DNA from: an uncultured Comamonas sp.
GTDB taxonomy: Bacteria; Pseudomonadota; Gammaproteobacteria; Burkholderiales; Burkholderiaceae_C
Assembly (NCBI GenBank): GCA_902175065.1
Contig: CABIIJ010000057.1
Coordinates: 1-64,000 of the forward strand
Direction of reading: 5' to 3'
Length of the DNA stretch: 64,000 bases
A program made the translations under genes and the position numbers. The notes beneath the pieces were generated by a model. It saw only the letters and a program-made list of their open reading frames with translations, ran no database searches and was not told where the DNA came from. Of this stretch, positions 1 to 64,000 are shown piece after piece (within the stretch, counting starts at the first letter, position 1; each line of letters opens with the position of its first letter).

Positions 1-2
1 CC

Positions 3-1421
3 GGCGAGGGCTGCGACTGGCAAAAAATCGCGTGCGCCCTGGCCCTGCGCGGGCGCCTGACGCTGATCACCGGCGGCCCCGGCACCGGCAAAACCTATAC
101 CGCCGCCCGCCTGCTGGCGCTGCTGTTCGCCACCGCCGCCCAGCCCGAGCAACTGCGCGTGGCCCTGGCCGCGCCCACGGGCAAGGCCGCCGCCCGGCTG
201 AAGCAGGCCATCGACCAGGCGCTGCGGGGCCTGCAGGACAGCGTGGGCGCGGCGCTGGACATTGCCGCCCTGGTCGAGCGCACCGGCGCGGCCCGCACCC
301 TGCACAGCCTGCTGGGGCTGCAGCCGGGCCAGGCCGGCCAGCCCCGGCCCCTGGAGGTGGACGTGCTCATCGTCGACGAAGCCTCGATGGTGCACCTGGC
401 GATGATGGCCACCCTCCTGCAGGCGCTGCCCGCGCAGGCCCGCCTCATCGTCCTGGGGGACAAGGACCAGCTCGCCTCGGTCGAAGCCGGGGCCGTGCTG
501 GGCGACCTGTGCCGCGATGCCGAAGGCGGCCACTACCGCCCGGACACCGTGGCCTTTGCCCAGGCCGCCGCCGGGCAGGCCATTGCCCCCGCCCTGCACG
601 ACGGCGCGGGCAGCCGCCTGGCGCAATGCACCGTCATGCTGCGCCACAGCCGCCGCTTTGGCGGGCCGATCGGGCAACTGGCGCAAGCCGTCAATCGCGG
701 CGATGCGGCAGCGGCGCAGCAGGTGCTGCAAACCTGTGCCGACGGCAGCCTGGCCTACCACGGCGGCTGCCGCATCGAAACCGTCTGGCGCGTGGCGCTG
801 GCCGCGCACCAGCCCAGCTACCGGGACTACCTGCACGCCCTGCACCACGAACCGCGCGACGACCACCCGGCCTGGGTGAAAAAAGTTTTGCAGGCGTTCG
901 AGCGCTTTCGCCTGCTGTGCGCCGTGCGCGAAGGCGAGTGGGGCGTGGCCGGGCTGAACGCCGCCATCGAGCGCGAACTCATCGCCCGCAAGCTGTTGCG
1001 CAAGGACGGCCCCTGGTACGCGGGCCGCCCCGTCATGGTCACCCGCAACGACGCGGCGCTGGGCGTGTTCAATGGCGACATCGGCATCGCCCTGCCCGGC
1101 CCCGAGGGCGCCTTGCGCGTCTACTTCCTCGATGGCGAGCAGCTGCGCAGCGTCGGCGTGGCGCGGCTGGCGCAGGTGGAAACGGCGTTCGCCATGACGG
1201 TGCACAAGAGCCAAGGCTCCGAATTCACCCACGCCGCCCTGGTGCTGCCCGCCCGCAGCGGCGGCGTGCTCGGGCGCGAACTGGTCTACACCGGCATCAC
1301 CCGCGCCAAGGCCCAGTGCACCGTGCTGACCCAGCACCCGGCGGTGCTGGCCCAGGCCCTGGCCCGGCCCACGCAGCGGCACAGCGGCTTGCTCGAATTT
1401 CTTGAAAAAGAGAGCTGCTAG
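3..1421 (+). CDS. recD: Exodeoxyribonuclease V alpha subunit RecD (5' part missing)
   Basis: RecD is the 5'-3' helicase subunit of the RecBCD recombination and repair nuclease. The reading frame is open from the window edge, so the N-terminal domain lies outside and about 472 residues are visible. Seen: Walker A GGPGTGKTYT near residue 25, Walker B VLIVDEAS, a superfamily 1 late motif MTVHKSQGSEF, and the C-terminal motif YTGITRAK. The ORF-track start (GTG at 159) is only an internal codon, because the ATPase motif lies before it. The last codons and the stop lie inside a 76-bp palindromic element, so the tail ESC-stop is repeat-derived. Confidence 0.95.
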   Translation, partial: GEGCDWQKIACALALRGRLTLITGGPGTGKTYTAARLLALLFATAAQPEQLRVALAAPTGKAAARLKQAIDQALRGLQDSVGAALDIAALVERTGAARTLHSLLGLQPGQAGQPRPLEVDVLIVDEASMVHLAMMATLLQALPAQARLIVLGDKDQLASVEAGAVLGDLCRDAEGGHYRPDTVAFAQAAAGQAIAPALHDGAGSRLAQCTVMLRHSRRFGGPIGQLAQAVNRGDAAAAQQVLQTCADGSLAYHGGCRIETVWRVALAAHQPSYRDYLHALHHEPRDDHPAWVKKVLQAFERFRLLCAVREGEWGVAGLNAAIERELIARKLLRKDGPWYAGRPVMVTRNDAALGVFNGDIGIALPGPEGALRVYFLDGEQLRSVGVARLAQVETAFAMTVHKSQGSEFTHAALVLPARSGGVLGRELVYTGITRAKAQCTVLTQHPAVLAQALARPTQRHSGLLEFLEKESC

Positions 1422-1488
1422 CGCTTGAATTCATTGAATTTCAGATAGTTTCATCCTTGAAATTCAATGGATAACAGCGGAAAAAGCT
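1413..1488. repeat. 76-bp palindromic intergenic element, copy 1
   Basis: Begins AGCTGCTAGCGCTTG and ends AACAGCGGAAAAAGCT, with the internal pair GAATTTCA / TGAAATTC. It overlaps the recD stop codon. It aligns without gaps to eight other 76-bp copies in this window, and the two halves are imperfect reverse complements, so the transcript would fold into one long hairpin. Confidence 0.85.
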
Positions 1489-1551
1489 ACTGAAAAATAC
1501 CATCTCATCTCTCTACAATGCGGGTTTTCCCCTCACGCAAAGGACTTCGCC

Positions 1552-2064
1552 ATGACCACGCTTCGCCCCCTGTTTGCCGCCGCTGCCCTGCTGGCCGCCA
1601 GCTTCACCGCCTGGGCCGAGGCCCCCGTCCAGATCGAAGCCCCCTGGGCGCGGGCCACCGTCGCCGGGCAGCAGGCCAGCGGCGCCTTCATGCGCCTGAC
1701 CGCGCACGAGCCGCTGCAACTGGTCGGCGTGACCACGCCCGCCGCGGCCGTCGCCGAAGTGCACGAGATGAAAATGGAAGGCGACATGATGAAAATGCGG
1801 GCCATCCCCAGCCTGGACCTGCCCGCCGGCCAGACCGTCGAACTCAAGCCCGGCGGCTACCACCTGATGTTCATGCAGCTCAAGGCCCCGCTGGAAGCCG
1901 GCAGCTCCATCCCCGTCACCCTGCAATTCAAGAACGCCCAGGGCCAGACCCTGGAGCAGCCCCTGCAGGTGCCCGTCAAGCCGCTGGCCCAGCCCGCAGG
2001 CGGCCACGCCATGCCCCAACACGGCGCCCCGATGCAGCACAAAGCCGGTGGTATGCAGCATTGA
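1552..2064 (+). CDS. Periplasmic copper chaperone PCu(A)C (DUF461)
   Basis: 170 aa with a Sec signal peptide (LFAAAALLAASFTAWAEA) followed by a PCu(A)C domain. The family delivers Cu(I) to the CuA site of cytochrome c oxidase in the periplasm. The copper ligands expected from the H-M-M-H-M pattern are visible in EVHEMKMEGDMMKMR and later YHLMFMQ. The C-terminal tail is rich in His and Met (GGHAMPQHGAPMQHKAGGMQH), a likely extra Cu-binding extension. The start is supported by AAAGGA upstream. No ScoI or oxidase gene is adjacent, so it appears to be a stand-alone gene. Confidence 0.9.
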   Translation: MTTLRPLFAAAALLAASFTAWAEAPVQIEAPWARATVAGQQASGAFMRLTAHEPLQLVGVTTPAAAVAEVHEMKMEGDMMKMRAIPSLDLPAGQTVELKPGGYHLMFMQLKAPLEAGSSIPVTLQFKNAQGQTLEQPLQVPVKPLAQPAGGHAMPQHGAPMQHKAGGMQH

Positions 2065-2104
2065 CTTGCATTAAGCTGCACGACTTGATCAGCAGGAGGC
2101 AGTT

Positions 2105-2920
2105 ATGAGCGACGCAAAGGCTTTTGGTTTTGGCCAATTCATCCCCGGGTACGACTTTTTGCAGCAATTGAACAAGGCCGGCCAGGGCGCCGCGCTGCCG
2201 CCGTTCTCCAGCTGGGTCGCCCCCACCGTGAGCGTCGAGGAAATCGACAAGCGCATCGAGGAACTCAAGGCCGTGCAGTTCTGGCTGGAACAAAACGGCA
2301 AGGCCCTGGCCGCCACCGTGCAGGCGCTGCAGGTGCAGAAAATGACGCTCTCCACCCTCAAGGGCATGAACGTCAACCTGCAGGACTTCGCCCAGGCCTT
2401 CGGCACCCCGGCCAGCAACCTGTCCAACTGGCCCATGGGCGCAGCGCAAAAAGACACGCCGTCCAGCCCGGAACCCCCGAAGGCCCAGCCCGCACCTGCT
2501 GAAGCGCCCGCCGCTGCCGCCCACCCCATGGCCGAACAGGCCCAGCAGTGGTGGGGGGCGCTGACCCAGCAGTTCCAGCAAATCGCCCACCAGGTGCTGC
2601 AAGACCCGGCGCAGAAGAACGCCATGGCCCAGGCCGCCAGCATGGCCAGCGACTTCACCAAGGCCGCAGCGCAAACCGCCAGCGAAATGATGCGCCAGGC
2701 CGTCGGCCAGGCCACCAGTGCCGCCCAGGCGGCAGCCCAGGCCACGACCGCCGCCGCCGCAAAGAAACCCGCCGCCAAAAAACCGGCGGCAACGAAGAAA
2801 ACGGCGGCGCCCGGCACAGCGGCGAAGCCCGCCGCCGAAACTACCGCCAAGGCCCGGCCTGCTGCACGCAGTGCCGCCAAGCCAGCGGCCCCCAAAGCCC
2901 GCAGCGTGAAAAAAACCTAG
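2105..2920 (+). CDS. phaM: PhaM-family polyhydroxyalkanoate granule regulatory protein
   Basis: 271 aa. The N-terminal part (FGQFIPGYDFLQQL ... WVAPTVSVEEIDKRIEELKAVQFWLEQN) matches the PhaM signature. Family members bind PHB synthase PhaC and link PHB granules to the nucleoid. The C-terminal 70 residues are an Ala/Lys/Pro-rich tail (AAKKPAAKKPAATKKTAA) like the DNA-binding PAKKA tail of PhaM. A strong ribosome-binding site (AGGAGGCAGTT) precedes the ATG. It is followed tail to tail by the PAS gene. It implies that this organism stores polyhydroxyalkanoate, although no phaC is in the window. Confidence 0.88.
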   Translation: MSDAKAFGFGQFIPGYDFLQQLNKAGQGAALPPFSSWVAPTVSVEEIDKRIEELKAVQFWLEQNGKALAATVQALQVQKMTLSTLKGMNVNLQDFAQAFGTPASNLSNWPMGAAQKDTPSSPEPPKAQPAPAEAPAAAAHPMAEQAQQWWGALTQQFQQIAHQVLQDPAQKNAMAQAASMASDFTKAAAQTASEMMRQAVGQATSAAQAAAQATTAAAAKKPAAKKPAATKKTAAPGTAAKPAAETTAKARPAARSAAKPAAPKARSVKKT

Positions 2921-2926
2921 GGCAGA

Positions 2927-3331
2927 TCAGGGGGCGGACTGCGCCGCCCGCTGCGCCAGGTATTGCGCCGTCACGTCGCGGGCCATGGCGGCGGAACCCA
3001 GCACCTGCCCGCGCTCGTCCTTGACCACCGAAAAGCCCATCGCCACGTACAGCCTGCGCCCATCCTTGTGCAGGCCGCGCGTGGTGCGCACTTCGCCGGG
3101 GTGGCTGCAGCGGCCCGTCTGCATGGCGCGGGCAAAGCCCCGGTCGTGTCCGTCGCGCAGGTGCATGGGGATGATGAGGTGCACGTTCTGCCCCAGCGCC
3201 TCGGCCTCGGTAAAGCCGAACAGGGCGGTGGCGGCGGCATTCCAGACGCGGATGACGCCCGCCGCGTCGATGAAGATCAGCGCATCGCCCACGTCGGCCA
3301 CGATGCGCTGGTACAACGCCGGCGCCAGCAT
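2927..3331 (-). CDS. Small PAS-domain protein
   Basis: 134 aa consisting almost entirely of one PAS domain (LYQRIVADVGDALIFIDAAGVIRVWNAAATALFGFTE), with a PAC-like end (VKDERGQVLGSAAMARDVT). There is no output domain, so it is a free-standing sensor or a partner protein whose target cannot be read from the sequence. The ATG at 3331 is chosen over the longer track ORF because that extension runs antiphase through the end of tgt. The gap to the tgt stop is only 2 bp, so the two are probably co-transcribed. Confidence 0.8.
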   Translation of the reverse strand: MLAPALYQRIVADVGDALIFIDAAGVIRVWNAAATALFGFTEAEALGQNVHLIIPMHLRDGHDRGFARAMQTGRCSHPGEVRTTRGLHKDGRRLYVAMGFSVVKDERGQVLGSAAMARDVTAQYLAQRAAQSAP

Positions 3332-3333
3332 CG

Positions 3334-4584
<1,251 letters not shown>

Positions 4585-4600
4585 TCACGAAAGGCACCCG

Positions 4601-5071
4601 ATGGACGACAACACCCTCACCCTGGCCATCGCCGTCGATGGCTCCGAAACCGCGCTGCAAGCCGTGCGCCAGGGCATCGCCCTGGTGCAGGCGGGGCTGA
4701 ATGCCGAAATCGTCCTGCTGCACGTGCAGGAGCCGGCCTCCCTGCTGGAGCTGGCCACGCAGGATTCCGACCTGATCGCCGGGGCAGTCATCGACGCCGG
4801 GGAAGACCTCATGGCCACCGCCGCCGCGCTGCTGCAGGCGGCGCAACTGCCCTACCGGACCGAAATCGCCCTGGGCGAACCGGCCACGGTGCTGCTCGAT
4901 CTGGCGGAAAACCTCAACGCCTGCATGCTCATCCTGGGCGCGCGGGGCGTGGGCACGCTGCGCCGGGCGCTGATGGGGTCGGTATCGCAAGCCGTGCTCA
5001 ACCGCGCCAGTCTGCCGGTGCTGATCGTCAAGCCTGCCGAAGAAATGGAAGCTGTTTCCGCTGATGAATAA
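4601..5071 (+). CDS. Universal stress protein (UspA family)
   Basis: 156 aa, one Usp domain. Starts LTLAIAVDGSETALQAVRQG and carries the ATP-binding-type loop ILGARGVGTLRRALMGSVSQ near the C-terminus. These are cytoplasmic stress-induced proteins, and no specific partner is visible. A promoter-like TATAGT lies upstream, and GAAAGG precedes the ATG. The last residues (AVSADE) and the stop codon are encoded by a 76-bp palindromic element, so the C-terminus has been replaced or extended by the repeat. Confidence 0.9.
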   Translation: MDDNTLTLAIAVDGSETALQAVRQGIALVQAGLNAEIVLLHVQEPASLLELATQDSDLIAGAVIDAGEDLMATAAALLQAAQLPYRTEIALGEPATVLLDLAENLNACMLILGARGVGTLRRALMGSVSQAVLNRASLPVLIVKPAEEMEAVSADE

Positions 5072-5125
5072 ACAGTTTCAGGTATTTTTATTCCTGAAAT
5101 CTAATGTTCAACACCGGAAACAGCT
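5050..5125. repeat. 76-bp palindromic intergenic element, copy 2
   Basis: Begins AGCTGTTTCCGCTGATGAA and ends CACCGGAAACAGCT, with near-perfect terminal inverted repeats and the inner pair TTTCAGG / CCTGAAA. It overlaps the last codons and the stop of the usp gene. It is followed by TTTTTATAAA, a flank shared with other copies. Confidence 0.88.
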
Positions 5126-5151
5126 CTTGTTTTTATAAACAAAAGGCGATG

Positions 5152-5185
5152 AAAAAATCCCGATGCGGCCGCATCGGGATTTTTT
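5152..5185. terminator. Bidirectional intrinsic terminator
   Basis: Perfect palindrome with core ATCCCGATGCGGCCGCATCGGGAT, flanked by A6 on the left and T6 on the right. It serves the usp gene on the plus strand and the convergent histidine kinase gene on the minus strand. Confidence 0.93.
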
Positions 5186-5194
5186 GTCTGGAGA

Positions 5195-6499
5195 TCATGC
5201 CGCCCGCAAGCACAGCTCCACCGCGCATCCGGTGCTTGGCACAAAGCAGGCATCCCCGCCCGCATTGCGCAAAATCTTTCTCGTGATGGCCAGCCCCAGA
5301 CCGGCGCCCTGGCTGCCTTGGGTGCCTTTTTGAAAGCGCGTGAACATCGACGCCTGCAACGCGATGGGCACCCCCTCGCCTTGGTCCTCGATGCGCAGAC
5401 GGAGCATGTCCGCCGAGACGGACAAGACAACCGAGACGGTGCCTTGTCCGTGGTACAGCGCGTTCTCGAGAACATTCGCTATCGCGGTACGCACCAGGCT
5501 GGGTTCGCCCTGGCAGTACGCCGCGTCCACGATGTGCGCTTGCAGCGTCCGGCCCCGGGCTTCGAACAGGGGCAGCATGGATGCCGCAATCTCGCGCACG
5601 CTGCGCGATAAATGCGTCCGGGCCGAAACGCCTTCGCCAGCCCCGGTGCCCTGGTCCTGCCGTGCAAGAAGCAGCAACTGCCCGGTAATCCGGCGCAGGC
5701 TGGCCATGTCGGCGTCGATGGCGTGCCAGTCGGGGGCAACTTCTGCACGCGCTTTCTGCAAGCGCAGGTCCAGTACGGTCAGCGGCGTGCGCAATTCATG
5801 GGCAGCGTCGGCCACCAGACGTTTTTCGTTGGCCAGCGCCTGCGCCAGATTTTCCACGGCCATGTTGACGGCATCGGCCAATGGCAGCATTTCGCGCGGC
5901 AGCCCGGTGGTGGGAATCGGCTGCACGTTCTGCGGCGATATGCCCCGGGCGAACCGCGCCGCCGCTTGAACGGGGCGCAGCGTCCAGCGCATCATCCAGT
6001 ACATCAGCCCACAGGCCAGCAAGCCGATCGGGATCAGCATCGCCAGGCTTTGCGTGAACTTGGCTTGCAGCAACGCGCCAATGGCCTGGCGCTCCAGGCG
6101 ATCGCGCTTGGCCACCATCAGGGTGGCGCCGTCCGAAAGAGGTGCCGGCACGTTGATCACTTCGCCGCTGTAGGTGGGCCAGCGAAAGGGCCGTAGCGGT
6201 GCCTGATCCGGATGCGCCCGCAGGCGCCGCGGGCGCTTCTGCTCTTCGGAAAACCAAAGAACTTCTCCTGCGGGCGAATAAAGGGTGTAGGAGACTTCGC
6301 CGCCGAGGTACGTCCTGGGCAGGACGGCCGGATCGCTCTGCATGGTGAAGCCTTCGGCAATTTCCCGGGCCTGGATGGCCACGATGGTGCGACGCAAATA
6401 ATCTGTCGTGTCGTAGAGCGACAGCGCCAGTGCACCCACCCCAGCGGCGAATGCCAGCGCCAGACCAATCAGCGTGCGGCGCTCAAGACTGATGCCCAT
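5195..6499 (-). CDS. Sensor histidine kinase
   Basis: 434 aa membrane kinase. A first transmembrane segment (LIGLALAFAAGVGALALSL) is followed by a periplasmic loop, a second segment (LAMLIPIGLLACGLMYWMM), a linker, and then the HisKA box (VADAAHELRTPLTV). The ATPase motifs are N-box VLENALYHG, G1 EDQGEGVP and G2 GAGLGLAI. ATG 6499 (MGISLERR) has AAGG upstream; ATG 6511 is an alternative. It overlaps the response-regulator gene by 17 bp, so translation is coupled. Its divergent neighbour is the siderophore-uptake unit, which suggests but does not prove a role in metal or siderophore sensing. Confidence 0.92.
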   Translation of the reverse strand: MGISLERRTLIGLALAFAAGVGALALSLYDTTDYLRRTIVAIQAREIAEGFTMQSDPAVLPRTYLGGEVSYTLYSPAGEVLWFSEEQKRPRRLRAHPDQAPLRPFRWPTYSGEVINVPAPLSDGATLMVAKRDRLERQAIGALLQAKFTQSLAMLIPIGLLACGLMYWMMRWTLRPVQAAARFARGISPQNVQPIPTTGLPREMLPLADAVNMAVENLAQALANEKRLVADAAHELRTPLTVLDLRLQKARAEVAPDWHAIDADMASLRRITGQLLLLARQDQGTGAGEGVSARTHLSRSVREIAASMLPLFEARGRTLQAHIVDAAYCQGEPSLVRTAIANVLENALYHGQGTVSVVLSVSADMLRLRIEDQGEGVPIALQASMFTRFQKGTQGSQGAGLGLAITRKILRNAGGDACFVPSTGCAVELCLRAA

Positions 6500-7184
6500 C
6501 GCGCCTTGCATCCTGTGCGAGCACCAGCCGGTAGCCGAGTCCGCGCACGGTGTCGATGAGCACGTCGGCGCCACCGTCGCGGAGTTTGCGCCGCAGGCGC
6601 GAAACGAGCGCTTCGATCGCGTTCAACGTCACGCTTTCACGTGTGGCGTAGATATGCTCTTCCAGACGCTCCTTGATCACGATGCGCGGCCAGACGCGCA
6701 GCATTTCTTCCAGCAGCATCGCCTCCCGCCGCAGCAGATCGACAGGACACCCCTGCACGGTGGCCAGCCGCGAGACGCTCTCAAACGCCACATTGCCCAA
6801 TTCGAGCCGGTTTTGCGGCATGCCATGCGTGCGTCGCAGCACCGCACGCAGCCGCGCCTCCAGCTCTGCCATGTCGAAGGGCTTGAGCATGTAGTCGTCG
6901 GCGCCGCCATTCAGTCCGGCAATGCGGCTGTCCAGCGCATCCCTTGCGGTCAGCACGATGCAGGGAGTTTTGCGCGGCAATTTCTGGCAAGCCGCCAGCA
7001 CCGCCATGCCGTCCATGTCCGGCAGGCCAAGGTCCAGCACCAGCGCATCGAAATCGCCCACCGCCAGCGCATCCAGGGCCGCCTTGCCGCTGGCCACGGC
7101 ATCCACGGCAAACCCGGCACGTTCCAAATGCGTTCGCAGCAGCGCGTGCAGCTCCCGGTGGTCTTCTACTACAAGCAATTTCAT
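6483..7184 (-). CDS. OmpR/QseB-type response regulator
   Basis: 233 aa. The receiver domain has the phospho-acceptor in LVLDLGLPDMDG, the acidic pair VVEDH, and the conserved lysine in LKPFD. The C-terminal winged-helix DNA-binding domain has SVTLNAIEALVSRLRRKL and ends with IDTVRGLGYRL. It is first in the operon with the overlapping kinase. It is transcribed away from the DUF3649/PepSY/TonB-receptor unit, with a shared 121-bp control region. Confidence 0.94.
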   Translation of the reverse strand: MKLLVVEDHRELHALLRTHLERAGFAVDAVASGKAALDALAVGDFDALVLDLGLPDMDGMAVLAACQKLPRKTPCIVLTARDALDSRIAGLNGGADDYMLKPFDMAELEARLRAVLRRTHGMPQNRLELGNVAFESVSRLATVQGCPVDLLRREAMLLEEMLRVWPRIVIKERLEEHIYATRESVTLNAIEALVSRLRRKLRDGGADVLIDTVRGLGYRLVLAQDARRDGHQS

Positions 7185-7218
7185 CCGTCAGACATCGATC
7201 AGGAACTTGAATTAAAAA

Positions 7219-7237
7219 GAGAAAGATTCGCATTTTA
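7219..7237. promoter_or_regulatory. Putative Fur box
   Basis: On the minus strand the site reads TAAAATGCGAATCTTTCTC. By hand alignment it matches 13 of 19 positions of the Fur consensus GATAATGATAATCATTATC. It sits about 70 bp before the DUF3649 start, in the divergent region, which fits iron control of the siderophore-uptake genes. Confidence 0.5.
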
Positions 7238-7305
7238 ATGTTTGCTGCATGAACGCAGCCGTTGCCACGGATGGCGTGGAAAAAATCCAAAGGAGAGAGG
7301 GAATC

Positions 7306-7641
7306 GTGAGCGGGAGTGAATTCATACCGACAGGCCAGCAGTCTTCCGGCCTGGGGCGTTATCGCGTCCAGGTGGCATTGCGGGCCGTGGCGGCCGTCGG
7401 CGGTGGCTATGCGCTGGCAGCAGCGAGCGCTGCGGCCGGGGCGCTCGGATTCCAGTCCCTGGGCCTGGCCCGGCCAGATGCCACCTTGACGGCGACGATG
7501 CTCTCGTTCGTCATCCATGCCATCGCCGCGATGTGGGCGTTTGGATGTTCGAGTGCCGTGCGTGCGTGGGCAGGCATCGGCCTGCCGGCTCTGGCGCTGA
7601 CCTTGTTCACCTGGCTGTGGATGCATGGAGGCCAGGCATGA
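7306..7641 (+). CDS. DUF3649 membrane protein
   Basis: About 111 aa with three predicted membrane segments (e.g. AVAAVGGGYALAAASAAAGAL and ALALTLFTWLWMHGG). It resembles DUF3649 proteins, which occur with PepSY, DUF3325 and TonB-receptor genes. The GTG at 7306 is preferred over ATG 7249 because AAAGGAGAGAGG lies at the right distance upstream of it. The stop overlaps the PepSY start as ATGA. The function is not known; an inner-membrane role in iron-siderophore handling is inferred from context. Confidence 0.75.
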   Translation: MSGSEFIPTGQQSSGLGRYRVQVALRAVAAVGGGYALAAASAAAGALGFQSLGLARPDATLTATMLSFVIHAIAAMWAFGCSSAVRAWAGIGLPALALTLFTWLWMHGGQA

Positions 7642-9305
7642 GAATCGATGGAAAACCGGAGGGGTTGCGGCAATCCATGGCGTGGCTGCACACCTGGAGC
7701 GGGTTGCTGCTGGGGTGGCTGCTGTATGCGGTGTTCTTCACGGGCACGCTGAGTTTCTTCCGCGACGAGATCGACGACTGGATGCGCCCCGAACTGCACC
7801 GCTCGGTAAGCAACGCAGAGACGGCGCAGCTGGGCCTGGCCGCCATGCAGAAAATCGCCCCGGATGCGACCACATGGACCCTGGCGCTCCCCGGCGCAAG
7901 GCAAACGGCCATTGAAGCATCGTGGCGTGCGCCCGGTGCCGCTGCGGGCCGCGCCGGCACCCAGCGTGCCACGCTCGACGCAGGTACGGGGGAGCAGATC
8001 GAGCACCGCGAAACGCGTGGCGGCAGCTTTCTCTACCGCTTCCATTTCGAGCTGTATGCCATGCCGCGCATCTGGGGCCGCTGGATCGTCGGCATTGCCA
8101 CCATGCTGATGTTTGTTGCCATCATCACCGGCGTCATCACGCACAAGAAGATCTTCACGGATTTCTTCACCTTCCGCCCGCGCAAAGGGCAGCGTTCCTG
8201 GCTCGATGCGCACAACGCTACCGCCGTGCTGGCGCTGCCTTTTCATATCCTGATCACCTTCAGCGGCCTGCTGCTGTTGATGAACATGCTCATGCCCTGG
8301 GGCATCCAGGCCGCCTACAACGGCGATACCAGCACCTACTTCGCCGAAATGCGCGGCAACCGGCAAACGGGCAGTGCCGGCCCCCAGGACAGCAACGGCA
8401 GAAAACCCAAGGAGCTTCTCGGGAGTGCGTCGCTGACTGCCATTGCGCCCCTGATGGCGCAAGCCCGGCAGCAATGGCCGCACCACGGTGTCGGCAGCAT
8501 CACGGTCAACGCGCCCGGCACGCCGCAGGCCATGATCGAGTTGCGTGAAGGCGGCGGCACCAGCCTGATCAACCGCGGCGCGTCTGCCACGCTGCGCTTC
8601 GATGGCACAAGCGGTGCGCCGCGCCGCACCCCCGATGCCCAGGCCGTATCCTGGCCACGGGCTACCAGCAACGTATTCACCAGCCTGCACCTGGGCCGCT
8701 TTGCCGATCCGGCGATGCGCTGGCTGTTGTTCCTCAGCGGCGTCGTGGGCACGCTCATGGCGGCCACCGGCATGGTGCTCTGGGTCGTCAAACGCCTGCC
8801 GGAGCGCCGCAAGCTGGGCTACACCCCGAGGGGGCACCGCCTGGTGGAGGTGCTGAACATCGGCTCCATTGCGGGCCTCTCCGTCGCCACCGCCGCCTAT
8901 TTCTGGTGCAACCGGCTGATTCCTGCAGAACTCGCAGGCCGGGGGGACTGGGAAATCCGGGGCTTCTTTGCAGTATGGCTGCTCTGCCTGCTCCACCCGC
9001 TTTTGCGGACGTCACGCGCTGCCTGGCGTGAGCAAATGGCCATGGCCGCCATCCTGTTTGCCTTGCTGCCGGTGCTCAACCCGCTCACCGGCGGCGCTTC
9101 CCTTGTGCAGAGCATGGCGCACGCGCAATGGAGCATTGCCGGATTCGACCTGATGATGCTGGCCCTGGCCGCCATCCACGGCACCGTCGTCTGGTGGTTG
9201 ATGCGGCCCCAGCCGGCGGCCAGGGCCAACACGGCAAACGGCCCCCGGCAAAAGAAAACCGGTGTTGCCGCCGCCGCATCCATGGCCGTGGAGCAGACGG
9301 TATGA
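7638..9305 (+). CDS. PepSY-associated transmembrane protein (PiuB-like)
   Basis: 555 aa. It begins with the typical SMAWLHTWSGLLLGWLLYAVFFTGTL first segment. Further membrane helices follow near residues 150-175 (IVGIATMLMFVAIITGVIT), 195-220, 355-380 and in the last 150 residues. PepSY-TM proteins of this type are iron-regulated inner-membrane proteins, and some take part in reductive release of iron from siderophores. The ATG at 7638 overlaps the DUF3649 stop, and the 3' end overlaps DUF3325 as ATGA, so the three form a translationally coupled set. Confidence 0.87.
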   Translation: MRIDGKPEGLRQSMAWLHTWSGLLLGWLLYAVFFTGTLSFFRDEIDDWMRPELHRSVSNAETAQLGLAAMQKIAPDATTWTLALPGARQTAIEASWRAPGAAAGRAGTQRATLDAGTGEQIEHRETRGGSFLYRFHFELYAMPRIWGRWIVGIATMLMFVAIITGVITHKKIFTDFFTFRPRKGQRSWLDAHNATAVLALPFHILITFSGLLLLMNMLMPWGIQAAYNGDTSTYFAEMRGNRQTGSAGPQDSNGRKPKELLGSASLTAIAPLMAQARQQWPHHGVGSITVNAPGTPQAMIELREGGGTSLINRGASATLRFDGTSGAPRRTPDAQAVSWPRATSNVFTSLHLGRFADPAMRWLLFLSGVVGTLMAATGMVLWVVKRLPERRKLGYTPRGHRLVEVLNIGSIAGLSVATAAYFWCNRLIPAELAGRGDWEIRGFFAVWLLCLLHPLLRTSRAAWREQMAMAAILFALLPVLNPLTGGASLVQSMAHAQWSIAGFDLMMLALAAIHGTVVWWLMRPQPAARANTANGPRQKKTGVAAAASMAVEQTV

Positions 9306-9637
9306 CGCTCTGGCCCGCACTGTTCATTGCCTTCACAGGGTTTGCCGCCATTGCTGCCACCATGGCCCGGCACAGCGATGCGTTCGGCACGCAGGCATTC
9401 ACGCCCAGGCGGCTCCAGGGGTGCCGGGCGGTGGGCTTCGTATTGCTGGGCGTCTCGCTGCAAATGTGCCTAGCGCACGGCGGCACCTCCATCGCCATCG
9501 CTGCCTGGGTCGGCCTGCTGGCATTTGCCGCACTCGCGCTGGGTGTGCTCCTCACCTACGCCCCCCACAAAGCCCGGCCGCTGGCTTATGGCGCGGCGGC
9601 TCTTGGATGGCTCCTCTGGGGGCTGACGGCCCGCTGA
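9302..9637 (+). CDS. DUF3325 membrane protein
   Basis: About 111 aa with three to four hydrophobic segments (LWPALFIAFTGFAAIAATMA, VGFVLLGVSLQMCLA, AWVGLLAFAALALGVLL, YGAAALGWLLWGL). It matches the pattern of DUF3325 proteins that accompany PepSY-TM and TonB-receptor genes. The first 58 residues of the longer track ORF are antiphase to PepSY and were discarded. The start overlaps the PepSY stop. No enzyme motif is visible. Confidence 0.78.
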   Translation: MTLWPALFIAFTGFAAIAATMARHSDAFGTQAFTPRRLQGCRAVGFVLLGVSLQMCLAHGGTSIAIAAWVGLLAFAALALGVLLTYAPHKARPLAYGAAALGWLLWGLTAR

Positions 9638-9750
9638 TTTCCCACCGCCCCAAGTCACGGAACGCACGCAAGGCCGCCCTGGCCCCGCCTTGCCCCAGCT
9701 TGGGGCATTCCCCCTGCACCACTTTTTCTTTTACTCAAGGAGAGATTTTT

Positions 9751-11748
9751 ATGGCCGCTCACACCAGGGACGCAACCCGCCAGCTGTCACCGGGTACGCT
9801 TGTTCAAACCACTGTCCTCGCACTGGCGGGCTGCACGTCCATGCTTGCGCACGCACAGCAAAATGGCGCCCCCATCGCCACAACCCAGTTGCCGGACGTG
9901 GTCATCACCGCCACCGGGTTCGAACAGTCGATTGCCGAAGCGCCCGCCTCCATCACCGTCATCCCCAAGGAACAACTGGAAGGCCGCCGCTACCGTGACG
10001 TGACCGATGCGCTGCAAGACATTCCCGGGCTGACCATCGAGGGCGGGGCGGGTGGAAAGATCGAATCCACGCAAATCTACATCCGGGGCCTGGGCGAGGA
10101 CTACACCCTGTTCCTGGTGGACGGCAAGCCGCTCGGCACCTCCTCCCAAGCCTATTACAACGGTTTTGGCGGAGCGCAACAAACCGGGTGGCTGCCACCG
10201 GTGTCGGCCATCGAACGCATTGAAGTCATCCGCGGCCCGATGTCGTCGCTGTATGGTTCCAGCGCCCTGGGCGGCGTGATCAACATCATCACCAAAAAGG
10301 TCGCATCCACCTGGAGCGGCAGCGTGACCCTCGACGGCACCGTGCAGGAAAACTCCGAAGCCGGCAGCGAAAACCAGCAGCGCTTTTATCTGAGCGGCCC
10401 GATCGTCTCCGACCGGCTGGGCCTGACCCTCTACGGCTCGCGCTTCAAGCGCCACGAAGACCGCTTCACCGGAGGGTATGCCGGCAAGGAAACGAAGGAC
10501 CTGACCGCCAAGCTGGCCTGGAAACTCTCCGACCACCAGAGCCTGGGTCTGGAAGCCACGCATGGCGAAGGAGACAACCAGCGCACGGCACGCACCGGCG
10601 CTGCCGGAGAGGTCCGGAACACGCGCGACTATCTGGCCCTCTCGCACGACCTGACCTGGGGCAATCGCTTTCGCACCACCTCCTTTCTCACCCACGAGAA
10701 CGTCGAGATCGAGAACGGCAGCAATTACTCCGAATACCAGGCCAGCTTCTTCAACACCAAGACGGTGCTCCCCCTGGGCAGCCACATGGTGACCGTGGGC
10801 GGCGAATACAAATCGGAAAAGACGAACCACGATGCCAGCCGCTTTCCCGGCTCGCGCAACATCGACCTGTCGCGCTGGCAAATAGCTGCGTTTATCGAGG
10901 ACGAGTACTTCCTGACAGAGCAACTGTCCGTCGTGGGCGGCCTGCGCTACGACCGCAACGAACACTATGGCAGCGAGTTCATTCCCCGCCTGTACGGGGT
11001 GTACCGGCTGAACCCGGCCATCACACTCAAAGGCGGCGTGAGCGGGGGCTACAAGGCCCCCACGCTCAAGCAGGCGGACGACAACATCGTGGAAATCGCA
11101 GCCCGCGGGGCAGCCTGGGACATGGGCAACAAGGATCTCAAGCCCGAAAAGAGCACCAACTATGAATTCGGCGTGAACTGGGCTCCGGACCCCGGCACGA
11201 ATGCCGGCCTCACCGTCTACAAGACCGATTTCCGCAACAAGATCGGCAAGCAGACCATCTGCGAAAGTCCCACCAGTGCGCCCGCTTGTGTCTATAACGG
11301 TGAAACCCGCGCACGCATCAACCAATATGTGAACGTCAGCTCGGCCACCATCAACGGCCTGGAGGCCTCGTTCAGCAAGCACGTGGGTGCCTGGAAGCTG
11401 AACACGTCCTACACCTTCACCGACAGCAAGATCGATACAGGCGCCGACAAAGGCAAGCCCCTGAACAACCTCCCAAAGCACATGCTCACCCTGGGCGCAG
11501 ACTGGTCGGCGAGCAGCCAGCTCAAGCTCTGGAGCAAAGCCCGCTACAAGAGCAAAAGCATCGACAGCGGCACGGCCCAGATTCCGGCCTACACCCTGGT
11601 GGACATCGGCGTGAACTACAAGGTGAACCAGAACGTGAGCCTGTTCGGCGGGCTGTACAACCTGCTGGACAAGTCCGTGAACACCGCCGACTACGGCAAG
11701 ACGCTCGATGGCCGTCGCCTGTATGTGGGGGTGACGGCCGGGTTCTGA
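9751..11748 (+). CDS. TonB-dependent siderophore receptor
   Basis: 665 aa outer-membrane receptor. It has a signal peptide ending MLAHAQ, a plug domain (PDVVITATGFEQSIAEAPASITVIPKEQ in two stretches, then IRGPMSSLYGSSALGGVINIITKK), and a 22-strand-type barrel ending in VGVTAGF. The plug and barrel resemble the FepA/CirA catecholate group; the exact ligand cannot be read. ATG 9751 has AAGGAGAG upstream and removes a 163-residue shadow extension. It follows DUF3325 by 113 bp and belongs functionally with the three membrane genes before it. It ends at a 76-bp element and a bidirectional terminator. Confidence 0.93.
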   Translation: MAAHTRDATRQLSPGTLVQTTVLALAGCTSMLAHAQQNGAPIATTQLPDVVITATGFEQSIAEAPASITVIPKEQLEGRRYRDVTDALQDIPGLTIEGGAGGKIESTQIYIRGLGEDYTLFLVDGKPLGTSSQAYYNGFGGAQQTGWLPPVSAIERIEVIRGPMSSLYGSSALGGVINIITKKVASTWSGSVTLDGTVQENSEAGSENQQRFYLSGPIVSDRLGLTLYGSRFKRHEDRFTGGYAGKETKDLTAKLAWKLSDHQSLGLEATHGEGDNQRTARTGAAGEVRNTRDYLALSHDLTWGNRFRTTSFLTHENVEIENGSNYSEYQASFFNTKTVLPLGSHMVTVGGEYKSEKTNHDASRFPGSRNIDLSRWQIAAFIEDEYFLTEQLSVVGGLRYDRNEHYGSEFIPRLYGVYRLNPAITLKGGVSGGYKAPTLKQADDNIVEIAARGAAWDMGNKDLKPEKSTNYEFGVNWAPDPGTNAGLTVYKTDFRNKIGKQTICESPTSAPACVYNGETRARINQYVNVSSATINGLEASFSKHVGAWKLNTSYTFTDSKIDTGADKGKPLNNLPKHMLTLGADWSASSQLKLWSKARYKSKSIDSGTAQIPAYTLVDIGVNYKVNQNVSLFGGLYNLLDKSVNTADYGKTLDGRRLYVGVTAGF

Positions 11749-11770
11749 GTGCCGAAATTATAAAAAAAGG

Positions 11771-11846
11771 AGCTATTAGCGCTGATAAATAAATGAATCA
11801 ATATGCTTTTTGTATTGAAACCCAATTTTTATCAATGCTGGAAGCT
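11771..11846. repeat. 76-bp palindromic intergenic element, copy 3
   Basis: Begins AGCTATTAGCGCTGATAAAT and ends ATCAATGCTGGAAGCT, 22 bp after the receptor stop. The AT-rich flanks TTATAAAAA (left) and TTTTTATAA (right) mirror each other, so the palindrome may extend beyond 76 bp. It lies just before a conventional terminator. Confidence 0.82.
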
Positions 11847-11870
11847 CCTATTTTTATAAAGAAAAGGTGA

Positions 11871-11905
11871 AAAAAATCCCGGTGCATCTGCACCGGGATT
11901 TTTTT
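11871..11905. terminator. Bidirectional intrinsic terminator
   Basis: AAAAAATCCCGGTGCA-TCT-GCACCGGGATTTTTT type stem. It serves the TonB receptor (+) and the convergent porin gene (-). Confidence 0.93.
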
Positions 11906-11924
11906 GCTTGGGGATCAGACCGCT

Positions 11925-12929
11925 TTAGAAGTTGTGGCGGATGCCCAGGGCGAAGGAGGAGAAGTCGTCGCCGGCAGTCTTCACGCCGTACTCGGCAGCC
12001 TTTTTGTTGTTGATCTTGGTGTAGTAGGTGTAGACCTTGGTGCGCTTGCTCAGGTTGTAGTTGTAACCCAGAGTCCATTGCGTAGCAGCAGAGTCTTTAC
12101 GCTTGCTCCAAGAGTCGACATGACCGACGTTCACGTGGAATTCCGAAGCGTTCAGCACATACATGCCGGACAGACGGAAGTTGTTGCGATTGCCCAGCGT
12201 GAATTCATCGTTGTACTGGTAGTAAGCACCGACCACGAATTGACCGAAGTTGTACAACCCGCGCAATGCTGCCTGGCGTGCCCCGGCGATTTGGCTATAG
12301 CCTGCACCCAGGGACAAGGGGCCGTTGTTGTAGTTGGCAGCCAGGTCGTAGCCGGTCTTGTTTCCTGCAGGAGTAGCCTGGGCCTTTTCGTGGAAGCTCA
12401 CCGAAGCTTCTGCCCAGAAGTTGTTGAAGGTAGGCGTGCGGTAAGCCAGCTTGTTGCCGGTACCCAGGCCATAGTTACCGCCTTGAGCAGCTTTACCGCG
12501 GCCCATCCAGACAGGGTCGATGTAAAACGCATCTGCCGAAGAACCGGTTTCGTGGTTGTGCATGCCGATGTAATCGGAAGTGGCGTAGTAGGACTCAGGG
12601 AAGAAGTTACCCAGGCGTACCATACCGAAGTTGCCCGACAGGTTCACTTCGCTTTGACGACCGAAAGTCAGGGGGCCGGAGCCGTCGTCAGAACCAAAAC
12701 CTGCTTCCAGTTGGAAACCAGCCTTCAGACCGTTGCCCAGGTCTTCCACGCCTTTGAAGCCGATGCGCGAGCTGTTGTTTTCCATCGAGGTCTTGGACAG
12801 CTTGCCGGTTTTTTGATGTTCGATGGTGGTGTTGACGCGGCCATAAATGGTCACGCTGCTTTGGGCCATGACAGCCGAAGTACCGCAAACGGCCACTGCG
12901 GCCAGCATCAGGCGGGAGAGTTTCGTCAT
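11925..12929 (-). CDS. Outer-membrane porin (Gram-negative porin family, Omp32-like)
   Basis: 334 aa. The signal peptide (LMLAAVAVCGTSAVMAQ) is followed by the typical mature start SSVTIYGRVNTTIEH. A 16-strand barrel pattern follows, including SRIGFKGVEDLGNGLKAGFQLEAGF, and the protein ends in phenylalanine (LGIRHNF) as required for BamA recognition. Trimeric porins of this family in Comamonadaceae are anion-selective general channels. AAGGATC precedes the start. Base composition is less GC-rich than the neighbours, as expected for a highly expressed gene. Confidence 0.93.
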   Translation of the reverse strand: MTKLSRLMLAAVAVCGTSAVMAQSSVTIYGRVNTTIEHQKTGKLSKTSMENNSSRIGFKGVEDLGNGLKAGFQLEAGFGSDDGSGPLTFGRQSEVNLSGNFGMVRLGNFFPESYYATSDYIGMHNHETGSSADAFYIDPVWMGRGKAAQGGNYGLGTGNKLAYRTPTFNNFWAEASVSFHEKAQATPAGNKTGYDLAANYNNGPLSLGAGYSQIAGARQAALRGLYNFGQFVVGAYYQYNDEFTLGNRNNFRLSGMYVLNASEFHVNVGHVDSWSKRKDSAATQWTLGYNYNLSKRTKVYTYYTKINNKKAAEYGVKTAGDDFSSFALGIRHNF

Positions 12930-13393
12930 ATCCAGATCCTTGTGGGAAAAATAAAAAAGTTGCGCTCTGGCTTGTCTCCAGAGGAACGCAGTAGCGCAGG
13001 TAGAAAGATTTTAGGAGTGCGCCTGCGCAATCGGCCCTTTTTACGCAGGAAGTAGGCCTTTGTGTGCTGAAAAACAACAGATTCACCAGGATGGCCTGCA
13101 TAAAAGCGTGTGAAAACCGTCCCGGGCGACTTTTCCCCGCTCCCGGCCACTTTTTCCTGCCGTGATCTGACCTGCTACGGGCCAGGAAAACAGGTTCTGC
13201 TCACGAAGATACAACCAGCCTCGGGACAACCCTAGGCATTTGTTTTTCCATATGAAATTTCTAGTGAAAACCCTGGTGATTTTCTGGAAATTCAGTAAGC
13301 AAGCGGTCAGACCCGATTTCCAGAATACATCCGTCCGCAGAGTCTCCAGACTTACGAAAAGCTGACAATTCCCGCAACATAAGGAGGCAAACA
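12930..13393. other. Intergenic control region between porin and yjcH-actP
   Basis: 464 bp without a credible gene. The 103-aa minus-strand ORF across it (13083-13394) has no recognisable domain and overlaps both promoters. The region must hold divergent promoters for the porin and the acetate-uptake operon, and it contains a 10-bp inverted repeat, listed separately. Confidence 0.7.
13282..13325. promoter_or_regulatory. Inverted repeat upstream of yjcH-actP
   Basis: Perfect 10-bp arms TTCTGGAAAT and ATTTCCAGAA separated by 24 bp, ending 68 bp before the DUF485 start. It could be a regulator site or a leader hairpin. The binding factor is unknown. Confidence 0.45.
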
Positions 13394-13705
13394 ATGAGTG
13401 ACCCCATTGTTCAAAAGATTCAATCTCATCCCAAGTACCAGGAGCTGCGTGCCAAGCGCAACCCCCTGGGTGTCACGTTAACCATCATGATGCTGATCGT
13501 GTACTACGGCTACGTAGGCCTGATCGCGTTTGACAAAGAGTTTCTGGCCGCCCCCCTGGCGGCCACCGGGGTAACCACCCTGGGGGTGCCCATTGGGCTG
13601 GCGGTGATTTTGTTCACCATCGGCATCACGGTGTACTACGTGAACGTGGCGAATAACAAATTCGACACCATGACCGAAGAACTGCTCAAGGATGTGACCA
13701 AATGA
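13394..13705 (+). CDS. yjcH: DUF485 inner-membrane protein (YjcH-like)
   Basis: 103 aa with two membrane helices ([18 protein letters not shown] and [19 protein letters not shown]). This is the standard small partner encoded before acetate permease ActP. A very good ribosome-binding site (AAGGAGG) precedes the ATG, and the stop overlaps the actP start (ATGA), so the two are coupled. Its biochemical role is unknown. Absence of acs nearby means the acetate-activating enzyme is encoded elsewhere. Confidence 0.92.
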
Positions 13706-15441
13706 AGCGCGTAAACAAGAACTTTGCCGGCACTGCGCTGGCCCTGGCCGCCCTGGCGGCCAGCCCGCTGGCCTTGGCCGCTGGCGGTGACATTGGCAAC
13801 ACCGTCAAGCAAGAGACCAACTGGATCGCCATCATCATGTTTGGTGTCTTTGTGGCTTTGACGCTGTGGATTACCAAATGGGCAGCGGGCCGCACCAAAT
13901 CGGCCGCGGACTTCTACACCGCCGGCGGCGGGATTACCGGTTTCCAAAACGGTTTGGCGATTGCTGGCGACTACATGTCGGCGGCCTCGTTCCTGGGGAT
14001 TTCGGCGATGGTGATGGGCACCGGCTACGACGGCATCATCTACTCCATCGGCTTCTTGGTGGGCTGGCCCATCATCACCTTCTTGATGGCCGACCGCCTG
14101 CGCAACCTGGGCAAATTCACCTTTGCCGACGTAGTGGGCTACCGCTTTAAGAACGGCCCCATCCGCACCTTTGCCGCTTCGGGCACGCTGATCGTGGTGG
14201 CTTTCTACCTGATCGCCCAAATGGTCGGTGCTGGCCAGCTGATCAAACTGCTGTTCGGTCTGGACTACTGGATCGCCGTGGTGCTGGTGGGCGCGTTGAT
14301 GATGATCTACGTGATGTTTGGCGGTATGGCCGCCACCACCTGGGTGCAGATCATCAAGGCAGTGATGCTGCTGTCGGGCGTGACCTTCATGGCTTTCATG
14401 GTGATGTCCAAGTACGGCTTCAGCCCTGAAGCCCTGTTTGCCGACGGCGTGCGCGTGCGCACCGAAGTGGCCGCCAACGCTGGCAAAACGCCGGAAGAAG
14501 CCGCCAAAGCCGGCCTGTCCATCATGGGCCCCGGCGGTTTCCTGAAAGACCCGATCTCGGCCATCTCCTTCGGTATGGCGCTGATGTTCGGTACCGCTGG
14601 TCTGCCGCACATCCTGATGCGCTTCTTCACCGTGCCCAACGCCAAAGAAGCCCGTAAATCGGTGGGCTGGGCCTCGGTGTGGATTGGTTACTTCTACATC
14701 CTGATCTTCATCATCGGCTTTGGTGCCATCACCTTGGTGCTGACCGATCCCACCATGGCAGACACTGCCAAGGGCGTGATCCACGGTGGCGCTGGTGCCG
14801 CCAACATGGCCGCCGTGCTGGTCGCCAAAACGGTGGGCGGCGACGTGTTCTACGGCTTCATCTCGGCCGTGGCCTTTGCCACCATTCTGGCTGTGGTCGC
14901 TGGCTTGACGCTGTCGGGCGCTTCGGCGGTGTCGCACGACCTGTACGCTACCGTGCTCAAAGACGGCAAGGCCGATACCGCTTCGGAGCTGAAAGTCACC
15001 CGCGTGACCACCTTCGCACTGGGCATCATCGCTGTGCTGCTGGGCATCTTGTTCGAGAAGATCAACGTGGCCTTCATGGTGGCCCTAGCTTTTGCCATCG
15101 CTGCTTCGGCCAACTTCCCGGCGCTGATCATGTCCATCCTGTGGAAAAACTGCACCACCCGTGGCGCAGTGATCGGCGGCTTCATGGGCCTGATCTCCTC
15201 GGTGGTATTGACCATTGTGTCGCCTTCGATCTGGGTGGCCACCCTGGGCAACGACCCCAGCACGGTGCTGTTCCCCTACTCGTCGCCGGCCCTGTTCTCC
15301 ATGCCGCTGGCCTTCTTCGGTGTGTGGTTCTTCTCGATCACCGACACCAGCGAGCGGGCCAAGGTCGATCGCGCTGGCTTCCCCGCACAGCAAGTGCGTT
15401 CGGAAACCGGCCTGGGTGCTTCGCAAGCCTCCAGCCACTAA
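13702..15441 (+). CDS. actP: Cation/acetate symporter ActP
   Basis: 579 aa sodium:solute symporter. It has an N-terminal signal-like segment ([17 protein letters not shown]) typical of ActP, then about 13 transmembrane helices. The SSS-family core is seen in [30 protein letters not shown] (in two stretches) and [20 protein letters not shown]. It takes up acetate and other short carboxylates. The reading frame overlaps yjcH by 4 bp and ends at a strong terminator. A second, VC_2705-type symporter of the same superfamily lies 1.7 kb downstream. Confidence 0.95.
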
Positions 15442-15502
15442 GCAGCAGCCGTCCAAGGCAACACCTTCCAACCAAGGCCCTGCGCCTGGGTTGGAAAGAC
15501 GC

Positions 15503-15532
15503 AAAAAACCGGGCTTATGGCCCGGTTTTTTT
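15503..15532. terminator. Intrinsic terminator after actP
   Basis: Stem ACCGGGC-TTAT-GGCCCGGT with T7 on the plus strand and A6 on the minus side, so it may also stop the convergent hydrolase gene. Confidence 0.9.
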
Positions 15533-15549
15533 ATGCGCAGTTCATGCCG

Positions 15550-16416
15550 TCAACACCGCTCGTCCAGCCACTGCCGCAGGCGGGCGAAGACGGGCGCGGC
15601 CAGTTCGGCGCTTTCGTTGAAAAGCTCGTGGTACAGCGCATAGAAACACTGCGCCTGGACGCAGGCAGGCGCGGCCGCTGCAAAGGCACGGCTGCCTGCG
15701 GGGCTGACGAGACGGTCATCCCCGGCCCACAGCAGCAGCGTGGGCACCGTCCAATCCGCCGCCTGGGCCACGGTGGCCGGCCCGCCGGTGGCGATGAAGC
15801 GGGCCAGCCGGGCGCTGATGCGGTCATGGCACAGTGGGTCGGCCCGGTAGGCGCGGGGCACGGCGGGGTCGTGCGAGAGGTAACGCGCGTCCAGCCCGTT
15901 GCCCACGCGCAGGTTGGGCACGATGCGCGGCAGCGTGACGACGAGGCATTTCTGTACGGCATTCAGGCCTGCATCCAGCGCGGGGGAAGACAGCACCAGC
16001 GCATCCACCGCCCGCAGGCGCAGCGCGACGAAGCGGGCTGCGACCAGCCCGCCCATGCTGTGCCCCAGCAGAATCAGCGGCTGGCCTGCGGGCTGCCGGG
16101 CGCGGGTGGCATCGACCAGCGCGGCCAGATCGTCCAGCAGGCGGGTGTCGGAAGTGAGTGCGCCACGCGGCCCGTCCGACTGGCCGTGGCCGAAGTGGTC
16201 GTAGCCGCGCACGGCGTAGCCCCAGGCGTTCAGCCGCCGGGCCAGCGCAGCGTGGCGGCCCGCATGTTCGCCCAGGCCGTGGACGATAAGCACGGTGGCG
16301 CGTGCGGCCTGCGCCAGCGGCCAGTCATGCACGGCCAGCCGTGTGCCGTCACTGGCGGTAAAAACGCTCTGCACCGCTGGGCAAGGTGTGTCCGCAATTT
16401 GCTGTGGCTGCTCCAT
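15550..16416 (-). CDS. Alpha/beta hydrolase, monoacylglycerol lipase/lysophospholipase type
   Basis: 288 aa cytoplasmic serine hydrolase. Seen: oxyanion/cap start VLIVHGLGEHAGRH, nucleophile elbow GHSMGG, acid in LLLWAGDDRLV and histidine in YHELFNE. The order and spacing fit Hydrolase_4 (monoglyceride-lipase-like) proteins. ATG 16416 (MEQPQQ) is chosen because AGGAG stands 7 nt upstream; the track start adds 10 residues. No operon partner. Confidence 0.88.
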   Translation of the reverse strand: MEQPQQIADTPCPAVQSVFTASDGTRLAVHDWPLAQAARATVLIVHGLGEHAGRHAALARRLNAWGYAVRGYDHFGHGQSDGPRGALTSDTRLLDDLAALVDATRARQPAGQPLILLGHSMGGLVAARFVALRLRAVDALVLSSPALDAGLNAVQKCLVVTLPRIVPNLRVGNGLDARYLSHDPAVPRAYRADPLCHDRISARLARFIATGGPATVAQAADWTVPTLLLWAGDDRLVSPAGSRAFAAAAPACVQAQCFYALYHELFNESAELAAPVFARLRQWLDERC

Positions 16417-16495
16417 CCGTCTGCTCCTGTGCCGTGCAAAAGACAAAGGCGGGAGGATAGCAGCCGCACCCTGAAAGGCCCCAGGGCTACTTACC

Positions 16496-17020
16496 TCACG
16501 GCGTTTTCCCCAGGCACGCCTGCTGGTACACCGGGTCGCTGACCAACACCTGTTCTACCGGCCCTGCCTGGGCTGCAGCTTTGCCCGTGCTGCTGGCCAG
16601 CGCCACCCGTTCGCGGGTCTTGCAATGGAGTACCTGCGGTATTTGCTCCATGCGTTCGGTAGGGTCCTTGATGAAGCGGTAGACGAGGTACTCAACAATC
16701 TTTGCGTCGTCCTGCTGGCTTTGCCGGTAGTGGCCATCGGCCACGTCGAATTGATTTACCGAAGGGGCCAGATAACTCCAGGGTCGGAAAAAATCAGGTT
16801 CCCGGTATTCACGCAATACGACAGAACCCTCTGGGAGCTGGCTGCGCTTGAAGTCGAACCATGTGTAGTCGTAATAAGCCAAATAACCAAACATCCCGCA
16901 ACCTGCGGCGATGGGGATAATCCATTTTGGCAAAAGGTTCTTGCTGAGCTTGCGCAGTAAGTAACCGAATGCCCCGGCACATAAACCAATAATGAATACA
17001 CCGGCCAAGTTCCAAATCAT
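16496..17020 (-). CDS. Hypothetical membrane-anchored protein
   Basis: 174 aa, not recognised. The first 60 residues hold two hydrophobic helices (IWNLAGVFIIGLCAGAFGYLL and WIIPIAAGCGMFGYLAYY). About 115 soluble residues follow, with VVLREYREPDFFRPWSY and a Cys in LHCKTRER and another in YQQACLG that could pair in the periplasm. The ATG at 17020 follows a good site (AGGGAGAG), whereas the track start is a TTG lying upstream of that site. It is separated from the symporter by a terminator, so it likely has its own promoter. Confidence 0.7.
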   Translation of the reverse strand: MIWNLAGVFIIGLCAGAFGYLLRKLSKNLLPKWIIPIAAGCGMFGYLAYYDYTWFDFKRSQLPEGSVVLREYREPDFFRPWSYLAPSVNQFDVADGHYRQSQQDDAKIVEYLVYRFIKDPTERMEQIPQVLHCKTRERVALASSTGKAAAQAGPVEQVLVSDPVYQQACLGKTP

Positions 17021-17036
17021 CTTTTCTCTCCCTGAC

Positions 17037-17064
17037 AAAAAAATGGGCTTTCCGCAGAAAGCCC
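17037..17064 (-). terminator. Intrinsic terminator downstream of the VC_2705-type symporter
   Basis: On the minus strand, GGGCTTTC-TGCG-GAAAGCCC is followed by ATTTTTTT. It lies between the symporter stop and the start of the hypothetical gene. Confidence 0.88.
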
Positions 17065-17101
17065 ACTTATTATGTATTTACTTCAATGTTGCACCATCTT
17101 T

Positions 17102-18844
17102 TTAAGGATAGCGTACACGGCGCACCATTTCCTGGATTTCCTCGCTGGGCTCCTCGGTGGCCAGCGATACGCCAATGGCGACGATGAAGTTGGTCACGGC
17201 GCCAATCACCCCCACCGACAGCGGAGAGATGCCCATGATCCAATGCTCCGGTGTGTTCGGGAAGTTGTTGGTGCCAGGAATGAAGAACCAGCCCAGGTAC
17301 ATGAAGATATACCCAACGGTCAGGGCCGCACCTGCCAGCATTCCAGCGACCGCGCCCTTGTTGTTCACGCGCTTGACGAAAATGCCCATTATCAGCGCCG
17401 GGAACAGGGTGGCAGCTGCCATGCCGAAGGCCAGAGCCACCGTTTGCGCCGCAAAACCTGGGGGATTCAGTCCCAGGTAAGTGGCCACTACGATGGCTCC
17501 AGTCATGGCCAGGCGGGCATAGAGCATTTCCGTCTTGTCGGAAATATGCGGCATGAGCGTGTTTTTCAGCAAGTCGTGGCTAATGGCTGAAGAAATCGCC
17601 AGCAACAGTCCCGACGCTGTGGACAGCGCCGCCGCAATACCGCCAGCAGCCATCAAGCCAATCAACCATCCGGGCATGTTGGCCACTTCCGGCAGCGCCA
17701 GTACCAGGATGTCGTTGTTCACCGTCAGCTCGTTGCCTTCCCAGCCGCGCTCTTTGGCGGTGCCTTCGGCAAAGGTTTTATTGCCCTCGTTGTAGAACTG
17801 GATGCGGCCATCGTTGTTCTTGTCGTCCACCTTCAACAGGCCGGTCTGCTCCCAGGTCTTGAACCACTCGGGACGCTCGTCGTACGCCAGGGCGGGTTTG
17901 TCGGTCCCTTGGGGGTAAACGGTTTCCAGCACGTTGAGACGGGCCATGGCAGCCAGCGAAGGCACGGTGGTATAGAACAGGGCGATGAACACCAGCGCCC
18001 AGCCAGCCGACCAGCGGGCATCCTGGATGTTGGGTACGGTGAAGAAGCGAATGATGACGTGGGGCAGGCCGGCAGTGCCCACCATCAGCGTCAGCGTAAA
18101 GAGGAACATGTTCCACTTGTTGCTTACGTCGGCGGTGTAGTCCTGGAAGCCCAGGTCACGCACGACCAGGTTCATTTTCTCCAGCAGCGGCAGACCGGAA
18201 GCAGTATGCGTGCCAAACAGACCCGTTTGCGGCAGGAAGTGGCCGGTCATCATCAGCGACAGGTAGGCCGCCGGGATGGTGAAAGCCAGAATCAGCACGA
18301 TGTACTGCGCCACCTGGGTGTAGGTCACGCCTTTCATGCCGCCCAGCACGGCGTAGAAGAACACCACCACCGAAGAGATCAACAGACCATTGGTGCTGCT
18401 CACTTCCAGGAAGCGCGAGAAGGCCACGCCAGCGCCCGTCATCTGGCCGATCACGTAGGTCAGCGAAATGATCAGCAGACACATCACCGCCACCACACGG
18501 GCGGTTTTGGTGCCGTGGCGTTTGCCGACAAAGTCGGGCACGGTGTAGGCGCCAAAGCGGCGCATGTACGGGGCCAGCAAGGTCGCCAGCAGAACGTAGC
18601 CACCTGTCCAGCCCATGATGAACGAGGAGTTCACGTAACCCACCGAGATCAAGCCTGCGACCGAGATGAACGATGCTGCCGAGAGCCAGTCCGCCGCCGT
18701 GGCCATACCGTTTACGACGGGGTTCACCTCACCGCCAGCGATGTAAAACTCGCGGGTCGATTTGGCACGCGCCCACAGGGCAATCGCCGTATAGACAACG
18801 AACGAGCCAATCACAAAGATAAAGTTAATCCAAAATTGACTCAT
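17102..18844 (-). CDS. Sodium:solute symporter, VC_2705 subfamily
   Basis: 580 aa, about 13 membrane helices. The N-terminus KSTREFYIAGGEVNPVVNG and GTAGLPHVIIRFFTVPN are typical of the acetate/short-carboxylate branch. A roughly 60-residue hydrophilic insertion (DERPEWFKTWEQTGLLKVDDKNNDGRIQFYNEG region) lies between helices. It includes a DKNNDGRIQF stretch resembling a calcium-binding EF-hand loop. It is encoded 3 bp after DUF4212, its constant partner, with GAGGAG before the ATG. The substrate is unproven; related genes are linked to acetate, pyruvate or propionate growth. Confidence 0.92.
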   Translation of the reverse strand: MSQFWINFIFVIGSFVVYTAIALWARAKSTREFYIAGGEVNPVVNGMATAADWLSAASFISVAGLISVGYVNSSFIMGWTGGYVLLATLLAPYMRRFGAYTVPDFVGKRHGTKTARVVAVMCLLIISLTYVIGQMTGAGVAFSRFLEVSSTNGLLISSVVVFFYAVLGGMKGVTYTQVAQYIVLILAFTIPAAYLSLMMTGHFLPQTGLFGTHTASGLPLLEKMNLVVRDLGFQDYTADVSNKWNMFLFTLTLMVGTAGLPHVIIRFFTVPNIQDARWSAGWALVFIALFYTTVPSLAAMARLNVLETVYPQGTDKPALAYDERPEWFKTWEQTGLLKVDDKNNDGRIQFYNEGNKTFAEGTAKERGWEGNELTVNNDILVLALPEVANMPGWLIGLMAAGGIAAALSTASGLLLAISSAISHDLLKNTLMPHISDKTEMLYARLAMTGAIVVATYLGLNPPGFAAQTVALAFGMAAATLFPALIMGIFVKRVNNKGAVAGMLAGAALTVGYIFMYLGWFFIPGTNNFPNTPEHWIMGISPLSVGVIGAVTNFIVAIGVSLATEEPSEEIQEMVRRVRYP

Positions 18845-18847
18845 GGG

Positions 18848-19111
18848 TTACTCCTCCAGCCCAAATTCTTTGTCAATCTTGTTCATGCGCCAGGCATAAA
18901 AGAAAATCAACGCCAGAAAAGTCAGAATCGAACCTTGCTGGGCAAACCAAAAGCCCAGGTCTGCTCCGCCAATTTTGATACCCATGACAAGCGGGCGCAG
19001 CAACATGCCAAAGCCGTAGGACACCAGTGCCCAAATGCTGAGGCACAGCGCAATCAGCTTGACGTTTGCCCGCCAATAGGCATGGTCTTTCTCGGTAAGT
19101 GGTTTTAACAT
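18848..19111 (-). CDS. DUF4212 small membrane protein, symporter partner
   Basis: 87 aa with two membrane helices (LIALCLSIWALVSYGFGMLL and GSILTFLALIFFYAWRMNKID). DUF4212 proteins are encoded immediately before VC_2705-type symporters, as here (3-bp gap), and resemble the YjcH role for ActP. A likely small subunit or assembly factor. GGAGAC precedes the ATG at 19111. Confidence 0.9.
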   Translation of the reverse strand: MLKPLTEKDHAYWRANVKLIALCLSIWALVSYGFGMLLRPLVMGIKIGGADLGFWFAQQGSILTFLALIFFYAWRMNKIDKEFGLEE

Positions 19112-19482
19112 TTTGTCTCCTGATTCATATTAATTTATTGGCTGGCGTCAATCCAGGGCCTCCCCCGGATGACGCCATTTTTTCAAAATTTCAGAAATTG
19201 AAATTTTCTATTGAATAGCATTTATTCGTTCGACACCTCCATTTTTCTGGCGTATTGCTACGCCGCTGACAATTTCATCCGCATAAGGAAGCAGGGCCTC
19301 ATCCGCTCCAGATAGACAAGGCTCCGCACCTGCCATGATCTGGCTGAACCTTACTAAATTCTTACCAAACCCCCGGTTCACCCTAGAGAAATTCAAGCAA
19401 CACGGGAAAATACTGAAAATTGAAAAAATCTATTAAAAACAAACATTTGCACACCTAATAACAGACTTGCAAATTTCATCAA

Positions 19483-19498
19483 TAAGTATTAACACTTA
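19483..19498. promoter_or_regulatory. Operator-like palindrome 1
   Basis: TAAGTATTAACACTTA, palindromic except for one pair, followed by ATTATT. It shares the pattern TAnGTATTAAnACnTA-ATTATT with palindrome 2, whose centre is 124 bp away. Confidence 0.5.
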
Positions 19499-19518
19499 AT
19501 TATTCATGATGAATGGAC

Positions 19519-19548
19519 TTGACAATTATTTTTTCCATGCTCTATTTT
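19519..19548 (+). promoter_or_regulatory. Possible sigma-70 promoter for the CBS/DUF294 gene
   Basis: TTGACA, an 18-bp spacer and TATTTT. The -35 matches the consensus perfectly and the -10 is moderate. It lies between the two palindromes, which would allow control by a factor bound at both. Confidence 0.4.
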
Positions 19549-19603
19549 GAAAAAAATCATCATCCCTGAATCAGAAGTCCATATACACGAATTAATTTTC
19601 ACC

Positions 19604-19625
19604 AATTAGGTATTAATACCTAATT
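19604..19625. promoter_or_regulatory. Operator-like palindrome 2
   Basis: Perfect 22-bp palindrome AATTAGGTATTAATACCTAATT, followed by ATT. It lies 110 bp before the CBS/DUF294 start. Likely a dimeric regulator site; the regulator is unknown. Confidence 0.6.
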
Positions 19626-19734
19626 ATTTGTACTAAAACATCTTGACTTATATTATTTCTATGTTCCAGTTCGAAGGACGTACTCTTGAAAACAAGAAAT
19701 CCCAAGACAGCACCGTGCCAACCTGGAAAATCCG

Positions 19735-21204
19735 ATGTCCACTTCCGCCCTTGCCGCTCCCTGCACCATCACCGACACCACGGGTTTGCTCGGTACCCCC
19801 CTATCGGCCCTGATTGCCCGTGCGCCCTTGAGCTTGCCGCCCGACGCTTCCATCCAGATGGGCGCCCAGGCCATGCGCGATGCCGGTGTGTCCTCGGTGC
19901 TGCTGATGCAAGGGCCACATCTGCACGGCATCGTCACCGACCGCGATTTGCGCAACCGCGTGGTGGCGCAGGGTCTTTCACCCGCCCTGCCGTTGCAGCA
20001 CATTGCCAGCACCGATTTGCTGTGCCTGCCACCCCAGGCCAGTGCGCTGGATGCTCTGGCGCTGATGGCCCAGCACAACATCCACCACGTGCCGGTGGTG
20101 GACAAAGAGCGGGTACTGGGCATCGTCACCCCTCGGGATGTCGGCGAGCGCCAAAGCCCCAGCACCGTGCAATTGACACGCGGTATCCGCAAAGCACCGG
20201 ATATTGCCGCCCTGGCCCAACTGAGCGCCCAGGTGCCTGCCATTCAGCAGGCGCTGGTGCGCGGCGGTGCAGGGGCGCAGGGGGTGGGACGCATCATCAC
20301 TACCGTGACGGATGCCGTGACCATCCGCCTGATTGCCCTGGCCGAAGACACCCTGGGCGGCGCCCCGGTGCCCTGGGTGTGGGTGGCGGCAGGTTCCCAG
20401 GCACGGATGGAGCAAACCGCCCGCACCGACCAGGACAACGCCCTGCTGCTGGACGATGCCTACGACCCCGCAGCGCACGGCGCGTACTTCGAGGCATTGG
20501 CCCGTTTTGTCTGCGATGGGCTGAACGCCTGCGGCTACGTTCACTGCCCCGGCGACATGATGGCGATGAATGGACGGTGGCGTCAGCCCCTGGAACAGTG
20601 GCGGCGCTACTTTCGCAAATGGATCGATCAGCCCGAGCCGATGGCCTTGATGCTCAGTAGCGTATTTTTTGACCTGCGGGCCGTGACCGGCCACACGCCA
20701 CTCCTGACGCAGTTGCGCCAGGAAGAACTGCACCGCGCCCAGCGCAGCCAGTTGTTTTTAGGCCATATGGTGGGCAATGCACTGGCACAGCGCCCGCCGC
20801 TCAATTGGCTGGGCGGCATCCGTGTGCTGCGTGATGCGGCGCACGCCGGCTGTATCGATCTCAAGCACAGCGCCATTGCCCCGGTGGTGGACCTGGCCCG
20901 CATTTACGCCCTGGCTGCGGGCCTGGAAGCGGTCAATACCCAGGAGCGCCTGGCGCAGGCCGGTGCCCTGGTCGGCAGCGAGGTCAGCCAGGATGCGGCC
21001 CAGGATTTAAGCGATGCGCTCAGTTTCATCGCCGCCCAGCGTCTGGCGCACCAGGCCCGCCAGGCCGATATCGGGCAAGCACCGGACAACTACCTGCCGC
21101 TGGCCAGCCTGTCGCACTTCGAGCGCACCCAGCTCAAGCAGGCATTCAAGGTGATTCAGGCACAGCAGGCGGTGCTGGCCAAGCGCTATCCCATCAGCCG
21201 GTAA
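19735..21204 (+). CDS. CBS-domain / DUF294 nucleotidyltransferase-like protein (module A)
   Basis: 489 aa. A CBS pair (residues about 25-150, VSSVLLMQGPHLHGIVTDRDLRNRVV and HHVPVVDKERVLGIVTPRDV) is followed by a DUF294 nucleotidyltransferase-like domain. That domain has VAAGSQARMEQTARTDQDNALLL, equivalent to the GS-x-R-x-E and D-x-D metal motifs of GlnD-like enzymes. The last 150 residues form a DUF294 C-terminal domain. Unlike its paralogue in module B it has no N-terminal cyclic-nucleotide-binding domain. It converges on the exonuclease gene 21217-23340 with a 12-bp gap. Its substrate is unknown; CBS domains suggest adenine-nucleotide sensing. Confidence 0.88.
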   Translation: MSTSALAAPCTITDTTGLLGTPLSALIARAPLSLPPDASIQMGAQAMRDAGVSSVLLMQGPHLHGIVTDRDLRNRVVAQGLSPALPLQHIASTDLLCLPPQASALDALALMAQHNIHHVPVVDKERVLGIVTPRDVGERQSPSTVQLTRGIRKAPDIAALAQLSAQVPAIQQALVRGGAGAQGVGRIITTVTDAVTIRLIALAEDTLGGAPVPWVWVAAGSQARMEQTARTDQDNALLLDDAYDPAAHGAYFEALARFVCDGLNACGYVHCPGDMMAMNGRWRQPLEQWRRYFRKWIDQPEPMALMLSSVFFDLRAVTGHTPLLTQLRQEELHRAQRSQLFLGHMVGNALAQRPPLNWLGGIRVLRDAAHAGCIDLKHSAIAPVVDLARIYALAAGLEAVNTQERLAQAGALVGSEVSQDAAQDLSDALSFIAAQRLAHQARQADIGQAPDNYLPLASLSHFERTQLKQAFKVIQAQQAVLAKRYPISR

Positions 21205-21216
21205 GCAAATCGGCCA

Positions 21217-23340
21217 TCAGTATTTCAAGCGGGCGTAATAGGTTTGCTGCGCCGCTTCGCGGGCCTGGCCCAGGGTGTGGATGCCCATGGCCTGCAATTG
21301 CCCGAGCAGGTGCAGCCAGACCTCGGCGGTGACCATGGCATCGCCCAGCGCGGTGTGCCGCCCCAGCACGGGGATGCCGAAGCGCTCGGCCAGGGCCTCC
21401 AGCCGGTGTGACTCCTGGTGGGGATGCACCACGGCGGACAGCAGCAGGGTGTCCAGCACGGGCTGGCGAAATGCCAGGCCGGTGCGTCGCTCCAGGAGTT
21501 GCAGAAACTTCATGTCGAACGCCGCGTTGTGGGCGACAAGCACGCTGTCTTCGGCAAAGCGGTGGAAGGTGGGCAGCACGGCTTCGATGCGGGGCTGGCC
21601 CGCCACCATGTCCGGCGTAATGCCGTGGATGGGGATGCCCGCCTCCGGGATGTTGCGCCCGGGGTTGACGAGCTGGTCGAAGCTCTCTTGCCCCAGCAGC
21701 TTGCCATTGACGATGCGCACTGCGCCGATCTGCAAGATCTCGTCGCCCCCGGAAGGGTTCAGCCCCGTGGTTTCGGTATCGAACACGGTGTAGCGCAGCG
21801 TGTTCAGGGGGCGCTCGTCCCAGGCGCTGTCGGATTCTTCATGCTGAAACAGGTCGAAGTCGTAAAACTCGGGGCGGCTGGGAATGGGGTGGGCCGTCTC
21901 CTCGGCAGTGTCCTGCACCGGCTCCAGCGGCAGGGCAAAGCGGAAAAACGCCGTATGGCGCACCCGTTCGCGCTCGAACCACATCTGCCCCCGGTGGCGA
22001 GCCACCACTTCGCGCACCGACCAGGTGCTGTGGCCGCTGCCTACGGCCATGGGGTCCATCTCCCAGCTCATGACGGTTTCGGTACTCATGGCATGGCCCG
22101 TCCACACCAGATCGAGGTGGACGCGCTCGCCCGCGCAGGCTTGCAGGCGCAATTGCAGGCTGCGCACGCCAAATTCATCGACCAGGCGCTGGCCCAGGTA
22201 CAGCAGCGCTTGCAGCAGGGAATAGCTGTCCAGGCGCAGCCAGATGTCACCCTGGGCAGGGTCGGCAGGCTCGGTGACGATGGGGCACGGCAGCCGGGTC
22301 TGCAAATGCTGCTGGGCTGCGGCCAGAAACTCCTGGCCCAGCATTTCCTGCAACGGCCAACGCGCTTGCAAGGCGTCTGCCGCCCGGCTGGCCAGGGCGT
22401 CGATGCGCTGGCCGATACGGGCCATTTCCTCCTGCACCACGTGCAGGAACTGTTCGCGCAGGCGCTCCTGCCCTTCTTGCTGGCCCAGTGTGCGCAGGGC
22501 CGTGTGCATGGCGGCCAGGCTGGCGCGGTTGCCTTCGGTCAGGCTGTGCAGGACGCTGTCACGCTCGCGCTCCAGGGCAAAGCTGTGCGTGACGTCTTCC
22601 AGCAGCAGCACGAAGCCGGAAAGCTGCGCCTGCGCTTCGTCCTGGTGGGCCAGCACCGGCGTCATCTGCACGCGCAGCCATTGGCCGGAGAGCGTGTAGG
22701 TGACGAATTGCGTGGCCGCCCGTCCGGCCCCCCGTGCCAGGCGCTGGCGGATGGTGTGCAGGGCGTGGTGCATCAGCCCGCGATCCAGCAGGCCGTAGAC
22801 GGAGCGGCCAATCCCCACCACGCCGCCATGCTGGGCCGCACCCAGCGCCTTGCGGGCCAGGTGGTTGTACAGAAGGATGCGGCCATCCAGGTTGCACACC
22901 AGCACGCACTGCTCCAACTCGGCAATCAGGGCAGCCAGCCGGTCTTTTTCCTGCTGCACGCGGGCGCTGGCCTGCTGCACCTGGCAGGCTATGTCACGGC
23001 GCAGGCTGTCGCGCTGAACCGCCAGGGTCTGCACCTCCTGCGCCAGCGCCTGGGCGACGCGGCTGCGGGCGTGCAGGGCGGGCGCTTGCTCCATGGTGCA
23101 GGCCACGCGCACCTGTTCGGCCAGGCGGGCCAGTTCGCGGCGAGGGCGCTCCACCAGCCGCTGCCAGGCGGCTACGGCAGCGGCAGTGCCTGCCACGGCT
23201 ACGCCGGCCAGCAGCACGATCCGGAGCGGCAAGGGCAGGGTCTGCGCCCCATGCCACAACAGGCCCGTACCCAGCAGTACCAGGGCCACCAGGCTGGCTG
23301 CGCCTGCCACCACTTTCCAGAATCCAACCTGTGCCCGCAT
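21217..23340 (-). CDS. Membrane PAS/pseudokinase protein fused to a DnaQ-type 3'-5' exonuclease (module A)
   Basis: 707 aa. Two N-terminal membrane helices (AGAASLVALVLLGTGLLW and IVLLAGVAVAGTAAAVAAW) precede a coiled coil and a PAS domain (VLVCNLDGRILLYNHLARKALG). A kinase-like region follows in which the phospho-acceptor His (position of HELRTP) is replaced by SLTEGNRASLA and the ATPase G-boxes are absent. The C-terminal 190 residues are a complete DEDDh exonuclease: VFDTETTGL, VAHNAAFDMKF and RHTALGDAMVTAEVW. It looks like a sensor that controls a nuclease or phosphodiesterase at the membrane. The substrate is unknown. Confidence 0.87.
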   Translation of the reverse strand: MRAQVGFWKVVAGAASLVALVLLGTGLLWHGAQTLPLPLRIVLLAGVAVAGTAAAVAAWQRLVERPRRELARLAEQVRVACTMEQAPALHARSRVAQALAQEVQTLAVQRDSLRRDIACQVQQASARVQQEKDRLAALIAELEQCVLVCNLDGRILLYNHLARKALGAAQHGGVVGIGRSVYGLLDRGLMHHALHTIRQRLARGAGRAATQFVTYTLSGQWLRVQMTPVLAHQDEAQAQLSGFVLLLEDVTHSFALERERDSVLHSLTEGNRASLAAMHTALRTLGQQEGQERLREQFLHVVQEEMARIGQRIDALASRAADALQARWPLQEMLGQEFLAAAQQHLQTRLPCPIVTEPADPAQGDIWLRLDSYSLLQALLYLGQRLVDEFGVRSLQLRLQACAGERVHLDLVWTGHAMSTETVMSWEMDPMAVGSGHSTWSVREVVARHRGQMWFERERVRHTAFFRFALPLEPVQDTAEETAHPIPSRPEFYDFDLFQHEESDSAWDERPLNTLRYTVFDTETTGLNPSGGDEILQIGAVRIVNGKLLGQESFDQLVNPGRNIPEAGIPIHGITPDMVAGQPRIEAVLPTFHRFAEDSVLVAHNAAFDMKFLQLLERRTGLAFRQPVLDTLLLSAVVHPHQESHRLEALAERFGIPVLGRHTALGDAMVTAEVWLHLLGQLQAMGIHTLGQAREAAQQTYYARLKY

Positions 23341-23417
23341 GTGCTGTGCCCTTTCTCCTGCGTTGTCGATGGCCCTTTCAAAACATGTTCTCAGAGCCGG
23401 ATTTATAAAAAAATAAT

Positions 23418-23493
23418 AGCTTTTACCGCTGATAAATAAAAGATTTCAAATACAAATAATCATGAAATCCTTTATTCATATGCGGGAGAAGCT
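23418..23493. repeat. 76-bp palindromic intergenic element, copy 4
   Basis: Begins AGCTTTTACCGCTGATAAATAAA and ends CATATGCGGGAGAAGCT, with the inner pair GATTTCA / TGAAATC. It lies 11 bp beyond the stop of the module B exonuclease and is preceded by TTTATAAAAAAA. Confidence 0.85.
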
Positions 23494-23504
23494 ACCTTTA
23501 TTGA

Positions 23505-24158
23505 TTAATCCGCATCCGGCACCAGATGCCGCAGCTTGATGAAGGCCATGGCGGCCATGACGGCGTCGTTCAGGGCGTCGTGCGCCTCGCGCCGGGGCAG
23601 GTGCAGGTCGTCGAGCAGGGTGGTGAAGCGCAGGTCGATGTCCACGTTGCCCTGCTGGTGGTGCGGCGGGAGCTGGCGGAATTTGTAGTCGTGGTAGAGC
23701 GCCGAGACTTCGATGCGCCGCTGCGGCAGCCCCATGCCGAGGATGGGCGCCACGGCGCGGTTGAGCATGGCGACGTCGAACTCCAGGTAGTAGCCGACCA
23801 GCGGGCGGCTGCCGATGAAGTGCAGGAGCTGGCGCATGGCAGCGTCCAGCGGCAGGCCGTCCCGCAGGTCCTGCTGGCGCAGGCGGTGCACGCGCACGCT
23901 GTCGGCACTGACGGTTTTCTCGGCGCGGATGAGCAGTTCCAGCCGCTGGCTGGTGAGGATGCGGTCGCCGACGATGCGCACCGCGCCGACGGAGATGATC
24001 TGGTCGCTGCGGGTGTTCAGCCCGGTGGTTTCGCAGTCCAGCGCCACCCATTCGCCGGGCGGCGGCGGTGCCAGCAGGAAGGCGAATTCCGGCGCGGCCA
24101 GGCGGCGCAGCAGCCACTGGCGGCGCCATTGCGCCCAACGGGCCTGCCCCCAGTTCAT
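23505..24158 (-). CDS. DnaQ-type 3'-5' exonuclease (module B)
   Basis: 217 aa single-domain DEDDh exonuclease: VALDCETTGLNTRSDQIISVGAVR, VGYYLEFDVAMLNR and REAHDALNDAVMAAMAF hold the acidic residues and the His. ATG 24158 overlaps the DUF294 stop (ATGA), so the two are made together, and the longer track start is antiphase to that gene. It lacks the membrane/PAS part of the module A paralogue. It is distinct from replicative DnaQ, which would be near rnhA. Role probably linked to its DUF294 partner rather than to replication. Confidence 0.88.
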   Translation of the reverse strand: MNWGQARWAQWRRQWLLRRLAAPEFAFLLAPPPPGEWVALDCETTGLNTRSDQIISVGAVRIVGDRILTSQRLELLIRAEKTVSADSVRVHRLRQQDLRDGLPLDAAMRQLLHFIGSRPLVGYYLEFDVAMLNRAVAPILGMGLPQRRIEVSALYHDYKFRQLPPHHQQGNVDIDLRFTTLLDDLHLPRREAHDALNDAVMAAMAFIKLRHLVPDAD

Positions 24159-25978
24159 ACCAGATCCAGCCGCAGGCGCTGGTGCAGCACGGCCTTGAAG
24201 CGCTTGACCACGGCCAGGGTGTCCTTGAGCAGGTCGCGCTCCAGGCTGCTGAGTTTCATGGGGTCGACCTTGCCGGTGATGGGGCGGTTGAGCGTCCATT
24301 CGTCCAGCCCGGCCTGCAGGCGCAGGCGCATGAGGAAGTGCAGGCTCTCCAGCAGCTCCTGGCCCAGCTTGGCATCCAGCACCTGCTGCGCGACCAGGGC
24401 GTCCAGGCGCTCGGCGGTGCTGGCGGCGGCAATGCCCTGGGCCAGCGCCAGGCTGCGCACCCCATGGACGATGGGAAACAGCCCGGCCTTTTTCAGGTTG
24501 ATCTGCTGTGCATCATCGCGGCCCAGCAGCCGGCCCCACCAGCTCGCCGGGGTGCCGAAGGCGTCCACCGCAGCGGCGAAGCGGGCCACCTGCACGTCGC
24601 TGTCGAAGGTCAGTTCCCGCAGGCTGTCACGCACCCTGGTCAGCAGGCCGGCATCGCCCGCCACGGCCAGGGCGTCGAGGAAGATGCCCAGGTTCATCAG
24701 GTCCTCGCCCTCGGGCATGAGCAGCCAGCGCCGCACCCGTTGGGCAAACTCGGCCACCGTGCCGCGCCAGGCCGGGTTGTTCAGCATGATGCGGCCCGGG
24801 CATTCGGGGTAGCCGAAGGCGGCCAGCGCATCGGAAAACTGCTGGCAGATGTCGGCCAGGTTGTCCGGCGGCACGTAGCCGTCGCGCAGCAGCAGGCCGT
24901 TGTCCTGGTCGGTTTTCAGCAACTGCTCGCCCCGGCCTTCGCTGCCCATGACGAACAGGCAGCTATTGGCCAGCAGGTCGGCGGGGGCGATCATCTCCCA
25001 GGCGCGTTCGAACAAACGGGTGTTGAGCTGCTGCACCAGCCGCGTCATCAGGCCGATGCGCATCCCGCCCCGGTGCAGGGCGGCGATGAGCTGGGTAATC
25101 AGGGCAGCGGCATGTTGCAGGTCGCCCAGGCTGTGCGCCTGCTCGATCTGCACGCCCACCAGGTGCGACTGGTTGGCGACGAAGCTGAACAAATCCAGCG
25201 CCCGCAGCAGCCCCTGCACGCGGCCCGCCTCGTCCACCACCACCAGGCGGTGCACCCGCGAGCGCAGCAGCACGGCCATGGCGTCGCCGATGGTGTCGCT
25301 GACCTGGACGGTGACCACCGGGTAGGTGGCCAGCGCCCCGACGGGCAGGGTGTCCAGCGGACGGCCATCCAGAATGGCGTGCTGCAGCGAGGTGGCGGTG
25401 AAGATGCCCAGGGCGTCGGCGCCACGTTCGGCATCTTCCACCAGCACGCTGGTGGTGCGCTGCGCCTTGAACACCTGCGCCACCTGCACGATGCTGGCGC
25501 TGGCCGGGACGGTATGCGCCGGGCGCAGAAACGCCTGATCGACCCGCGCCAGCAGGAGCGACTGGGTTTCATGCTCCTCGGCCCGCTGGGCCAGGGCGCT
25601 CAATTTGTGCCCCAGGTCGGAAAACAGCAAGGCGCCAAAGGTGGCGTTGCGGGCAATCAGCTCCTGCACCGTGGCGCGGGCCAGCTGGTAGACGAGCACT
25701 TCCTCGGCGGCGACGAAGCGGCTGCTGGCCCGCCCGGCAATCAGGCTGCGGCCATCGAAGCAGTCGTCCGGGCCGTAGGTGGCCTGCACCTCCTCGCCCT
25801 CCATCTGGGTGACGTAGCCCTTGATGATGACGAACAAATGCGTCGGCGCGGCCCCCAGGTCCAGCACCACGGCATCGGGCTGGAAGTAGGCAATATCGAC
25901 ATTGCTGCGCACCAGGGACTGCTCGTCGGTGGACAGGCAGTCAAATGGCGAGGCGTTGAAATTGAAGGCGTTGGGCAT
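24155..25978 (-). CDS. cNMP-binding / CBS / DUF294 nucleotidyltransferase-like protein (module B)
   Basis: 607 aa. N-terminal cyclic-nucleotide-binding-type fold (HLFVIIKGYVTQMEGEEVQATYG and FDGRSLIAG, residues about 20-125), a CBS pair (about 145-275), and a DUF294 nucleotidyltransferase-like domain with VMGSEGRGEQLLKTDQDNGLLL, then a DUF294 C-terminal domain. The acidic motif T-D-Q-D-N is intact. It is the full-length architecture of the family; module A lacks the first domain. It is translationally coupled to the exonuclease downstream. These proteins are often encoded near acetate-uptake genes, which fits the neighbours, but no reaction has been assigned. Confidence 0.9.
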   Translation of the reverse strand: MPNAFNFNASPFDCLSTDEQSLVRSNVDIAYFQPDAVVLDLGAAPTHLFVIIKGYVTQMEGEEVQATYGPDDCFDGRSLIAGRASSRFVAAEEVLVYQLARATVQELIARNATFGALLFSDLGHKLSALAQRAEEHETQSLLLARVDQAFLRPAHTVPASASIVQVAQVFKAQRTTSVLVEDAERGADALGIFTATSLQHAILDGRPLDTLPVGALATYPVVTVQVSDTIGDAMAVLLRSRVHRLVVVDEAGRVQGLLRALDLFSFVANQSHLVGVQIEQAHSLGDLQHAAALITQLIAALHRGGMRIGLMTRLVQQLNTRLFERAWEMIAPADLLANSCLFVMGSEGRGEQLLKTDQDNGLLLRDGYVPPDNLADICQQFSDALAAFGYPECPGRIMLNNPAWRGTVAEFAQRVRRWLLMPEGEDLMNLGIFLDALAVAGDAGLLTRVRDSLRELTFDSDVQVARFAAAVDAFGTPASWWGRLLGRDDAQQINLKKAGLFPIVHGVRSLALAQGIAAASTAERLDALVAQQVLDAKLGQELLESLHFLMRLRLQAGLDEWTLNRPITGKVDPMKLSSLERDLLKDTLAVVKRFKAVLHQRLRLDLV

Positions 25979-26050
25979 AGTGCGGATGATTCAACCGGGT
26001 CAGCCTTGCGCCACGCTTGCAGGGCCGTGGCGCAGCGGCTGCAGAAGCCG

Positions 26051-28075
26051 TTATCCGTGGTCGAGCAGCCCGGCCGCAGGGCGCGTACCGCCCTCGGCCA
26101 GCTGGAAGAAGGCCACCGTCTGCACCAGCCCGTCGGCCTGCTGGCGCAGGCTCGCTGCGGCAGCGGCCATCTCCTCGACCAGGGCGGCGTTTTGCTGGGT
26201 GGCATGGTCCATCTGCGCCACCGCTTCCCCCACCTGGGCGATGCCGCTGCTTTGCTCCTGGCTGGCGTTGCTGATTTCGTGCACCAGGCCATTGGCCCGC
26301 CCGATCGCCTGCACCACCTGTTCGATGGTCGCCTTGGCGGTATCGACCTGGCCGACGCCCTGGGCCACCTGCGCCACGCTCGTCCCGATCAGCTGGCGGA
26401 TTTCCTTGGCCGCCTCCCCGCTGCGCCCGGCCAGCACGCGCACTTCCGCGGCGACCACGGCAAAACCGCGCCCCTGCTCGCCCGCACGGGCCGCTTCCAC
26501 GGCGGCGTTCAGGGCCAGGATGTTGGTCTGGAAGGCAATGCCGTCGATCACGGCAATGATGTCGGCAATGCGGCCGCTGCTGGCGCGGATGTCGTGCATC
26601 GCCGTGACCACCTGGGCCACGGCGACACCGCCCTGGTTGGCCACATTGGCCGCTTCCTGGGCCAGGCTGCTGGCTTGGCGGGCGTTGTCGGCGTTGTGCT
26701 GCACGGTGCTGCCAACTTCTTCCATGGAGGCGGCCGTTTCCTCCAGGGCGCTGGCCTGCGACTCCGTGCGGCTCGACAGGTCCTGGTTGCCCAGCGCAAT
26801 TTCCGCGCTGGCGGTGGCCACGCCGTGCGCCCCTTCGCGCACTTGCCGGACAACGCTCTGCAGGCCTTCCTGCATGTGCTGCAGGTGGTGCATCAGGCTG
26901 AAGTTATCGCCCGCCCGCACGGCAATGGCCCGGCTTAAATCCCCTGCGGCCACGCGCTGGGCCAGGGCAACGGCCTCTTTAGGCTCGCCCCCCAAGGGGC
27001 GCAGCACCAGGCGGTTCAGCCCCCAGGCCAGCACCACGCAGGTGATGGCAATGCTGACCAGCGCCAGACCCAGCGCCAGCCATTGCAGGGAGCGCAGGTC
27101 CTTCAACACTTCCTGCGTGGGCACCACGGCGGCCAGGGCCCAGGTGGTAGCGAGGCCCTCGAACCGAATCGGCACCTGCACGTACATGGCGGCCATGCCC
27201 AGCCGGGGATCCTCGATCTGGGCCATGTAGGGCTTGCCGTCCTTGAGCGCCTGCTGCCGGGCCGCAAACTCTGCCGCGTCCATGCCCAGGGCGGCGGCAT
27301 CGGCCTTTTTGCCGACCCGGTCGGCATCGCGGTCGCCCACATAGGTGCCAGTCTGCGAGAAAAAGCTGGCATACCCGCTGTCGTACAGCCGGATGGCCTG
27401 CACCTGCTGCTGCAGGTCGGTCAGGCTCAGGTCGGTGCCCGCCACGCCCAGGAACTGCCCGTCCTGCACGATGGGTACGGCCAGCGAGGTCATCATCAAC
27501 TGCCGGCCCTGGAATTCGTAGACGTACGGCTCCACCAGGGTGCTGGCGCGGCGGCTGCGGGCCTGGAGGTAATAGTCCCCGGTGCCAGCCTGCTCGTAAT
27601 CCTCCAGCACATCCTGGGCGATGCTGCCGTTGGCGCCGTTGCGGGAGAAATAGGGCACGAACCGCCCCGTGCCGTCGTGGTGGGCGGTGTTGGCGAAAGC
27701 CGCATCGGCATGGTCGAAGGCATCCGGCTCCCAGCCCGTCCATACGCCATTGAGCTGCGGGTTCTGCGCCAGCACCGAACCCAGCATCGCCATTCCCAGG
27801 CTGCGCTTTTCTGCCCCCTCCATGCCCGTCTGCTGCAACGATTGCAGGGCCGAGGCCAGGGTCTGCGCCGTCGTGAATGCCTGGCGCAGCCCCTGGGCCG
27901 CAGCATCGCCGTTGCGCTCGGCCAGCGTCTGGGCGTAACGCAGCGCCGCGGTTTCTTCCAGTTGGGCCGTTTGCTGCATCAGCACGGCCAGGGTCAGCCC
28001 CAGGCCAGCCACCACGACGCCCACCAGCATCAGCAGCATCTGAAAACGCAGCGACAAGGAGCGAAAAGCCTGCAT
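26051..28075 (-). CDS. Methyl-accepting chemotaxis protein with Cache-type sensor
   Basis: 674 aa. First membrane helix [20 protein letters not shown], then about 290 periplasmic residues with dCache-like features ([21 protein letters not shown] and [24 protein letters not shown]). A second helix ([21 protein letters not shown]), HAMP, and a signalling domain containing [33 protein letters not shown] (in two stretches) follow. Dimerises and controls CheA. No CheR-binding pentapeptide is visible at the C-terminus. The Cache domain commonly binds amino acids or carboxylates; the ligand cannot be read. Same strand as the liu operon, 107 bp after mvaB. Confidence 0.92.
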
Positions 28076-28182
28076 CGATGTTCTCCCTGGTTTTTATCTG
28101 TCACATATGCAACAACTATCGCTCTACTGTAAGCGTAACTGTCCCCCGTCAAGAACAATATCCAACCGGCCCGGTATGGCGT

Positions 28183-29091
28183 TTACCCGGCCCGCTTGGC
28201 CAGCACCGCCCGTGCCACGCGCGAGCCGTTGGGGCGGCCCAGGAAGTCGCTGATGAACTGGCCGGCATCAATCAGCTTGTCCAAATCAATGCCCGTTTCA
28301 ATGCCCATGCCGTGCAGCATGAACACCACATCCTCGGTTGCTACGTTTCCGGTAGCTCCTTTCGCATACGGACAGCCGCCTAAGCCCGAAACAGACGATT
28401 GAAAGTTCCACACCCCAACGGAGACTGCTGCCAAAGTATTCGACAGCGCCTGCCCGTAGGTGTCGTGAAAGTGGCCGCTGATGTGCTCCAGGTCGTAGTG
28501 CTTGAGCGTGGCCTCGATCGCCCGGCGCACCGACAGCGGGTTGCCCACACCAATCGTGTCGGCCACATCCACGCGCTGCACGCCAATGCCCTTCATCAAC
28601 CCGGCCAGGTAGCTGACCTGTTCCGGGGCAATCTCGCCCTCGTAGGGGCAGCCCACGGTGCAGCTCATGGCCCCGCGCACGGCGATGCCGGCGGCCAGCG
28701 CGGCCTCGACCACCGGGGCAAAGCGCTCGATGCTTTCGGCAATGCTGCAGTTGATGTTTTTCTGGCTAAAGGCCTCGCTGGCCGCGCCAAACACCACGAT
28801 TTCATCGGGGCGGGTGGCGATGGCCGCTTCAAAGCCTTTCAGGTTGGGGGTGAGCACCGAATAGCGCACATCCGCGCGGCGTTCGATACCGGCCATGACC
28901 TCGGCGTTGTCGGCCATCTGCGGCACCCACTTGGGGCTGACAAAGCTGGTGACCTCAATCTCTTTCAGGCCCGCCTCTTGCAGGCGCTGCACCAGCTCGA
29001 TTTTGATGGCCGCCGGGACGGGCTGCTTTTCGTTTTGCAGCCCATCGCGCGGGCCGACATCAATGAGGCGCACTTGGGTGGGATAACTCAT
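28183..29091 (-). CDS. mvaB: Hydroxymethylglutaryl-CoA lyase
   Basis: 302 aa TIM-barrel lyase, last step of leucine breakdown (HMG-CoA to acetoacetate and acetyl-CoA). Seen: the N-terminal signature IDVGPRDGLQNE, the metal-site region HFHDTYGQAL and the catalytic-cysteine signature GLGGCPYAKGATGNVATED. It is the distal gene of the liu-type operon, 24 bp after the biotin carboxylase subunit. Confidence 0.96.
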   Translation of the reverse strand: MSYPTQVRLIDVGPRDGLQNEKQPVPAAIKIELVQRLQEAGLKEIEVTSFVSPKWVPQMADNAEVMAGIERRADVRYSVLTPNLKGFEAAIATRPDEIVVFGAASEAFSQKNINCSIAESIERFAPVVEAALAAGIAVRGAMSCTVGCPYEGEIAPEQVSYLAGLMKGIGVQRVDVADTIGVGNPLSVRRAIEATLKHYDLEHISGHFHDTYGQALSNTLAAVSVGVWNFQSSVSGLGGCPYAKGATGNVATEDVVFMLHGMGIETGIDLDKLIDAGQFISDFLGRPNGSRVARAVLAKRAG

Positions 29092-29115
29092 GCAACAACT
29101 CCTTGCGTGGAAGGT

Positions 29116-31125
29116 TTAAGCGGTTTTCAAACTGAGCAGCTCATCGCCCTCGGTCACCTGATCGCCGGGGGCAAAGAGCAGCTCGACCACCTCGCCATCG
29201 GCCGGGGCGGCCACGGTGTGCTCCATCTTCATGGCTTCCATCACCGCCAGGGGCTGGCCCTTGGTGACTTTGTCACCCGCCTTAACAGCAAACGACACCA
29301 CCTTGCCCGGCATGGGGGCCGTCAGGCGGCCGCCCTCGCTGCCGCTTTGGCCGGCGTGGGCCAGCACATCCAGCTCGGTGATTTGGGTGGCACCACGGCG
29401 GGTGAACAGGTATTCGGTTTCGCCCAGGGCGTAGTCAAACACGCGCTCGCGCAGGCTGCCATAGCGCAAGTCCATGCTGCCATCGTCGTTGAGGGTGGCC
29501 GCCAGGGGTTGAAAGTCGCCCGTGCCCACTTGCAGTTGCAGGCCGTCGCGCGCATAGCGCAGGGTGGCCACCACCGGCTCGCCCTGGTATTGCAGGTCGA
29601 TGCGGCGGCTGGCCGCGCCATGCGAGTGAAAACCGTCGGTGCGGCTGAACGGGTCAGCGCTTTGCTGGGCCTGTTCGGTGAGCACGGTCTGCGCCACCGC
29701 AGCGGCCACGGCCAGCTCCAGGCCCAGCTTGTCTTGGTTGAACAGCACGTCGCGCTCGCGCTCGATCAGCGCTGTGTCCAACTTGGCTTGGGCAAAGGCA
29801 TCGCTGGCCAGCACGTAGCGCAAAAATTGCACGTTGGTGGCCAGCCCGACGATGTGCGTCTGCGCCAGCGCGGCATCCAGCCGCGCCAGGGCCTGCGCCC
29901 GGTCATCGCCATGCACGATGAGCTTGGCGATCATCGAGTCGTAGAAGGGGCTGATGGCATCGCCCTCGCGCACGCCATCGTCAAAGCGAATATCGCTGCG
30001 GGCAAAGGCGCTGTGTGCGGGCTTGCGGTAGATGGCCAGGGTGCCGGTGGCGGGCAGAAACTGGTTGTCCGGGTTTTCGGCGCAGATGCGCGCCTCGATG
30101 GCGTGGCCGATGATTTTCAGCTCGTCCTGGCGCTTGGGCAGGGGCTGGCCTGCCGCCACGCGCAATTGCCACTCCACCAGGTCTTCGCCAGTGATGGCTT
30201 CGGTCACGGGGTGCTCCACCTGCAGGCGGGTGTTCATTTCCATGAAGTAAAACTTCATCTGCTCGGGGTGCTCGTAGCCGCCGGGCTGCTCGACGATGAA
30301 TTCCACCGTGCCCGCACCGACGTAGCCCACGGCCTGAGCAGCGGCCACTGCGGCCTCGCCCATTTGGCGGCGCAGGGCCTCGGTCATGCCGGGGGCGGGG
30401 GCTTCTTCCAGCACTTTTTGGTGGCGGCGCTGCACGGAGCAATCGCGCTCAAACAGATAGACGCAGTTGCCGTGCGTGTCGCCAAACACCTGGATTTCAA
30501 TGTGGCGCGGGCGCAGCACGTATTTTTCGACCAGCACGGCATCGTTGCCAAAGCTGTTGATGGCTTCGCGCTGGCAGCTGGCCAAGGCGGCGGCAAAGTC
30601 TTCACTCTTTTCCACCAGCCGCATACCTTTGCCGCCGCCACCGGCGCTGGCCTTGATGAGCACAGGGTAGCCAATGCGGTCAGCCTCGCGCTGCAGCAAG
30701 GCGGGGTCTTGGTCTTCGCCCTGGTAGCCGGGCACCAGGGGCACACCGGCTTTGTCCATCAGGCGTTTGGATTCGGCTTTCAGGCCCATGGCCTGAATGG
30801 CCGAGGCGGGCGGGCCGATAAAGACCAGCCCAGCGGCCGCGCAGGCGTTGGCAAAGTCTTCGTTCTCAGACAAAAAGCCGTAGCCGGGGTGAATCGCCTG
30901 CGCCCCGGTGGCCTGGGCGGCGGCAATGATGCGCTGCCACTGCAGGTAGCTGTCCTTGGGGGCGCTGCCGCCAATGTGGATGGCCTCGTCGCAGGCGGCC
31001 ACATGCTTGGCATTGGCATCGGCATCCGAATACACGGCAACGGTTTGCACGCCCAGACGGCGGGCGGTGGCGGCCACACGGCAGGCGATCTCGCCACGGT
31101 TGGCAATCAGGATTTTTTTAAACAT
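29116..31125 (-). CDS. mccA: Methylcrotonyl-CoA carboxylase alpha (biotin) subunit
   Basis: 669 aa. Biotin carboxylase domain (KKILIANRGEIACRVAATARRLG, ATP loop ASAGGGGKGMRLV, residues 1-450), a BT linker domain, and a C-terminal biotinyl domain with EAMKMEH. With the beta subunit it converts 3-methylcrotonyl-CoA to 3-methylglutaconyl-CoA. Context with methylglutaconyl-CoA hydratase and HMG-CoA lyase assigns the substrate; sequence alone could also suggest geranyl- or propionyl-CoA carboxylase. ATG 31125 is preferred to the GTG one codon upstream. Confidence 0.93.
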   Translation of the reverse strand: MFKKILIANRGEIACRVAATARRLGVQTVAVYSDADANAKHVAACDEAIHIGGSAPKDSYLQWQRIIAAAQATGAQAIHPGYGFLSENEDFANACAAAGLVFIGPPASAIQAMGLKAESKRLMDKAGVPLVPGYQGEDQDPALLQREADRIGYPVLIKASAGGGGKGMRLVEKSEDFAAALASCQREAINSFGNDAVLVEKYVLRPRHIEIQVFGDTHGNCVYLFERDCSVQRRHQKVLEEAPAPGMTEALRRQMGEAAVAAAQAVGYVGAGTVEFIVEQPGGYEHPEQMKFYFMEMNTRLQVEHPVTEAITGEDLVEWQLRVAAGQPLPKRQDELKIIGHAIEARICAENPDNQFLPATGTLAIYRKPAHSAFARSDIRFDDGVREGDAISPFYDSMIAKLIVHGDDRAQALARLDAALAQTHIVGLATNVQFLRYVLASDAFAQAKLDTALIERERDVLFNQDKLGLELAVAAAVAQTVLTEQAQQSADPFSRTDGFHSHGAASRRIDLQYQGEPVVATLRYARDGLQLQVGTGDFQPLAATLNDDGSMDLRYGSLRERVFDYALGETEYLFTRRGATQITELDVLAHAGQSGSEGGRLTAPMPGKVVSFAVKAGDKVTKGQPLAVMEAMKMEHTVAAPADGEVVELLFAPGDQVTEGDELLSLKTA

Positions 31126-31149
31126 CACGGTCTCAAAACTTTCAGTGTT

Positions 31150-31192
31150 TTTGGCCTCTAGCCCTTATTGAGCAAGCGCTAGCAGCTATGTA
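31150..31192. repeat. Short relative of the 76-bp element
   Basis: GGCCTCTAGCCCTTATTGAG-CAAGCGCTAGCAGCTAT region. Its reverse complement starts AGCTGCTAGCGCTTG, identical to the left arm of copy 1, then diverges into a shorter palindrome (CTAG-CCCTTATT / CTAG pairs). It lies in the gap between mccA and the hydratase gene, just downstream of the hydratase stop. Confidence 0.55.
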
Positions 31193-31202
31193 TTTATGAA
31201 GA

Positions 31203-31985
31203 TCAACCCAGCCAATTGGGCTTGCGCTTGTTCAAAAAGGCTTGCACGCCCTCTTTGCCCTCGGCGCTGGCGCGGATGTCGGCAATGCATTCGACCGTGC
31301 GGGCCACCAGCGCGGCGTTGATCTCGCGCCCGGCCACGTCCTCGACCAGCCGCTTGCAGGCGCGCACGGCGGCCGGGCCGGCCGAGAGCAGGTGCTTGAG
31401 CAGGCCATCGACGGCGCTGTCCAAATCGTCGGCCGCCACCACCTGGTGCACAAAGCCGATGCGCAGCGCCTCGGCCGCGTCAAAGCGCTCGCCGGTCAAA
31501 AAGTAGCGCTGCCCGGCACGGGTGCCCATGGCCCGCAGCACGTAGGGGGCGATGGTGGCGGGGATCAGGCCAATCTTCACTTCCGACAGGCAAAAGTGCG
31601 CCTCCTGCACCGCCACGGCCATGTCGCAGGCAGCCACCAGGCCCATGCCCCCGGCGTACACATCGCCCTGCACGCGGGCGATGGTCGGGTGCGGGCAGGT
31701 GGCAATGGTGTGCAGCATGGCGGCCAGCTTGCCCGCGTCGGCCAGGTTTTCTTCGCGGGTGTAGTCGGCCATGGCGCGCATCCAGTTGAGGTTGGCCCCG
31801 GCGCAAAAGGCCGGGCCTTCGGCGGCCAGCACCACGGCGCGGACATCGTCACGCTGGCCGACTTCGGCAAACGCGGCGGTGATTTCGGCAATCACCACAT
31901 CGCTGAAAGCGTTGCGGATTTCCGGCTGGCTCAGGGTGAGGGTGGCAACCCCGGCATTCACGGAAGTGATGATGGAACGGGTCAT
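31203..31985 (-). CDS. liuC: Methylglutaconyl-CoA hydratase (enoyl-CoA hydratase family)
   Basis: 260 aa crotonase-fold protein with VLAAEGPAFCAGANLNWM (oxyanion-hole region) and RVQGDVYAGGMGLVAACDMAVA. It hydrates 3-methylglutaconyl-CoA to HMG-CoA, which is assigned from position between the carboxylase subunits and upstream of mvaB. ATG 31985 (MTRSIITSV) matches the family start and follows AAGGAGC; the track extension reads back into mccB. Confidence 0.9.
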   Translation of the reverse strand: MTRSIITSVNAGVATLTLSQPEIRNAFSDVVIAEITAAFAEVGQRDDVRAVVLAAEGPAFCAGANLNWMRAMADYTREENLADAGKLAAMLHTIATCPHPTIARVQGDVYAGGMGLVAACDMAVAVQEAHFCLSEVKIGLIPATIAPYVLRAMGTRAGQRYFLTGERFDAAEALRIGFVHQVVAADDLDSAVDGLLKHLLSAGPAAVRACKRLVEDVAGREINAALVARTVECIADIRASAEGKEGVQAFLNKRKPNWLG

Positions 31986-32013
31986 GGTTCGGCTCCTTGT
32001 TTCAACGTAGCGG

Positions 32014-33615
32014 TTACATGCGGAAGACACCGAACTTGGTGTCCTCAATCGGTGCATTGCGCGTGGCCGCCAAGCCCAGCGCCAGCACGCGGCGGGTGTC
32101 GGCCGGGTCGATCACGCCATCGTCCCACAGGCGGGCGCTGGCGTAGTAGGGGTGGCCCTGGTCTTCGTACTGCTGGCGGATGGGGGCTTTGAAGGCTTCT
32201 TCTTCTTCAGCGCTCCACTGGCCGCCCTTGGACTCGATGCCGTCGCGCTTGACGGTGGCCAGCACGCTGGCTGCCTGCTCGCCCCCCATCACGCTGATGC
32301 GCGCGTTGGGCCACATCCACAAAAAGCGTGGGCTGTAGGCGCGACCACACATGCCGTAGTTGCCCGCGCCAAAGCTGCCGCCGATGATGATCGTGAACTT
32401 CGGCACGCTGGCCGTGGCCACCGCCGTGACCAGCTTGGCGCCGTGGCGAGCGATGCCCTCGTTCTCGTACTTGCGGCCCACCATGAAGCCCGTGATGTTC
32501 TGCAGGAAGACCAGCGGAATCTTGCGCTGGCAGCACAGCTCGATGAAGTGCGCCCCCTTCTGCGCCGATTCGCTGAACAGGATGCCGTTGTTGGCGATGA
32601 TGCCCACCTGCATCCCCTCGACGCGGGCAAAGCCGCAGACCAGGGTGGAGCCGAAGCGGGCCTTGAATTCGTCGAACCGGCTGCCATCGACCAGGCGGAT
32701 GATGATCTCGCGCACGTCGAACGGCTTGCGCGTGTCGGTGGGGATCACGCCGTACAGCTCTTTGCTCTCAAAAAGAGGAGCTACAGGCGCTTTATCACCG
32801 GGGTTTTGCACCTTGTTTTTATTCAAATTGCTGACTGCACGCCGGGCCAGTGCCAATGCGTGCAGATCGTTCTCGGCCAAATGGTCGGCCACGCCCGACA
32901 GGCGGGTGTGGACATCACCGCCGCCCAGGTCTTCGGCGGTGACGACTTCGCCGGTGGCGGCTTTCACCAGCGGCGGGCCGCCCAAAAAGATGGTGCCCTG
33001 GTTTTTCACGATGATGGATTCATCGCTCATGGCCGGCACATACGCGCCGCCGGCGGTGCAGCTGCCCATGACCACGGCAATCTGCGCGATGCCCTGGGCG
33101 CTCATGTTCGCCTGGTTGTAGAAGATGCGGCCAAAGTGGTCGCGGTCGGGGAACACGTCGTCCTGGTTGGGCAGGTTGGCCCCGCCCGAATCGACCAGGT
33201 AAATGCACGGCAGCTGGTTTTGCTGGGCGATTTCTTGCGCGCGCAAATGTTTTTTCACCGTCATGGGGTAGTAGGTACCGCCTTTGACGGTGGCATCGTT
33301 GCACACCACCATGCAATCGACCCCGGCCACGCGGCCAATGCCGGCAATCAGGCCCGCGCCGGGCGCAGCGTTGCCGTACATATTCATCGCCGCCAGCGGG
33401 GCAATCTCGAGGAAGGGCGTACCGGGGTCGAGCAATTGCTGCACGCGGTCGCGCGGCAGCAGCTTGCCCCGGCCCAGGTGCTTGGCGCGGGCGGCTTCGC
33501 CACCGCCTTGGGCAATTTTTTCGCACTGCGTGCGCAGGTCATCGACCAGCGCCTGCATCGCGGCGGCGTTGGCCTGAAAATCCGCCGAGCGCGGGTTGAG
33601 CTTGCTGGTCGTCAT
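32014..33615 (-). CDS. mccB: Methylcrotonyl-CoA carboxylase beta (carboxyltransferase) subunit
   Basis: 533 aa carboxyltransferase. Seen: [38 protein letters not shown], and the C-terminal half [19 protein letters not shown] and [17 protein letters not shown]. First gene of the liu operon, with AAGGAGG before ATG 33615. At residues about 256-285 the sequence [25 protein letters not shown] is encoded by AT-richer DNA that resembles one arm of the 76-bp intergenic element, in frame, between the two crotonase-like halves. No isovaleryl-CoA dehydrogenase gene is adjacent, which is unusual for this operon. Confidence 0.94.
32772..32835. repeat. Repeat-like insertion inside mccB
   Basis: GAGGAGCTACAGGCGCTTTATCA matches the arm of the intergenic elements (compare AAGGAGCTATTAGCGCTGATAAA at 11767) and is followed by AT-rich DNA. 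It is read in frame as part of mccB. The other arm is not preserved, so this is a degenerate copy or a chance match. Confidence 0.5.
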
Positions 33616-33655
33616 ACGGAACCTCCTTGGGAAGAAAATAATTTTTCGCAAATTT

Positions 33656-33691
33656 GCGCTGCGCCAGCGGAAAAACCACCTTGCGCAGCGC
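33656..33691. promoter_or_regulatory. Inverted repeat between mccB and the antiporter gene
   Basis: Perfect 9-bp arms GCGCTGCGC and GCGCAGCGC with an 18-bp spacer in the 89-bp divergent gap. Possible operator for one or both genes, or a cruciform. Confidence 0.4.
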
Positions 33692-33704
33692 TAACAATTA
33701 AGCC

Positions 33705-35432
33705 ATGCACACTGTCGAAACCGTCTTGTTGGTACTGATGCTGGGGGCCTTGACCGGCATCGCCGCCCGTTACGTGCGGGCCGTTCCCCTGCCCCTGATC
33801 CAGATCGCCCTGGGGGCGCTGATTGCCTGGCCGCAGGATGGGCTGCACATCGCCTTCGACCCGGAGCTGTTCCTGCTGCTGTTCATCCCGCCGCTGCTGT
33901 TTGCCGACGGCTGGCGCATCCCCAAGCGCGAATTTTTCGCCCTGGCCAAACCGATCCTGCTGCTGGCCTTCGGCCTGGTGTTCTTTACGGTACTGGGCCT
34001 GGGCTATCTGATCCACTGGATGATTCCCAGCATTCCGCTGACCGTGGCCTTCGCCCTGGCCGCCGTGGTGTCGCCCACCGATGCGGTGGCGGTGTCCGCC
34101 ATTTCGCGCAACCTGGGGATGCCCAGCAAAACCATGCACCTGCTGGAGGGCGAATCGCTGCTGAACGACGCCTCCGGCCTGGTGGCGCTGAAATTCGCCG
34201 TGGCGGCAACGCTGACCGCCGGTTCCTTCACCTGGGAAAGCGCCGCCAAGGATTTCACCTGGATGGCCGTGGGCGGCCTGGGCCTGGGCACGCTGATGGG
34301 CTGGGGCTTCAGCCGGGGGCGCGACATGGTCACGCGCCGCGTGGGCGACGTGGCCGCCACGCAGATGGTGCTGCTGCTCATCCTGCTGCCCTTTGCTGCC
34401 TACATCGGCGGGGAATATATCGGTGTTTCGGGGATTCTGTCCGCCGTAGCTGCGGGTATAGCTACCAATTTTGCCGATCTGGACCGCAGCAACTTCATCT
34501 CCGAACGTCTGCAGACCGAAGGCACCTGGAGCATGGTGGAAGCGGCCTTCAACGGCGCCATCTTCCTGCTGCTGGGGCTGCAATTGCCGTCCATCATCGG
34601 CGAGACGCTGCGCGGCGCGGCGCACCGCGATGCCTGGCTGCTGCTGGGCTACGTGGCCGCCATCTCCTGCGCCCTGCTGGCGCTGCGCTGGATCTGGCTG
34701 ATGCTGGGCGTGCGCGGCTCGCTGCACAAGGCGCACCGCCAGGGGCGCATGGAAGAGCGTCCCAGCGCCCTGCTGACCCTGGCCACGACCGTGGCGGGCA
34801 TTCGCGGCGCGGTGACGCTGGCCGCCGCCCTGTCGATTCCCACCCACCTGGCCAACGGCCGCGTGTTCCCCGAGCGCAACCTGCTCATCTTCCTGGCCAC
34901 GGGGACGATTCTGTTCACCCTGGTGCTGGGCAGCGTGGTGCTGCCGCTGCTGCTGCGCCGGATGCCGCCGGTGGAGGACACCCAGGCCCAGCACGAGGAA
35001 CGCCAGGCCCGCACCGCCGCCTGCCAGGCGGCCATTGCCAGCCTGGCCCTGTCCGAAGACGAGGCCCAGCAACACAACGCCCAGTGGCTGGCCCAGCACC
35101 AGGAAGTGGCCGGGCGCATCACCCAGGAGTACCGCAACCGCATCCAGATGCTGGACGAAAGCGGCATCGCCAGCACCCCCGAAGCGCAAAGCGACGCCCC
35201 CGAGGTGGTGCACGAGCGGCGCCTGCGCTACCTGCGCGAGATCGAGCTGCGCCTGCGCTGCATCCAGGTCGAACGCGATGCCCTGTACGCCGAGCGCCAG
35301 GCGCACCGCATCAACGACGAGATGCTGCGCTCCATGGTCAGCGAGCTGGACATGTCCGAAGTCTCGCTGCGCAAGCGCCTGACGGTGGCACGGCGGGCCG
35401 CCGGCCTGCCGTCCCTGGACGACAGGCACTGA
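33705..35432 (+). CDS. Na+/H+ antiporter, NhaP/CPA1 family
   Basis: 575 aa. About 12 membrane helices in the first 420 residues carry the CPA1 motifs FALAAVVSPTDAVAVSAI and EGESLLNDASGLVALK (ND pair). A soluble C-terminal tail of about 150 residues is rich in Glu/Gln/Arg and likely coiled coil (ERRLRYLREIELRLRCIQVERDALYAERQ in two stretches). The family exchanges Na+ or K+ for H+ at the inner membrane. Divergent from the liu operon. No regulatory gene adjacent. Confidence 0.92.
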   Translation: MHTVETVLLVLMLGALTGIAARYVRAVPLPLIQIALGALIAWPQDGLHIAFDPELFLLLFIPPLLFADGWRIPKREFFALAKPILLLAFGLVFFTVLGLGYLIHWMIPSIPLTVAFALAAVVSPTDAVAVSAISRNLGMPSKTMHLLEGESLLNDASGLVALKFAVAATLTAGSFTWESAAKDFTWMAVGGLGLGTLMGWGFSRGRDMVTRRVGDVAATQMVLLLILLPFAAYIGGEYIGVSGILSAVAAGIATNFADLDRSNFISERLQTEGTWSMVEAAFNGAIFLLLGLQLPSIIGETLRGAAHRDAWLLLGYVAAISCALLALRWIWLMLGVRGSLHKAHRQGRMEERPSALLTLATTVAGIRGAVTLAAALSIPTHLANGRVFPERNLLIFLATGTILFTLVLGSVVLPLLLRRMPPVEDTQAQHEERQARTAACQAAIASLALSEDEAQQHNAQWLAQHQEVAGRITQEYRNRIQMLDESGIASTPEAQSDAPEVVHERRLRYLREIELRLRCIQVERDALYAERQAHRINDEMLRSMVSELDMSEVSLRKRLTVARRAAGLPSLDDRH

Positions 35433-35461
35433 CACCCTGGACAGCGCAGCAGCAGGCATGG

Positions 35462-37180
35462 TCATGCGGTCTGCTGCGGCTGCAGGTGCAGCTGCTCCAT
35501 CATGGTTTCGCGGATCTTGAATTTCTGGATCTTTCCGGTCACCGTCATCGGGAAGGCATCGACAAAGCGGATGTAGCGCGGCACCTTGTAGTGGGCGATC
35601 TGGCCCTTGCAGAAGGCGCGGATGTCGTCCTCGGTCACGCTCTGGCCAGGCTTGGCGATGATCCAGGCGCACAGCTCCTCGCCGTAGCGGCTGTCGGGCA
35701 CGCCCACCACCTGCACGTCCTGCACCTGGGGGTGGCGGTAGAGAAATTCTTCGATCTCGCGCGGGTAGAGGTTCTCGCCGCCGCGAATCACCATGTCCTT
35801 GATGCGCCCGACGATGTTCACATAGCCCTGCGCATCCATCACGGCCAGGTCGCCGGTGTGCATGAAGCCCTCATCGTCGATGGCTTCGCGGGTTTTTTCG
35901 GCATCGCCCCAGTAGCCGTGCATCACGGAATAGCCCTTGGTACACAGCTCGCCCGTCTCGCCCGGTGCCACGATGGCCCCCGTTTCGGGGTGGATGATTT
36001 TCACCTCCAGGTGCGGCTGCACCAGGCCGACGGTGGAGACGCGCTTGTCCAGCGGCGTGTCGGTGGAACTTTGGCAGCTCACTGGGCTGGTTTCGGTCAT
36101 GCCGTAGGCAATGGTCACCTCGGTCATGTGCATGTCGGCCTGCACGCGCTTCATCACTTCGATCGGGCAGGGGCTGCCGGCCATGATGCCGGTGCGCAGG
36201 GTGGACAGGTCAAACTCTTTGAAGCGCGGGTGGTCCAGCTCGGCGATGAACATGGTGGGCACGCCGTGCAGGCCGGTGCATTTTTCGGCCTGCACCGTCT
36301 CCAGCACGGTGAGCGGGTCGAAACCGTCGTTGGGATAGACGATGGTGCTGCCGTGGGTGAAACAGGCCAGGTTGCCCAGCACCATGCCAAAGCAGTGGTA
36401 CAGCGGCACGGGAATGCACAGGCGGTCAGCCGCCGTCAGCTTCATGCACTCGCCGATGAAAAAGCCGTTGTTCAGGATGTTGCGGTGCGTCAGCGTCGCG
36501 CCCTTCGGGAACCCCGTGGTGCCGCTGGTGAACTGGATGTTGATCGGGTCGGTGTTTTTGAGCGTGGCGGCCACGGCATCGACCTGCGGGTCGTCGGCCT
36601 GGCCCTTGGCCATCCAGTCGGAAAAACGCAGCATCCCGGGCTGGTCCGCCCCTTCGCCGGCCACGTCGATCCACACCACGGTGCGCAGGCTGGGCAGGCG
36701 TTTGGCTGCCAACATGCCGGGCATGCAGCGGCCCAGTTCCGGGGCCAGTTCGCGCAACATGCCCAGGTAATCGCTGGTCTTGAACTGCGCCATGGTCACC
36801 AGCGCCTTGCAGCCGACCTTGTTCAGGGCGTATTCCACCTCGGCGGTGCGGTAGGCCGGGTTGATGTTCACCAGCACGATACCGACCTGCGCCGTGGCCA
36901 GCTGCATCAGCACCCATTCGGCATTGTTGTGCGACCAGATGCCCACCCGGTCGCCCTTTTCCAGGCCCGATTGCAGCAAGGTGCTGGCCAGTTGGCGCAC
37001 CGCCTTGTGCAGGCCGGCATAGGTGTAGCGCAGCCCCTGGTGGCGGCTGATCAGCGCCTCGCGCTCGCCCTGGCGGCGGGCCATGTCGGCAAAGAAGTCG
37101 CCGATCGTCGCTTCGATCAGCGGAGTGTCGGTCGCGCCACAGGCATGGCTGACAGTCAAGGGGGCAAACGGGGCAGGCAC
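35462..37180 (-). CDS. AMP-forming acyl-CoA synthetase
   Basis: 572 aa. ANL-superfamily motifs: phosphate loop [34 protein letters not shown], and the C-terminal hinge [24 protein letters not shown], ending with the catalytic Lys in [14 protein letters not shown]. Activates a carboxylic acid, probably a medium- or branched-chain fatty acid given the nearby leucine pathway, but the substrate is not readable. The GTG at 37180 is preferred because AGGAG stands 7 nt upstream; the track start is another GTG. Divergent from an AraC-type regulator. Confidence 0.9.
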
Positions 37181-37303
37181 GGCAGTTCTCCTGGTTTTCG
37201 CCACCGGACGGCACGGCAGCCCGGTGTTTCAGCATGGTTACTGCCCAGAATACGGGTAAGCCCCCCGCAGATGGGGCCAGCAAGGTTGCAATAATTGCCA
37301 CTT

Positions 37304-38389
37304 ATGGAAGTCCCTTACGCTCCCTCTGCCCGGCCTCCCGCCCCGGTTCCTGCGGCCCAAGTCGTCCCTGCCGGGCTGGGCGCTCCCCACCCTGCGCTGA
37401 CACCGATGGCCTTTGTCCAGGCCGTGGTACAGGCATACCAGCAGCGCGGGCTGTCGCCCGCCAGCGCCCTGGCAGCGGCACAAATTGCGCCAACTGCGGT
37501 ACAGCACCGCCATGCCCGCATCACCGCCCTGCAAATGGAGCTGCTGTGCGCCCACGCCATGCGCGAGCTGGACGACGAGGCCCTGGGCTGGTTTTCCCGC
37601 CGCCTGCCCTGGGGCAGCTACGGCATGTTGGCCCGCGCCAGCATCAGCAGCCCCAGCCTGGGCCTGGCCATGGCCCGCTGGTGCCGCCACCACAACCTGC
37701 TGACCGAGGACATCGAGCTGCACCTGCGCCACGACGCCCAGGTGGCCCGCATCGAACTGCACACGCTGCGCCCGCTGGGGCCGATGCAGGAGTTCTGCCT
37801 GCTGTCGGTGCTGCGCAATCTGCACGGGCTGGCCTGCTGGTGGATGGATCACCCCATCCCGCTGCTACAAGCCAGTTTTCCCTTCCCCGCGCCGGCCCAT
37901 GCGGCGGTGTACGAAGTGCTGTTCCAGGCCCCGGTGGTGTTTGCCGCGCCCCTGGCGAGCCTGACCTTTGCGGCCTCCTGGCTGACCGCCCCCCTGGTGC
38001 GCGACGAGGCCGCCCTGACCACCATGCTGCAGCGGGCGCTGCCCATCCAGGTACGGCCCTACCGCCCCAGCCAGAGCCTGGTGCAGCGCGTGCGCCAGGC
38101 GCTGGCCGCGCACGCCTATTGCGGGCATACGGCAGAAAGCCTGGCCGAGCTGCTGCACCTGGCCCCGCGCAGCCTGCACCGGCAGTTGCAACAGGCCGGC
38201 ACGTCGCTGCAACAATTGAAGGACGAGGTACGCCGACAAAAGGCCTGCGCCCTGCTGCTGCGCACGGACATGCCGCTCAAGCGCATTGCCCAGGCTTGCG
38301 GCTTTGCCAGCGAAAAAAGCTTTGGCCGCGCATTCGCCCACTGGCTGGGTATGCCGCCGCAACAGTTCCGCGCGGCGCAGCGACCTTAA
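37304..38389 (+). CDS. AraC-family transcriptional regulator
   Basis: 361 aa. An N-terminal ligand-binding domain of the Arabinose_bd (OruR/ArgR-like) type spans residues about 30-240. A C-terminal double HTH follows (ESLAELLHLAPRSLHRQLQQAGTSLQQLKDEVRRQKACALL then KRIAQACGFASEKSFGRAFAHWLGMPPQQFR; the second is the AraC signature). ATG 37304 replaces a TTG. Divergent from the acyl-CoA synthetase, so it most likely controls that gene. Its stop overlaps the stop of the convergent histidine kinase (TTAA). Confidence 0.9.
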   Translation: MEVPYAPSARPPAPVPAAQVVPAGLGAPHPALTPMAFVQAVVQAYQQRGLSPASALAAAQIAPTAVQHRHARITALQMELLCAHAMRELDDEALGWFSRRLPWGSYGMLARASISSPSLGLAMARWCRHHNLLTEDIELHLRHDAQVARIELHTLRPLGPMQEFCLLSVLRNLHGLACWWMDHPIPLLQASFPFPAPAHAAVYEVLFQAPVVFAAPLASLTFAASWLTAPLVRDEAALTTMLQRALPIQVRPYRPSQSLVQRVRQALAAHAYCGHTAESLAELLHLAPRSLHRQLQQAGTSLQQLKDEVRRQKACALLLRTDMPLKRIAQACGFASEKSFGRAFAHWLGMPPQQFRAAQRP

Positions 38390-39627
38390 TCGCCCTGCCC
38401 CAGCGGCAGACGCAGCTCGAAACACGCCCCGGGCGCTCCGTCACTGCGCCCCAGGCAGCGCACGCTGCCGCCGTGGCGCTGGGCGATGCTGCGCACCAGC
38501 GCCAGCCCCAGGCCGACGCCGCCGCTGCGCTCGCTGGCACCGGGCAGGCGGTAGAACTTTTCAAAGATGCGCTCGCGCTGTTCGGGAGGGACGCCGGGGC
38601 CGTGGTCCTGCACGCGCACGACGGCTTGTGCGCCCTCGCTGAGCAGCTCCAGACTGATTGCGCCCTGGCTGTAGCGGCGGGCGTTTTCCAGCAGGTTGCG
38701 CACGGCGCGGCGCAGCAGCTTGGCGATGCCGGGCACTTCCAGCGCGGTGGCCTGCAAGAGCAGTTCGGCATCGACGCGGGCGCATTCTTCGGCGGCCAGG
38801 CCGATCAGGTCGACGGCCTCGCTGCTGCCCACGTCCACGTCCGGCTGCTCCAGGCGGCTGGCCAGCAGGATTTCATCGACCAGCTGGTCGAGTTCGGCAA
38901 TGTTGCGCTGAATCTCCTGCCGGGCGCTGCGCTGCGCGGGAGCATCGCCCATCAGCTCCAGCCCCATGCGGATGCGGGCCAGCGGGGAGCGCAGCTCGTG
39001 CGAGGCATTCGCCAGCAGGCTCTGGTGCGATTGCACCAGGGTCTGGATACGCTCGGCGGCGGCATTGAACTGGCGGGCCAGGTCGGCCACTTCGTCCTGG
39101 CCCTGGGCGGGCACGCGCACGGCCAGATTGCCTTCGCCGAACTGCTGCACGCTGCGTTGCAGGTTTTCCAGCCGCTTGAGCAGCCGCCGGATGATGGGGA
39201 ACACGGCCAGCGCCACGGCCAGTCCGACCAGCCCGAGCAGCCACAAAAAGCCCAGCGGCGGGCGCAGCCAGTAGCTGATGTCCAGGGGGCTGGGCGGCGG
39301 CGGCGGGCGGCCCCGGTGGGGCGTCATCTCCAGCAGGTAGCTGCGCCCGTCGTCCCCGGCAATGGCAAAGCGCAGGCTGTCGCCATAGTCCGGCCCCCGG
39401 CGGCGCTGGCGTTCGAACCCCCCTTGCAGCACGATGGCCCCGGTGGCATCCGTCACGGTGATTTCACGGGCCAGGGTGCCCTGGACGCTGTTGCGGGCTT
39501 CGTGCTCTTGCGCCACCTTCCAGGCCAGGCCGACCAGCAGGGTGAGCACGGCCACGCCGCCGACCACGGCCAGCCAGATGCGCAGGTACAAACGCCGGGC
39601 GAAGGGCCGGGCAAAGGCTTGGAACAT
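38386..39627 (-). CDS. Sensor histidine kinase, RstB/CpxA type
   Basis: 413 aa. Helix 1 (IWLAVVGGVAVLTLLVGLAW), a short periplasmic region of about 90 residues with a proline run (RGRPPPPPSP), helix 2 (LGFLWLLGLVGLAVALAVFPII), HAMP, HisKA (LLANASHELRSPLARI), N-box RNLLENARRYS, G1 VQDHGPGVPP, G2 GGVGLGLALV. Encoded 12 bp after its response regulator. The stimulus is unknown; small periplasmic domains of this kind often sense envelope or ionic conditions. Confidence 0.93.
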   Translation of the reverse strand: MFQAFARPFARRLYLRIWLAVVGGVAVLTLLVGLAWKVAQEHEARNSVQGTLAREITVTDATGAIVLQGGFERQRRRGPDYGDSLRFAIAGDDGRSYLLEMTPHRGRPPPPPSPLDISYWLRPPLGFLWLLGLVGLAVALAVFPIIRRLLKRLENLQRSVQQFGEGNLAVRVPAQGQDEVADLARQFNAAAERIQTLVQSHQSLLANASHELRSPLARIRMGLELMGDAPAQRSARQEIQRNIAELDQLVDEILLASRLEQPDVDVGSSEAVDLIGLAAEECARVDAELLLQATALEVPGIAKLLRRAVRNLLENARRYSQGAISLELLSEGAQAVVRVQDHGPGVPPEQRERIFEKFYRLPGASERSGGVGLGLALVRSIAQRHGGSVRCLGRSDGAPGACFELRLPLGQGD

Positions 39628-39639
39628 GGCGCGGCCCCC

Positions 39640-40362
39640 TCAGTCCTGCTGCTTGGCGAACACGTAGCCGACGCCGCGCACGGTGAGAATGCGCTTGGGG
39701 GTTTTCGGGTCGGCCTCGATCGCCGCGCGGATGCGGCCCATGTGCACGTCGATGCTGCGGTCGAAGGCTTCCAGCTCGCGCCCGCGCACCACTTCCATGA
39801 TCTGGTCGCGGGTCAGCACCCGCCCGGCGCGTTCGGCCAGGGCCACCAGCAGGTCGAACTGGTAGCTGGTCATCTCTGCCGGCTGCCCGTCTACCGTCAC
39901 CGTGCGGGCATCCCGGTCGATTTCCAGGCTGCCGAAGCGCAGCACCTGGTGCGCCGGTTCGGCCACCACGGCCCCGCGCCCCTGGCGGCGCAGGATGGCG
40001 CGGATGCGGGCCAGCAGCTCGCGCGGCTCGAAGGGCTTGGGCAGGTAGTCGTCCGCGCCCATTTCCAGGCCGACGACGCGGTCCATCGGGTCGCCTTTGG
40101 CGGTCAGCATCAGCACCGGCACCTCGGCGGCGGCACCGGGCAAGGCCCGCAGGCGGCGGCACACTTCCAGCCCATCCAGGTCGGGCAGCATCAGATCCAG
40201 AATCAGCAAATCGGGCAGGGGCTGGCGTTGCAGTTGCTGCAGGCCGCTGGTGGCATCCGGGCAGTGCGCCACCGATAGGCCGTTGTTCCCCAGGTAGGTG
40301 ACGACCATGTCCGCCAGGCGCTGATCGTCTTCAATCATCAATAGGTGTTGCTGCGTGCTCAT
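39640..40362 (-). CDS. OmpR-family response regulator
   Basis: 240 aa. Receiver with LLILDLMLPDLDGLEVC (phospho-Asp), MIEDDQ and KPFEPRELLARI, then a winged helix with RAGRVLTRDQIMEVVRGRELEAFDRSIDVHMGRIR (in two stretches) and VRGVGYVF. The RELEAFDRSIDVHM form resembles RstA/OmpR relatives. Forms an operon with the RstB-like kinase. Confidence 0.94.
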   Translation of the reverse strand: MSTQQHLLMIEDDQRLADMVVTYLGNNGLSVAHCPDATSGLQQLQRQPLPDLLILDLMLPDLDGLEVCRRLRALPGAAAEVPVLMLTAKGDPMDRVVGLEMGADDYLPKPFEPRELLARIRAILRRQGRGAVVAEPAHQVLRFGSLEIDRDARTVTVDGQPAEMTSYQFDLLVALAERAGRVLTRDQIMEVVRGRELEAFDRSIDVHMGRIRAAIEADPKTPKRILTVRGVGYVFAKQQD

Positions 40363-40426
40363 GCCGGGCAGTGTAGGGGGCGCAGTTGTCTATTGTGTAA
40401 AGCGGCAGGGAAGCTATTGATTCAGG

Positions 40427-40502
40427 TGCTTTCTCCACAGTTAAACAAACGATTTCAGATATTAAAGATGCTGAAATCGTTTTTTTATCAGCGGAAACAG
40501 CT
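40427..40502. repeat. 76-bp palindromic intergenic element, copy 5
   Basis: Starts TGCTTTCTCC rather than AGCT and ends ATCAGCGGAAACAGCT. The inner stem ACGATTTCAG / CTGAAATCGT is perfect over 10 bp, and each outer side is T-rich on one strand, so it could act as a terminator for the amidotransferase gene, whose stop is 2 bp away. An extra AAGCTATTGATTCAGG sits just before it, possibly a duplicated arm. Confidence 0.85.
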
Positions 40503-40504
40503 TC

Positions 40505-41203
40505 TTATTTCGATGTGCTGCGCGTCAGGTAGCACAGCAGCCTGTCCATGAGCGCCTCCAGCCCGGCATACCGGCCCGGGGGGCTGGCCTGCAATGCCTG
40601 CGCGGTCTGGATGAAGGCCGACGGCACCAGTTCGCCGTGGCAGTGGGTGAGCAGGGCGGCCACGCTTTCGGGCGTGGTTTCCAGGTGGAATTGCAGGCCG
40701 ATGGCCCGTGGGCCGATCTGGAATGCCTGGTGCAGGCAGGCGGCGCTGCGGGCAAGGTGGACGGCCCCGTCCGGCAGGTCGAAGGTTTCGCCATGCCAGT
40801 GAAAGACCTCCGCCGTGGCCGGAAAGGCAAAGCTGCCGTCCTGCGGCGCACAGCCCTGGACGGGGAACCAGCCGATCTCCTTGTGCTGCGCCGGGTAGAC
40901 CCGGGCGCCCAGGGCCGCCGCCATGAGCTGGGCGCCCAGGCAGATGCCCAGCACCGCCTTGCCGGACAGGATGGCCGCTGCGATCAGGTGCTTTTCCGGG
41001 CGTAGCCAGGGCAAGGCGGCCTCGTCATTGGCGCTCATGGGGCCGCCCAGGACGATCAGCACATCGAAAGCACCAACCGGCGGCAAGGCGGCGTCCGCCT
41101 CGAACAGCCGGGTGGTCGTGACTTCTGCCGACCGGGCTGCCAGCCAGGCGGCGATGCGGCCCGGCCCTTCAAAGGGCACATGCTGCAGAACGTGTACGCG
41201 CAT
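40505..41203 (-). CDS. Class I glutamine amidotransferase domain protein
   Basis: 232 aa, GMP-synthase-like GATase. Catalytic Cys in GKAVLGICLGAQLMAAALG, His and Glu in LQFHLETTPE, and the glycine-rich VLIVLGGPMSAND. No synthetase domain, so the ammonia acceptor is a separate protein or the enzyme is a glutaminase or gamma-glutamyl hydrolase. ATG 41203 has AAGGAGG upstream. It is the last gene of the nirB-nirD-nirC unit (19-bp gap after nirC), which ties it to nitrogen assimilation. Confidence 0.88.
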   Translation of the reverse strand: MRVHVLQHVPFEGPGRIAAWLAARSAEVTTTRLFEADAALPPVGAFDVLIVLGGPMSANDEAALPWLRPEKHLIAAAILSGKAVLGICLGAQLMAAALGARVYPAQHKEIGWFPVQGCAPQDGSFAFPATAEVFHWHGETFDLPDGAVHLARSAACLHQAFQIGPRAIGLQFHLETTPESVAALLTHCHGELVPSAFIQTAQALQASPPGRYAGLEALMDRLLCYLTRSTSK

Positions 41204-41222
41204 CGAATGGCCTCCTTGCACC

Positions 41223-42035
41223 TCAGCCCACGGCCCGCTGCGGCGCAGTGCGGGCATGGGTGGTGTAGAGCGTCAGGCCCGTGAAGGCCAGGCCGCCAAC
41301 GATGTTGCCCAGCACCACCGGGATTTCGTTCCACAGGAAGTAGTCCGCAATCGAGAAGTTGCCGCCCATCATCAGCCCCGAGGGGAAGAGGAACATGTTC
41401 ACCACCGAGTGCTCGAAGCCCATGGCGAAGAACAGCATGATCGGCATCCACATGGCGATGACCTTACCGCTGACGGTGGTGGAGATCATCGCGCCGACCA
41501 CGCCGGTGGACACCATCCAGTTGCACAGCACGCCGCGCAGGAAGATGGTGCACCAGCCCATCAGCCCGTACTCGGCGTAGCCCAGGGTGCGGGCCTCGCC
41601 GATGTGGCCGATCTTCTGCCCGATCTCGCCCGGCGGCACGGAAAAGCCGTAGGTGAAGATGAAGGCCATCATCCCCGCCACGGTCAGCGCCCCCAGGAAG
41701 TTGCCGACGAACACCAGCCCCCAGTTGCGCAGGATGCCGCGCACGGTGACGCCGGGGCGCTTGTCCAGCAGCGCCAGCGGGGTGAGCATGAACACCCCGG
41801 TGAGCAGGTCGAAGCCCAGCAGGTAGAGCATGCACACGCCCACCGGAAAGAGCAGCGCCCCGATCAGCGCCGAGCCGCTCATGACGCTGGCCGTGACGGC
41901 GAACACGGCCGCCAGCGCCAGGATGGCACCCGCCATGAAGGCGCGGATCAGGGTGTCGCGCGTGGACATGTGGATCTTGGCTTCGCCGGTATCGACCATC
42001 TTGGTGACGAATTCGGCGGGAGAGAGGTAGGCCAT
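41223..42035 (-). CDS. nirC: Formate/nitrite transporter (NirC/FNT family)
   Basis: 270 aa pentameric-channel family with six helices. FNT motifs: VFVGNFLGALTV, LCNWMVSTGVV (asparagine-tryptophan) and MGFEHSVVNMF with the central His. Start ATG 42035 (MAYLSPAEF) follows AGGAG and replaces a 92-residue shadow extension. Position between nirD and the amidotransferase supports nitrite import for NirBD. About 64 bp separates it from nirD, so it is probably co-transcribed. Confidence 0.92.
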   Translation of the reverse strand: MAYLSPAEFVTKMVDTGEAKIHMSTRDTLIRAFMAGAILALAAVFAVTASVMSGSALIGALLFPVGVCMLYLLGFDLLTGVFMLTPLALLDKRPGVTVRGILRNWGLVFVGNFLGALTVAGMMAFIFTYGFSVPPGEIGQKIGHIGEARTLGYAEYGLMGWCTIFLRGVLCNWMVSTGVVGAMISTTVSGKVIAMWMPIMLFFAMGFEHSVVNMFLFPSGLMMGGNFSIADYFLWNEIPVVLGNIVGGLAFTGLTLYTTHARTAPQRAVG

Positions 42036-42099
42036 GGGGATGCTCCTGCAAGGGTGAAAAATCGGGGGAATCGAAAAAAAGAGGCCGTAGAAAAGAGCG

Positions 42100-42495
42100 T
42101 CAAGGCGCCGCCGCCGTCCGCTGCGCCGGGCCGGCCAGCGGGCGGGTCTGCGCCAGGGCGTGCCCGGCCAGCTCGGCAGCGTCCAGGTAGACGGCCCCGG
42201 CGGCCACCTGCACACGGAACACCGGGGTGCTGCCCTCGTCCGGGGCCAGCGCCTGCCCGTCGGCCAGGCCGATGGTCCAGTTGTGCAGCGGGCAGGCCAC
42301 CTTGTCGCCAAACACCATGCCTTGCGACAGCGGCCCGCCCTTGTAGGGGCTGTAGTCCAGCAGGGCGTGGACGGTATCGGCGGCGGTGCGGAACAGCGCC
42401 ACTTCCAGCCCCCGGGGCCGGGCCACGCGGCGTGCGCCCTGGCGCGGGATGTCGTCCACTTGGCAGATGTATTGCCAGTTCGCTTGGGATGTCAT
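42100..42495 (-). CDS. nirD: Nitrite reductase (NADH) small subunit
   Basis: 131 aa Rieske-like subunit of assimilatory NirBD. The fold region HALLDYSPYKGGPLSQG ... VACPLHNWTIGLADGQ is clear. The first Cys-x-His pair of true Rieske proteins is replaced (SPYKG), so it should not hold a 2Fe-2S cluster, as is usual in bacterial NirD. ATG 42495 starts 17 bp after nirB; the 1049-aa track ORF is this gene plus a shadow of nirB. Confidence 0.93.
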   Translation of the reverse strand: MTSQANWQYICQVDDIPRQGARRVARPRGLEVALFRTAADTVHALLDYSPYKGGPLSQGMVFGDKVACPLHNWTIGLADGQALAPDEGSTPVFRVQVAAGAVYLDAAELAGHALAQTRPLAGPAQRTAAAP

Positions 42496-42512
42496 GGGGA
42501 TACCTTTCCTGT

Positions 42513-44975
42513 TCAAACGGTGGCCGCGGTGGCGGGGACGATGGGGATGAACTGCCGCGCATCGACCCGCGCCCTGTCGCCCTCGAACCAAGGGTCCGGT
42601 TCGCCCTCCAGCGCCGCTTGCAGCCGCGCCCACAGCGCCTGCCGGTTGGCGGCGTCCTCCAGCACCTTCTGCCTGACGTGCTCCAGGCCGACGCGGGCCA
42701 CGTAGTGCGTGGTGCGCTCCAGGTACCAGCCCTCCTCGCGGTAGAGCTGGAGGAAGGCGCCGCTGATCTCCAGCACCTCCTCGGCGGTTTTCACCTTGGT
42801 GAAGAACTGCGCCACCTCGGTCTTGATGCCGCCGTTGCCGGCGATGTGGATTTCCCAGCCGGAATCGACACCGATCACGCCCACGTCCTTGATGCCGCTT
42901 TCGGCGCAGTTGCGCGGGCAGCCGCTGACGGCCAGCTTGACCTTGTGCGGCGCGTACATGCGCCACAGCGCCCGCTCCAGATCGCGCCCCAGTTGGCTGC
43001 TGTCCTGCGTGCCGAAGCGGCACCATTCGCTGCCCACGCAGGTTTTCACGGTGCGCAGGGATTTGCCGTAGGCGTGGCCGCACGGCATCCCGATGTCGCG
43101 CCACACGCCGGGCAGATCCTCCTTCTTCACGCCCAGCAGGTCGATGCGCTGGCCGCCCGTCACCTTCACGCCGGGGATCTGGTATTTGTCCACCACGTCG
43201 GCAATGCGGCGCAGCTCGTCGGCATTCGTCTCGCCGCCCCACATGCGCGGGATGACGCTGTAGGTGCCGTCCTTCTGGATGTTGGCGTGGCTGCGCTCGT
43301 TGATGGCGCGGCTTTGCGGGTCGTCCAGTGCCTCCTTGGGCCACGTGCTGATCAGGTAGTAGTTGATCGCCGGGCGGCAACCGGGGCAGCCGTCGGGCGT
43401 CTGCCACTCCATGAAGGCGAAGACTTCCTCCTTGCTGACCAGATGGTGCGTGCGGATGGCATCGCGCACCGCCTGGTGGCCATGCTCGGTGCAGGCGCAG
43501 ACGGGCTTGGCAGCGCTGTTGGCCGCATACGCGCCGCCCACGGTGGCCATCAAGAGCTGCTCCACCAGCCCGGTGCACGAGCCGCAGCTGGCGCTGGCCT
43601 TGGTGTGCTTGCGCACCTCGTCGAGGGTGAACAGGCCCTTTTCCTTGATCGCCTTGCAGATGGTGCCCTTGGTCACGCCGTTGCAGCCGCAGACCTCGGC
43701 ATCGTCGGGCATGGCGGCGGCCTGGTTCTGCCCGGCGTGGCCGCCTTCGCCGAGGTTGCTCTGGCCCAGCATCAGGCTGCTGCGCAGCTCGGCCACGCTG
43801 CGGCCCTCGCGCAGCAGCTGGAAGTACCAGCTGCCATCGACCGTGTTGCCGTACAGGCAGGCGCCGACCAGCTTGTCGTCCTTGAGCACCAGCTTTTTGT
43901 ACTGCCCCGCGCCGGGGTCGCTCAGGACGATTTCCTCCGTGCCCGCGCCGCCCATGAAGTCGCCCGCCGAGAACAGGTCGATGCCCGTCACCTTCAGCTT
44001 GGTCGAGGTCTGCGAACCCAGGTAGCGGCCAATGCCGAATTCCGCCAGGTGGTTGGCCGCCACCCGCCCCTGCTCGAACAGCGGCGCCACCAGCCCGTAG
44101 GCAATGCCCCGGTGCGCGGCGCATTCGCCCACGGCGTAGATGCGCGGGTCGGTGGTGGTCTGCATGGTGTCGCCCACGACGATGCCCCGGTCGACGTGCA
44201 GGCGCATGGACTCGGCCAGGGCCGTGTTGGGGCGGATGCCCACGGCCATCACCACCAGATCGGCCGGGATTTCGCTGCCGTCCTTGAAGCGCACAGCCTG
44301 CACCCGGCCTGCGGCGTTGCCCAGCAGCGCCTCGGTCTGCGCCTGCATCAGGAACGCCATGCCGCGCTCCTGCAAAGCCTTTTGCAGCATCTGCCCGGCC
44401 ATGGGGTCCAGCTGGCGATCGAGCAGCCATTCGCCCGCATGCACCACCGTCACCTGCATCCCGCGCTTGCGCAGGCCGTGGGCGGCCTCCAGCCCCAGCA
44501 GGCCGCCGCCGATCACCACGGCGTGCCGGTAGCGGGCGGCGGCGTCGATCATGGCCTGCGTGTCGGCAATGTCGCGGTAGGCCAGCACGCCATCCAGATC
44601 CTTGCCGGGAATCGGCAGCATGAAGGGGTTGGAGCCGGTGGCCAGAATCAGCCGGTCGTAAGCCACGCTCACCGCCTCGCCCGTGCTGCGCACCGCGTGC
44701 ACGGTGCGGCGGGCGCGGTTCACCTCGGTCACGGTGCAGCCCGCGTGCAGGGTGATGCCATGCCCGGCATACCACGCCCAGTCGTTGAGCACGATCTGCT
44801 CCAGCGTCTGCTCCCCCGCCAGCACGGGCGAGAGCAGGATGCGGTTGTAGTTGGGATGCGGCTCCGCGCCGAAGATGGTGATCTCGTACAGATCGGGCGC
44901 GATCTTGAGCAGCTCTTCGAGCGTGCGCACCCCCGCCATGCCATTGCCGACCATCACCAGTTGCATTTTTTTCAT
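42513..44975 (-). CDS. nirB: Nitrite reductase (NADH) large subunit
   Basis: 820 aa. N-terminal FAD/NAD(P) reductase (LVMVGNGMAGVRTLEELL, VVIGGGLLGLEAAHGL), a BFD-type 2Fe-2S domain (CGCNGVTKGTIC ... CGSCTG) and a C-terminal siroheme/4Fe-4S domain with TCVGSEWCRFG and SGCPRNCAESG cysteines. Reduces nitrite to ammonium in the cytoplasm. A sigma-54 promoter lies 53 bp upstream of the ATG, which fits nitrogen-limitation control. No nitrate reductase (nasA) or nitrate transporter follows, unlike many nas operons. Confidence 0.96.
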   Translation of the reverse strand: MKKMQLVMVGNGMAGVRTLEELLKIAPDLYEITIFGAEPHPNYNRILLSPVLAGEQTLEQIVLNDWAWYAGHGITLHAGCTVTEVNRARRTVHAVRSTGEAVSVAYDRLILATGSNPFMLPIPGKDLDGVLAYRDIADTQAMIDAAARYRHAVVIGGGLLGLEAAHGLRKRGMQVTVVHAGEWLLDRQLDPMAGQMLQKALQERGMAFLMQAQTEALLGNAAGRVQAVRFKDGSEIPADLVVMAVGIRPNTALAESMRLHVDRGIVVGDTMQTTTDPRIYAVGECAAHRGIAYGLVAPLFEQGRVAANHLAEFGIGRYLGSQTSTKLKVTGIDLFSAGDFMGGAGTEEIVLSDPGAGQYKKLVLKDDKLVGACLYGNTVDGSWYFQLLREGRSVAELRSSLMLGQSNLGEGGHAGQNQAAAMPDDAEVCGCNGVTKGTICKAIKEKGLFTLDEVRKHTKASASCGSCTGLVEQLLMATVGGAYAANSAAKPVCACTEHGHQAVRDAIRTHHLVSKEEVFAFMEWQTPDGCPGCRPAINYYLISTWPKEALDDPQSRAINERSHANIQKDGTYSVIPRMWGGETNADELRRIADVVDKYQIPGVKVTGGQRIDLLGVKKEDLPGVWRDIGMPCGHAYGKSLRTVKTCVGSEWCRFGTQDSSQLGRDLERALWRMYAPHKVKLAVSGCPRNCAESGIKDVGVIGVDSGWEIHIAGNGGIKTEVAQFFTKVKTAEEVLEISGAFLQLYREEGWYLERTTHYVARVGLEHVRQKVLEDAANRQALWARLQAALEGEPDPWFEGDRARVDARQFIPIVPATAATV

Positions 44976-45027
44976 AGCGCCCTCTTGCAGTGTTCATGAG
45001 CGGCCCCACCGGGCCACGCAGAGAACA

Positions 45028-45045
45028 AAGCAAGAACCATGCCAA
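45028..45045 (-). promoter_or_regulatory. Sigma-54 promoter of nirBDC
   Basis: Minus-strand TTGGCATGGTTCTTGCTT: -24 TGGCATG and -12 TTGCT, with exactly 10 nt between the invariant GG and GC. Transcription would start near 45019, giving a leader of about 44 nt before nirB. Confidence 0.78.
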
Positions 45046-45129
45046 TGCAAAAAATGAAACCGCCCCCTTGCCAGAAACGGAAAAAAAGCCATCGGGCGCC
45101 ATGGCCTTGCACGGAAATTCACGCCATTT

Positions 45130-45160
45130 TTTGGTGCAAACAATGCTGCAACGCACCAAA
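45130..45160. promoter_or_regulatory. Inverted repeat at enhancer distance from the sigma-54 promoter
   Basis: Perfect arms TTTGGTGC and GCACCAAA with a 15-bp spacer, centred about 125 bp upstream of the predicted start. The half-site GGTGC is that of NtrC, but the orientation and spacing differ from the classic GCACC-N5-GGTGC, so NtrC binding is only a possibility. Confidence 0.4.
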
Positions 45161-45303
45161 GCAGGAACAGAAAACCGGAACCAGAGGCTTGCGTCAGCGC
45201 CCCCGCTTCCAACGCTTGCGCAGCAAGCAAGGAAGCCCCGTCCCGACAATGCCGCCGTCAGGGCGCAGGCCGTTTATTTCCCGCAACGGCATCCCGTCTG
45301 ACT

Positions 45304-45411
45304 CACCGTGGTTGTCCGAGCGCAGCGCCCGCAGGGCGCGAAGCGAGTTCCACGGTGCCAAAGCTGCGCAGCACGCCTTCTTTGCGTCCTTTCTTGTGCG
45401 AACAAGAAAGG
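45304..45411. repeat. Nested inverted repeats (structured region)
   Basis: Outer arms CACCGTGG and CCACGGTG (45304-45357) enclose hairpin GCGCCC-GCA-GGGCGC. They are followed by a perfect 10-bp stem CCTTTCTTGT-GCGA-ACAAGAAAGG (45388-45411). Could be a repetitive element or the fold of an untranslated RNA. Confidence 0.55.
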
Positions 45412-45456
45412 ATGTCGCCCGCCGGGGCGAGTCCCGGCCAGCAGAACCAAAAAAAT

Positions 45457-45532
45457 AGCTGCCACCACATAAAAACAAACAACTTCAACAATAAAACAAC
45501 CTGAAATCGTTCATTGAAAAGCGCAAACAGCT
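45457..45532. repeat. 76-bp palindromic intergenic element, copy 6
   Basis: Begins AGCTGCCACCACATAAAAAC and ends GAAAAGCGCAAACAGCT. The left arm is the most diverged of all copies, but the right arm and the CTGAAATCG block are clear. It lies 12 bp downstream of the ubiM-like stop and is preceded by A-rich DNA. Confidence 0.75.
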
Positions 45533-45544
45533 ACTTATTTAATA

Positions 45545-46813
45545 TCACCCCCGAAACGGCAAACGCGGCAACTGCTCCCGCAAGATGCCCCACGGACTGC
45601 GCCCGCTCAACTGCGCCACGATGGCCGCCTTCAGCGGCGGCAAATGCTGCGCCCCCTGCAACACGATCTGGCGCAGCAGCCGGGGCGCAGGGCGCGGATC
45701 GGTGAACAGCCTGACCACGGTGTTGGTCCCCTGGAACAGCGGCCAGGCGTGCCGGTGCTGGCTGCGGCTGTAGGCGGCCAGCACGCCCTCCTGCCCCCAG
45801 TCCTGGCCCGCGTGGTAGGCGCTGGCGATGGCGCTGCTCAACCGCTCCACCCCCGACAGCCCCAGGTTGAAGCCATGCGCCGTCACCGGGTGCATCCCCA
45901 CGGCGGCATCGCCCAGCAAGGCAAAGCGCGGCCCGCTGAACTGGCGGGCATAGGTCGCCACCAGCGGGTAATGGTGGCGCTGGCCGACCAGCTCCATCTC
46001 GCCCAGGCGGCTCTGGAAATGCGCCTGCACCTGGGCGGCGAAGTCGGCCTCGTCCAGTTGCATCAGGCGGGCGATGTCCGGGCTGTCGCTGGTCACCACC
46101 GCCGAGCACAGCAGGTCGCCCGTGGCCGGGTCGGGCTGCAGCGGCAGGATGGCCAGGGTGCGGTCGTAGCCAAAGCATTCGTGCGCCACGTCGTGGTGCT
46201 CCAGCGTGTGGCGCATCCGGCAGACGATGACGCTGCGGCCAAAATCCGTCATCTGCGCCCCCACGCCCAACATGCGGCGCACGGCGGAAAAGCGGCTGTC
46301 GGCCGCCACCACCAGCGGTGCGGACAGCGGCGGCGCATCCACGCGCACGCCGTTGTCCTGCACCTGGTAGTGCACCTGGACGCGATCGCCCAGGTGCTGC
46401 ACCTGCGTGACGGTGGCCTCGGTCAGCACGCGGATGGCGGCGTGGGCCTGCGCCTCCTCCCACGCCGTGCGGCGCAGGGCGCAATTGGGCACGATGCGCC
46501 CGAGCGCCTCCATGTCCTGACCCACGGTATCGATGTCCAGCGTCGGGCGCACGCCCACCGGGCCGTCGTGCACCACCGCCTGGCGGATGAAGCCCTGTTC
46601 ATGCGGCAGCAGGCGCTGCCAGGTGCCCAGGCGCTGCAGGGTCTGCACGCTGGGATGGGTCAGGGCGATTTCCCGCCCATCCGGGGCCGGATGGGCCAGA
46701 ACCGCCTGCGGCTGCTGCTCCAGCACCGTGGCGTGCAAACCGGCCTGGGCCAAAGCCAGCGCCAACGACAAACCCGCAGGCCCGGCGCCTACGATCAAAA
46801 CATCGGTATCCAT
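45545..46813 (-). CDS. ubiM: FAD-dependent ubiquinone-biosynthesis hydroxylase, UbiM-like
   Basis: 422 aa UbiH/UbiF/COQ6-family flavoprotein monooxygenase. FAD-binding DVLIVGAGPAGLSLALALAQAG at the N-terminus, and the second flavin motif LLGDAAVGMHPVTAHGFNLGL near residue 290. The HPVTAHGFN form is what I recall for UbiM rather than UbiH/UbiF (HPLAGQG). Hydroxylates the ubiquinone ring. If it is instead another family member, the reaction class stays the same. Monocistronic, divergent from minC. Confidence 0.78.
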   Translation of the reverse strand: MDTDVLIVGAGPAGLSLALALAQAGLHATVLEQQPQAVLAHPAPDGREIALTHPSVQTLQRLGTWQRLLPHEQGFIRQAVVHDGPVGVRPTLDIDTVGQDMEALGRIVPNCALRRTAWEEAQAHAAIRVLTEATVTQVQHLGDRVQVHYQVQDNGVRVDAPPLSAPLVVAADSRFSAVRRMLGVGAQMTDFGRSVIVCRMRHTLEHHDVAHECFGYDRTLAILPLQPDPATGDLLCSAVVTSDSPDIARLMQLDEADFAAQVQAHFQSRLGEMELVGQRHHYPLVATYARQFSGPRFALLGDAAVGMHPVTAHGFNLGLSGVERLSSAIASAYHAGQDWGQEGVLAAYSRSQHRHAWPLFQGTNTVVRLFTDPRPAPRLLRQIVLQGAQHLPPLKAAIVAQLSGRSPWGILREQLPRLPFRG

Positions 46814-46976
46814 AGAAGAAGGGCGTAATCAGAAGTAAAAGTCGGACGGTCAACGCGGGCCATTGTCCCCCCTTCTGCCACGCACACGGGCGCAACACCG
46901 CAAACCACCCTGCTGCGCTTGCAACAGTTACGGACATGCAAGGTACACTTGCCGCTGGTGTGCCTTTCCCCTCCCT

Positions 46977-47040
46977 TGCCTTTTCCCTGCCTTTTCCCTG
47001 CCTTTTCCCTGCCTTTTCCCTGCCTTTTCCCTGCCTTTTC
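46977..47040 (+). repeat. 11-bp tandem repeat upstream of minC
   Basis: Five perfect copies of TGCCTTTTCCC (46977-47031) plus a sixth partial copy, ending 8 bp before the minC ATG. Slippage would change promoter or leader spacing. Confidence 0.92.
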
Positions 47041-47048
47041 ATTGAGCT

Positions 47049-47816
47049 ATGGCCGTTGATTCCAAGAGCGCTGCCCGCGCCAGCTTTGACCTGAAAAGCG
47101 CCGAATTGCCGGTACTGGCAGTGGCGTTGCGCAGCACCGATGTGGCGACCGTGGTTGCCGACTTGGCCCGGCGCCTGGCCGACGACCCGGATTTTTTCGA
47201 CAACGACCCCGTCCTCATCGACCTGCACCATGTGCAGGACAGCCCCGAGGCCATCGACTTTCCCTGCCTGCTGGCCGCCCTGCGCAGCCACCGTACCCGT
47301 CCGGTGGCCGTGCGCGGCGGCTCGCCTGCCCAGATGAACGCGGCCCACGAGGCCGGCCTGGTGCCCGCCCCCGATGCCACCCTGGCCCGCCCCAAGGAAC
47401 GCAAGGCCGAGCGCGAAGTGGAAGTCGTCGTCCAGGAGGTGGAAATCATCCGCGAGGTGCCGGTGGACGTCGTGCGCCCGACCATGGTGGTGGACAAGCC
47501 GCTGCGCTCCGGCCAGCAGGTGTACGCCAAGGGCGCCGATCTGGTCGTCCTGGCCATGGTCAGCTTTGGCGCCGAGGTGATTGCGGACGGCAACGTCCAC
47601 ATCTACGCCCCCTTGCGGGGCCGGGCCGTGGCCGGCGCCCGCGGCGACACGGCGGCCCGCATTTTCACCACCTGCATGCAGCCGCAACTGCTGTCGATCG
47701 CCGGCAACTATCGCGCCCTGGAAGCCGATCTACCTGCCGACGTGGCCGGCAAACCGGCCCAGGCCCGCCTGGAGGGGGATCGGCTCATCATCGAACCCCT
47801 GGCATCCCTGACCTGA
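47049..47816 (+). CDS. minC: Septum-site determining protein MinC
   Basis: 255 aa FtsZ-ring inhibitor. An N-terminal MinC_N-like domain (FDLKSAELPVLAVALRST) and a charged linker (ERKAEREVEVVVQEVEIIREVP) are followed by the beta-helical C-terminal domain (GADLVVLAMVSFGAEVIADGNVHIYAPLRGRAVAGA in two stretches) that dimerises and binds MinD. No clear Shine-Dalgarno sequence: the region just upstream is a pyrimidine-rich 11-bp tandem repeat, so translation may be weak or repeat-dependent. First gene of minCDE. Confidence 0.95.
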   Translation: MAVDSKSAARASFDLKSAELPVLAVALRSTDVATVVADLARRLADDPDFFDNDPVLIDLHHVQDSPEAIDFPCLLAALRSHRTRPVAVRGGSPAQMNAAHEAGLVPAPDATLARPKERKAEREVEVVVQEVEIIREVPVDVVRPTMVVDKPLRSGQQVYAKGADLVVLAMVSFGAEVIADGNVHIYAPLRGRAVAGARGDTAARIFTTCMQPQLLSIAGNYRALEADLPADVAGKPAQARLEGDRLIIEPLASLT

Positions 47817-47853
47817 TTCCCCAGCCTTCAAGACCTCTAGGAACCCTGCTCTC

Positions 47854-48666
47854 ATGGCCAAAATCATCGTAATTACCTCCGGCAAAGGCGGTGTCGGCAA
47901 AACGACCACCAGCGCCAGCATTGCCGCAGGCCTGGCACTGTCCGGGAAAAAAACCGTGGTGATCGACTTCGACGTCGGGCTGCGCAACCTCGACCTCATC
48001 ATGGGCTGCGAACGCCGCGTGGTCTACGACCTGATCAACGTCATCCAGGGCGAGGCCAACCTGAACCAGGCCCTCATCAAGGACAAGCAGTGCGACAACC
48101 TGTTCATCCTGGCCGCTTCCCAAACGCGCGACAAGGATGCCCTGACCGACGAAGGCGTCAAGAAAGTGCTGGACGATCTCGCCGCCATGGAGTTTGACTT
48201 CATCCTCTGCGACTCCCCCGCCGGGATCGAAAGCGGCGCCCTGCTGGCCATGCGCTACGCCGACGAGGCACTGGTGACGACCAACCCGGAAGTCTCCTCG
48301 GTGCGTGACTCCGACCGCATTCTGGGCATGCTCAGTTCCAAGACCGAAAAGGCCAGGAACGGCGGCAGCGTCAAGGAGCACCTGCTCATCACCCGCTACA
48401 ACCCGGCCCGGGTGGAAGAAGGGCAGATGCTCTCGATCCAGGACGTCGAGGACATCCTGCGCATTCCGCTGGTCGGGGTGATTCCCGAATCGGAAATCGT
48501 GCTGCAGGCCTCCAACCAGGGCATCCCGGTGATCCACATGCCGGATGCCGATGCAGCCCAGGCCTACCAGGACGTCGTTGCCCGCCTGCTGGGCGAGGAG
48601 CGCCCGATGCGGTTCACCGAAGCCGTCAAGCCGGGTTTTTTCAAACGAATTTTTGGTGGGAGGTAA
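47854..48666 (+). CDS. minD: Septum-site determining ATPase MinD
   Basis: 270 aa. Deviant Walker A SGKGGVGKTTTSASIAAG, switch region DFDVGLRNLDLIMGCERRVVYD (in two stretches), Walker B DFILCDSPAGIE, and a C-terminal amphipathic membrane-targeting helix (PGFFKRIFGGR). Binds the membrane in the ATP form, recruits MinC, and is released by MinE, giving pole-to-pole oscillation. Second gene of minCDE, 37 bp after minC. Confidence 0.97.
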   Translation: MAKIIVITSGKGGVGKTTTSASIAAGLALSGKKTVVIDFDVGLRNLDLIMGCERRVVYDLINVIQGEANLNQALIKDKQCDNLFILAASQTRDKDALTDEGVKKVLDDLAAMEFDFILCDSPAGIESGALLAMRYADEALVTTNPEVSSVRDSDRILGMLSSKTEKARNGGSVKEHLLITRYNPARVEEGQMLSIQDVEDILRIPLVGVIPESEIVLQASNQGIPVIHMPDADAAQAYQDVVARLLGEERPMRFTEAVKPGFFKRIFGGR

Positions 48667-48672
48667 CCCGGC

Positions 48673-48945
48673 ATGTCGATCCTTTCCATGCTGCTGGGCG
48701 AGAAGAAAAAGTCTGCCGCCATCGCCAAGGAACGCCTGCAGATCATCCTGGCCCGCGAGTGCGTGGATGGCAGCAGCGCCCCTGACTACCTGCCCGCACT
48801 GCAGCGCGAGCTGATGGCGGTGGTGTCGAAATACGTCGCCATCAACCCCGAGGACATCAAGGTGAACTTCGAGCGCCAGGACAACCTGGAAGTGCTGGAA
48901 GTGAAGGTGGAGCTGCCGGAGGCTTCGCCCTCCTCCTCCCGCTAA
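48673..48945 (+). CDS. minE: Cell division topological specificity factor MinE
   Basis: 90 aa. Membrane-binding N-terminus ([29 protein letters not shown]) and the MinD-stimulating beta domain ([25 protein letters not shown]). Starts 6 bp after minD. The stop codon overlaps the stop of the convergent flavin reductase gene by 4 bp. Confidence 0.96.
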
Positions 48946-49502
48946 CCCTCCGCCCCCGGGGGCTGGGGCGCCAGGCGCCGCCCCAGCTGCCCCCCGTGGT
49001 ACAGCAGCGGCTCGCCGCCCAGGCGCTGGCAGCGCAGCACTTCGCCGACCATGATGATGTGATCGCCCCCTGCGTAGCGATGGCGCAGGACACACTCGAA
49101 CACGGCCACTGCCCCCTTGATGATGGGCACCCCCTCGGCGTTGGGCTGCCAGTCCACCTGGGCAAAACGGTCCCCGTCCCTGGCGGCAAAACGCCGCGCC
49201 AAAGCCTCTTGCTCCAACGCCAGCACGTGCACCGCGTAGTGCTGGGAACGCAGGAACACGGGGTACAGACTGGTGGCCTGCCCCAAACTCCACAGCACCA
49301 GGGGCGGGGTGAGCGAGACGGAGTTGAACGAGCTGACCGTCATGCCCACCGGTGCGCCTTGCGCATTGGCCGTGGTCACTATCGTCACGCCGGTGGCGAA
49401 CTGCCCCAGGGCGTCACGCAATTGACGCTCGGTAAATGCAGGAGGGGGGGCAGAAGATGTCACGGGCGCAGCGCTTTCATGGGTAAACCGTGGATTATCC
49501 AT
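48942..49502 (-). CDS. Flavin reductase-domain protein
   Basis: 186 aa FMN-binding split-barrel protein: [44 protein letters not shown] and the conserved [13 protein letters not shown]. Such proteins supply reduced flavin to a monooxygenase (HpaC type) or act alone as NAD(P)H:flavin oxidoreductases. No monooxygenase partner is adjacent. The C-terminus has a Pro/Gly-rich tail. Overlaps minE tail to tail, so read-through from either gene would make antisense RNA. Confidence 0.88.
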
Positions 49503-49536
49503 GGGAACCGCAAATCAGAAAGAAGCTTGCGCATCG

Positions 49537-49550
49537 CTGACATACATCAA
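49537..49550. promoter_or_regulatory. Possible FNR/ANR site upstream of azurin
   Basis: CTGACATACATCAA compared with TTGAT-N4-ATCAA: one half-site perfect, the other 3 of 5. A TACTCT box about 20 bp downstream would place it near -40. Azurin genes are often under oxygen control. Confidence 0.4.
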
Positions 49551-49664
49551 AGACACTACTGACGAAATACTCTTTGCAGCACGCCGCAAGGCCTTGCGCA
49601 AGGACTCGCAAAATACCCGGCTGGTGCAAAGCCCTTTGCACCGATTGCCTTAAAGGATGACCTG

Positions 49665-50120
49665 ATGCACAAAATTTTCGTTACGCTGGCCCTTGCTGCC
49701 ACGGCAGCGCTGGCCGCGCCAGCCATGGCTGCCGACAACTGTGCCGCCACGATCGAAGCCAACGACATGATGCAGTTCAACGTCAAGAACGTGGACGTGC
49801 CCAAAACGTGCAAGAGCTTCGCCATTACCCTCAAGCATGTCGGCAAAATGCCCAAGGCCTCCATGGGCCACAACGTGGTGGTCAGCAATACGGCAGATGT
49901 GACCGCCGTGGCCACCGAGGGTGCCAAGGCCGGCCCTGCTGCCGATTACGTGAAGGCCAATGACGCCCGCGTACTGGCCCACACCAAGGTGATCGGCGGC
50001 GGCGAAAGCACCACCGTGCAACTGGACGTGAGCAAGCTCAAGGCCGATGGCAAATACAGCTATTTCTGCTCCTTCCCTGGCCACTTCTCGGTCATGCAGG
50101 GCACGCTGGCATTGAAATAA
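49665..50120 (+). CDS. azu: Azurin
   Basis: 151 aa blue-copper electron carrier with a Sec signal peptide (LALAATAALAAPAMAAD). Mature numbering fits azurin: SMGHNVVVS holds the first His ligand, and YFCSFPGHFSVMQGTL holds the Cys, His and Met ligands. Periplasmic donor or acceptor for cytochromes in denitrification or peroxide reduction. AAGGATG precedes the ATG. Followed by a strong terminator, so monocistronic. Confidence 0.97.
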   Translation: MHKIFVTLALAATAALAAPAMAADNCAATIEANDMMQFNVKNVDVPKTCKSFAITLKHVGKMPKASMGHNVVVSNTADVTAVATEGAKAGPAADYVKANDARVLAHTKVIGGGESTTVQLDVSKLKADGKYSYFCSFPGHFSVMQGTLALK

Positions 50121-50145
50121 TCACCGCCTTTGCCACCCAAACCAG

Positions 50146-50173
50146 GCCACCAGCCCCGCTGGTGGCTTTTTTT
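50146..50173 (+). terminator. Intrinsic terminator after azurin
   Basis: Stem GCCACCAGC-CCC-GCTGGTGGC followed by T7. Confidence 0.94.
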
Positions 50174-50225
50174 CGGCCCGGATTTGGTAATGTTGCCGCT
50201 TTGCCGTTTTTCTCTACCACCTGCC

Positions 50226-50864
50226 ATGCTCCACTACCGCACCCTGCCCGTCACGGCCTTTCAACAAAACTGCTCCATCGTCTGGTGCGACCAGACCCGG
50301 CAGGCCGCCGTGATCGACCCTGGCGGCGATATCGAGGCCATCCAGGCCCTGGCGCAGTCCCTGGGCCTGGACATCCGCGCCCTCTGGCTCACCCACGCGC
50401 ATATCGACCATGCGGGCGGGGCCGCCAGCCTGAGCGAGCAACTGGATGTGCCCATCATCGGCCCGCACCGGGGCGACCAGTTCTGGATCGATGGCCTGCC
50501 CCAGCAAAGCCTGATGTTCGGCTTCCCTCCGGCCGGCACCTTCATCCCCACGCGCTGGCTCGAAGACCAGGACACGGTGCAGATCGGCGAAGAAACCCTG
50601 CACGTGCGCCACACCCCCGGGCACACCCCGGGGCACGTGGTGTTTCATGCGCCGCAGATCCAGCGCTGCTTTGTCGGCGACGTGCTGTTTGCCGGCAGCA
50701 TCGGGCGCACCGATTTCCCCCAGGGCAACCACCAGCAGCTCATCGACAGCATCACCCAGCGGCTGTGGCCCATGGGCAATGACACCGTGTTCATCCCCGG
50801 GCACGGCCCGGAAAGCAGCTTTGGCCAGGAGCGCCTGACCAATCCCTTCGTGGGCAACACTTAG
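50226..50864 (+). CDS. MBL-fold metallo-hydrolase (glyoxalase II-like)
   Basis: 212 aa, YcbL-type. Metal motif THAHIDHAGG (H-x-H-x-D-H), later HTPGHTPGHVVFH, and CFVGDVLFAGSIGRTDFP, then the last His in FIPGHGPES. These features fit single-domain hydroxyacylglutathione-hydrolase-like enzymes. ATG 50226 is chosen; the 32-residue extension in the track crosses the azurin terminator. Ends 12 bp before a 76-bp element. Confidence 0.9.
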   Translation: MLHYRTLPVTAFQQNCSIVWCDQTRQAAVIDPGGDIEAIQALAQSLGLDIRALWLTHAHIDHAGGAASLSEQLDVPIIGPHRGDQFWIDGLPQQSLMFGFPPAGTFIPTRWLEDQDTVQIGEETLHVRHTPGHTPGHVVFHAPQIQRCFVGDVLFAGSIGRTDFPQGNHQQLIDSITQRLWPMGNDTVFIPGHGPESSFGQERLTNPFVGNT

Positions 50865-50876
50865 GAATTATTCGAT

Positions 50877-50952
50877 AGCTGTTTCCGCTTTGTTTATAAG
50901 GATTAACGATGTTTTTCATCTGAAAATCCTTTATTCATCAGTGGGAACAGCT
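50877..50952. repeat. 76-bp palindromic intergenic element, copy 7
   Basis: Begins AGCTGTTTCCGCTTTGTTTAT and ends CATCAGTGGGAACAGCT, between the convergent MBL hydrolase and prfC genes. A partial second arm (AGCTGTTTTTCGCCCCCGCTGA) follows at about 50966, as if a second copy had been truncated there. Confidence 0.85.
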
Positions 50953-51000
50953 ATGCAAATATTGAAAGCTGTTTTTCGCCCCCGCTGACTTTCCGGCCGA

Positions 51001-52629
51001 TCAGCCGTTGGCCTGCAATTCCAGCCCGGCGTGCTCGCGCAGCGGGTGGAAATGGATTTTCGGGAAGCGCTCCTGCGCCAGGCGCACGTCGTAGGGGCTG
51101 GTGCAGAGGAAGGCCAGGGTGTTGGCCGCATCGTGCGCCAGGCGCAGCGGGTAGGCGGCCTCGAACTGGCGCAGCTCGGCCGGGGTGTCGGCCGTGATCC
51201 AGCGGGCGCCGGTGTACTGGCAGCCTTCCAGGCGGATGTCGCAGTCGTATTCGGTTTTCAGGCGGTGCTGCACCACCTCGAACTGCAATTGGCCGACGGC
51301 GCCCAGCAGCATGTTGCCGCCGGCGTCGGGCTTGAACACCTGGATGGCGCCCTCCTCGCCCAGCTCCATCAACCCCTGCTGCAATTGTTTGGAGCGCAAA
51401 GGATTTTTCAGCACCACGGTCATGAACATCTCGGGCGCGAAGAACGGGAGGCCGGTGAACTGCAGGTTCGGCCCGTCGGTGATGCTGTCGCCCAGCTGCA
51501 CGCCGCCGTGGATGGTGAAGCCGATGATGTCGCCCGCAAAGGCCTCGTCCACCGCCTCGCGGCGCTGGCTCATGAAGGTGACGACGCTGGTCGGGCGCAG
51601 CTCCTTGCCGGTGCGCTGCACCTTCATCTTCATGCCGGGCGTGTATTTGCCGCTGGCCACGCGCACGAAGGCGATGCGGTCGCGGTGGTTGGCGTCCATG
51701 TTCGCCTGCACCTTGAAGACCACGCCGGCAAAGCCCTTGTCCTCGGGGCGGATGGTGACTTCCTGGCGCTGGCGGTTCACTTCCTGGTAGGCCAGGCGCG
51801 TGCCCGGCGAGGGCGACATGTCCACCACGGCGTTGAGCACTTCCTGCACGCCGAAGTTGTTCACGCCCGAGCCGAAGAACACCGGGGTCAGTTTTGCGGC
51901 CAGGAACTGCTCATGGCTCCATTCGGCGGAGGCGCCGACGGCCAGCTCCATGCTCTCCAGCGCATCGTCGAAGGCTTTGCCGAAGCGCTGGCGCAGCCTG
52001 TCGGCCTCGGCCAGGGGGATGACCTCAAAATCCTCCGGGCGCTTTTCGCTGCCGGCCTGGAACACCGTCATGCTTTGCGTGCGCAGGTCGATGATGCCGC
52101 CGAAGGTCTTGCCCTGCCCGACGGGCCAGGTGATGGGGCAGCAGGGCATGCCCAGCTCGCGTTCCACCTCGTCCAGGATGTCCAGCGGGTCGCGCACCTC
52201 GCGGTCCATCTTGTTCACGAAGGTGATGATGGGGGTATCGCGCTGGCGGCAGACCTCGATCAGGCGGCGCGTCTGCGTTTCCACGCCGTTGGCGGCGTCG
52301 ATCACCATCAGCGCCGAATCCACGGCGGTGAGCACGCGGTAGGTGTCTTCCGAAAAGTCCTTGTGGCCGGGAGTGTCCAGCAGGTTGATGACGTGGTCGC
52401 GGTAGCTCATCTGCATCACGCTGGAGGCCACCGAGATGCCGCGCTGCTTCTCGATCTCCATCCAGTCGCTCGTCGCGTGGCGGCTGGCCTTGCGGCCCTT
52501 GACCGCCCCGGCAATCTGGATGGCGCCGGAGAACAACAGCAGCTTTTCCGTCAGCGTGGTTTTACCGGCGTCCGGGTGGGAAATGATGGCAAAGGTGCGG
52601 CGGCGGCGGGTTTCAGGAGCGTAGGACAC
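51001..52629 (-). CDS. prfC: Peptide chain release factor 3
   Basis: 542 aa GTPase that recycles RF1/RF2. G1 SHPDAGKTTLTEKLL, switch GISVASSVMQM, G3 LLDTPGHKDF, G4 TFVNKMDRE, and the RF3 C-terminal domain. GTG 52629 gives the family start (V)SYAPETRRRRTFAII; the track start is a TTG. No clear ribosome-binding site. Length fits RF3 (E. coli 529 aa). Confidence 0.95.
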   Translation of the reverse strand: MSYAPETRRRRTFAIISHPDAGKTTLTEKLLLFSGAIQIAGAVKGRKASRHATSDWMEIEKQRGISVASSVMQMSYRDHVINLLDTPGHKDFSEDTYRVLTAVDSALMVIDAANGVETQTRRLIEVCRQRDTPIITFVNKMDREVRDPLDILDEVERELGMPCCPITWPVGQGKTFGGIIDLRTQSMTVFQAGSEKRPEDFEVIPLAEADRLRQRFGKAFDDALESMELAVGASAEWSHEQFLAAKLTPVFFGSGVNNFGVQEVLNAVVDMSPSPGTRLAYQEVNRQRQEVTIRPEDKGFAGVVFKVQANMDANHRDRIAFVRVASGKYTPGMKMKVQRTGKELRPTSVVTFMSQRREAVDEAFAGDIIGFTIHGGVQLGDSITDGPNLQFTGLPFFAPEMFMTVVLKNPLRSKQLQQGLMELGEEGAIQVFKPDAGGNMLLGAVGQLQFEVVQHRLKTEYDCDIRLEGCQYTGARWITADTPAELRQFEAAYPLRLAHDAANTLAFLCTSPYDVRLAQERFPKIHFHPLREHAGLELQANG

Positions 52630-52649
52630 GGTGCAGGCAAAGGTGAGAA

Positions 52650-52687
52650 ACAAAAAGACAAAGACAGGCCCGAGTTTCCCCGGGCCT
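52650..52687 (-). terminator. Likely intrinsic terminator after the MFS gene
   Basis: Minus-strand stem AGGCCCG / CGGGCCT with an 8-nt loop, followed by the T-rich GTCTTTGTCTTTTTG, just upstream of prfC. Confidence 0.6.
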
Positions 52688-52731
52688 GCACGATTGGGGC
52701 CGATTGTAAAAGGCGGATCCTCAAACCGTGT

Positions 52732-53973
52732 TCATACCGCGTGCACCCGCCGCTGATGCACGTTGGCGCCGACCGCCCCCGCTGCCAGCACGCTCACCGC
52801 CAGCGCAATCCCGGCCCCATAGAAAACCCAGTGGGGCTGCTGCCGGTCCATCATCCAGCCAAAAATCGGCGCCGCCAGGCTGAAGCCCAGATCCAGCCCC
52901 GAATACACCGTGCCGTACACCCGGCCCGTGGCCCCGGGCGGCGCCGCCTGCTTGATCAGCATATCGCGCGAGGGGCCGGCCAGCCCCTGGCCAAACCCCG
53001 CCGCCGCGCCGACGGCCAAGGCCACCGAGGCGGACAGCCAGCCCGTTCCCGCCAGGGCCAGCAAGGCCCCGGACAGCAGCAAAAACACCGTAATCACCTG
53101 CTCCAGACGCTGCACCCGCGCGGCCAGAAAACCGCCGCCCACCATGCCGACGGCACTGCACAGCATGAAGCCGGTGACCATCCACGAGGTGGTGGTCAAA
53201 TCCAGCTGCGGGTAAATGCTGCTCAGCGCCGGGCTGGAAAAGCTTTGCACCGCGCTCAGGCCTGCCGTGGTGAAAAAGAAAAAGGCAAAGCACAGCCACA
53301 CGGCGGGCAGGGCCAGGAAGGCGAAGGGGTTCGGCTCCTTGAAAGACGGCGCAGCAGCAGCGGCGGCCTGGGCCTGGGATCGGGGCGCTTCCCGGTCGTC
53401 GAGCCAGCGGCGCTGGTGTACCACGATGGCCAGGATCAGCAGGGCCAGCACGGCCCCGCTCAGGCAGGCGATGCGCCAGGAACCCGTCCAGCTGGTGATC
53501 CCCGCCATGAACACCGGGGCCGCTGCCCAGCCCAGGTTGCCCGAGATGCCGTGTACCGAAAAGGCGTGCCCCATGTTCTTCGGCGAAACACGCTTGTTCA
53601 AGATCGTGAAATCCACCGGGTGAAAGGGCGCATTGCCCAGCCCCGCGCAAAACGCCGCCGCCACCAGCATGGCGTAATTCTGCGCACTGGCGGCAATCAG
53701 CCCGGCCAGGGCAAAGCAGGCCAGGGCGGCAAACATGATGGGGCGGGCGCCCACCTTGTCCACCAGAAAGCCCGAAAGCATCTGCCCCACGCCGGAGACC
53801 ACGAAGAACACCGACACCACGCTGCCCAGCTCGACGTAGCTGTAACCGAAATCGGCCATCAGCCAGGGAAACAGCGGCGGCAGCAACAGATGGAAAAAGT
53901 GGGATGAACCGTGGGCCAGTCCGACCAGGCCAATGGTGCGGGCATCCTGCCCGAGCGGGTTAATCGTCGTCAT
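52732..53973 (-). CDS. Major facilitator superfamily transporter
   Basis: 413 aa, 12 predicted helices. The N-terminus GLAHGSSHFFHLLLPPLFPWL resembles the fosmidomycin-resistance (Fsr)-like MFS group. A central loop is rich in Ala/Gln/Lys (APRSQAQAAAAAAPSFKEPNP). Substrate not determinable; efflux is the common role. Single gene between prfC and the methyltransferase. Confidence 0.85.
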   Translation of the reverse strand: MTTINPLGQDARTIGLVGLAHGSSHFFHLLLPPLFPWLMADFGYSYVELGSVVSVFFVVSGVGQMLSGFLVDKVGARPIMFAALACFALAGLIAASAQNYAMLVAAAFCAGLGNAPFHPVDFTILNKRVSPKNMGHAFSVHGISGNLGWAAAPVFMAGITSWTGSWRIACLSGAVLALLILAIVVHQRRWLDDREAPRSQAQAAAAAAPSFKEPNPFAFLALPAVWLCFAFFFFTTAGLSAVQSFSSPALSSIYPQLDLTTTSWMVTGFMLCSAVGMVGGGFLAARVQRLEQVITVFLLLSGALLALAGTGWLSASVALAVGAAAGFGQGLAGPSRDMLIKQAAPPGATGRVYGTVYSGLDLGFSLAAPIFGWMMDRQQPHWVFYGAGIALAVSVLAAGAVGANVHQRRVHAV

Positions 53974-54016
53974 CCCGGTATCTTACGAACGCCGCCGACA
54001 GCCCTGCCATCGCAAG

Positions 54017-54030
54017 GTTTCACATGAAAC
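54017..54030. promoter_or_regulatory. parS: Degenerate parS-like site
   Basis: GTTTCACATGAAAC, one base from the parS consensus GTTTCACGTGAAAC. It overlaps the stop codon of the methyltransferase gene downstream of parB. Confidence 0.5.
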
Positions 54031-54892
54031 GTCGCCGCCTGCCAGGGCGCGGCTTCAAGGCGTACAGGCGCTGGCTGCGCTGCGCTGCCCCGGCAAGCGT
54101 TACCGCAGCGGCATGGGCCGCCGCTTCATGGGCCGCCACTTCGTCCTGGTCGATGCTGGCAATCGGGCACCGGTAGGCGTAGACGCTGCGGCCATCGGCC
54201 AATTGGGCAGTGCAGGTCGCGGGGATTTCCTCGGGCAGGGGAAAGTTCAGGCTCACCAGCCAGGCGCCATCGGGCATTTCCGCCAGGGATTTGACGGCGG
54301 CGCGGCTCATGCTCTCGGGCCGCTGGAACAGGTAGACCAGGTGGTAGCGCCCCCAGTCGGCCACCCACATGTTGCCCTGGCGCACCCTGGCCCAGGGGCA
54401 GCGCAGGGCGCAGGCCCAGCGCAGCACCCAACTGCGTTCCACGCCCTGCACCCGGGCCTGGGGCCAGGCCTGGCGCAGGGCACGCAGGCCATCGCCCAGG
54501 CCGCAACCGGCGTCCAGCACCGGGGCGCCGGCGGGCAGGTCGATCTGCCCGGCCAGCCCTTGCAGGGCACCGGCGGGCGTCGGGAAAATCGGCGCATCCC
54601 GCCAGGCATTCAAGGGGTAGACCAGAAGCAGGGCACCCAGCAGCAACAGCCAGCCCCAGCCGGGCAGGCTGCCCGCCGCCAGCACGGCATAGGACAGCGG
54701 AAAGCCCGCCGCAATCATCCCCCGCCGCCACCATGTGGCCCCCCACAAACTGGCCAGAAGACTGGCCCCGGTGGCCAGCAACACGGCAGCAAAAAGGGGC
54801 AGGAGCGGCTGTAGCCCGAGGAACAGCAGCCACGCCAGCGCCCAGACGCACAACGCAGGCAGGGGCCAGGGCAGACGCGGCATGGCGGCCAA
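54020..54892 (-). CDS. Class I SAM-dependent methyltransferase with N-terminal membrane helices
   Basis: 290 aa. The first 95 residues hold three or four hydrophobic helices (LPALCVWALAWLLFLGL, LLPLFAAVLLATGASLLASL, GWGWLLLLGALLLVYPL). A Rossmann-fold methyltransferase follows with motif I APVLDAGCGLGDGLRAL and ARVQGVERS. The target is unknown; membrane anchoring suggests a lipid, quinone or envelope substrate. It starts 4 bp after the parB stop, so it is the distal gene of the mnmG-rsmG-parA-parB unit. The stop codon lies in a parS-like sequence. Confidence 0.82.
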   Translation of the reverse strand: MAAMPRLPWPLPALCVWALAWLLFLGLQPLLPLFAAVLLATGASLLASLWGATWWRRGMIAAGFPLSYAVLAAGSLPGWGWLLLLGALLLVYPLNAWRDAPIFPTPAGALQGLAGQIDLPAGAPVLDAGCGLGDGLRALRQAWPQARVQGVERSWVLRWACALRCPWARVRQGNMWVADWGRYHLVYLFQRPESMSRAAVKSLAEMPDGAWLVSLNFPLPEEIPATCTAQLADGRSVYAYRCPIASIDQDEVAAHEAAAHAAAVTLAGAAQRSQRLYALKPRPGRRRRFM

Positions 54893-54896
54893 GCCC

Positions 54897-55820
54897 TCAG
54901 CCGCGCGAACCGCGCAGCCGCTCGATCAGGCCATTGAGGGCATCGAGGGAGCCGAACTGAATCGCCAGCTCGCCCGTCTGCTCGCTCTTGCCGTGGCGCT
55001 GGCTGCGCTTTTTCAGGCGCACTTCCACCTGGGCCATGAGCAGGTCGGACAGCTCTTCCTCCACCCGCAGCACATCGCCCGGTTTGGCTGCCGCGTGGCG
55101 GGCCGCCCCGGATGAAGCATCGCCCTGCCCGGCAGCGACTTTTTTCACCAGGCTTTCCGTCTCGCGCACGGAAAGCTTGCGGGCTGCGACCTGGTTGGCG
55201 GTGGTGATCTGCTCGGCCTTGTCCAGACTGAGCAGCGCCCGGGCGTGGCCCATGTCAATGTCGCCCGCCATGAGCATGGTCTGCACCGGCCCGGCCAGTT
55301 GCAACAGGCGCAGCAGGTTGCTGGCCGCCGAGCGGCTGCGGCCCACGGCTGCCGCCGCCTGTTCGTGGGTGTGGCCAAACTCCTGCACCAGGCGGTGCAG
55401 GCCCTGGGCCTCTTCCAGCGGGTTGAGGTCTTCGCGCTGGATGTTTTCAATCAAGGCCATGGCGGCGGCGGCTTCGTCCGGCACGTCGCGCACCAGCACC
55501 GGCACTTCGGCCAGCCCCGCCAGGGTCGCGGCGCGAAAGCGCCGCTCGCCCGCGATGATTTCGTACTGTCCCGCCTGTGTGCCCCGGGTCAGCCTGCGCA
55601 CCAGGATGGGCTGCATGATGCCCTGGGCCTGGATGCTGGCCGCCAGTTCGTACAAGGCGCCTTCGTCCATGCGCGTGCGCGGCTGGTACTGGCCGGGCAC
55701 CAGGGCGCTCAAGGCCAGGGTGGAGGGTGTGTCGGCGGCGGCTTTGCCCTCGTCCACGACTTTGGGGCCGAGCAGGGCTTCCAGGCCACGGCCCAATCCT
55801 TTAGGTTTTGTGGTTGCCAT
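54897..55820 (-). CDS. parB: Chromosome-partitioning protein ParB
   Basis: 307 aa. The CTP-binding motif IIAGERRFRAATLAG, the HTH that reads parS (HTHEQAAAAVGRSRSAASNLLRLLQL in two stretches) and a C-terminal dimerisation domain (LAIQFGSLDALNGLIERL). N-terminal GLGRGLEALLG is the ParA-contact motif. Loads at parS and spreads on DNA as a CTP clamp. Its start overlaps the hydrolase gene by 20 bp. Confidence 0.96.
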   Translation of the reverse strand: MATTKPKGLGRGLEALLGPKVVDEGKAAADTPSTLALSALVPGQYQPRTRMDEGALYELAASIQAQGIMQPILVRRLTRGTQAGQYEIIAGERRFRAATLAGLAEVPVLVRDVPDEAAAAMALIENIQREDLNPLEEAQGLHRLVQEFGHTHEQAAAAVGRSRSAASNLLRLLQLAGPVQTMLMAGDIDMGHARALLSLDKAEQITTANQVAARKLSVRETESLVKKVAAGQGDASSGAARHAAAKPGDVLRVEEELSDLLMAQVEVRLKKRSQRHGKSEQTGELAIQFGSLDALNGLIERLRGSRG

Positions 55821-56373
55821 CCGGGCGCTCCTTTAACAATTCTTCCAATAAAGCATGGCCTGCGGGCCAGTCGCCCAGGCCGCTGGCGCTGTTGATGTGG
55901 CCGGCAGCCCCGGCATTCACCCAGGCCGCGCCCCAGTCGGCGGCCAGTTGCCGGGCGCGTTCGGCGCGGCAATACGGGTCGTTGCGGCTGCCCACCATGG
56001 TGGCGCGAAACGGCAGGCGCTGGCGGGCGATGGGCGTCCAGCCGGGCAACTGCTGGCGCAGGTCTTCCTGCTCGACATCGCCCGGGGCGACCAGCAAGGC
56101 CGCCCGGATCCTGGACACCGTACTGTGCGGGGCATGGCTGGCCCACCAGGCCGTCAGGATGCAGCCCAGGCTGTGCGCTACCAGGATGACCGGGGCAGGG
56201 GCGGCCAGCACGGCTTCCTGCAACTGCGCCGTCCAGTCGCCGCGCAGGGGACGCTGCCAGTCGTGCTGGGGGATGCGGGTGTAGCCGTAGCGCTGCTCCC
56301 AGCGGGTTTGCCAATGGTCGGCATCGGAGTTTTGCCAGCCGGGGAGAATGAGCACCAGACTATCTTTTTTCAT
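55801..56373 (-). CDS. RBBP9/YdeN-type serine hydrolase
   Basis: 190 aa small alpha/beta hydrolase: VLILPGWQNSDADHWQTRWE, nucleophile elbow VAHSLGCILT, and catalytic Asp/His in SRNDPYC and GAAGHINSASGLGDWP. It lies between parA and parB and overlaps parB by 20 bp. ATG 56373 has GGAG 8 bp upstream, and the site itself (GGAGATAGCT) is the end of a 76-bp palindromic element. Function in partition is not known; probably a passenger gene with an unidentified ester substrate. Confidence 0.87.
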   Translation of the reverse strand: MKKDSLVLILPGWQNSDADHWQTRWEQRYGYTRIPQHDWQRPLRGDWTAQLQEAVLAAPAPVILVAHSLGCILTAWWASHAPHSTVSRIRAALLVAPGDVEQEDLRQQLPGWTPIARQRLPFRATMVGSRNDPYCRAERARQLAADWGAAWVNAGAAGHINSASGLGDWPAGHALLEELLKERPDGNHKT

Positions 56374-56449
56374 AGCTATCTCCACTCTCTATACAACGAT
56401 TTTAGATATGAACAATGCTGAAATCCTTATATATAAAGCGGAACCAGCT
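56374..56449. repeat. 76-bp palindromic intergenic element, copy 8
   Basis: Plus-strand begins AGCTATCTCCACTCTCTATAC and ends AAAGCGGAACCAGCT, with the inner pair GATTTTAGA / CTGAAATC. It fills almost the whole parA-hydrolase gap: 10 bp from the parA stop and directly touching the hydrolase ATG. Confidence 0.85.
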
Positions 56450-56459
56450 ACAAAATCTT

Positions 56460-57233
56460 TTAACCCATGGTTTGAATACGCTGCACCATTTCCTCGGCAA
56501 ACGCAATGAACGCCTTGCTGCCCTTGGCTGAGGGGTCGAACACCACGCCCGGCAGCCCGTAGCTGGGCGCTTCGGCCAGACGCACGTTGCGCGGAATGAC
56601 GGCGTTGAACACCTTGTCGCCAAAGTGTTCCTTGAGCTGATCGCTGACCTGCTGCTGCAAAGTGGTGCGCGGGTCGAACATGACGCGCAGCAGGCCGATG
56701 ATCTGCAAGTCCGGGTTCATGTTGGCGTGGACTTGCTTGATGGTGTTGACCAGGTCGGTCAGCCCCTCCAGCGCAAAGTATTCGCACTGCATCGGCACGA
56801 TCACCCCATGCGCGGCGCACAGGCCGTTCAGGGTGAGCATGGACAGGCTGGGCGGGCAGTCGATCAGCACAAAATCGAAATCGCCCGCAACGGCGTGCAA
56901 CGCGGCTTTCAGGCGCTCGGTGCGCCGCTCCAGCGTGACCAGCTCGATCTCGGCACCGCTCAATTCCCGGTTGGCCCCGAGTACGGAAAAACCGCATTGC
57001 TCCGACCGCACCGCCGCCTCGGTCACGCTGGCCGATTCCAGCAAAACGTCGTAGACGCTCAAGGCCAAGGCCCGCTTGTCCACCCCGGCCCCCATGGTGG
57101 CATTGCCCTGGGGATCCAGGTCCACCAGCAGCACGCGCTGGCCAATTTTGGCCAAACCCGCAGCCAGGTTCACGGCGGTGGTGGTTTTACCGACACCGCC
57201 TTTTTGGTTTGCGATACAAAAAATCTTGGCCAT
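56460..57233 (-). CDS. parA: Chromosome-partitioning ATPase ParA
   Basis: 257 aa. Deviant Walker A CIANQKGGVGKTTTAVNLAAG (in two stretches), Walker A' region VDLDPQGNATMG, and VLIDCPPSLSMLTLNGL. ATG 57233 is the family start; the 51-residue extension in the track is a shadow of rsmG. Works with ParB and parS in origin segregation. 34 bp after rsmG. Confidence 0.96.
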   Translation of the reverse strand: MAKIFCIANQKGGVGKTTTAVNLAAGLAKIGQRVLLVDLDPQGNATMGAGVDKRALALSVYDVLLESASVTEAAVRSEQCGFSVLGANRELSGAEIELVTLERRTERLKAALHAVAGDFDFVLIDCPPSLSMLTLNGLCAAHGVIVPMQCEYFALEGLTDLVNTIKQVHANMNPDLQIIGLLRVMFDPRTTLQQQVSDQLKEHFGDKVFNAVIPRNVRLAEAPSYGLPGVVFDPSAKGSKAFIAFAEEMVQRIQTMG

Positions 57234-57267
57234 GCCGCCCGCCCCAACCCGAGATGAAGAATGGCGG

Positions 57268-57963
57268 CTAGTGTAAGCCAGCACCTTGCGCCGACGGCAC
57301 GGGGCGCAGCCAAACAATGCAACGTTCGGCATCCAGGCCCGGCACGGCCAATGGTTCCACGTGAAACACTTCGGCCACGTGCGCATCGAGCGCGGCGATT
57401 TCTTCCTCCGGCCGCTTGCCTTTCATGGCCAGCCACACCCCATCGGCAGCAATGGCCGGGCGCGACCAGACCGTGAAATCGGCCAGGGCGGCAAACGCCC
57501 GGCTGCTCACCACGGCATACGGGCCGGTCAGGGATTCGACCCGCGCATGAATGCCGGTCAGGTTGGGCAAGCGCAGGCTGGCCGCCGCCTGCTGGATGAA
57601 TGCGGCCTTCTTCGCCACGGTATCGACGCAATGCACCGCCAATTGCGGGCAGCAAATGGCGAACACCACCCCCGGCAAGCCGCCGCCGCAGCCCACATCC
57701 AGCAACCGGGCATCGGCAGGCCGCCGGGCCAGATGGCGCTGCAAGGGCGGCACGGCCGCCAGGCTGTCGAGCAGATGGTGGGTCAGCATTTCCTGTGGGT
57801 TGCGCACTGCCGTCAGGTTGTAGACCTTGTTCCACTTTTGCAGCAGTGCGAGAAAATCCAGCAGGCTTTGCTGCTGGGCACTGCTCAATGCCAGCCCCAA
57901 GGCGTTCAGCCCCTGCTGCAACGGCAGGGCCAAATCCGGGGAAGAAGCCGATTCCTGCGTCAT
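57268..57963 (-). CDS. rsmG: 16S rRNA (guanine-527-N7)-methyltransferase RsmG
   Basis: 231 aa. SAM motif [20 protein letters not shown], preceded by [11 protein letters not shown], typical of RsmG (GidB). Start overlaps the mnmG stop (ATGA). Contains a parS-like site within its coding region. In the usual gidA-gidB-parA-parB order. Confidence 0.96.
57354..57367. promoter_or_regulatory. parS: parS site (one mismatch) inside rsmG
   Basis: GTTCCACGTGAAAC; differs from GTTTCACGTGAAAC at one position. Confidence 0.8.
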
Positions 57964-59939
57964 GCCTGCGGCTCCGTTTCCTGCGTTGCTTTCGCTGCGG
58001 CGGCAAAGCCCTTGAAGCCGCCTTTTTTCAGGTGAATCATCAGCAGCGAAATCGCCGCCGGGGTCACCCCGGAAATGCGCGAGGCTTGCCCCAGGGTTTC
58101 AGGCCGGTGTTTCTGCAATTTCTGCCGCACCTCGATCGACAGCGCCGCCACCTGCATGTAATCCAGATCGGCGGGCAATTTCAGGCTTTCATAGTGCGCG
58201 GCGCGTTGCACTTCTTCCTTCTGGCGGTCGATGTAGCCGGAATACTTGGCGGCAATTTCCACCTGCTCGACCACGGCATCATGGACATCGCCCAAGGTTT
58301 CACGTGAAACATCGGCGCTGGCGTACTTCCCGCCATCCATCCCCAGCAGGCTGGGGTAATCCACCCCGGGGCGGCGCAGCAGGTCGAACAGGTTGTATTC
58401 GTGGTCGATGCCCTTGCCCAGCACCCGCTCCGCTTCACTCTGCGGCAGGATGCGCGGGTTTACCCAGGTGGCTTTCAGCCGCTCTGTTTCACGTGAAACC
58501 GCATCGCGCTTGCGGTTGAACACATCCCACTGCGCATCATCGACCACGCCCAGCTCACGCCCCACTTCGGTCAGGCGCATATCGGCGTTGTCCTCGCGCA
58601 GTTGCAGGCGGAACTCTGCCCGGCTGGTGAACATGCGGTAAGGTTCGGTCACGCCTTTGGTGATCAGGTCGTCGATCAGTACGCCCAGGTAGGCTTCATC
58701 GCGGCGCGGCAGCCACGGCCCCTGGCCGCGCACTTGCAGCCCGGCGTTGATTCCGGCAAACAGGCCTTGCGCCGCCGCTTCTTCGTAACCCGTGGTGCCG
58801 TTGATCTGTCCGGCAAAAAACAGCCCTTGAATCTGGCGCGTTTCAAAACTGCTTTTCAGGGCACGCGGGTCAAAGTAGTCGTATTCAATCGCGTAGCCGG
58901 GCCGTAGGATGTGGGCGTTCTCCAGCCCTTTCATCGAACGCACCAGCGCGTACTGGATATCGAACGGCAGGCTGGTCGAAATGCCGTTGGGGTAGTACTC
59001 GTGGGTGGTCAGGCCCTCGGGTTCCAAGAAGATCTGGTGGCTGTCCTTGTCGGCAAAGCGGTTGATCTTGTCTTCCACGCTGGGGCAATAGCGCGGCCCG
59101 ACACCCTCGATCTTGCCGGTGAACATGGGGCTACGGTCAAAGCCGCTGCGGATGATGTCGTGCGTGCGCTGGTTGGTATGCGTGACCCAGCAAGGCACTT
59201 GCCGGGGATGCAGGCTGGCGTGGCCCCGGTAGCTGAATACCGGCAGCACCCCTTCATTCACGCCGCCGGGCATCCCGTCGCCGGGCTGTTCGGTGCACTG
59301 GCTGAAGTCGATGCTGCGCCCGTCAATGCGCGGCGGCGTGCCGGTTTTCAAACGGCCCTGGGGCAATTGCAGCTCCTTCAAGCGGGCCGACAAACTCATC
59401 GACGGCGGATCGCCCGCCCGGCCCCCGGCATGGTTGCGCAGACCGACGTGGATTTTTCCATCCAGGAAGGTCCCCACCGTCAGCACCACGGCCCGGGCGC
59501 GGAACTGGATGCCGATCTGCGTCACGGCACCGACGACACGCTCGCCCTCGACCATCAAATCGTCCACCGCCTGCTGGAACAGCCACAGGTTGGGCTGGTT
59601 CTCCAGCGTGTGGCGAATCGCCGCCTTGTACAGAATCCGGTCGGCCTGGGCACGGGTGGCCCGCACGGCCGGGCCTTTGGAGCTGTTCAAAATGCGGAAC
59701 TGAATCCCCGCCTGGTCGGTGGCCAGGGCCATGGCGCCGCCCAGGGCATCGACCTCCCTGACCAAGTGGCCTTTGCCAATTCCCCCGATCGAGGGGTTGC
59801 AGCTCATCTGCCCGAGGGTTTCGATATTGTGGGTCAGCAACAGGGTTTTACAGCCCATGCGGGCAGCGGCCAGGGCGGCCTCGGTGCCAGCGTGGCCACC
59901 ACCGACCACGATGACGTCAAATTCTTGGGGGTACAGCAT
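57960..59939 (-). CDS. mnmG: tRNA uridine-34 carboxymethylaminomethyl modification enzyme MnmG (GidA)
   Basis: 659 aa FAD protein. N-terminal [44 protein letters not shown], and the C-terminal MnmE-binding domain ending [20 protein letters not shown]. With MnmE it makes (c)mnm5-U34. First gene of the rsmG-parAB unit. Two perfect parS sites lie within it. I looked for an origin in the 209 bp upstream and saw no DnaA-box cluster. Confidence 0.97.
58297..58310. promoter_or_regulatory. parS: parS site inside mnmG
   Basis: GTTTCACGTGAAAC, perfect 14-bp palindrome matching the bacterial chromosomal parS consensus. Confidence 0.93.
58486..58499. promoter_or_regulatory. parS: parS site inside mnmG
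   Basis: Second perfect GTTTCACGTGAAAC, 189 bp from the first. Confidence 0.93.
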
Positions 59940-60148
59940 TGTTCAAACTCCAAAGCAGGGCCGCGTTGTACTGCACGGCCCCGTTGCGCCGGGGGATAGG
60001 AAATACAAATGCACGTAAAAAACTGTTTTCATGGTGCAGGCGCAAGGCAAGCCGACGATTTTCCCATTCTTTTACGTTTTTTGTCTTCAATACGGCCTTG
60101 CACAAAGCCCTACGATGCTCGGTTCATCAACCACTTCCCAGCCTTGTC

Positions 60149-60754
60149 ATGAAGCTCTACTACAGCCCCGGCGCCTGCTCCCTCTCGCCCCACATCATTG
60201 CCCGTGAAGCCGGACTGCCGTGCGAAATCATTCAGGCCAGCACCAAGACCCACAAGCTGGCCGACGGCACCGACTTCTACACCATCAATCCCCTGGGCTA
60301 TGTACCGTTCCTGGTGCTCGACGACGGGCAGACCCTGCGCGAAGGCCCGGTCATCGTCCAGTACCTGGCCGACCAGGCGCCGGAAAAAGGGCTGATCGGC
60401 CCCGCTGGCAGCATGGAGCGCTACCGCGCCCTGGAATGGCTCAACTTCATCGGCACCGAACTGCACAAAGGCTTCGCCCCTTTGTTCGTGCCCGGTACCC
60501 CGGAAGACTTCAAACCCGTCGTCAAGCAGCGCCTGCTGCAGCGCTTTGCCTGGGTGGATGAACAACTGGCAGGCAAAGACTATTTACTGGGCGATAAATT
60601 CGGCGTGGCCGATGCGTATTTGTTCACCGTCTCGAACTGGGGCAAATTCGTGGGGGTGGATTTATCCGGCTTTGCCAACCTCCAGGCCTATGTCGCCCGT
60701 GTTGCAGCCCGCCCTGGCGTGCAAGCTGCGCTGAAGGCAGAAGGTTTGCTGTAA
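60149..60754 (+). CDS. Glutathione S-transferase (GstA/beta class)
   Basis: 201 aa. Thioredoxin-like N-domain MKLYYSPGACSLSPHIIAREAGLP with the beta-class Cys-10, glutathione-site NPLGYVPFLVLDDGQTLREGPVIVQYL (in two stretches), and a helical C-domain. ATG 60149 is the family start; the 70-residue extension in the track crosses the divergent gap with mnmG. Conjugates glutathione to electrophiles; specific substrate unknown. Confidence 0.93.
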   Translation: MKLYYSPGACSLSPHIIAREAGLPCEIIQASTKTHKLADGTDFYTINPLGYVPFLVLDDGQTLREGPVIVQYLADQAPEKGLIGPAGSMERYRALEWLNFIGTELHKGFAPLFVPGTPEDFKPVVKQRLLQRFAWVDEQLAGKDYLLGDKFGVADAYLFTVSNWGKFVGVDLSGFANLQAYVARVAARPGVQAALKAEGLL

Positions 60755-60788
60755 GAACCTGTTCTAAAGACAGCGCTTCCCCTGAAAT

Positions 60789-60818
60789 AAAAAAAGGTTC
60801 CACGTGGAACCTTTTTTT
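60789..60818. terminator. Bidirectional terminator with a parS-like core
   Basis: Perfect palindrome AAAAAAAGGTTCC-ACGT-GGAACCTTTTTTT between the convergent GST and chemoreceptor genes. Its central GTTCCACGTGGAAC is two bases from the parS consensus. Confidence 0.9.
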
Positions 60819-60824
60819 GTGGGC

Positions 60825-62435
60825 CTACCCCAGGAGGTAATGGCTTGCCTGCCGTCCCGGGCTGGCCGCTCCCGCAGCCAGTTTGAATTGGCCAACCACA
60901 CTGGCCAGGCGCTGAGCCTGGTCATTGAGCGACTGGGCCGCCGCCGCCGATTGCTCGACCAGGGCGGCATTTTGCTGGGTCATCTGGTCGATATGGCCCA
61001 CGGCCTGGTTCACCTCGGCAATGCCCGTCGATTGCTCATTCGCCGTCGAGGTAATGTCGCGAATGATGCTGACCACCCGCTCGATGCCGCTGACGATGCC
61101 CTCCATGGTCGTGCCCGCGTCCTGTGCATTGCGCACCCCGCCATCCACGGCGGCCACGCTGGAGCCGATGAGTTTCTTGATCTCATTGGCGGCTTCGGCA
61201 CTGCGGTGGGCCAGTGAGCGCACTTCACCCGCCACCACGGCAAAGCCACGACCTTGCTCCCCGGCGCGGGCCGCCTCGACGGCGGCATTCAACGCCAGGA
61301 TATTGGTTTGGAAGGCAATCGAGTCGATCAGCCCGATGATGTCGCCAATCCTGCGGCTGGAGTTGGCGATCTCCTGCATGCTGCTGACCGCTTCCCGCAC
61401 GACCACCCCGCCCTGCCCCGCCGTCTGCGCCGCCGATGCGGCCAGTTGATTGGCCTGCCCGGCAGAATCTGCCGTCTGCTGGACGGTGCCGGTCAATTGC
61501 TCCAGCGAAGCAACCGTTTGCTGCAGATTGCTGGCGGTTTGTTCGGTCCGCGACGAAAGATCGGCGTTGCCGCTGGCAATTTCCTGGCTGGCCAGGGCGA
61601 TGTTGTTGCTGGCGGACTGCACCTGGCCGACCATCTGGCCCAGATTGTTCTGCATGTCCTGCAGGTCGCGCTGCAGGTCGGCAATTTCATCCTTGCCCCG
61701 GCTATCGAGCTGCTGGGTCAGATCCCCCTGCGCGATCGCCTTGGCCAGTTTCTGCGCCTGCCCCAGGGGGCGGCAAATGGCCAGCATGTTCAGCCAGGTC
61801 AGCGGCCCGACGACCAGCAAGGCCAGCAGCACCGAGGCCAGAAACAGCCACTTGGCCTGCTGGGTCACCGCATCGCCGCCCTGCTGCAACGCTTGCGCCT
61901 GCTGCTGCAACAGGGTTTGCAGGCGTTGCATGTCCTGCTGGGCAACCAGCAGATGCTGGTGGGGTTGGCGGGCGTCTTCAAAGGTTTGCTCGACACTGAC
62001 ATAGGGGTTGGCCTGCAAACCCTCCACCAAAAGGGCAAAGCCCGCAGCATAGGCCTGCATCGACTGGGCAAGCTTTTCAGCATCCTGCTGCTGGAGGCCA
62101 TCCATACCTTGCCGGTACTGTGTCAACGCCTCCTGAAAAGACCGCACGCGGTTTGTCCAGTCGGCGTATGGCGTGTCCAGGATCCCCCCTTTGGAGAAGG
62201 TGATCAGAATCTCTTTTTCATCCAGCTCGATCGCATTGAACCGGCCCTGCAACTGCTGCAACTGCTGGTTCTGCTCCCACGGCCCCTGGATGAAGTCGTG
62301 GTGCAAATCGTAGATGCGCAACATGCTCCACATGCCGACGCCCCCGAGCAACCCCAGCAGGAGCAAAACCACCGCAATTGCGCTTTGCATCCGAAATCGG
62401 ATAGTAAACCTGCGCATCAGGGTCAATACGTTCAT
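60825..62435 (-). CDS. Methyl-accepting chemotaxis protein
   Basis: 536 aa. Helix 1 ([19 protein letters not shown]), about 170 periplasmic residues predicted all-helical (four-helix-bundle type), helix 2 ([20 protein letters not shown]), HAMP, and the signalling hairpin with [33 protein letters not shown] (in two stretches). Distinct from the Cache-type receptor at 26 kb in its sensor domain. Ligand unknown. No pentapeptide tether for CheR. Confidence 0.92.
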
Positions 62436-62543
62436 AAAATTATCCTCTTTGCCGATCTAAAGGCATAAAAAGTGCGTACCTGGGTAGGCCCATGCCAGGG
62501 CGTCATTTTCGGTGATTTGTGAAAAATTGTTGCAAATAGTCCC

Positions 62544-62574
62544 TTGACCTTGACATGATGCAAAGGATCAAGAT
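62544..62574 (+). promoter_or_regulatory. CueR-type promoter/operator for copZ-cueR
   Basis: TTGACC, a 19-bp spacer and CAAGAT. The long spacer carries the dyad CCTTG-ACATGATG-CAAAGG, the layout on which MerR-family activators act. Predicted copper-responsive autoregulation. Confidence 0.65.
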
Positions 62575-62612
62575 AACCCATTCTTTGTAGTACTTTTTCA
62601 GGAGAAATTTTC

Positions 62613-62810
62613 ATGGAACATGTTTTCAGCGTCACCGGCATGACCTGCGGCCACTGCGAACGCGCCGTACAGCAAGCACTGTTGACCGTCGATGCCCAGG
62701 CCCAGGTGCAGATCGACCGCACTGCCAACCGGGTCGTCGTGCAATCGAGCAACGCCAGCCGCGAAGCCCTGGCCGCCGCAATGGCCGAAGAAGGCTATAC
62801 CGTTGCCTGA
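62613..62810 (+). CDS. copZ: Heavy-metal-associated-domain copper chaperone CopZ
   Basis: 65 aa. Single HMA domain with the Cu(I) site GMTCGHC near the N-terminus and the usual beta-alpha-beta-beta-alpha-beta length. Cytoplasmic carrier delivering Cu(I) to CopA or to the regulator. Stop (TGA 62808-62810) overlaps the cueR start region. No copA ATPase gene is in the window. Confidence 0.95.
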   Translation: MEHVFSVTGMTCGHCERAVQQALLTVDAQAQVQIDRTANRVVVQSSNASREALAAAMAEEGYTVA

Positions 62811-63228
62811 CAACGCCGCCTGGCCCGTCCCGATCGGCACGGCAGCGGCCCGGGCCGGCGTCTCGGCCCGCATGGTACGCCACTACGAAACCCTGGGGCT
62901 GCTGCCCACCGTGGCCCGCACCGACAGTGGCTACCGCCAATACACGGCCAGCGACGTGCATACCCTGCGCTTCATCCGCCGCTGCCGGGATCTGGGTTTC
63001 TCCATGGAAGAAATCCGCCTGCTGCTGACCCTGTGGCGCGACAAACACCGTACCAGCGCCCAGGTCAAACGCATCGCCCAGACGCATATCGCCCAGCTCA
63101 ACGAACGCATTGCCGCCATGCAGGCCATGCAGCGCAGCCTGCAGGCGCTGGTGTCCTGCTGCAAGGGCGACGAGCGGCCCGATTGCCCGATCCTGGACGA
63201 CCTGGGCGCACCGCTGCCATCGGATTAG
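62803..63228 (+). CDS. cueR: MerR-family copper-responsive regulator CueR
   Basis: 141 aa. Winged HTH (TAAARAGVSARMVRHYETLGLL and GYRQYTASDVHTLRFIRRCRDLGFS), long dimer helix, and metal loop CCKGDERPDCPIL with the C-x7-C spacing of Cu(I)/Ag(I)-responsive CueR. The best start is TTG 62803 (AAGAAGG 8 nt upstream), within copZ; the track ATG (62692) is a shadow. Predicted to activate its own operon. Confidence 0.9.
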   Translation: MPDNAAWPVPIGTAAARAGVSARMVRHYETLGLLPTVARTDSGYRQYTASDVHTLRFIRRCRDLGFSMEEIRLLLTLWRDKHRTSAQVKRIAQTHIAQLNERIAAMQAMQRSLQALVSCCKGDERPDCPILDDLGAPLPSD

Positions 63229-63256
63229 CAGATTCTTGGAGCGTTTTATAAAAAAT

Positions 63257-63332
63257 AGCTGCTATCGCTGAATACAAGCCATTTTCAAGATAAAAACAAT
63301 CTGAAAATCAATATGTACCAGCGGAACCAGCT
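63257..63332. repeat. 76-bp palindromic intergenic element, copy 9
   Basis: Begins AGCTGCTATCGCTGAATAC and ends CCAGCGGAACCAGCT, with the inner pair ATTTTCA / TGAAAAT. It lies between convergent cueR and rdgC, 6 bp from the rdgC stop, and is preceded by TTTTATAAAAAAT. Confidence 0.85.
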
Positions 63333-63338
63333 CTCTTT

Positions 63339-64000
63339 TTAGAACGGTGCCGCCTCGGGATCAGTATCCGCCGGAGCCTGCGCCGGCCCGGTGACCGTGC
63401 CTTTGCCGCCCCCGGCCCGGCGTTGCGGCGCAGGTGTTTCCGACGCAGCTTGCGGCTGCGGCGTGCGCCCTTCCCCGCCCAAGGCGGCCAGCAAGTCGGG
63501 CACCAGCAAACTCAATTCCCCGGTGGCAATGGCCACGTCGGCATCGAAACCACTTTCCGTGGCCTCATCCTGCGCCGCTTCCTGAAAAACGATTTTCTTC
63601 AGTTGCAGCGCCTCGGTCAGCGTGAAGCTGACACGCCCCTGCCAGGTCAGCGCCAACTGGCTGGGCAGCTTGCCCTGCTCGATGTGCGTGCGCACCTCAT
63701 CGATATCCAGCGGGTGGCGGGTATAGCGCACTACCGCCTTGCTGCCATCGCCGGCCTTCAGCTCGCAGGACTGGTCGATCACCAGTTCCGGCGGTGCCTC
63801 CTGGGTCAAAAGCCATTGCGCCATCGCCGCTTGCGGGCTGATTTGCGTGTCCAGCAAAGCCACGGCAAACCCCGAAAGCTGTTCCACCAGACTGCTGACC
63901 ACGGCATCCGCCTTGGTCTGGGCGCTGGCGTCGATCACCAGCAAACGGGCCTGCGGGTCGATCCAGACCCACAGCCCGCTTTGCTTGGTAAACGCTTGCG
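63339..64000 (-). CDS. rdgC: Recombination-associated protein RdgC (5' part missing)
   Basis: About 220 C-terminal residues are visible; the N-terminus lies beyond the window. Sequence SGLWVWIDPQARLLVIDASAQTKADAVVSSL (in two stretches), TRHPLDIDEVRTHIEQGKLPSQLALTW and LTEALQLKKIVF are RdgC features. The family forms a DNA-encircling ring that limits RecA. The tail is rich in Pro, Ala and Gly. The track start at 63944 is a TTG within the gene. Ends next to a 76-bp element. Confidence 0.92.
   Translation of the reverse strand, partial: QAFTKQSGLWVWIDPQARLLVIDASAQTKADAVVSSLVEQLSGFAVALLDTQISPQAAMAQWLLTQEAPPELVIDQSCELKAGDGSKAVVRYTRHPLDIDEVRTHIEQGKLPSQLALTWQGRVSFTLTEALQLKKIVFQEAAQDEATESGFDADVAIATGELSLLVPDLLAALGGEGRTPQPQAASETPAPQRRAGGGKGTVTGPAQAPADTDPEAAPF

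Follow-up and report, generated by a model that had tools for sequence, protein, structure and literature searches.

Two similar palindromes lie between a symporter operon and a divergently transcribed gene. Which of the two units do they serve, and does their function depend on there being a pair? The window, i.e. the whole stretch of 64,000 nucleotides that was analysed, belongs to the genome of a Comamonas close to C. denitrificans (G000). Both palindromes are located in an intergenic region of 623 bp (19112-19734), whose G + C content is 37% versus 64% for the window. This region separates the gene for a DUF4212 small symporter subunit (TIGR03647, 18848-19111, minus strand) from that for a CBS-DUF294-DUF294_C protein, a putative nucleotidyltransferase (19735-21204, plus strand); both were assigned by family or domain matches. 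On the minus strand, the DUF4212 gene is followed by a gene matching the VC_2705 family of sodium:solute symporters (TIGR03648, 17102-18844) and by one for a small conserved protein (16496-17038), which has no Pfam match and holds its place in the gene order as in relatives. A 707-aa protein is encoded at 21217-23340, convergent with CBS-DUF294 and retained in relatives; its long N-terminal part has no Pfam match, resembles a membrane-anchored sensor and is fused to a DnaQ-type exonuclease. Elsewhere in the window, at 58296-58311, 58485-58500 and 60796-60811, three near-identical palindromes were seen (GTTTCACGTGAAAC twice and GTTCCACGTGGAAC once), which we take to be parS-like, suggesting a chromosome-partition (ParB) region.

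Palindrome 1, TAAGTATTAACACTTA, is found at 19483-19498 and has the layout TAAGTAT-TA-ACACTTA, with one broken pair. Palindrome 2, the tandem copy, has a perfect core, TAGGTATTAATACCTA, at 19607-19622 (TAGGTAT-TA-ATACCTA), and extends to a perfect palindrome of 22 bp, AATTAGGTATTAATACCTAATT (19604-19625). The two are identical at 13 of 16 positions and are 124 bp apart from centre to centre, about 12 helical turns. To assess chance, the intergenic region was shuffled 3000 times with its dinucleotide composition kept, a palindrome being defined by 8-bp arms with at most one break. Single palindromes of such length were not particularly rare in this AT-rich region (0.38 expected per shuffle), two palindromes were present in 5.9% of the shuffles and a perfect one (8-bp arms) in 1.6%. 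A pair alike at 13 or more of 16 positions was never obtained (0/3000), so that the two palindromes of one pattern, 124 bp apart, described in the original prediction are indeed present and exceed chance.

In the whole genome, the perfect copy was the sole match to the palindrome consensus at up to two mismatches, and at one mismatch the present genome was the sole match among 401 sampled genomes of the family. At three mismatches the genome-wide counts were not above the level of the reversed control, and a genome-wide palindrome regulon was rejected because these counts did not clearly exceed the control in four genomes. A site in another Comamonas (L088, TACGTATTAATACCTA), which has a LuxR-type gene within a few hundred bp, was discarded as compatible with chance. 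Searching the intergenic region against plasmids gave no match, and the palindrome sequence was not found in the literature searched.

The palindromes are part of a longer direct repeat. Aligned without gaps, the regions starting at 19483 and 19607 showed 49 identities over 73 positions, defining unit A at 19483-19555 (palindrome, spacer, TTGACA and downstream sequence) and unit B at 19607-19679, both on the plus strand and reading toward CBS-DUF294. The 57-nt flanks after the palindromes are by themselves identical at 36 of 57 positions, a value reached in 0 of 5000 dinucleotide shuffles. Only 24 of 129,795 non-overlapping 57-nt pairs in the region reached 36 identities, and among the 20 of these 24 that were listed, all were at the 124-bp offset. 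In the first module, the palindrome centre lies 28.5 bp before the -35 start of a promoter-like match, TTGACA-18-TATTTT (19519-19548, plus strand), which faces CBS-DUF294. The second module has a -35-like hexamer, TTGACT (19643-19648, plus strand), likewise 28.5 bp from its palindrome centre, and no good -10 was found at 16–18 bp from this hexamer. Taken alone, the TTGACA/TATTTT pattern is at chance level (2 found versus 2.0 expected from shuffles). The promoter match predicted between the palindromes exists, but a pair that brackets one promoter is not supported; each palindrome has its own TTGAC within the 73-bp repeat. A conserved short upstream peptide in both repeat units was also considered and was rejected, as it is not kept in relatives.

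The divergent arrangement of symporter operon and CBS-DUF294 is kept in three of 53 Comamonas genomes: the present one, C. denitrificans (G009, identical in sequence over this region to C. denitrificans L006) and a more distant Comamonas (G039). C. denitrificans contains a single palindrome, TAGGTATTAATACTTA, with one mismatch, and the second relative a single one, TAGGTATTAACCACAT, in which only the left arm is preserved and the right arm is degenerate; in both, TTGACA is found 29 bp from the centre. Conservation in related intergenic regions, on which the original prediction had been made to depend, was thus observed. The combination of a palindrome with TTGACA/T at 28.5–29 bp is present in all four modules of the three species, while most of the intergenic sequence has diverged. 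The second palindrome copy is absent from both relatives, and no paired sites at conserved phasing were seen in them; a pair is therefore not required. In a three-way alignment their single palindromes fall on the first unit (the 19483 copy), which by this alignment makes palindrome 1 the ancestral copy, and the second unit with palindrome 2 is therefore probably a later, lineage-specific duplicate.

Genome G016 encodes a CBS-DUF294 protein that is 93% identical, but has neither this symporter operon nor the two palindromes next to the gene; the retained sequence starts immediately ahead of the second unit's TTGACT. Here either the palindromes are dispensable for CBS-DUF294, or their role was lost together with the symporter. 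In this genome (L170) the operon has apparently been deleted, so that its esterase side now abuts the TTGACT just upstream of CBS-DUF294; a different DUF4212 symporter, adjoining actP, is also carried.

Our preferred explanation, to which we give a probability of roughly 0.5, is a tandemly duplicated operator-promoter module that would activate CBS-DUF294 via a LuxR/NarL-type regulator. In such a module, a palindromic operator of about 16 bp would be followed by TTGAC 28.5 bp on (centre to -35 start), in two copies toward CBS-DUF294. If the TATTTT at 19543 is the -10 element, the operator centre of module 1 would lie near -64.5, as is usual for class I activators. The TAAGTAT/TAGGTAT-TA-mirror layout would fit a dimeric response regulator of the LuxR/NarL type, which may activate CBS-DUF294 when the neighbouring organic-acid symporters are in use. 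The palindromes are best read as putative activator sites for CBS-DUF294 that possibly share a regulator with the symporter. In favour of this reading are the palindrome pair beyond chance, the direct repeat, the recurrent spacing to TTGACA/T in three species and the family-wide symporter box of the same layout. Against it count the lack of a recognisable -10 in module 2, the chance-level promoter match, the degenerate right arm in G039, the absence of further outstanding sites in the genome and the retention of CBS-DUF294 without palindromes in G016. The likely picture is a modest one: a conserved putative operator and a CBS-DUF294 promoter that were duplicated in this lineage, with an activator possibly of the LuxR type. 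As regulatory sites of bacteria go, this kind is ordinary. The sequences show the palindromes, the repeat, the fixed spacing and the conservation in two relatives; protein binding, activation, the regulator class and co-regulation of the symporter via its own box are what we infer from them.

The assignment to the LuxR/NarL type derives from the half-sites. Together with the boxes found upstream of symporter genes (see below), the palindromes fit a common symmetric half-site, YARGKRN, in a 7-2-7 layout, i.e. two mirrored 7-bp half-sites around a 2-bp centre as in LuxR/NarL-type sites, into which many other dimeric regulators would fit too. When symporter boxes of other genera were condensed into a symmetric half-site consensus, YARGKRNNNNYMCYTR, nothing in the region matched it apart from the two palindromes, and 0 of 3000 shuffles had two matches; this consensus was assembled after the palindromes were already known, and agreement between the family box and the palindrome is good for just one of the arms. 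Sites of NarL/NarP have the same 7-2-7 layout with TACYNMT heptamers; the half-site spacing is identical to that of the palindromes, whereas the heptamer sequence does not match. Nine GerE proteins scored over the cut-off in the present genome.

A dimeric regulator from a different class (TetR, MarR or GntR type), repressing or activating a small number of targets, would agree with the perfect 22-bp palindrome and with the uniqueness of the sites in the genome. We nevertheless consider this unlikely, as a centre some 29 bp upstream of the -35 is unusual for a simple repressor, and the genes kept around the operon among relatives encode a transporter, an esterase, CBS-DUF294 and an exonuclease.

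The closest known system is CrbS/CrbR (MxtR/ErdR) of Pseudomonas and Vibrio. Its ACTU motif is an imperfect inverted repeat that, like the palindromes, can be read as a pair of 7-bp half-sites around 2 central bp, and ACTU sites are activator sites upstream of sigma-70 promoters of symporter and CBS-nucleotidyltransferase genes, a gene set comparable to that found here (PMC5715377, PMC8402216). In P. fluorescens the CrbR ACTU repeat activates actP and a cAMP-binding (cNMP)/CBS/nucleotidyltransferase gene (PMC5715377), and in P. putida ErdR binds the corresponding PP_0354 promoter (PMC8402216, PMC9927547). In Arsukibacterium (L016), an SSF-PAS-kinase-receiver hybrid kinase and a LuxR-type regulator are encoded divergently to the DUF4212 operon, and the DUF4212 upstream regions of this and several further Gammaproteobacteria contain the ACTU-like TTCGACTAAAGTCGGG or a similar sequence. 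The present genome encodes a CrbR-like response regulator (contig C65, 50627-51238) that shares 48% identity with its CrbR-like counterpart in an Arsukibacterium. Binding of this regulator to the palindromes would be in line with the shared 7-2-7 layout, with its presence in G000, G039 and G016 and with the targeting of this gene set by CrbR in Gammaproteobacteria, but it appears improbable on several grounds. The half-sites differ (TAnGACT for ACTU, TARGTAT for the palindromes); the ACTU repeat TAnGACT-nn-AGTCnTA had no match within three mismatches in the intergenic region, the palindromes being at four. At P. fluorescens acs the ACTU repeat spans -52 to -36, versus a palindrome near -64.5 here. 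Moreover, the protein does not track the palindrome: the 48% homologue occurs in G000, G039 and G016, while the best hit in C. denitrificans reaches 25% although that species has the site, and in G016 the regulator occurs in the absence of the palindrome. The hybrid kinase neighbouring the regulator is without the CrbS symporter domain and is located beside a DctA-like gene. A CrbS with a fused SLC5 symporter domain was not found in the present genome, which has five SSF proteins in open frames of 507–727 aa; a CrbS-like query matched only from residue 627, its PAS/kinase part. Membership of the palindromes in the CrbR regulon is not supported, and is not claimed because the homologue is missing from the palindrome-bearing C. 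denitrificans. A set of genes for a CrbR-like regulator and a hybrid kinase without symporter domain, beside a DctA-like transporter gene (DctA as judged by eye), was seen at L224:5909-9269 and is absent from C. denitrificans.

Equally improbable in our view is the lack of any regulatory role, with the repeat being a neutral tandem duplication in AT-rich DNA or the palindrome a 5' leader hairpin of the module 1 transcript. The 37% G + C content, the fact that single palindromes are not rare in the region and the inclusion of module 2 in any transcript initiated at module 1 would suit it, but AATARGTATTAA and its distance to TTGACA are conserved in the three species amid diverged sequence.

The symporter operon has elements of its own, 70–260 bp from the palindromes and on the minus strand. 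Upstream of the operon lies a conserved element, GGTAAGAATTTAGTAAG, at 19350-19366, which contains an 11-bp-spaced GTAAG direct repeat, is kept in C. denitrificans and G039 and to which GTAAGnnTnnCGnAAG in other genera is related. At 19401-19416 a degenerate symporter box, TCAGTATTTTCCCGTG, matches 11 of the 14 positions of a Comamonadaceae-wide box, TAGGKRTTTNCCCTTG, for which we know of no published regulator. Across Comamonadaceae this box was present upstream of DUF4212 in 14 of 27 loci at 12/14 or better, versus 0.13 in shuffles, a count that is not wholly independent, as the box was first spotted in a few of the same loci. Its distance to DUF4212 is some 130–360 bp, and a GTAAG element often follows it directly; one such symporter box reads TAGGTGTTTTCCCTTG. 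Matches were complete (14/14) in seven other genomes, and the box is degenerate in the Comamonas trio. Loci with the box upstream of DUF4212 are L140, L141, L144, L158, L163, L164 and L167. With at most one mismatch, 27 places were found in 12 whole genomes, versus 4 for the reversed control. Some genes for substrate-binding proteins likewise have the box nearby. The three genomes G000, G009 and G016 share a related conserved sequence, TARGTATTAACCCTTG (L185:1082, L184:1501, L176:270), which, where the locus extends that far, is upstream of a gene for a LivK-like substrate-binding protein (LivK by sequence reading).

The family-wide box shares with the palindromes the 7-2-7 layout, a left half (TAGGTRT) equal to the palindrome half-site and the position upstream of the same symporter operon. 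In contrast to the palindromes it is asymmetric (right half CCCTTG) and faces the symporter instead of CBS-DUF294. Other Comamonadaceae with the symporter operon have neither the palindrome nor a divergent CBS-DUF294. Control of the symporter operon by the palindromes themselves, as originally proposed, was thus not borne out, since the operon has its own elements and the palindrome is missing where the divergent CBS-DUF294 is missing. Control of both units by one LuxR-type protein, acting via separate boxes, is possible, given the agreement of the palindrome half-site with the box of the family. The remaining part of the original prediction, looped control of both units by paired operators, here taken as joint repression or switching, could draw on two similar sites about 12 helical turns apart between divergent genes and must be called very unlikely: a single site is present in each of the two relatives in which the region is preserved, the pair belongs to a longer tandem repeat, the symporter elements are nearer to the start of that operon, and in other genera the operon is not preceded by the palindrome.

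Tentatively, the preferred module could be placed in a wider setting, which we regard as conceivable but doubtful: an unnamed LuxR-type regulator may have replaced CrbS/CrbR at the VC_2705-type symporters of Comamonadaceae, acting at the family-wide box, and a symmetric form of that box, later duplicated, may have come to lie before the divergent CBS-DUF294 in the group of C. denitrificans. The palindromes provide short DNA baits. The finding points to how the CBS-DUF294 nucleotidyltransferase is controlled, a conserved companion of organic-acid symporters about which little is understood, and the family-wide symporter box may mark a regulon beyond the range known for CrbS/CrbR.

Follow-up and report, generated by a model that had tools for sequence, protein, structure and literature searches.

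In Moraxella catarrhalis, uspA2 and uspA1 carry AGAT repeats and a poly-G tract, respectively, between promoter and start codon. According to the description in PMC4679880, the copy number of these repeats varies among strains and has an effect on expression. Direct TAACTGA repeats of Beggiatoaceae end a few nucleotides from start codons and overlap the position at which a Shine-Dalgarno (SD) sequence is expected, and the respective genes are mostly SD-less (PMC4679880). In Haemophilus influenzae, hmw1A is preceded by 13-24 copies of a 7-bp promoter repeat, and more copies lead to less transcript and less protein (PMC8262952). SD-less genes in general are widespread among prokaryotes, with a tendency toward reduced structure around the start codon (PMC5397173).

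The window analyzed here, a stretch of 64,000 nucleotides from an uncultured Comamonas sp., contains an array of an 11-bp unit directly upstream of the division gene minC. The Beggiatoaceae repeats are the closest formal parallel to this array, as they are also short repeats that end next to start codons, mostly ones lacking an SD sequence; they consist, however, of one shared heptamer at about 170 sites in one genome (PMC4679880), whereas the minC array occupies a single site. The likeness to uspA2 and uspA1, as described in PMC4679880, lies in tandem repeats that are transcribed as part of the leader, 3' of the promoter and 5' of the start codon, a position that is putative for minC. The Moraxella loci differ in having a 4-bp or 1-bp unit, a surface protein as product and a demonstrated effect, while the Comamonas locus has an 11-bp unit and a division gene. 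With hmw1A the array shares the location of a short repeat upstream of the start codon, but hmw1A has a heptamer, encodes an adhesin and has a demonstrated function. Finally, bacterial minisatellites or VNTRs used for MLVA typing resemble it in their short unit, perfect copies and whole-unit differences between related genomes, with the distinction that the difference seen at minC is one between species.

Five perfect tandem copies of TGCCTTTTCCC are located at positions 46977-47031 on the forward strand, as determined by direct reading and TRF. They are followed by a partial sixth copy, TGCCTTTTC, which comprises 9 of the 11 bases (47032-47040, forward strand; direct reading and alignment with a sister species), and by the 8-nt spacer ATTGAGCT (47041-47048, forward strand). 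The original prediction of five copies and a partial copy ending 8 bp before the minC start codon at 47049 was thus accurate. On the 5' side, the array is preceded by TGCCTTTCCCCTCCCT, a diverged and pyrimidine-rich stretch at 46961-46976 of the forward strand, which was recognized from a TRF row with a 16-bp period at 46961-46993 and from the alignment with the sister species, where it is nearly identical. This stretch is likely a degenerate relative of the 11-bp unit.

TRF assigned to the array a period of 11, 6.2 copies, 98% matches and a score of 129, as compared to a score of 57 for the second-best array in the 64 kb. The self-match of the minC leader at a lag of 11 bp extends over 53 bases; no other run in the window exceeds 13, and the maximum run in 30 simulated first-order Markov sequences of 64 kb each (lags 4-60) was 16, so that head-to-tail perfect copies are present beyond chance. 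In other stretches of the same genome, of which 348 kb were sampled, the longest perfect run was 35 (45-bp period; lags 2-60), which makes the array the longest perfect tandem repeat of the window and these stretches. A double TGCCTTTTCCC unit was found at no second site in the 3.23-Mb assembly.

The septum site-determining protein MinC is encoded at 47049-47816 (NCBIfam TIGR01222, E 2.7e-59; 200.7 bits, cut-off 95.25); downstream of it lie minD at 47854-48666 (TIGR01968, E 8.3e-106) and minE at 48673-48945 (NF010595, E 1.8e-42), all on the forward strand. Upstream, a gene for a UbiM-type ubiquinone hydroxylase is oriented divergently on the reverse strand (45545-46813; NF006593, 515.9 bits), and the array lies 163 bp from its start. 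Within minC itself, TRF reported an imperfect tandem repeat with a 24-bp unit and 79% matches at 47343-47393 of the window, which is probably located in the linker between the N- and C-terminal domains, judging from the expected domain position.

The nearest genome, G016, is a metagenome-assembled genome of a sister species of Comamonas, in which the min operon is encoded on a contig of 8,791 bases (L035). Along 3.8 kb that span the leader and the min operon, it shares 93% identity with the window. Its leader reads ...CTCCCT-TGCCTTTTCCC-TGCCTTTTC-ATTGAGCT-ATG and therefore contains one full unit and the identical partial copy. The leader of the window is longer by exactly 44 bp, corresponding to four units inserted at the same site between shared flanks. 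The partial copy TGCCTTTTC, which both species have in common, probably represents the end that the leader had in their ancestor. Since the array copies are identical to one another while the flanks have diverged by 7-12% from the sister species, which has four units fewer, the expansion of the array is, by this comparison, recent. Copy numbers should be reliable in both assemblies because ordinary reads exceed the 64 bp of the array. Two adjacent units, with one mismatch allowed, were detected in 2 of 53 genomes of the genus, namely in that of the window and in G016, and a sample of 401 genomes of the family, which did not include G016, contained two adjacent units only in the genome of the window. 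A dispersed or mobile element is ruled out by this distribution, as the double unit occupies one genomic site and the other genomes of the family sample lack it. Scans of viral contigs gave no match to the array or to the junction on its downstream side.

A whole-unit difference at one site between relatives (five units and a partial copy versus one and a partial copy) is the pattern of a VNTR or minisatellite, here in a comparison between species only. In this respect, the variability and the use as a typing marker that had been proposed for the array proved partly justified: the array qualifies as a credible variable-number locus and a candidate marker, with a difference of exactly four units to the nearest relative. 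What is seen of the proposed hypermutability is this difference from a sister species.

Other repeats were observed as well. In the sister species, an element of 161 bp is located directly 5' of the minC TACACT box described below (L035:2774-2934, corresponding to G016:C286:4668-4828 on the reverse strand). It is bounded by 19-bp terminal inverted repeats (GGATGCTCTGCACGCATCA), and the 4-bp target CAAG appears to be duplicated. Relatives with about 78-82% identity are present about 16 times in the genome of the window, with none listed on the contig of the window; G016 has 18 matches, and further ones are found in other Comamonas. By these features, the element is a member of a MITE-like family. 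In G000, tandem repeats of 261 bp with 3-4 copies of about 90% identity are found on the contigs C8 and C9 (L128:5363-6435 and L129:1927-2736); they probably belong to a large repetitive protein that was split during assembly.

A comparison of minC loci revealed a conserved box, TACACT, that resembles a -10 promoter element and is located at 46944-46949 on the forward strand of the window, where this hexamer occurs only once in 64 kb. It precedes minC in 31 of 32 loci, with a position of -105 in the window and of -47 to -64 nt in 30 relatives; one relative (L063) has no TACACT at that position. In the sister species the box is located at -61, and the entire difference of 44 bp thus lies between the box and the minC start codon. 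TACACT is probably the -10 element, although no sigma-70 promoter of consensus type was detected by scanning. Because this box is located upstream of the array at a position conserved in relatives, the array is probably part of the transcribed leader. It lies outside the frame in which MinC is read, since the spacer contains an in-frame TGA at 47043-47045; a coding repeat is ruled out for the same reason. Pyrimidines predominate in the minC leader, and folding predicts essentially no structure for the array RNA, with a minimum free energy of -0.7 kcal/mol over 72 nt. A structured RNA or riboswitch was rejected on the same folding predictions (leader z = +0.97), and no intrinsic terminator was found in the leader.

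Ribosome binding was evaluated as the most favorable pairing between the 3' tail of the 16S rRNA and the 22 nt that precede each start codon. In the window, minC reaches -1.9 kcal/mol, compared with -4.2 kcal/mol at minD and -11.6 kcal/mol at minE. The respective medians in Comamonadaceae are +0.6 (32 loci), -6.4 (32 loci) and -11.7 kcal/mol (18 loci). The lack of a visible ribosome-binding site before minC, which the original prediction had pointed out, is thereby confirmed: the 8-nt spacer contains no SD sequence, and absence of pairing with the 16S tail within 22 nt, conserved in orthologs, places minC among SD-less genes. It does not follow that the array occupies the place of a ribosome-binding site, as had been supposed. 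In essentially all of the 32 Comamonadaceae loci minC has no SD sequence, while minD and minE have one, and relatives without the array likewise lack it, which rules out that the repeat caused the loss. Since minC is SD-less throughout the family, the repeat has displaced no SD sequence and there is no SD spacing to alter.

The explanation that best accounts for these observations, and which is considered probable, is that of a VNTR-type array born by slippage in the transcribed, SD-less 5' leader of minCDE, with no effect or a mildly graded one. The pattern of perfect copies suggests that slipped-strand mispairing during replication produced the array. Transcription would start just 3' of TACACT, giving a leader of about 90 nt here and of about 50 nt in relatives. 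Translation of minC may then be initiated without an SD sequence on a leader that is unstructured and rich in pyrimidines, with probable assistance by ribosomal protein S1, to which the base composition points. Additional copies would lengthen this unstructured leader and be tolerated, with an effect that is absent or graded and not of an on-off type. As the array is located between the TACACT box and the start codon and no SD sequence is present, copy number would set the length of the leader, but not promoter spacing, SD distance or the MinC reading frame. The array looks like an ordinary VNTR-type locus, a slippage product in a permissive leader.

The neutral half of this explanation can also be held by itself. 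A strictly neutral slippage product that serves as a typing marker only has about an even chance, and this estimate overlaps with that for the preferred explanation. Neutrality agrees with the confinement of the array to one genome, with a sister species that manages with one copy, and with the fact that the leaders of relatives otherwise vary in content and in length (TACACT at -47 to -64), although a mild tuning of expression would leave the same sequence pattern.

A contingency locus, in which frequent changes in copy number tune or switch MinC and thereby generate subpopulations with altered division, as do repeats in leaders or promoters of surface protein genes, is unlikely. The array is perfect, close to the start codon and different between sister species, and repeats are known to alter expression both in the leaders of uspA1 and uspA2, as reviewed in PMC4679880, and, as 7-bp units, at hmw1A (PMC8262952). 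However, minC belongs to the housekeeping genes, and the array is situated 3' of the probable promoter, outside the reading frame and with no SD sequence to space; its absence from relatives would make such control private to one species. With the putative promoter upstream of the array, unit changes would alter neither frame nor promoter or SD spacing. Literature searches on a minC leader repeat and on phase variation in Comamonas yielded nothing relevant. The proposal that changes in copy number alter the spacing of the minC leader therefore holds for the length of the leader, but not for promoter geometry, SD spacing or the MinC frame, which remain unaffected given the upstream TACACT box, the missing SD sequence and the TGA. 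Phase variation of division-site control, which had been named as a possible consequence, found no support, as an array between the putative -10 box and the start codon, with no SD sequence and followed by the TGA, predicts no on-off switching. It is very improbable that MinC level, and with it the placement of the division site and the length of cells, varies heritably within a population because an expandable leader repeat private to this species tunes SD-independent translation; such a repeat would constitute a contingency locus on a core division gene instead of a surface antigen.

Even less probable is a role of DNA curvature, in which the six T4 tracts phased at 11 bp would bend the DNA between minC and ubiM and affect either promoter. 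The bend predicted with the wedge parameters used is about 76 degrees, the highest in the 64 kb (median 18), and about 28 degrees for the short version of the sister species. The array is located downstream of the minC -10-like box, however, and among random 11-bp units matched in composition, 32% bend as much. The bend is thus a by-product of the 11-bp period, which explains its high predicted value, and curvature was rejected as a selected feature. The least credible alternative is a frame-dependent upstream ORF that starts at GTG or TTG in the leader and ends near the minC start codon, with copy number modulo 3 setting translational coupling: by enumeration its end shifts among -6, +8 and +43 relative to the ATG, but there is no ATG start and no SD sequence before any candidate, and the frame is not conserved and differs at the copy number of the sister species.

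If copy number proves variable, strains of this Comamonas species could easily be typed by PCR at this locus, and it would provide a natural series relating the length of an unstructured, SD-less leader to translation. The operon context extends beyond this species: throughout the 32 Comamonadaceae loci, an SD-less minC (in the window 47027-47048) is found beside SD-bearing minD and minE in one operon. This arrangement suggests differential translation within the min operon. If the translation rate of minC differs from that of minD and minE, this would bear on the stoichiometry of MinC and MinD.
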